IMG/VR virus record: IMGVR_UViG_3300035034_002413
Span: 1-20,002 of that record
Length of the DNA stretch: 20,002 nt
Source: a virus
Direction: 5' to 3' (one strand)
Shown here: positions 1-20,002 of the stretch, piece after piece
Layout of the letters: each line of letters opens with the position of its first letter
Position numbering within the stretch: the first letter of the stretch is position 1
The notes under the pieces: model-generated
Databases searched by the model: none
Seen by the model: only the letters and a program-made list of their open reading frames with translations
Told to the model about the DNA's origin: nothing
Made by a program: the position numbers and the translations under genes

Positions 1-1
1 A

Positions 2-1114
2 ATTGAATTTACACCAACATATACACTGGCTAAAGGTGACTTATTATTAATTCAAGTATTTAAAAATGGTGTTTTAAGTACTAATTTTGGGTTATTAGAT
101 AATTCATTAAATGGTATTCCACAAACAGTTCAAATTAATGTTGAAATTCTTGATGATATTACCTTCAACCTACAATCATATTCTGAACGTGATGTAATAG
201 ATTTTTCTGTAGGACAAGCATTAGTTTTTAGTTATGATATGACTTATAGTATGTCAGCAATAACTGATACTAATATCACTGTTACTGGTAATACATTAAA
301 CTTTGGCGAAACAAAACAAATCGATTTAGTAAAAGATACTTTAATGAGATATGGATTATTGATGAATAAAGATGAAGATTCTAAAACAATCAAATTAAAG
401 AATATCAATAATCTATTAACTGATTCAGAAAACGCTGTTGATTATTCAATGAAGGTTAATGAGATATCAAAAACCACATTCAATAATTCATATCAAGAAG
501 ATAACTATTTCAGATATAAATACACTTCAAACAAAGATTCAGAAGTTGATAATTCAGAATACCTTGATGATTTCTTTACACTGAATAATAAAATAGCTGG
601 TTCAGAAAAAACAGTGTTCACATCTATTTATGAAGTGTTTAATCCTACGAATGAAATATATGATGCTAATGGTATTTTAAACGGTTCTAACACGGCCAAT
701 TTAGATTTAAGATGTCCATTAATAAAGTTTGATGAAGATGCATTAGAATATGTACCAGTTGATAATAAACCAAAGATTGTAAAACTTGAACTATCACCAT
801 CAACCAAACAATATAAATTAAGATTTAATGGTATTCCATTTGTAAATGTTAATGAAAAATATATGGTGGTGAATAATCCAAAACCATATGAACAAGTATT
901 TGATGAATACTATTCAAAATATATTGAATTGGTAAATGAATATAAACAGATTGAAGTTCAATTTAATATGAACTTATCTGATATAAGAAACTTTGATTTT
1001 TATAAGCTTATCTACTTAAAACAAACTGGTAGATACTATTACGCAAACAAATTAAAATATAATGTTGCATCACCAATTGTTGCAGCTGAACTGGTTGAAA
1101 TACCTTTCAATTAA
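2..1114 (+). CDS. Putative minor tail / baseplate-type protein (5' end outside window)
   Basis: The frame is open from the left edge with no stop before the ATG at 239, so the gene starts upstream and at least 371 residues are visible. No catalytic motif is apparent. The visible part is rich in Asn, Asp, Tyr and Lys with alternating hydrophobic residues, as expected for a beta-rich virion protein. It ends in a stretch (about the last 50 residues) reading YLKQTGRYYYANKL then VAAELVEI, a pattern I associate with tail hub or baseplate proteins of Bacteroidota phages; this is recollection, not a search. It sits 46 bases upstream of the tape-measure gene in the same direction, which supports a tail role. 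In most siphophages the hub genes follow the tape measure, so the order here is less usual. It could also be an adsorption protein. Confidence 0.5.
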   Translation: MEFTPTYTLAKGDLLLIQVFKNGVLSTNFGLLDNSLNGIPQTVQINVEILDDITFNLQSYSERDVIDFSVGQALVFSYDMTYSMSAITDTNITVTGNTLNFGETKQIDLVKDTLMRYGLLMNKDEDSKTIKLKNINNLLTDSENAVDYSMKVNEISKTTFNNSYQEDNYFRYKYTSNKDSEVDNSEYLDDFFTLNNKIAGSEKTVFTSIYEVFNPTNEIYDANGILNGSNTANLDLRCPLIKFDEDALEYVPVDNKPKIVKLELSPSTKQYKLRFNGIPFVNVNEKYMVVNNPKPYEQVFDEYYSKYIELVNEYKQIEVQFNMNLSDIRNFDFYKLIYLKQTGRYYYANKLKYNVASPIVAAELVEIPFN

Positions 1115-1160
1115 TAATGGTTAACAAGATTAACCACAATACAAAAACCTACTATGAATA

Positions 1161-3671
1161 ATGGCAAAGAAAGTAATTATTGCAGAATTAGCAATAGATA
1201 ATAAAAAACTAATAAGTGAACTTCAACAAACCAAAAAAGGAATTGATGATTTAACTGCAACACAAAAAGATTTAAAAAAAGCTGGTGAAACTTCATCTAA
1301 AACTTTTGTTGAAAATGAAGTGAAATTAAAATCTTTAAGAGGTGAATATAATGCACAAGTTAAAGTACTTCAAACAACATCTGGTGCACAAGATAAATTA
1401 ACTAATGCATTAGATAAGAATATCAAATCAGTTGATGAAGCAAAAGCAAATAATGCTGAACTTGTAAAGATTAGAAATCAAATGAATGCATCTACAACTG
1501 AAGGTGCAAAAGCTATTGATGTAATTAATAAAAGACTTGATGATAATAATGCAAAAATTAATGCTGGTTCATCAGCATTAGAAAAACAATTTCAAAATAT
1601 TGGTAACTATCCAGAAGAACTTGATAAAGTATCTGGTGGTTTGGGTGGTGTGGCCAAGGGGTTTTTATCTTCAGCAAAAGCTGGTTTAGCATTCATTGCA
1701 ACACCAATTGGTGCTGTTATCGCTTTAGTGGCTGGTGCATTAGTATTAGTTAAAACTGCATTAGATAGAAGTGAAGAATCAACCAACAAGATTAGAAAGG
1801 CATTCAGCGCATTTTCTGGTATTGGTAATAAACTATTCAAAACATTAGAACCATTAGCTGATTTCTTAATTGATGGATTAGTTAAAGGTTTTGAACTGGT
1901 TGAAGTTGGAATATATAATGCACTAGATGCAATTGCAACTGGTTTAGAGTTCTTGAACTTTGATGAACAAGCTGCATCATTAAGAAACTTCAATAAAGAA
2001 GTAAAACAAGCTTCAGCTGATGCTAAAGTATTAGAACAAGCTGAACAAGATTTAGTGAAAGCACAAAGAGGTGCAGAAAAACTTCAACTTGATAGACAAA
2101 AAGCAGCTGAAAAATTAAGACAAGTTAGAGATGATGAATCTAAATCAATTAAAGAACGTGCTGATGCTAATGAACAATTAGGTGAAGTATTAAAACAACA
2201 AGGTGCTGATGAACTTGCTATTGCAAATCAAGCAATAAGAGTTGCACAACTTAGAATTAAAGCTGAAGGTGATACAACTGAAGCATTAGATGCAAAAGCT
2301 GAAGCTGAATTAAAAGTTGCTGAAATTCAAGAAAGAATAGTATCACAAGAATCTGAACAATTGGTGAACCTTACATCATTAAGAAAAGAAGCAGCTGATA
2401 AAGCTATTCAATTACAAAATGACCAACTAACAAAATTTATTGCTTCACAAGGTTTTAGAGCAAAGACACTTGAAGAACAATTAAAGATTGATGAACAAAT
2501 TGCTGATAAAAGAATTAAGATTCTTGAAAAAGAATTAAGAAATAGAAATATAACACAAGCAGCATTTGATGCTGAACTATTAAATATTCAAAATGAATTA
2601 GGTTTAGCAAAAGCAAATATTGCAGTAGAGAATGCACAACTTGAACTTGATGCATATGTACAAAATAATCTATCTAAACTTGATAATGATAAATTCTTCA
2701 GTGATGAAGCATTAAAGATTGAACAAGAAAGATTAGATGGTATTGCAACAAAGCAAAGAGAATTTGCAGCAACTCAATTAGCTGAAGGTGTTATTAATCA
2801 AACTGAATATAATGCAGCTATCAATGAAATTGATGAATCATTTAGAATTCAAAAAGAAGAAAATGATTTAGCTAGAAAAGAAGCACAACTTGAAGCTGAT
2901 GCAATCGATTTAGAAAATAGACTTGCAATTGAAGAAGAACAATTTGCTAATGCATTTGAATTAGAATCAGCAAGAATTGAACAACAAAGATTAAGAGATG
3001 TTGAAGCAGCTGAAAAAAGTGGTGCTGATGTTACATTAATAAATCAAAAGTATGCACAACAACAAGCATTTATTGAAGAACAATTAGCACAACAAAAATT
3101 ATCTGTTGTATCTGATACACTTGGACAAGTTGCAGCGTTACTTGGTAAAAATACAGCAGCTGGAAAAGCAGCTGGTATTGCACAAGCAACCATTAACACA
3201 TACCAAGGTATTACTGAAGTTTGGAAAAGTCCATCTACATTACCAGAACCATTTGCAACTGGTGCAAGAATTGTTTCAACTGGTACAGTATTAGCATCTG
3301 GTTTAAGTGCAGTTAAAAAGATTGCATCAACCAAAACACCAAAAGCTGAAAGAGGTATGTTATTAAGTGGTAATAGGCATTCACAAGGTGGTATTCATAT
3401 TGAAGCTGAAGATGGTGAAGCTGTAATGAATAGAAGAACCACTGCAATGTTTTTACCACAATTATCTGCAATGAATCAAGCTGGTGGTGGTGTACCATTT
3501 ATGGCTAATGGTGGTGTTGTTGGTAGTGTATCACAACCAAGTTCAAGTATCATTGATTATGATTTACTTGCTGAAGCTTCAGCAAATTTACCAGCACCAA
3601 TTGTTTCAGTTGAAGAAATATCAACCGTATCAAATAGAGTGCAAACAATAGAATCAACATCAGTATTTTAA
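1161..3671 (+). CDS. Tail tape-measure protein
   Basis: An 836-residue protein that would set tail length and occupy the tail tube lumen. Most of the protein is long Glu/Gln/Ala/Lys-rich helix (residues about 1-150 and 270-650), predicted coiled coil. A hydrophobic segment lies at about 164-198 (GLAFIATPIGAVIALVAG). The C-terminal part at about 667-720 has the familiar tape-measure pattern GKAAGIAQATINTYQGI followed by a hydrophobic Ala/Gly/Thr stretch, then GGIHIEAEDGEAVMNRRT, which I recognise from Bacteroidota tape-measure proteins. At the usual rule of about 1.5 angstrom per residue the tail would be near 125 nm (inference). The ATG at 1161 (MAKKVII) fits better than the ATG at 1154, which is in another frame. 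The gene is followed by a strong terminator, so it closes the late operon; no tail-tip gene follows it. I see no lysozyme or peptidase motif inside it. Confidence 0.88.
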   Translation: MAKKVIIAELAIDNKKLISELQQTKKGIDDLTATQKDLKKAGETSSKTFVENEVKLKSLRGEYNAQVKVLQTTSGAQDKLTNALDKNIKSVDEAKANNAELVKIRNQMNASTTEGAKAIDVINKRLDDNNAKINAGSSALEKQFQNIGNYPEELDKVSGGLGGVAKGFLSSAKAGLAFIATPIGAVIALVAGALVLVKTALDRSEESTNKIRKAFSAFSGIGNKLFKTLEPLADFLIDGLVKGFELVEVGIYNALDAIATGLEFLNFDEQAASLRNFNKEVKQASADAKVLEQAEQDLVKAQRGAEKLQLDRQKAAEKLRQVRDDESKSIKERADANEQLGEVLKQQGADELAIANQAIRVAQLRIKAEGDTTEALDAKAEAELKVAEIQERIVSQESEQLVNLTSLRKEAADKAIQLQNDQLTKFIASQGFRAKTLEEQLKIDEQIADKRIKILEKELRNRNITQAAFDAELLNIQNELGLAKANIAVENAQLELDAYVQNNLSKLDNDKFFSDEALKIEQERLDGIATKQREFAATQLAEGVINQTEYNAAINEIDESFRIQKEENDLARKEAQLEADAIDLENRLAIEEEQFANAFELESARIEQQRLRDVEAAEKSGADVTLINQKYAQQQAFIEEQLAQQKLSVVSDTLGQVAALLGKNTAAGKAAGIAQATINTYQGITEVWKSPSTLPEPFATGARIVSTGTVLASGLSAVKKIASTKTPKAERGMLLSGNRHSQGGIHIEAEDGEAVMNRRTTAMFLPQLSAMNQAGGGVPFMANGGVVGSVSQPSSSIIDYDLLAEASANLPAPIVSVEEISTVSNRVQTIESTSVF

Positions 3672-3696
3672 TTAATACTGAAACACTATAAAATAG

Positions 3697-3724
3697 AACC
3701 CAGCATTTAATGTTGGGTTTTTTT
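3697..3724 (+). terminator. Rho-independent terminator after tape-measure gene
   Basis: Stem AACCCAGCA / TGTTGGGTT (9 pairs, one G-T) with a TTTAA loop, followed directly by a run of seven T. It lies 25 bases after the tape-measure stop and ends the structural operon. Confidence 0.85.
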
Positions 3725-3739
3725 GTACCTTTAAATCAG

Positions 3740-3865
3740 ATGAAAAATTATCATAAAAATGATGGTAGAATGTGGTTATTCAATTCTAAAATTGGTAAGG
3801 CCATAATCATTATTTCATTGATAATTATACTTGCTGCAATTATTTATGAAAAAATATTTATTTGA
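3740..3865 (+). CDS. Predicted 41-residue single-pass membrane microprotein
   Basis: A short open frame from the ATG at 3740 to the TGA at 3863-3865. The N-terminal half is charged and polar (MKNYHKNDGRMWLFNSKIGK); residues 21-35 are one continuous hydrophobic helix rich in Ile, Leu and Ala; the end is YEKIFI. This is the layout of a small inner-membrane protein with the N terminus inside. It lies between the tape-measure terminator and the recombinase dyad, and has no clear promoter of its own, so it may depend on read-through. Function unknown; small toxins, exclusion peptides and holin-like peptides all look like this. It could be chance, since AT-rich DNA readily encodes Ile/Leu runs, but the polar-to-apolar organisation and codon use match neighbouring genes. 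Confidence 0.4.
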   Translation: MKNYHKNDGRMWLFNSKIGKAIIIISLIIILAAIIYEKIFI

Positions 3866-3900
3866 ATAATCTTCTGTAACCCTTTAGAATTCGAATATTT

Positions 3901-3958
3901 ATACCCCCACACAAAAAAAACATTCTCAAATCAGAATCGATAATTTGTGTGGGGGTAT
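3901..3958. repeat. Compound inverted repeat, candidate attP of the serine recombinase
   Basis: Perfect 15-bp outer arms ATACCCCCACACAAA (3901-3915) and TTTGTGTGGGGGTAT (3944-3958). Inner 5-bp arms ATTCT (3922-3926) and AGAAT (3933-3937) share exactly the same centre (3929.5). The total of 58 bp, a two-fold symmetric layout with an asymmetric middle, and position 42 bases before the recombinase gene match the usual form of a large serine integrase attP. The GC-rich arms stand out from the surroundings. Alternatives: a terminator (but there is no T-run on either side) or an operator controlling the recombinase. Confidence 0.5.
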
Positions 3959-3975
3959 TTAAAAACCTATATTTG
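3944..3975 (+). promoter_or_regulatory. Bacteroidota-type promoter of the recombinase
   Basis: A -33 element TTTG (3944-3947) and a -7 element TATATTTG (3968-3975), which matches TAnnTTTG exactly, are separated by 20 bases. This is the consensus described for Bacteroides and Flavobacterium housekeeping promoters. The -33 box is the inner end of the right arm of the 15-bp dyad, so anything bound to the dyad would cover the promoter. Transcription would start about 20 bases before the ATG at 4001. Confidence 0.6.
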
Positions 3976-4000
3976 AATTGTAAAATAAAATTATTCAATT

Positions 4001-5791
4001 ATGTGTTTAGCTGTTTATTTAAGACTTTCGAAAGAAGATGATGATTCAAATTCAATTAAAAATCAAAGAAGGGAATCATTAGAATACATCAATAAAAAAC
4101 AAATCCAAACTTTTGAAGAATATAATGAAGGTGAAGGTAAATCTGGTACTAAAGACGAAAAAAAACGACCAGAACTGAACCGACTTATGAAAGATATTGA
4201 ACGTGGTAAAATAACTTCAATATGGATGAGAAGGCAAGATAGACTTGCAAGAAGTGGTTTATTGGTTTTAAGATTTGCAGAACTTATTGTAAAAAATAAT
4301 GTGAAACTTCATTTTGGTGATAAAGGTGATGTTGATTTAACAGACCCAATTCAAATGTTTCATCTAACTGTTATGGCTGGTGTTGATGCACTTAAACCAG
4401 CACAACAATCAAAAGGAACAAGAAAAGCTTTATTAGATAATTTTAATGAAGGTAAAGTATGGGGAGTTTATCCATACGGTTATAGAACTGATGATAATAT
4501 GAATCCATATACAGATGATTATGAAGTGAAAATTATTAATTCAATCTTTAATGATTATCTATTTGGTATATCACCATATAAAATTTCAAATCGATTAAAT
4601 GAAGATAATGTACCAACAAAATTAGGTCAATTAAAAGGCCATTTAAAAAACACAAATAAATACACCCAAGAAGAAACATTTAAACCCAAAGATTCAATTC
4701 AATGGTCAGAAAAAACAGTTAAAAGTATCTTATCTTGTACTTGGTATAATGGCATTAGAACATTCCACGAATCGAAAAAAAATGAAACAACTTTATATGG
4801 TGAAGTACCAAGAATAGTTGATGAAATTGTGTTTAATAAAGTTCAAGATGCAATAAAAGCAAGGAGAGGTAAAAGAACTTCAACACCAAAACATAATTAT
4901 CTTCTTAAAGGCCTTTTAAGATGCAAAAAATGTGGCCGTAATTATTATGGCAGATTTAGACCAGATGGAAGTGATAACGCTTATATCTGTTCAAGTAATC
5001 GTAAAGCTTCAACCAGATGTGGAAATAAAGGTTTGAATATTACTAAACTTGAATCATTCATAATTAAACATCTTTTTACAGATAAACAATTATTGAAGAT
5101 GATAGAAGCAATATCTAATGATAATGAAGTATTGAATAATATACAATCTGAAATTAAAACACTAGAAGCTAAACTTGAATCAACGACCCAAACAGTTAAG
5201 ACATATGCAAAACGTTTGGGTGCTGTTCTTAAAGACGATGAATTCATATTGAAAGAATTTCATAATGCAAAAAACCAAATACAAATCATTAAAGATTCTT
5301 TGATTAAACTTAAAATACAAGAAGCCGATTTAAGCAATTCAGAAGCCTTAAAAAACTATAAACAATATCTATCAGTAACTAATCTTGAAAGTGATTTTAT
5401 AACCCTTCAAACAGCCGTTAATAACATAATTGAAAACATTATAATTGATTCATTCACTGATAAAAATAATGTTGATATATATGAAGTAACAATTCAATAT
5501 AAAGGACTTTCTGAAACATCAACTTTCCTTTCAATTTTACCATATAATAAATGGATATATGCACATAATACCAAAGAAGCAACAACTGATGAAAAACTAA
5601 AACTAAGTAAAGAAGAAATTGAAGCTTTTGAATTTGCCTATGATACCAAAGTTAAAGATGGTGAATATCCATATGATGAAAAACCAGATGTAATTGAAAC
5701 ATCTTATGCACAACTTGAAAATATAACCCTAAAGAAAAAAGATGTTGTGAAATTTAATAAGGTAACTGAAAAACGAAAATATAAGTATTAA
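4001..5791 (+). CDS. Large serine recombinase (phage integrase)
   Basis: A 596-residue site-specific recombinase that would cut and rejoin attP with attB, forming a 5'-phosphoserine link. The N-terminal resolvase domain (about 1-150) shows YLRLS with catalytic Ser10 and Arg8, and the second active-site motif RRQDRLARS (77-85). A recombinase domain follows (about 155-300; KVWGVYPYGYR, and WYNGIRTF near 250). The zinc ribbon has C308-x2-C311 and C330 with C340. A coiled coil occupies about 375-445, then a C-terminal beta-rich segment and a charged tail from about 530. All expected residues are present, so it looks active. It starts at the ATG 19-26 bases after its own promoter, with an A-rich leader and no Shine-Dalgarno box. 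It converges on the membrane-protein gene across a bidirectional terminator. Whether it needs a directionality factor cannot be seen here. Confidence 0.93.
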   Translation: MCLAVYLRLSKEDDDSNSIKNQRRESLEYINKKQIQTFEEYNEGEGKSGTKDEKKRPELNRLMKDIERGKITSIWMRRQDRLARSGLLVLRFAELIVKNNVKLHFGDKGDVDLTDPIQMFHLTVMAGVDALKPAQQSKGTRKALLDNFNEGKVWGVYPYGYRTDDNMNPYTDDYEVKIINSIFNDYLFGISPYKISNRLNEDNVPTKLGQLKGHLKNTNKYTQEETFKPKDSIQWSEKTVKSILSCTWYNGIRTFHESKKNETTLYGEVPRIVDEIVFNKVQDAIKARRGKRTSTPKHNYLLKGLLRCKKCGRNYYGRFRPDGSDNAYICSSNRKASTRCGNKGLNITKLESFIIKHLFTDKQLLKMIEAISNDNEVLNNIQSEIKTLEAKLESTTQTVKTYAKRLGAVLKDDEFILKEFHNAKNQIQIIKDSLIKLKIQEADLSNSEALKNYKQYLSVTNLESDFITLQTAVNNIIENIIIDSFTDKNNVDIYEVTIQYKGLSETSTFLSILPYNKWIYAHNTKEATTDEKLKLSKEEIEAFEFAYDTKVKDGEYPYDEKPDVIETSYAQLENITLKKKDVVKFNKVTEKRKYKY

Positions 5792-5816
5792 TATTCTAAT
5801 TCCATCTTAATTACAA

Positions 5817-5848
5817 AACCCTTGATTTTAACCCCAGAATCAAGGGTT
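5817..5848. terminator. Bidirectional terminator between convergent genes
   Basis: A perfect 11-bp stem AACCCTTGATT / AATCAAGGGTT with a 10-base loop. On the plus strand it is followed by a T-rich stretch (CTTCATTT); on the minus strand by TTTTG. It serves the recombinase (+) and the membrane-protein gene ending at 5926 (-). Confidence 0.8.
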
Positions 5849-5925
5849 CTTCATTTATACCAACTCTCAAAACACTATCAAAACAAAATCATCATAGTAA
5901 AATATACATAGAAGAAAAACATCAT

Positions 5926-6420
5926 TCAACCACCATCATTATTAACTTTAAATCTTTTACGGTGAGAAATATGGAGTCTTATTAAAAGGAATAAAAAGAT
6001 TATTAATACAAACACTATTGAAAAAGCAAAGAAATCAAACAGAGTAAGTTCAGCATATCTAGAAGGATAAAAAAGTCTTAAAATATTTTCGAATATGCCA
6101 AATAAACTAGCGTGCATACCTATATAGGCTAAATTAAGCATATACATTTTAATAAGAATAGGTTTTTTAATTTTGAACTTCTTGAATTTTTTTCTTCTCT
6201 TTAAACTATTATTAAACATTATTATTAATATAATTATCGAATAAAATACAGATGCACAAAATGATATTAATATTATTATTGAATAATGATTATCATTGAA
6301 GAAGTCATTAAACATTCCAAATATTAGAACATACCAAAAAGGTATTAACATCAGAACAGTTAATATTAATTTGAAATCCCAGCTTGATGATTCGATATTC
6401 TTAAAATCTAAATTTATCAT
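5926..6420 (-). CDS. Four-helix integral membrane protein, function unknown
   Basis: 164 residues with four clear hydrophobic segments at about 18-37, 46-69, 92-110 and 127-148. The loop between the second and third is strongly basic (RRKKFKKFKIKKP), and so is the C terminus (SHRKRFKVNN), so by the positive-inside rule both ends and the middle loop would face the cytoplasm. I do not recognise a family. It is a single gene facing the recombinase, outside the main operons, which is the usual place for a lysogenic-conversion or superinfection-exclusion gene; that role is inference from position and topology only. Upstream (6459-6468 and 6473-6482) are two direct copies of AAGTTATAAA, 14 bases apart, which could be regulatory. 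Confidence 0.7.
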   Translation of the reverse strand: MINLDFKNIESSSWDFKLILTVLMLIPFWYVLIFGMFNDFFNDNHYSIIILISFCASVFYSIIILIIMFNNSLKRRKKFKKFKIKKPILIKMYMLNLAYIGMHASLFGIFENILRLFYPSRYAELTLFDFFAFSIVFVLIIFLFLLIRLHISHRKRFKVNNDGG

Positions 6421-6834
6421 ATAATTAAAGTTAGATTATAAAATTACAGATTATCAGTAAGTTATAAAAAGCAAGTTATAAAGAGTTTTGAACAAATAAT
6501 AGTGGTATTAATGGTATGAAATGATATATTAAGTAGGGTTATTAATAAGGGTAGATGATAAACCATATCAATATAACCCCATTTTTAACGAGATACATAA
6601 AACACACGCATTTTAGACACCACCACCCCCCATACCATAATAGGGTAGGGGATAAGGCCATAATGCACCATCAGAACCATCACATAACACCATCAACACA
6701 TATTAATATATTAATAGGTATTTGTAAGAAAAAGCGTATGTGTATAAATAGTATTTTACATAACAAATATTATAGGACATAAATTTTTAATATAAATTAT
6801 ATAAGTTTTTATGTTTTATGGGATACTTATATAT
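6421..6834. other. Gene-poor interval with operator-like repeats and a C/G-rich hairpin
   Basis: About 410 bases between divergent genes. Visible structure: two AAGTTATAAA direct repeats (6459-6468, 6473-6482); a hairpin CCCC-A-TACC (6628-6636) with GGTAGGGG (6644-6651) and one bulged base, in an otherwise AT-rich stretch; and two abutting TATTAATA units near 6700. It contains a 75-codon open frame (6555-6782) of odd His-rich composition that I do not accept as a gene. Base use on the plus strand is C-rich here, unlike the coding regions on either side. Confidence 0.4.
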
Positions 6835-7359
6835 ATGAAAGAAATATATAAAACAATTGAAGGTTATGAAGGTTATTATCAGATTAGTAATTTTGGAAAC
6901 ATCAAATCATTACAAAGGTTAATTAAAAGAAATAATGGTACTGATATGATACTGGTTGAAAAGGTTCTTAAATCTAATTCAAATGGTGTTGGTTATCAAA
7001 TAATAAATCTACGTAAAGAAGGTAAACGCAAATCATATCTGATACATAGGTTGGTAGCTGAAGAATTCTTAAATAATCCAGAAGGTTTATCACAAGTAAA
7101 TCATATAGATAAAGATAGTACTAATAATAGATTAGATAACCTTGAATGGTGTACTGCCAAATACAATATAAAACATTCAAAAGATAAAACATTATATCAA
7201 TATACATTATCTGGTGAACTGGTTAATGAATGGGAATCAGCTTCAACAGCTTGTGAAGTATCTGGATTTACAGCACCTAATATTACAAATGTATGTAATG
7301 GTAAACTGAAACATCATAAAGGTTATAGATTCTCTTATTTCGATTATAGGACAAAGTAA
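6835..7359 (+). CDS. NUMOD4/HNH homing endonuclease, free-standing
   Basis: 174 residues starting at MKEIYKTIEGYEGYY; an in-frame ATG 24 bases upstream (6811) adds an unlikely hydrophobic lead. Domains: NUMOD4 at 3-30 (IEGYEGYYQISNFGNIKS); an HNH_3-type nuclease with H71, N89-H90, D92, N98, and the following NLEWCTAKYN at 102-111; and a NUMOD1-like DNA-binding C terminus (about 130-170, WESASTACEVSGF and NITNVCNGK). Such enzymes cleave intron-less or intergenic target sites and spread by gap repair; they are common passengers in phages. No split gene or group I intron is evident around it, so it appears free-standing. A weak hairpin TTGTAA/TTACAA at 7364-7379 follows the stop. All nuclease residues seem intact. 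Confidence 0.9.
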   Translation: MKEIYKTIEGYEGYYQISNFGNIKSLQRLIKRNNGTDMILVEKVLKSNSNGVGYQIINLRKEGKRKSYLIHRLVAEEFLNNPEGLSQVNHIDKDSTNNRLDNLEWCTAKYNIKHSKDKTLYQYTLSGELVNEWESASTACEVSGFTAPNITNVCNGKLKHHKGYRFSYFDYRTK

Positions 7360-7469
7360 GTTGTTGTAAATTCTTACAATATATTAGTGGAGTAGAACCC
7401 CTTACCTATTGAATATTATTAAAAGGTGTGTTGGTGTTATCTGGTTGAATGATGTTATCATATCACCAG

Positions 7470-7491
7470 CATTAGAACGTTCATTAGAACG
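7470..7491. repeat. Direct repeat CATTAGAACG x2
   Basis: Two identical 10-base copies at 7470-7479 and 7482-7491 with a 12-bp period, plus a palindrome GAACGTTC across the junction. It lies between the convergent endonuclease and the 111-residue gene, next to a terminator. Possible protein-binding site; no function can be assigned. Confidence 0.4.
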
Positions 7492-7499
7492 CATTAAAA

Positions 7500-7525
7500 A
7501 ACCCTTATATGAAGATATAAGGGTT
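7500..7525 (-). terminator. Terminator for the 7545-7880 gene
   Basis: A perfect 11-bp stem AACCCTTATAT / ATATAAGGGTT with a GAAG loop. On the minus strand it is followed by a run of six T (plus-strand A-run ending at 7501). The right arm ATATAAGGGTT is repeated directly at 7532-7542, which allows an alternative fold. Confidence 0.75.
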
Positions 7526-7544
7526 GTTATTATATAAGGGTTGA

Positions 7545-7880
7545 TTATAACTTCAATTGATTAACAATATCATCATTATATGTTTCAGTTAGATATATGT
7601 TATACATTGAAATAATATGTTTCTTTAATGATGATTCTTGAACTTGGTGTTGGTTACCGTGTAAACCTTCATCACCAATCCTTAAACCAACAGTTTTATC
7701 AGATACAACAATATTAAATAATCTATATTTTTCATCACCAGATAAATCTTCAATACCAGCTTCTTTATATTTTTCTTCTAGTAATGGATTTAGTTTTTTA
7801 CATATCTTATTGAATTTGGTGATGTTTTTAATTTGTGTTTCACTTAATTCAATTTCTTTCAATTCAACTGTTGTACTCAT
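7545..7880 (-). CDS. Small soluble protein, unknown function
   Basis: 111 residues, acidic, mostly helical by composition (MSTTVELKEIELSETQIKNI at the start, then a Lys/Leu/Glu-rich middle). No signal peptide, membrane segment or recognisable motif. It stands alone as a leftward transcription unit, with its own terminator at 7500-7525 and separated from the sigma-factor operon by the terminator at 7956-7984. A possible promoter on the minus strand, TATCTTTA (near 7906-7913), matches TAnnTTTG at all but the last base. A regulatory or anti-host protein would fit the location, but nothing in the sequence shows it. Confidence 0.65.
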   Translation of the reverse strand: MSTTVELKEIELSETQIKNITKFNKICKKLNPLLEEKYKEAGIEDLSGDEKYRLFNIVVSDKTVGLRIGDEGLHGNQHQVQESSLKKHIISMYNIYLTETYNDDIVNQLKL

Positions 7881-7955
7881 ATCATATTGGGTTTAAATGT
7901 TATGGTGTAAAGATAAGAATTTTAAACGGTTTTTACTATTCACAAGATGTTAAAA

Positions 7956-7984
7956 AACCCCCTATACGATTGATATAAGGGGTT
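7956..7984 (-). terminator. Terminator of the leftward operon
   Basis: Stem AACCCC-C-TATA with TATA-A-GGGGTT: ten pairs with one internal mismatch and a 7-base loop. It is followed on the minus strand by a T-run (plus-strand A-run at 7952-7957). It lies 28 bases after the sigma-factor stop. Confidence 0.75.
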
Positions 7985-8012
7985 AAATAATGGGTGTAAT
8001 ACCCTTTCATAG

Positions 8013-8759
8013 TTAACGAGTTAATATATCCTTATCGTATAGCTTTTTAATCTTCTTTAAAGCCTTAATATATTTACGATATATAATACTGATTTTGTTA
8101 TTACTTGTTGTGGTTCTATTTTCTGGGTTGAAGTACATATCAAAGATTTCACGGTACACCATAATAGGCTTATCATTTAATCCAAATCTATGTTCAATCA
8201 CTACTTTTTCATCTTCAGATAAACAATCAAGCATTATATCAACTTCTTCTTTATTCTCATAATTAATAATTGTTGTATCTGGTGTACTGTTGAAACTATG
8301 AACATAATTTTGATATTCATCATCTTCATTTGGTGTTGATGATATTTCATAGCAGTTATAATTGAATGTTGAATAGAACTTCATATAATCACTAGCTTCA
8401 ACATCTTCATCATCTTCTATTTTTCTAAATAATATTTGTGATTCAATAGGTACACGTATTGAATTAGTTTGTTCAAGTGTACTATGAAAGATTCGATTTC
8501 TTATAATGGTATTGGCCAATGAAATTAATCTGTTATTGGTTGATGTTTTAAATGTTTGGATTGCTCTAATCAAACCAAAGTTAGCTTCTTGTATTGCATC
8601 ATTATAATCATCATCTTTTGGGCTTCTGAATTTAGATACAATCATCTTTATATTTAGTTGGTTAAAGTGAATCAGTTTTTCAAGTGCTGATTCATCACCA
8701 TTTTGATATGCATTAATTAATTCATATTCATCTTCTTTGTTTAGGTATTGATATTTCAA
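8013..8759 (-). CDS. Phage-encoded sigma-70 family factor
   Basis: 248 residues. Region 2 lies at about 25-92: DAIQEANFGLIRAIQTF (54-70) corresponds to the core-binding helix (DLIQEGNxGLxRAxxKF in housekeeping factors), and RLISLANTIIRNRI (77-90) to regions 2.3-2.4. IRVPIES (101-107) matches the short region 3.0 motif. Region 4 lies at about 177-245: LSEDEKVVIEHRFGLNDKP then a helix-turn-helix ending in a basic helix. Between them is an acidic, low-complexity linker (113-170) rather than a normal region 3. The housekeeping WWIRQAI has become TIIRNRI, so the -10 specificity may differ. It is the last gene of the leftward operon, where it would be made early and could switch on phage promoters. 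It could alternatively act as a specialised stress-type sigma. Confidence 0.85.
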   Translation of the reverse strand: MKYQYLNKEDEYELINAYQNGDESALEKLIHFNQLNIKMIVSKFRSPKDDDYNDAIQEANFGLIRAIQTFKTSTNNRLISLANTIIRNRIFHSTLEQTNSIRVPIESQILFRKIEDDEDVEASDYMKFYSTFNYNCYEISSTPNEDDEYQNYVHSFNSTPDTTIINYENKEEVDIMLDCLSEDEKVVIEHRFGLNDKPIMVYREIFDMYFNPENRTTTSNNKISIIYRKYIKALKKIKKLYDKDILTR

Positions 8760-8811
8760 TTTTCATTTGGTTGTTTGTTTTGATTATCATATTCAATATA
8801 ATAATTGGTTA

Positions 8812-9090
8812 TTATTGGTTTTTCATCCAGTTGTTCAAATCATCAGTTGTAATTTGGGTATTGGTTGATTTGGCACTGATTGAATTATTGGTGTTATCGT
8901 TTGCAAACTTCACCATATCAGATGCAGCATATGAATTATATAATTGCCATACTGAATGCAATAGAGTTACTAGTATTACAATCTTTGAACTGATACCAAG
9001 TACTTCATTATTTTGAATTACAAAATCTAATATCAATGATACTGTTGATGATATAAATAATGTTAGTTGTGTTTTGTTTAATTTTTTCAT
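8812..9090 (-). CDS. Small two-helix membrane protein, holin-like
   Basis: 92 residues from the start MKKLNKTQLTLFISS (CAT at 9088-9090). A longer frame exists upstream but would overlap the preceding gene with an implausible lead. Two hydrophobic helices at about 8-25 and 36-53 are separated by a short polar turn, then a hydrophilic Asn/Thr/Ser-rich tail (NNWMKNQ end). Size and topology fit a class II holin, which would form the membrane lesion for lysis. It lies 11 bases after another small membrane protein and close to a lipoprotein gene, so a lysis cassette is a reasonable reading. No endolysin is visible in the window, so the role is unproven. Confidence 0.6.
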   Translation of the reverse strand: MKKLNKTQLTLFISSTVSLILDFVIQNNEVLGISSKIVILVTLLHSVWQLYNSYAASDMVKFANDNTNNSISAKSTNTQITTDDLNNWMKNQ

Positions 9091-9101
9091 TTTGTTTTTG
9101 T

Positions 9102-9413
9102 TTATATAAGTATTAATAGTAATAGTGAACCAATGAATGTTGCACCAGCTGTTGCTGCTATATTCAACCAATTAAATTTATTAGGTTCTTTTGATTCTTT
9201 CAGTACAGCAATGATGAATGATAATGTTGTTGTTAATAATAATGCTAGGCCATTATCAAGGCCAAATTCAAAGTGTGGTAACACATAGAATGGAATTATT
9301 AACCATAGGCCAAATAAAGCTTTTTGTTGAAGGTCTAATTTCATTATTGAAGCTGGTAACCCAATCCAACCCATAGTTGTAATATAATTCGTAATGTTTT
9401 TTAATAGTTTCAT
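9102..9413 (-). CDS. Small three-helix membrane protein, possible holin or holin partner
   Basis: 103 residues with hydrophobic segments at about 31-46, 53-70 and 83-103, a basic N terminus and a charged loop KESKEPNKFNW (70-82). The protein ends within its last hydrophobic segment (GSLLLLILI). I do not recognise a family. It begins 2 bases after the lipoprotein gene and precedes the two-helix protein by 11 bases, so the three are surely translated from one message. A membrane role at lysis is inference from topology and neighbours. Confidence 0.6.
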   Translation of the reverse strand: MKLLKNITNYITTMGWIGLPASIMKLDLQQKALFGLWLIIPFYVLPHFEFGLDNGLALLLTTTLSFIIAVLKESKEPNKFNWLNIAATAGATFIGSLLLLILI

Positions 9414-9415
9414 AA

Positions 9416-9733
9416 TTAATTTCTTTCTGGTAGTGGTTCACATTCATATTCAATCACCACATAAGATTGAACTACTGTTATTTCTGGAAATAAAATTGTT
9501 GTATTTGGTATATCGATATTTAGAATTTTCATAGTTCTAGTATCTTCACAAGATTCTGAATACACTGGTGTATGTTTAAATCTTGGTATCATTATTTCTT
9601 CTGGGTTATTAAACCAATAGAATGTAAGGTATCTATCACATAGACAATTTTCAATTTCTGGTTCTATTATTTCTTCTTTAGTACAACTAATTGAAGTTAA
9701 TATGATTAGGGCAATAAGTAAATATTTTTTCAT
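9416..9733 (-). CDS. Small lipoprotein, possible outer spanin
   Basis: 105 residues. The N terminus MKKYLLIALIILTSISC is a lipoprotein signal with lipidation Cys17 (lipobox ISC preceded by Ser/Thr), followed by an acidic TKEEIIEPEIE. The mature part of about 89 residues has four further Cys (ENCLCD, ESCED, YECEP), which could form disulfides, placing it in the periplasm or outer membrane. Overlap with the upstream stop is 4 bases (ATGA type), so translation is coupled. In a phage, a short lipoprotein beside holin-like proteins suggests the outer-membrane partner of a spanin pair; it could instead be a cell-surface receptor-blocking (exclusion) lipoprotein. Confidence 0.7.
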   Translation of the reverse strand: MKKYLLIALIILTSISCTKEEIIEPEIENCLCDRYLTFYWFNNPEEIMIPRFKHTPVYSESCEDTRTMKILNIDIPNTTILFPEITVVQSYVVIEYECEPLPERN

Positions 9734-10161
9734 TGATTTGGGGTTTTAGTTTTATTGAATTTGAATGTTTCATTTAGTTCAAGTTCATTCATTATTAGGT
9801 TTGATATTTCATTTAGTTCATTCATCATAAATTCTGAATGCATTTGATGGTAAGGTTTATTTTGGTACAGCACCACATTCACTTGTGCATATGATGGTTT
9901 ATTTAGTTTCATTGATATATCAGCTGTATCAATGAATAGAATGGTTCTATTGGCATCAAATGTTGATTTGTTTATGTTCTTATACAAGGTTGATTTAAGT
10001 CTCTTAGATAGTCTAAGAACTCTTTTTGTATAATCATCTTCAATGGTTGGTGTTAAGTAGGTGATTAGTTTAATTGTGATTGAAGAAGGTGTTGATTTAT
10101 CTTCAGTTTGCACTGCAACTTTATATGGTTTATTTATATTTAATTTTCTTCTTGATGTCAT
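9730..10161 (-). CDS. Unknown protein of the leftward operon
   Basis: 143 residues, basic N terminus (MTSRRKLNINKPYKV), beta-rich middle, and a C-terminal helix (SEFMMNELNEISNLIMNELE). No signal peptide or membrane segment and no motif I recognise. Its ATG overlaps the stop of the upstream winged-helix gene by one base (TAATG), and its stop overlaps the lipoprotein start by 4 bases, so it is firmly inside the operon. The middle (RTILFIDTADISMKLNK) is reminiscent of a structural or host-interaction fold, but this is not evidence of function. Confidence 0.65.
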   Translation of the reverse strand: MTSRRKLNINKPYKVAVQTEDKSTPSSITIKLITYLTPTIEDDYTKRVLRLSKRLKSTLYKNINKSTFDANRTILFIDTADISMKLNKPSYAQVNVVLYQNKPYHQMHSEFMMNELNEISNLIMNELELNETFKFNKTKTPNQ

Positions 10162-10397
10162 TAGTTAATTGAGTATATAATTCTTTTGTTATTCCAGATT
10201 CCAGATACATCATCAAATGTTTTTGATGTTGCTTTTGTTATCAGTTGTTTTTTTACAAGGCTTCTAAGGCATTTATTAATTTGGTATTCTGATATACCAT
10301 CTATTCTATCTTTGATTTGTGCATTGGTCATTTTAAATGCATCTGGTGATGATGTATTAATTAATTCAAGCAGTTTTTCTTCATAATTTGTTTTCAT
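10161..10397 (-). CDS. Small winged-helix DNA-binding protein
   Basis: 78 residues. Helix (NYEEKLLELINT), then MTNAQIKDRIDGISEYQINKCLRSLVKKQLI as a helix-turn-helix with a recognition helix around 38-50, and a two-strand wing ending in NKRIIYSIN. This is the layout of small MarR/Rep-type winged helix proteins that act as repressors or replication accessory factors. It sits in the leftward operon 7 bases after the next upstream gene and is translationally coupled to the gene after it. It may bind one of the repeat families in the intergenic region at 11.8-12.6 kb; that is inference. Confidence 0.65.
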   Translation of the reverse strand: MKTNYEEKLLELINTSSPDAFKMTNAQIKDRIDGISEYQINKCLRSLVKKQLITKATSKTFDDVSGIWNNKRIIYSIN

Positions 10398-10404
10398 TTT
10401 TGGA

Positions 10405-10806
10405 TTAGTTTAAATTGTTATTTCTTATTTGTTGTGCTGATGGTGTTAAAGAATAATTACTCAAAATTTTATTATAATTTATTTGGCATATTGTCCTTAA
10501 ATCATCAGAATAAAATTCTCGAATAATAAAATCATTATGAACCAGTTCTTCATATTCAATAAATATTTTATATGAATCTGTAAATGATTCATTTGTTAGG
10601 TGATTAATTGAATAAGTTTCAATTGCATAAAACATTTCATCTTCAACCATTTCATCTGTTTTATAAAGAGCAAATTGATATGCGATATATCTTAAAATTG
10701 CTTTTTGCAGTGGTGATATTCCAGTATATAGATTTATGATATATCTTAGTTTATAATAAACTTCATTACTCTTTTTAAGTTCTTTTGTTGTAGGGTAAAT
10801 TTTCAT
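10405..10806 (-). CDS. Unknown mostly helical protein
   Basis: 133 residues, acidic, aromatic-rich and mainly helical. A central LQKAILRYIAYQFALYK (34-50) reads like a helix of a small DNA-binding or replication accessory domain, followed by SINHLTNESFTDSYKIF, which could be a helix-turn-helix recognition segment. I cannot assign a family. It is the second gene of the leftward operon, 17 bases after the putative initiator, so a replication or regulatory role is likely on position alone. Confidence 0.65.
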   Translation of the reverse strand: MKIYPTTKELKKSNEVYYKLRYIINLYTGISPLQKAILRYIAYQFALYKTDEMVEDEMFYAIETYSINHLTNESFTDSYKIFIEYEELVHNDFIIREFYSDDLRTICQINYNKILSNYSLTPSAQQIRNNNLN

Positions 10807-10823
10807 ATTTGGGTTTTATTTAA

Positions 10824-11756
10824 TTATGCATTATTTGGCATTGCGATTGTTTTTTCAAACCAATCTTGATTATTTGCAGCCATTTGATTATATTCTTGTT
10901 CTTCTTTGCTTATTGTCATTTGAATTACCTTTGATTCTGGTTCTGGTTGAACTGGTTCTGGTTGAACTTCAATGATTGGTTCTAATATTGGTGTTGGTAG
11001 TTGTTTAATATCTTCAGCAAGTTTCAATACTTCACTTGGTGCTAATTCGTGACCCTTTATATTAGTGTACATATATTTTGAAGTTATCATTGCATCACCA
11101 ACTTCTTCAAGTGTTGCATCATTTATATCAAAAAATGATATGTTAGAATTTAAACTCAATTTCTTTCGAATATTATCAGCCATTATTTCAATTGCACCAT
11201 CACTATCAATTACAGTTTTCAAAATATTTTTGATTGGATATTTTTCAGTTGATGGTGTGGTAACCACAGTTGGTTCTGGTGATGCTTCAGAAGCATCTGG
11301 TTCAACTTGAATTGGTTCAGTTGGTGTTTGGATATCTTCAACCGTTGGTGCTGTTATAGCTTCTTTTTTACCAGTTAAAATATCATTAGCACTTTCATAA
11401 TCTTCTTTACTTAATTTAATTCTTGGTTGAATGGTAATATCTTCACCATCTAATATTTTATATACATCTTCATTGATTGAAATATTTCTATCTGAACCAG
11501 AATGACCTTCATTAAATATTTGGGTTGTGGTGATTATATTCTTCTGGTGTAGTTTGCGAATAATTTTATTGATTGTATCTTTTTTCAAATGGTTGAAAAT
11601 CTTATCTGAAATTGATTTATCAGATATGAATATGTTTTTAATGTTTTCGCTTTCGTCCATTGAAATCAGAAGATTCAGTATTATAAATTCATTACCATTT
11701 AGATTTGGAATTTTAAAGATTCCATCATATTGTTTGGAGTAGGTTCTATTTTTCAT
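10824..11756 (-). CDS. Winged-helix protein beside the origin region, possible replication initiator
   Basis: 310 residues. The N-terminal domain (about 15-95) is a winged helix: NEFIILNLLISM helix, ISDKSISDKIF, recognition-type helix KKDTINKIIRKLHQKNII, then a beta wing (TTTQIFNEGHSGSDRNISI). A Pro/Glu/Thr-rich linker runs from about 130 to 170, followed by a helical domain (about 172-245), a second Pro/Glu repeat linker (PILEPIIEVQPEPVQPEPE) and a charged C-terminal helix. This is the two-domain layout of phage replication initiators of the O/DnaD kind: DNA-binding head, flexible linker, helicase-loader contact. It is the first gene of the leftward operon and starts at the edge of the iteron-bearing region, as initiators often do. 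A plain transcription regulator is the main alternative. Confidence 0.6.
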   Translation of the reverse strand: MKNRTYSKQYDGIFKIPNLNGNEFIILNLLISMDESENIKNIFISDKSISDKIFNHLKKDTINKIIRKLHQKNIITTTQIFNEGHSGSDRNISINEDVYKILDGEDITIQPRIKLSKEDYESANDILTGKKEAITAPTVEDIQTPTEPIQVEPDASEASPEPTVVTTPSTEKYPIKNILKTVIDSDGAIEIMADNIRKKLSLNSNISFFDINDATLEEVGDAMITSKYMYTNIKGHELAPSEVLKLAEDIKQLPTPILEPIIEVQPEPVQPEPESKVIQMTISKEEQEYNQMAANNQDWFEKTIAMPNNA

Positions 11757-11808
11757 TTTTGCAATTTTTTATTTTGTTGTTATAATGTTTTTGATTTGTT
11801 GTTTTATT

Positions 11809-11881
11809 AACCCCCACAACACCCAGTGTTGCGCACTGGGCTAATCAAAATGATTAAAGGGGTTGGATTATGTCACAATCC
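11809..11881. promoter_or_regulatory. Cluster of nested hairpins in the divergent intergenic region
   Basis: Outer stem AACCCC (11809-11814) with GGGGTT (11859-11864) encloses two perfect hairpins: CCCAGTG/CACTGGG (11822-11828, 11834-11840) and TAATCA/TGATTA (11842-11847, 11851-11856). A further hairpin GGATT/AATCC (11865-11869, 11877-11881) abuts it. There is no T-run and the flanking genes diverge, so a terminator is unlikely. It could be a structured RNA leader of the leftward operon or a DNA structure at the origin. Confidence 0.45.
11846..11878 (-). promoter_or_regulatory. Possible promoter of the leftward operon
   Basis: Read on the minus strand, TTG (plus 11876-11878) and TCATTTTG (plus 11846-11853) are 22 bases apart; the second differs from TAnnTTTG at one position. 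Both boxes lie inside hairpin arms, so folding and transcription could interfere. The leader to the ATG at 11756 would be about 80 bases. Confidence 0.25.
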
Positions 11882-11900
11882 TTTATTATAAATATGTAGT

Positions 11901-12000
11901 TATTTTTGTAACGTCATACTTTTTTTCTATGGGAAAGATTGAAGTGATAGTTTTAAACTATATTGAGAATAATCTTATGGGTTATATACGGTTGAAGTGA
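11901..12000 (+). promoter_or_regulatory. TAnnTTTG box followed by a 23-codon leader-like frame
   Basis: TATTTTTG at 11901-11908 is an exact TAnnTTTG match, but no good -33 TTG lies upstream. Twenty bases on, an ATG at 11929 opens a 23-codon frame (MGKIEVIVLNYIENNLMGYI and three more residues) ending with TGA at 11998-12000. It points right, toward the iterons, with no gene for another 590 bases. It may be a leader peptide, a primer or regulatory RNA at the origin, or chance. Confidence 0.25.
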
Positions 12001-12051
12001 AGAAAAGTATCATACCATACTAAATTTTAACTACTAGTTGAATATTCCTAC

Positions 12052-12166
12052 AATAACCCACTAGGATATATATACTAGTACCACTAGGATGGTTATACTA
12101 GTACCACTAGTATATATATCCTAGTACCAGTAGGATGGTTATACTAGTGCCACTAGGATGGTTATA
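12052..12166. repeat. Five tandem 23-bp iterons
   Basis: Units start at 12052, 12075, 12098, 12121 and 12144, with no spacers. The core is CTAGTACCACTAGG, followed in most units by ATGGTTATA; the first unit is divergent in its left half and the third ends in TATATATC. Each core contains a 5-bp palindrome CTAGT/ACTAG around ACC. An inverted 12-bp copy of the core lies at 12298-12309. Spacing of just over two helical turns places all cores on nearly the same DNA face, as in iterons bound by Rep-type initiators. Confidence 0.75.
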
Positions 12167-12295
12167 CTACTCTAATAAGACTACTATATTAGATAACTAA
12201 ATAAGAATACTAAATAAGAATACTTTATTAAAAAATATATATAAATAAAATATTATATATAATTAATAATATTAATACTAATAAGACTTTTACAA
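12167..12295. other. AT-rich stretch with tandem 13-mers, candidate DNA unwinding element
   Basis: Almost pure A/T over about 130 bases directly beside the iterons. It contains two abutting identical 13-mers CTAAATAAGAATA (12197-12209, 12210-12222) and a third degraded copy (12223-12235). Iterons next to AT-rich 13-mers is the classic layout of a replication origin with a melting region. Confidence 0.55.
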
Positions 12296-12297
12296 AT

Positions 12298-12309
12298 ATC
12301 CTAGTGGTA
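12298..12309 (-). repeat. Inverted copy of the iteron core
   Basis: ATCCTAGTGGTA is the reverse complement of TACCACTAGGAT, the 12-base core of the tandem units. It lies about 130 bases right of the array, on the far side of the AT-rich stretch. Inverted distant copies are known in plasmid origins where the initiator represses its own gene or pairs two sites; which applies is not visible. Confidence 0.55.
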
Positions 12310-12513
12310 ATATCTTCAACCAGAAATATATTTTGAACTTAAAATTAAATTAGAATATATCTTCAACTAGAAATAACCTTCAACTTCAAATTTAAACTCC
12401 TTCACGTTAATTCTAATAAACTATAATATTGATTGGAGTAACTTATTCAACGAGAAAATTTAAACCTCTTAGAACTCCTTATTTGAATTAAAGAATAAAT
12501 CTTCAACCGAAAT
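12310..12513. repeat. Second repeat family, TTCAAC-centred
   Basis: Copies at 12310-12328 and 12357-12375 share ATATCTTCAACYAGAAATA (one difference). Looser copies are at 12443-12458 (TTCAACGAGAAAA) and 12498-12513 (CTTCAACCGAAAT). Inverted relatives are at 11989-11997 (CGGTTGAAG) and 12034-12045 (CTAGTTGAATAT), left of the iterons. CTTCAA is also common in coding parts of the window, so only the longer copies are significant. Possible operators or initiator sites. Confidence 0.45.
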
Positions 12514-12561
12514 TATTTTCTACTTTTTTCAAAATAAATTGACTTTACAATTATTCAATCA

Positions 12562-12578
12562 TATTTATATATAAACAA
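12562..12578 (+). promoter_or_regulatory. Shared AT-rich element upstream of the rightward operon
   Basis: TATTTATATATAAACAA ends 8 bases before the ATG at 12587 and matches 14 of 17 bases with the element at 13396-13412. A TTGACT lies at 12539-12544, 17 bases upstream of it. It may be a promoter -10 region, perhaps for the phage sigma factor, or simply a leader element. Confidence 0.3.
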
Positions 12579-12586
12579 AAGATATT

Positions 12587-12814
12587 ATGAATGAATTATT
12601 TCAAGTACAAGAACATTTAAAAAGAATAAGTAGCTATTCAAATTTTAAAATGAAAACACTAGGTGTTGACAATCTTCAATCAGAAGAATTAATAAATATT
12701 ACAAAATTCAAATTGAAATTTTTACAACTTCAAGCACTAGATTATAAAGATGAAGAATTACTAGAACAAGTTTTGAATTTAGGTGATAAGGTTATTGATT
12801 TAAAAAATAGATAA
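12587..12814 (+). CDS. Small helical protein, unknown function
   Basis: 75 residues, all helical by composition: MNELFQVQEHLKRISS, then an amphipathic stretch ITKFKLKFLQLQALDYKDEELLEQ, ending in VIDLKNR. No recognisable family. It is the first gene of the rightward side, directly after the origin-like region, and one base before the next gene. Size and composition would suit a small regulator or a small terminase-like adaptor, but nothing decides between them. Confidence 0.65.
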   Translation: MNELFQVQEHLKRISSYSNFKMKTLGVDNLQSEELINITKFKLKFLQLQALDYKDEELLEQVLNLGDKVIDLKNR

Positions 12815-12815
12815 T

Positions 12816-13049
12816 ATGAATATATACCAACTTCTAACAAAAGATAATAACCTTCAAACCTTAATCAAATTAATTAGAAATGATATACAAGTTGATGTAA
12901 CCTTAATTCAACATCTTTCAATTTATGATAAGTTCAATCAATTAACTGGTTCGAAAAATAGAAGGTATAAATTATTAGCTGAAGAATTTCGTTTACACCC
13001 TAAAACAATTCAACGTATAATTTTAAAATTAAATAAGAAAACAAAATGA
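12816..13049 (+). CDS. Small helix-turn-helix protein
   Basis: 77 residues, basic. The C-terminal half KNRRYKLLAEEFRLHPKTIQ (46-65), followed by a basic helix, reads as a helix-turn-helix (AEEF turn HPKTIQRIILKL as recognition helix), like homeodomain-type HTH segments in small phage regulators and small terminase subunits. The stop overlaps the next ATG by 4 bases (ATGA). Position at the start of the morphogenesis side fits a late regulator or a DNA-recognition subunit for packaging; the second is attractive because no other terminase candidate is visible, but it is not demonstrated. Confidence 0.65.
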   Translation: MNIYQLLTKDNNLQTLIKLIRNDIQVDVTLIQHLSIYDKFNQLTGSKNRRYKLLAEEFRLHPKTIQRIILKLNKKTK

Positions 13050-13354
13050 TAAATACTGATATACTTTCAGATACTGAAGTATTCATTCAAGCTAATTTAA
13101 ATGGTTATAGAAGTATAAACTATCAACCAGCACCAGATGAACTTGAATTCATTATACAAGATGATATAGAAGCTTATTTTACTTCAATCAATAATGTATT
13201 AATTAATGTAATACCACTTCAACCAGATGTAAAAAGTGGTGATGGTGCAACGTTCAAACTAGAATTAGAATTATTTTTTGATATTAAAATAAATATTTTC
13301 GATTTAAAAACAATTGAAACATATCTAAAAACTAGGTTTATCGAAATCTTTTAA
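13046..13354 (+). CDS. Unknown small acidic protein
   Basis: 102 residues, acidic, with alternating hydrophobic positions suggesting a mixed alpha/beta fold (ELEFIIQDDIEAYFTSINNV, then FKLELELFFDIKINIF). No motif I recognise and no membrane segment. It is translationally coupled to the preceding HTH gene and followed by a terminator, so it ends a three-gene operon. Confidence 0.65.
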   Translation: MINTDILSDTEVFIQANLNGYRSINYQPAPDELEFIIQDDIEAYFTSINNVLINVIPLQPDVKSGDGATFKLELELFFDIKINIFDLKTIETYLKTRFIEIF

Positions 13355-13359
13355 CTTTC

Positions 13360-13383
13360 AACCCCATTTTACCTGGGGTTTTT
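13360..13383 (+). terminator. Terminator of the 12587-13354 operon
   Basis: A 7-bp stem AACCCCA / TGGGGTT with a 7-base loop, followed by TTT and AT-rich DNA. It begins 6 bases after the stop. Confidence 0.75.
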
Positions 13384-13395
13384 AAAATTCATTTG

Positions 13396-13412
13396 TATTT
13401 ATTATTAAACAA
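13396..13412 (+). promoter_or_regulatory. Second copy of the shared AT-rich element
   Basis: TATTTATTATTAAACAA ends 4 bases before the ATG at 13417. It is preceded by TTCATTTG, one base off TAnnTTTG. Because a terminator lies just upstream, the gene at 13417 needs a promoter here. A related but looser sequence, TTTTATATAAAACAA, precedes the gene at 16167 (16138-16152). Confidence 0.35.
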
Positions 13413-13416
13413 CATA

Positions 13417-13905
13417 ATGGATTTCAAGAATTATATAAACACTGAAGAAGCTACAATTGCAGAATTTGTTGCAATACACAAACCAATCACATTAAATGGA
13501 TTAATGAATGAATCATTTTCAAAATTTGATTTTACATTTTATAGTGCTGGTACACCAAACCAATATTATACACCACAAGTTGATGGTGTATGTGAAGTTA
13601 AAACCAGAAATTTCAATTCAACTAATTTTCCAGAAGGTACAATTATTGAATTGGATAAACTTCAAGGTGTATTAAAAGAGGTTTCAAAACAAAAAAGTGA
13701 ATTTGAAAACATAAACAAAACCATAAAAGGGTTTTATCTAACAAAATATTTAGATAAAACCTTTTTGTTTGATTTAGAATCAATTGATTTTGGCCAAATA
13801 GAGTATATGAAACTACCAAAAGCAACTGCATCTAATGGTAATAATGGTTACCATACCAAAGCGGTGTTCATTATACCCTATGATAAGGCCGTATTAAGCT
13901 ATTAA
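13417..13905 (+). CDS. Probable PD-(D/E)XK superfamily nuclease
   Basis: 162 residues from the ATG at 13417 (MDFKNYINTEEATIAEF); an in-frame TTG eight codons earlier is less likely. The core pattern fits the PD-(D/E)XK fold: an N-terminal helix with E16, a strand with D38 (KFDFTFYS), then E60-V61-K62 in GVCEVKTRN 22 residues later. A helix follows (ELDKLQGVLKEV), then a strand pair KGFYLTKYLDKTFLFDL. In this family the Asp, Glu and Lys bind metal and activate water to cut DNA. It is a single-gene unit bracketed by two terminators, between the origin side and the head operon. Possible roles: recombination, branch resolution before packaging, or host-DNA attack. An inactive relative or a different beta fold is possible. 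Confidence 0.55.
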   Translation: MDFKNYINTEEATIAEFVAIHKPITLNGLMNESFSKFDFTFYSAGTPNQYYTPQVDGVCEVKTRNFNSTNFPEGTIIELDKLQGVLKEVSKQKSEFENINKTIKGFYLTKYLDKTFLFDLESIDFGQIEYMKLPKATASNGNNGYHTKAVFIIPYDKAVLSY

Positions 13906-13933
13906 GACACTTCAAAACGTTTTAATTATCTAT

Positions 13934-13960
13934 GAAAACACCCCTAAAAAGGGTGTTTTC
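13934..13960 (+). terminator. Strong terminator before the head operon
   Basis: A perfect 10-bp stem GAAAACACCC / GGGTGTTTTC with a 7-base loop, then TTATTT. An ATG inside its left edge (13932) is in frame with the protease but cannot be the real start, since it lies within the hairpin. Confidence 0.85.
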
Positions 13961-13968
13961 TTATTTAT

Positions 13969-13990
13969 GTAACATCTTGACGTTACATCT
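13969..13990. promoter_or_regulatory. Direct repeat upstream of the head operon
   Basis: GTAACATCT (13969-13977) and GTTACATCT (13982-13990) differ by one base with a 13-bp period; TTGAC sits between them. The head operon needs a promoter in this 67-base gap, since a terminator precedes it, but no TAnnTTTG box is present. These could be activator or alternative-sigma sites. Confidence 0.35.
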
Positions 13991-14027
13991 AGTGATTTAC
14001 AGCTGCTTTACCACTATGTATAAAGGT

Positions 14028-15170
14028 ATGAAAGCAACTATATATATAAATGGTGTTGTTGGTGAAGATATCAATCTTTTAGATGTCATCAGACAATTCA
14101 AATCTTATTCAAATCCTTCAGAAGTTGAAGTTATCATTGATAGCGTGGGCGGCTCAGTGTCGGTTGGACAATCTATATTTTCGTATTTACGAGGTTTAGA
14201 ATTACCAATTACAACAGTAGCTAAACAAGCTTATTCAATCGCTGCTTCAATCTTTATGGCTGGAGATACTAGAATTGCTGAAGCTGGTATGAATAGGTTA
14301 ATGATTCACCTACCGTTTGCACAAGTTCAAGGTGGTTCAAAATACCTTGATGAAGTATCTAAGGAATTGAAAGCATTAGAAAATGACTTCGTAAAATTCT
14401 ATTCCACATATACAAACATTTCAGAACAATCAATTAGAACATTACTAGAAAATGAAACATTCATTTCTGGTGAAGATGCTGTTGAATTAGGATTAGCAAC
14501 TGAAGTTAGAATTCCACTTCAAGCGGTTGCATTTTATAACATAGAAAAAGAAGAAAAAACGATGAGTAAAGTAGAAAAATTTATGAATGCATTGAATGCA
14601 TTTTTTACAGAAGAAGTTGAAGTAAAAGCATTGGTATTACAAGATGCAAATGGAACTGAAATTTCATTTGATGAAGTAGCTGAAGATGCACAACCAACAA
14701 TTGGTGATAAAGCAACAGTTGATGGTTCACCAGCAAGTGGTGAATATGTTTCACCAGATGGTGAAGTATGGGTTTTTGAAGGTGGTACACTTTCAGAAGT
14801 TAAACCAGCTGAAGTTGAAGAAGAAGAAACTGAAGAAGCAACTGAAGAAGTTGAAGATGTTGAAGTTGATGCATCAGCTGAAGAAGTTGAAACGGTTGAA
14901 GCAACTGAAGAAGTTGAAACAGCGGTTGAAACTGAAACTGAAGAAGAAGAATTAAACTTTGAAGAATTAATCAAATTATTTGAAGAAAGAATCACAGCAA
15001 AACTTCAAGAAGAAAATAAAGAATTAAAAGCTGAAATAACAGCTATTAAAAAATTAATAGGTAGTGAAGATGTGACAATTACAGCACAAAATACACAACC
15101 AAACACAAATAATAATGGTGGTATGACCAAATCAGCGTCAATACTATCAACTCTTAAAAATAGAAAATAA
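14028..15170 (+). CDS. ClpP-like head maturation protease with C-terminal scaffold
   Basis: 380 residues from MKATIYINGVVGED; the open frame reaches back to 13932 but that part runs through a terminator hairpin. Residues 1-about 170 are a ClpP/S49-like serine protease: oxyanion segment IIDSVGGSVSVGQ (36-48), catalytic Ser70 in AYSIAASIFMAGD, catalytic His94 in LMIHLP, and the closing FISGEDAVELGLATEV. From about 178 onward the protein changes to a very acidic, Glu/Val/Thr-rich low-complexity segment, a short coiled coil (FEELIKLFEERITAKLQEEN) and a basic C terminus (STLKNRK). It would digest the scaffold and trim capsid subunits in the prohead. It ends one base before the capsid gene. The fused protease-scaffold layout is known from lambda C/Nu3. 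Confidence 0.88.
   Translation: MKATIYINGVVGEDINLLDVIRQFKSYSNPSEVEVIIDSVGGSVSVGQSIFSYLRGLELPITTVAKQAYSIAASIFMAGDTRIAEAGMNRLMIHLPFAQVQGGSKYLDEVSKELKALENDFVKFYSTYTNISEQSIRTLLENETFISGEDAVELGLATEVRIPLQAVAFYNIEKEEKTMSKVEKFMNALNAFFTEEVEVKALVLQDANGTEISFDEVAEDAQPTIGDKATVDGSPASGEYVSPDGEVWVFEGGTLSEVKPAEVEEEETEEATEEVEDVEVDASAEEVETVEATEEVETAVETETEEEELNFEELIKLFEERITAKLQEENKELKAEITAIKKLIGSEDVTITAQNTQPNTNNNGGMTKSASILSTLKNRK
14562..15170 (+). CDS. Internal in-frame start for a separate scaffold protein (Nu3-like)
   Basis: An ATG at 14562 (MSKVEKFMNALNAF) is in frame within the protease gene, just where the protease domain ends, and is preceded by an A-rich stretch (AAAAAGAAGAAAAAACG), the type of leader used for starts in Bacteroidota. 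It would give a 202-residue acidic scaffold lacking the protease, ending in the basic helix expected to contact the capsid shell. Lambda makes Nu3 from inside gene C in the same way. The internal start is inferred and not shown. Confidence 0.55.
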   Translation: MSKVEKFMNALNAFFTEEVEVKALVLQDANGTEISFDEVAEDAQPTIGDKATVDGSPASGEYVSPDGEVWVFEGGTLSEVKPAEVEEEETEEATEEVEDVEVDASAEEVETVEATEEVETAVETETEEEELNFEELIKLFEERITAKLQEENKELKAEITAIKKLIGSEDVTITAQNTQPNTNNNGGMTKSASILSTLKNRK

Positions 15171-15171
15171 T

Positions 15172-16089
15172 ATGGCTTTTGATGTAAGCAACTTATCTGC
15201 ATATGTAGATGAAAACAAAAACGAATTAATCGCTGGCTTAGTAGCTGGAGCGACAAGCACACAAGTATTGAACCTTCAAGTAGGTTACAAATCTAGTGGA
15301 GCAATAAATATAATGGATACTGATGTAACATTTCAAACAGATTCTTGTGGATTCAATTCAGTTGGTGATACAACTTTTTCACAAAGAATTTTAACTGTTG
15401 GTGGTGTTAAGGTACAAGAATCAATTTGTCCTAAAGATTTAAATGCAGTGTATTTACAATCTACTTTAAAAGCTGGTTCATCTGATGATTCAGTTTCTTT
15501 TGAAGCTGATTGGACTGGTAGAAAAGTAGCAAAAATTAATGCTGCAACTGAAACTACAATCTGGCAAGGTGACACTGGTTCTGGTGATGCAAACCTTTCA
15601 AAATTTGATGGTTTAATTAAAATCATTGATGCTGCAACTGGTACTACTGATGGTAACGTTGGTTCAGTAACTTCTTTAACAGTAGCAAATATTGAAGCTG
15701 TTATTGATGGAGTATATGATTCAATGGCTGTTGAAATCTTAAATGCTGATGATGCTGCAATTATGGTAGGTCACGATACATTCAGATTATACGCTAGAGC
15801 GGTAAGAAACAAGAACTATTTCCATATTGAATCAGAAGCTGGTTTAACTGAAATGATGGTTGCTGGTACAAACTGTAAAATTATAGCTGTTGAAGGTCTT
15901 AATGGAACTTCAAGAATCTTCGCTGGTAGATTATCAAACTTTTACGTAGGTGTTGATTTAGAAAACGAAACTGAAGAATTCGAATTATGGTATTCACAAG
16001 ATGATAGAGTTGTAAAATTCTCTGCACAATTCAAAATGGGTACACAAATCGCATTTCCAGAAGAAATAGTAGAATTCACATTAGCATAA
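15172..16089 (+). CDS. Major capsid protein
   Basis: 305 residues (MAFDVSNLSAYV start), no signal or membrane segment, mixed alpha/beta with many Gly, Ala, Thr and Asp. Identity rests on position directly after the protease-scaffold gene, on size, on an N-terminal helix followed by beta-rich segments, and on the internal stretch AVEILNADDAAIMVGHDTFR, which resembles the P-domain region of HK97-fold capsid proteins in Bacteroidota phages. A strong terminator follows directly, which would let the cell make more of this message than of the portal. GHDT (at 15769) uses CAC rather than CAT, avoiding CATG. Confidence 0.85.
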   Translation: MAFDVSNLSAYVDENKNELIAGLVAGATSTQVLNLQVGYKSSGAINIMDTDVTFQTDSCGFNSVGDTTFSQRILTVGGVKVQESICPKDLNAVYLQSTLKAGSSDDSVSFEADWTGRKVAKINAATETTIWQGDTGSGDANLSKFDGLIKIIDAATGTTDGNVGSVTSLTVANIEAVIDGVYDSMAVEILNADDAAIMVGHDTFRLYARAVRNKNYFHIESEAGLTEMMVAGTNCKIIAVEGLNGTSRIFAGRLSNFYVGVDLENETEEFELWYSQDDRVVKFSAQFKMGTQIAFPEEIVEFTLA

Positions 16090-16115
16090 TAAGCTAACTA
16101 ATAACAATAAATAAT

Positions 16116-16140
16116 GGGGTGGTGTAACCACCACCCCTTT
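16116..16140 (+). terminator. Terminator after the major capsid gene
   Basis: A perfect 9-bp GC-rich stem GGGGTGGTG / CACCACCCC with a TAAC loop, followed by TTTTATAT. Probably only partly effective, since structural genes continue 26 bases later, or followed by a new promoter. Confidence 0.8.
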
Positions 16141-16166
16141 TATATAAAACAAAAAACAAACACATT

Positions 16167-16745
16167 ATGTCTTGTAATAAAAAAATAACAAACGATATCT
16201 TATTTGATTGTACTGCAACTGGTGTATCTGGAATTGATAACGGTACAGCGGTTTTAATTAATGTAACTGATATTGATTTGGCTGCAACTACTGTAAGTGG
16301 TGCAACAATTTCTGATTTGGTTTTAAATGCTGGTTCAACTGGTTACAAATTAGAATGGTACAAACAATTAGCAAGTGCAACTTCAACTTTTGCACCAGAT
16401 GCTGAAGCTGTAGATGGATTTCAACACGCTTTTATTGGTAGAATGACTGCACCAACAGCTGAATCAGCTGAAAGAGCAAACGAGCTAAAAAATGGTCGTT
16501 TTATTGTAGTAATTGAAACATCTTTTAAAGGTGCTGGTAATGCTGATGCATTCAAAGTATATGGATATGAAACTGGTTTAGAATTAAGTGAATTAACTAA
16601 TTCAACAGCTGAAAATGCTGCAAACTTATTATTCACACTTTCAACTAGAGAAGGTTCATATGAACAATACCCATATGCGGTATTCAGTGAAACTGATTAT
16701 GCAACTTCTAAAGCTGCATTTGAAACATTATTCGCTGTAGCGTAA
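16167..16745 (+). CDS. Structural protein, possible head decoration or tail tube
   Basis: 192 residues, rich in Ala, Thr, Gly and Asn, beta-type composition, with no signal peptide. It has the look of an abundant virion protein: Ala/Gly/Thr bias like the capsid, and its own flanking terminators on both sides. Segments GYKLEWYKQLASATSTF and GRFIVVIETSFKGAGNADAF suggest beta strands with insertions. I cannot tell a tail-tube protein from a capsid decoration protein by reading; the position between capsid and portal favours a head role, the strand pattern would suit a tube. FQHAF is written with CAC before G. Confidence 0.6.
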   Translation: MSCNKKITNDILFDCTATGVSGIDNGTAVLINVTDIDLAATTVSGATISDLVLNAGSTGYKLEWYKQLASATSTFAPDAEAVDGFQHAFIGRMTAPTAESAERANELKNGRFIVVIETSFKGAGNADAFKVYGYETGLELSELTNSTAENAANLLFTLSTREGSYEQYPYAVFSETDYATSKAAFETLFAVA

Positions 16746-16775
16746 TAAACAAAAATAAGAATACAAAATACTCAC

Positions 16776-16808
16776 GGTAGATGAAGGTAAAACTATCATC
16801 TACCTTTT
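16776..16808 (+). terminator. Terminator after the 16167 gene
   Basis: A perfect 9-bp stem GGTAGATGA / TCATCTACC with an 11-base loop and TTTT. The next gene starts only 15 bases later, so either read-through is frequent or the hairpin serves mainly for mRNA stability. Confidence 0.7.
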
Positions 16809-16822
16809 GTTGATTGATAATT

Positions 16823-17320
16823 ATGACAATAGAACAAATTTTAAAACAACCAGATAAAGTAATTGAAAAACATATTCAATTATTAGCAAAAGATTATGAA
16901 GATAAGACTGGTTATAAAACTTGTTTGAGTTGTAAAGGTGATATCAGAAGTATGGTATCATCAATGAAAAATTTATACACGATGAAAAACTTCGAATTTA
17001 AGAATCCCAGAATAATGTACAAGCTTGAAAAAGGTTCACCAGAAATTATTTCAAATGAAAGAATGACTGATGAAAAAGCTATCAAGTTTTTAACGATAAA
17101 TCCAGAAAGAATTGAATTATTCAGAACATACCCAGAAAACTGGAAAGAATTAGTTGGTTTAGGAGCAAATGAAGGTGATTTAACAGCTTCAAAAGAAGAT
17201 GAAACACAAACACCAGCACCAACACCAAAAGCAGCTGCAAAAGGCTGTAAAGGGTGCAAAGATAAAGCAGTAACAACATCAAAAAAACGTGTTACTAGAA
17301 GAAAAAAAGCAACTAAATAA
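16823..17320 (+). CDS. Cys-pair protein with basic tail, unknown structural or accessory role
   Basis: 165 residues from the ATG at 16823 (an in-frame TTG three codons earlier is rejected). An N-terminal helical part holds C34-x2-C37 (TCLSCKGD). The middle is globular (INPERIELFRTYPENWKELV), with a Thr/Pro/Ala linker at about 127-138 (TQTPAPTPK), then a second pair C142-x2-C145 (GCKGCKDK) and a very basic end (TTSKKRVTRRKKATK). The two distant CxxC pairs could bind one zinc ion or form disulfides; the tail would bind nucleic acid or the acidic scaffold. Its stop overlaps the portal start by one base, so it is coupled to portal. I do not recognise a family. Confidence 0.6.
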   Translation: MTIEQILKQPDKVIEKHIQLLAKDYEDKTGYKTCLSCKGDIRSMVSSMKNLYTMKNFEFKNPRIMYKLEKGSPEIISNERMTDEKAIKFLTINPERIELFRTYPENWKELVGLGANEGDLTASKEDETQTPAPTPKAAAKGCKGCKDKAVTTSKKRVTRRKKATK

Positions 17321-18471
17321 TGAAGTTATCATTCACGCATATAAAAAATTCTATTCTTTCAATCAAAAAGGACAAAAGAAAAGATGTTTTCAATTGGGGT
17401 TTAGATAATTTATACCCACAATTAGTTGAAGGTTTAATTAATCAATCTGTAACATCAAAATTATGTGTTGATAAAGTTGCTAAAGCTATTTATGGTAAAT
17501 CATTTGGTGATGCTGGTGATATAATTGTTAATAGAGATGGTGAAACACTTAATGAGGTTTTAAGATTAACAGCTAGAGATTACGCAAAGTATAATAATGT
17601 GTTTTTACACATTGGCTATAATGGTGAACTTGAAATAAAATCAATCAAATTAATACCAGTTACTAATGTAAGAACATTCAAAGATGATGATACTGGTTAT
17701 TCTGGTAAATATGTTGTTTATAACAATTGGGATAAATCGAAAGGTAAAATTGATGAAAAAGGTTTTAAGATGTATGATAGATTCAACCCAATTAAAAAGG
17801 TAATAGAATCACAAATTGAAAAAGCTGGTAACATCACTAAATATAAAGGGCAAATTTTACACATTCAAAAGGAATCTTCAACAGTTTATTCATTACCAGA
17901 TTTAAATCCAGTTCTATCTGAAGCACTATTAGAAAAAAATTCAGCAACGTTCAGAAGTAGAGGTGCTGAAAAAGGGTTTTTAAACACCAAATTAATGGTT
18001 GTACAACCATTTTCTAGTGATGATGAAAGATATGACTTCAAACAAGCATTAGATGATTTGCAAGGTCCTCAAAACGCTGGTAATGTATTGTTATTAGAAG
18101 CTTCAAATGTATCTGATGATTTAGATTCACAAGTAAAACTTGAAGATTTATCATCAAAATACAATGATAAATTGTTTGAATATTCAGATGTACAAGCAAG
18201 AAAGAACATTTCATTGGCTTTTGGTGTACCACTTGGTTTAGTTGATGTATCAGAAGCATCATTATTTGGTAATTCTGGTGAATTATTGAAGCAAATGAAG
18301 CAAATGTTGTGGGAATCTAAAGAAGAAGAGCGTGATATGTTAGAATCAGCATTTAACAAGTTGATGAAAAACTATTCAGAACAAATAACTGCACCATTAG
18401 AAATTGTATCACCATTTAAAGATGATACAACTGAAGGTGAAACACAAGAACCACAAATAATTAATGGATAA
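17320..18471 (+). CDS. Portal protein (HK97-type)
   Basis: 383 residues; forms the dodecameric ring at one capsid vertex through which DNA enters and where the tail joins. Support: N-terminal VFNWGLDNLYPQLVEGLINQ (about 23-42, typical of the portal start in Bacteroidota phages), a mixed alpha/beta wing and stem region, NPVLSEALLEKNSATFRSRG (about 194-213) as the clip/stem helices, and the characteristic LAFGVPLGLVDVSEASLFGN (about 300-320) with a long C-terminal helix rich in Glu and Lys. At 383 residues it is on the short side for the family. It is coupled to the previous gene (TAATG) and overlaps the next by 8 bases. Confidence 0.82.
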   Translation: MKLSFTHIKNSILSIKKDKRKDVFNWGLDNLYPQLVEGLINQSVTSKLCVDKVAKAIYGKSFGDAGDIIVNRDGETLNEVLRLTARDYAKYNNVFLHIGYNGELEIKSIKLIPVTNVRTFKDDDTGYSGKYVVYNNWDKSKGKIDEKGFKMYDRFNPIKKVIESQIEKAGNITKYKGQILHIQKESSTVYSLPDLNPVLSEALLEKNSATFRSRGAEKGFLNTKLMVVQPFSSDDERYDFKQALDDLQGPQNAGNVLLLEASNVSDDLDSQVKLEDLSSKYNDKLFEYSDVQARKNISLAFGVPLGLVDVSEASLFGNSGELLKQMKQMLWESKEEERDMLESAFNKLMKNYSEQITAPLEIVSPFKDDTTEGETQEPQIING

Positions 18472-19027
18472 TTTATTAATAACACCAGTTCAACTTGCTG
18501 ATTATAGAAATATCAGTAAAAAATACGATAAAAAAAGATTAGAAGAATGTATTTCATTGGCTCAAAAGGTCGATTTACAAGAAATGATTGGTGAATTTTA
18601 TTTTGATGTGATGGTTGATTCTGAAGAAGCTGAATATGCTGATTTAATGAGTGGTGCAACCTTCACGGTTAACGATAAACAATACTTTCAAGAAGGTTTA
18701 AAATCACTTATAGCTGATTTGGCCTACATCAGATACTTATATATCATTAATACTAATCAAACAGCCTTTGGAATGGTTCAAAAGTTGAATGAAGATTCAC
18801 AACCAATTGATAGAAATATGATAAAAGACTTGGTGAAGGTTGCACAACAAGATGCAAACACCAAATTTAGAATGATTGATAAATATCTAATTGAAAATTC
18901 AGCAACATTCAAAAGATATTGTGCTGGATATTGTTCAGATGGATATGATGTTGATGGTAATACATCAAACAATAACAGAAGAAACTTCAACAGTTCTTTT
19001 TCACAAAATTTTTGGGTTAAGAAATAA
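18464..19027 (+). CDS. Putative head-tail connector / adaptor
   Basis: 187 residues, mostly helical, beginning MDNLLITPVQLADYRNISKK. Many conserved-looking aromatic and acidic helices (KSLIADLAYIRYLYIINTNQ) and an Asn/Ser-rich, disordered C-terminal tail ending QNFWVKK. Helical proteins of this size directly after portal are commonly connector or adaptor subunits that close the head; that assignment comes from position. The start overlaps the portal stop (ATGGATAA). Two Cys (CAGYC) lie near residue 155. Confidence 0.6.
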   Translation: MDNLLITPVQLADYRNISKKYDKKRLEECISLAQKVDLQEMIGEFYFDVMVDSEEAEYADLMSGATFTVNDKQYFQEGLKSLIADLAYIRYLYIINTNQTAFGMVQKLNEDSQPIDRNMIKDLVKVAQQDANTKFRMIDKYLIENSATFKRYCAGYCSDGYDVDGNTSNNNRRNFNSSFSQNFWVKK

Positions 19028-19033
19028 TAATAA

Positions 19034-19408
19034 ATGGATTTAGAAACAATTGAAATATTACAGTTTATAGGAACTGCCATAATTGGAATTACCATATGGT
19101 TCAAAGATACTATTGCCATAAAATTAGGAATTAAACAAGGTAAACAAAATCTTGAAAAAGAAGCTTTATTAAATCTCCAAAAGAATCTGGATATATATCA
19201 AGAAATGGTTACTGATATTGATTTGAGATATAAAGCCAAAATTGCTGATTTAGAAATTTCATTTAAAACTTCGATTAAAAAATTTGAATCTGAATTACAG
19301 CAACTTCAAGAATTAAATAAAAAGCTTCAAGATATCATAAGTAAACAAACAAGAAGAATAAAATATTACAACGATAAATACGGTGATATAGAACAAAAAA
19401 CAGAATAA
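19034..19408 (+). CDS. Membrane-anchored coiled-coil protein, unknown function
   Basis: 124 residues. An N-terminal hydrophobic segment (ILQFIGTAIIGITIWF, 8-23) is followed by a basic patch and a long coiled coil from about 38 to 110 with Lys/Glu/Gln/Leu heptads. This is a topology used by inner-membrane spanins (Rz-like) and some virion assembly factors. It lies inside the structural cluster, not beside the holin-like genes, so a head or tail assembly role is equally possible. It follows the connector by 6 bases. Confidence 0.55.
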   Translation: MDLETIEILQFIGTAIIGITIWFKDTIAIKLGIKQGKQNLEKEALLNLQKNLDIYQEMVTDIDLRYKAKIADLEISFKTSIKKFESELQQLQELNKKLQDIISKQTRRIKYYNDKYGDIEQKTE

Positions 19409-19412
19409 AAAT

Positions 19413-19739
19413 ATGGCTTTAATAGATTTAGATAATGGTGCATCAGTTGATTTTGAAGTACATAAAAATCAAATATGTTCAATAACATTTCAATCACAAT
19501 CTGGTGAAACTTGGAATTCAGAAGGTAAAATTTTGATTTCAAAAAAATACGGTTTACAAGTATTGAAATCATATATATCTGGTGAAGGTATTACCATCAA
19601 TGGAACTAATCTAATATGGAATTTTAACCCATCAGATTGGAATAATGAAGATGTTGTATATGATTTTTCATTTATAAGAGTATCACAAAATCAAAGAGAT
19701 TTGAAAGGTACTATCAAAGTTAATAACAGTAATTTATAA
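19413..19739 (+). CDS. Small beta-rich protein of the structural cluster
   Basis: 108 residues, almost wholly beta-strand in composition (ICSITFQSQSGETWNSEGKI and ITINGTNLIWNFNPSDWNNE), no Cys pairs or membrane segment. The pattern GEGITINGTNLIWNF recalls domains of phage baseplate or fibre-attachment proteins, but I cannot confirm a family. It begins 4 bases after the coiled-coil gene, and its stop shares a base with the next start (TAATG), consistent with a tail-appendage pair. Confidence 0.55.
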   Translation: MALIDLDNGASVDFEVHKNQICSITFQSQSGETWNSEGKILISKKYGLQVLKSYISGEGITINGTNLIWNFNPSDWNNEDVVYDFSFIRVSQNQRDLKGTIKVNNSNL

Positions 19740-20002
19740 TGATAATATTAGAAAGTACAAACATAGTATTTGATTCACCATCACAATTACCAATTGTGGT
19801 TAATGTTGGTCAAACAATTCCTTCAACATATATTGAATCTGGTGATAATGTATCTGAATTAGTTAATGATGTTGGATATCTAACTGGTGTAACAACTGAA
19901 TGGAATACAATTACTGGCGACCAAACAGATGTTAATTTAATTGGGTTTACAGATGGCCAAGATGGTGGTTTAGATGATTTTGTGTCAAGAACAGCAAGTG
20001 AA
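19739..20002 (+). CDS. Start of a fibre-like structural protein (3' end outside window)
   Basis: The frame opens at the ATG at 19739, overlapping the previous stop by one base, and stays open for 88 codons to the window edge. The visible sequence is rich in Val, Asp, Asn, Gly and Thr, with LVNDVGYLTGVTTEWNTITG, the VGYLT-type repeat motif common in phage tail fibre and appendage proteins. Function as a receptor-binding or fibre component is likely but the length and later domains are unseen. Confidence 0.55.
   Translation, partial: MIILESTNIVFDSPSQLPIVVNVGQTIPSTYIESGDNVSELVNDVGYLTGVTTEWNTITGDQTDVNLIGFTDGQDGGLDDFVSRTASE

Follow-up and report, generated by a model that had tools for sequence, protein, structure and literature searches.

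In the origin of phage lambda, dimeric O protein binds tandem 19-bp iterons, each an imperfect inverted repeat, and an A/T-rich tract lies alongside (PMC7466680). The origins of phage SPP1 combine direct repeats with an A/T-rich unwinding element, one of them located between genes at the late-region boundary and the other lying in gene 38 (PMC6316719). In the origins of RepA_N and PLE replicons, semi-palindromic iterons occupy a noncoding region, and the DNA-binding domain of the initiator covaries with the origin (PMC7145576 and PMC8263062); this joint variation of RepA and ori has been proved for PLE RepA/ori pairs (PMC8263062). Our searches of open-access papers turned up no description of an iteron origin from a flavobacterial phage. 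The intergenic region that we analyzed had been taken, in a sequence-only reading, for a probable origin of a type commoner in plasmids than in tailed phages, a remark that was too strong because both lambda and SPP1 carry such origins. We found in this region three of the features by which iteron origins are recognized: near-identical tandem units (~17-24 bp), an A/T-rich neighbor, and a linked gene for a DNA-binding initiator.

The window, by which we mean the whole stretch of DNA that was analyzed (20,002 bp), is an entire IMG/VR entry classed as a linear fragment. It derives from a tailed, temperate phage of Flavobacteriaceae type, for which Cellulophaga phage phi46:1 is the nearest named phage (43% identity in the head protease). 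Encoded in the window are a tape-measure-like protein, an HNH endonuclease, a sigma-factor-like protein, and a large serine integrase (4001-5791), and no phage helicase or primase was visible in these 20 kb. The leftward gene block reaches 11756, and the rightward block contains small genes, a Clp-like head protease (13932-15170), and a capsid-like protein, a layout that bears out the placement of the repeat array between divergent operons. The C-terminal part of the head protease is encoded by glutamate-rich tandem repeats (14811-14936). Inspection by eye of related loci also revealed a ComM-like fragment between the tail genes and the serine integrase of one relative (G001; L012 9357-10037), which perhaps marks an attachment site, and ~465-aa proteins with polymerase-like motifs and no Pfam match (L012 11935-13341 and L026 3072-4460).

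The array consists of five abutting 23-bp units on the plus strand with the consensus CCACTAGGATGGTTATACTAGTA, starting at 12058, 12081, 12104, 12127, and 12150 with a spacing of exactly 23 bp. The five spacer-less units were thus as had been proposed, and the array extends over 12058-12172 rather than starting at 12052. We assessed repeat significance by composition-weighted self-matching against shuffled sequences, since A/T-rich shuffles match themselves and make counts of 19-mer families uninformative. The best self-match in the intergenic region scored 55.9, versus 11.7 +/- 1.1 in 30 dinucleotide shuffles, and a 23-bp query with up to three mismatches matched four of the five units, with none expected in shuffles. 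An exact scan of IMG/VR for the window iteron returned no match. Over a 20-bp core, the exact reverse complement of unit 1 is identical to unit 3 (12104), a relation not noted in the sequence-only reading; the two units themselves differ at only two positions, which lie opposite each other across the dyad. Each unit therefore behaves as an imperfect dyad, which suggests that the array unit is a two-fold symmetric binding site. Dyad symmetry within single units was not significant in the window (P = 0.22) or in the related loci L006, L014, and L015, and reached significance only in L013, L038, and L044. The lambda-like idea of one dimer per unit hence rests on these three loci together with the inversion between units 1 and 3.

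Immediately beyond the array are four tandem 13-bp units on the plus strand (12173-12224; consensus AAATAAGAATACT), with TAATAAGACTACT at 12173, ATATTAGATAACT at 12186, and AAATAAGAATACT at both 12199 and 12212. Most of this stretch is taken in by a tract at 12185-12284 that contains 7 G/C per 100 bases, fewer than any other 100 bp of the 20-kb record, the next lowest having 13 G/C. Both the tandem 13-mers and the nearly pure A/T stretch adjoining the array were therefore correctly anticipated, and we consider the tract, with the 13-mers as a part of it, a putative DNA unwinding element of no assigned strand. Beyond the tract, at 12297-12309, the minus strand carries an exact inverted repeat of the iteron core, TACCACTAGGATA. 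Its location on the far side agreed with the earlier description, and its length is 13 bp instead of 12 bp. Because the other arm has been lost, this copy represents one half of an iteron. We observed no DnaA boxes at the array site, and those in the window were fewer than expected by chance. The motif TTCAACCAG to the right of the array recurs within coding sequence and lacks specificity for this region. The GC-skew check that had been proposed for an origin gave no turn, as skew was positive on both sides of the array with no sign change. Skew thus provides no support for bidirectional replication from the array, and replication could be unidirectional, or skew may be uninformative here.

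The first gene of the leftward block (10824-11756, minus strand) encodes a putative replication initiator. In agreement with what had been read from the sequence, a winged helix was modeled in the N-terminal region (approximately residues 8-110) of the predicted fold, followed by a long low-confidence linker and tail. The top structural matches of the predicted fold were iteron-binding domains of RepA_N proteins (4pql, Z 9.3; 4pt7, Z 8.9; 5kbj, Z 8.3), and the best VIA-align rows, which span ~100 residues, were equaled by LexA, CRP, and further winged helices of generic type. Families of the replication initiation and O-like kinds dominated the PHROG matches of array-linked winged-helix proteins. 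The window protein weakly matched phrog_678 (E 1.5e-4), and the proteins of two relatives matched phrog_270 (L038, E 2.5e-11) and phrog_428 (L044, E 4e-10). In tests against the O family, the L038 protein matched phrog_391 (E 5e-7), and Pfam Phage_rep_O matched the L014 protein at an E value of 0.026, below the family cutoff. No RepA_N sequence model was among the Pfam and NCBIfam matches, which included only a weak DnaD_N match. The protein is not established as a member of either the lambda O or the RepA_N family. Tight searches of IMG/VR and named phages found relatives of neither the initiator nor the next protein. A second small winged-helix-like protein of 78 aa (10161-10397, minus strand; E 3.5e-5 to a rep winged-helix profile) is encoded downstream in the leftward operon. 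Winged-helix proteins resembling the L013 initiator are also encoded upstream of BrxA/BrxB-like BREX genes in two loci that contain no array (L066 2155-2961 and L067 2178-2984), and the family is therefore not confined to replication.

Searches with the head protease gathered relatives, six of which contained an array. Four were from bacterial genomes, including prophages of Tenacibaculum soleae (L013), Mariniflexile gromovii (L014), and Zunongwangia (L015) and a prophage in a genome of the same family (L044), and two were IMG/VR records (L006 and L038). Their arrays contain three to six mostly tandem units of 21-24 bp and occupy the same slot, between a leftward winged-helix gene and a rightward operon of small genes and head genes. 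The units are TATGCAATATGCCTAACATAACT in L014 (with an exact 23-bp period), TTGTTCGATTATCGAA in L013 (spacing 64/46/23), GACCACTTTAGTTTTTATCCT in L015 (21 bp), GATATAATCTGTAGATGATGT in L006, GGTGCAGAATCTGCAC in L038, and GGCTCAAAATGAGC in L044 (spacing 24/24/31). Self-matching exceeded that of shuffles for all arrays (z 9 to 51). The lowest-GC 100 bp of the locus fell in the array intergenic region in five of the six loci with a complete region, the window included, and in each of the six loci with the left side present, the first leftward gene encoded a winged-helix protein. The L006 contig does not show the left side of the array, and no iteron was present at its far end. Three loci without the winged-helix gene (phi46:1, L016, and L049, the last a fragment) had no array.

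Between genomes, iteron units were as different as shuffled units, with no sequence common to the arrays. Among the relatives, identity was 57-67% for head proteases and 15-40% for winged-helix domains. Judged by sequence, the array turns over together with the initiator gene while its position stays. The iteron motif also occurs within the rep gene in L038 (two copies) and L044 (one copy) besides the intergenic array, and at that stringency it was found nowhere else in these two loci except at L044 4840 (three mismatches). No iterons were found inside the rep gene of the window.

Three explanations other than an origin are very improbable. Slippage can generate tandem arrays in A/T-rich noncoding DNA, and the array might be a functionless repeat of that kind. 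However, arrays of unrelated units with a near-equal period occupy the same location in seven genomes, unit 3 is an exact inversion of the core of unit 1, and an inverted half-copy lies detached from the array, all of which make a slippage product hardly credible. The start of the rightward operon leading to the head protease and capsid genes would also suit a packaging (cos/pac) site with units bound by the small terminase. We regard this as very improbable, since the array tracks the leftward winged-helix gene, the late genes are conserved while the units change, and the terminase-like genes that we recognized by eye in relatives are a long way downstream, within the late region (L012 206-835 and L047 1496-2731). 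A partition centromere of a plasmid-like prophage, for which tandem arrays are typical, appears extremely improbable given that Pfam and PHROG scans of the window genes revealed no ParA/ParB-like gene and that the window encodes a serine integrase.

The outward-pointing motif TTGAC-N-TATTTAT-N-TAAA was present on both flanks in the window and relatives. In the window, it corresponds to a putative leftward (rep) promoter, ATGAC-N-TATTTAT-N-TAAA (11888-11920, minus strand), and a putative rightward promoter, TTGAC-N-TATTTAT-N-TAA (12540-12575, plus strand). These promoter-like motifs might serve the phage's own sigma factor. The rightward operon of relatives starts with a sigma-70 region-2-like ORF (~160 aa) and continues with a helix-turn-helix ORF of 77 aa (L038 6857-7563, L017 552-1285, and L013 8406-9135); the window retains the 77-aa ORF alone of this pair (12816-13049). 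The pair is possibly a two-gene sigma factor.

The position of the array between divergent promoters of the same motif raises an alternative in which the units are operators, and the winged-helix protein or the 78-aa protein (10161-10397) represses or activates both promoters without any origin being present. Winged-helix proteins are commonly regulators, and the BREX-linked relatives of the L013 protein are in keeping with such a role. However, the array does not lie on the promoters, and its distance to the promoter motif varies from about 100 to 900 bp across the window and relatives, which argues against a plain operator. An A/T minimum with 13-mers accompanies the array, the PHROG matches are to replication initiation families, and some iteron copies lie within rep coding sequence. 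For these reasons, we consider an operator array unlikely.

The initiator gene has a G/C-rich structured 5' leader (11812-11881, minus strand) that directly follows the leftward promoter motif and comprises a small hairpin and a two-stem element with an asymmetric internal loop of 5-8 nt on the 3' side. Leaders were located in L014 (7166-7224), L038 (5991-6054), and L044 (6892-6959). The structure beat 300 of 300 shuffles in the window, L014, L038, and L044 and 298 of 300 in L013; a structured leader was absent in L015. No Rfam family matched the leader at a useful score. A covariance model built from L038 and L044 found L014 (E 1.4e-4), did not match in the window, L013, or L015, and recovered only the source genome from 397 genomes of the family. 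Since covariance homology is demonstrable for L014, L038, and L044 only, the window leader has a similar shape with homology not proved.

Together, our findings make it likely that the region is an iteron origin bound by the product of 10824-11756, like lambda ori, SPP1 oriR/oriL, or RepA_N origins. The proposal of a probable replication origin is supported by the array, A/T tract, and initiator-like gene being placed together in relatives and drew no support from a GC skew without a turn. The anatomy of the locus, its positional conservation, its link to an initiator-like gene, and the turnover of iterons with the initiator come directly from our analysis, and we infer that the initiator binds, that the tract melts, that a replisome is recruited, and in which direction replication runs. 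In the model that we propose, the region would act as an iteron-type theta origin of a temperate Flavobacteriaceae tailed phage. The winged-helix initiator would bind the five imperfect-dyad 23-bp units, probably as one dimer per unit, and the adjoining A/T-rich tract with its 13-mers would melt. The half-iteron that lies inverted beyond this tract may set where the melted region is placed or where it ends, and the host helicase and primase would presumably then be loaded.

We also put forward, tentatively and as a doubtful extension of this model, that the initiator gene, 5' leader, iterons, and unwinding element form a swappable replication module. The DNA-binding domain and iterons would be exchanged together among phages that are otherwise conserved, and the leader would be an undescribed cis-regulatory RNA setting the initiator level. 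If so, this group of phages would divide into origin compatibility types in the way that plasmids do, and swapping would possibly be driven by origin-directed nucleases of rivals. The seven loci, which share their layout and have unrelated iterons, are a natural set for studying initiator-origin coevolution, the array region is a compact candidate origin for Flavobacteriaceae vectors, and the structured rep leader provides a lead on replication control in these phages.

Compared with lambda, the window similarly has tandem imperfect-dyad iterons by an A/T tract and a winged-helix gene matching O-like PHROGs. In contrast, the lambda iterons are 19 bp and lie within the O gene, whereas those of the window are 23 bp, abutting, and intergenic; moreover, similarity to O is weak, and no P-like helicase loader was recognized in the window. 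Possession of both intergenic and in-gene iterons, as in the relatives L038 and L044, resembles SPP1 oriR and oriL (gp38). The window differs in having the intergenic site alone, and genes for a gp39/gp40-type helicase and loader were not seen in its 20 kb. Relative to RepA_N and PLE replicons, the host belongs to another phylum, and the element is a phage that carries virion genes of its own rather than a satellite or plasmid. The RepA_N/PLE likeness lies in a winged-helix domain predicted to bind iterons, with 4pql, 4pt7, and 5kbj among the best matches of the window protein alongside generic winged helices, in semi-palindromic iterons placed in noncoding DNA, and in iterons that vary with the initiator across relatives while the head protease stays 57-67% identical.
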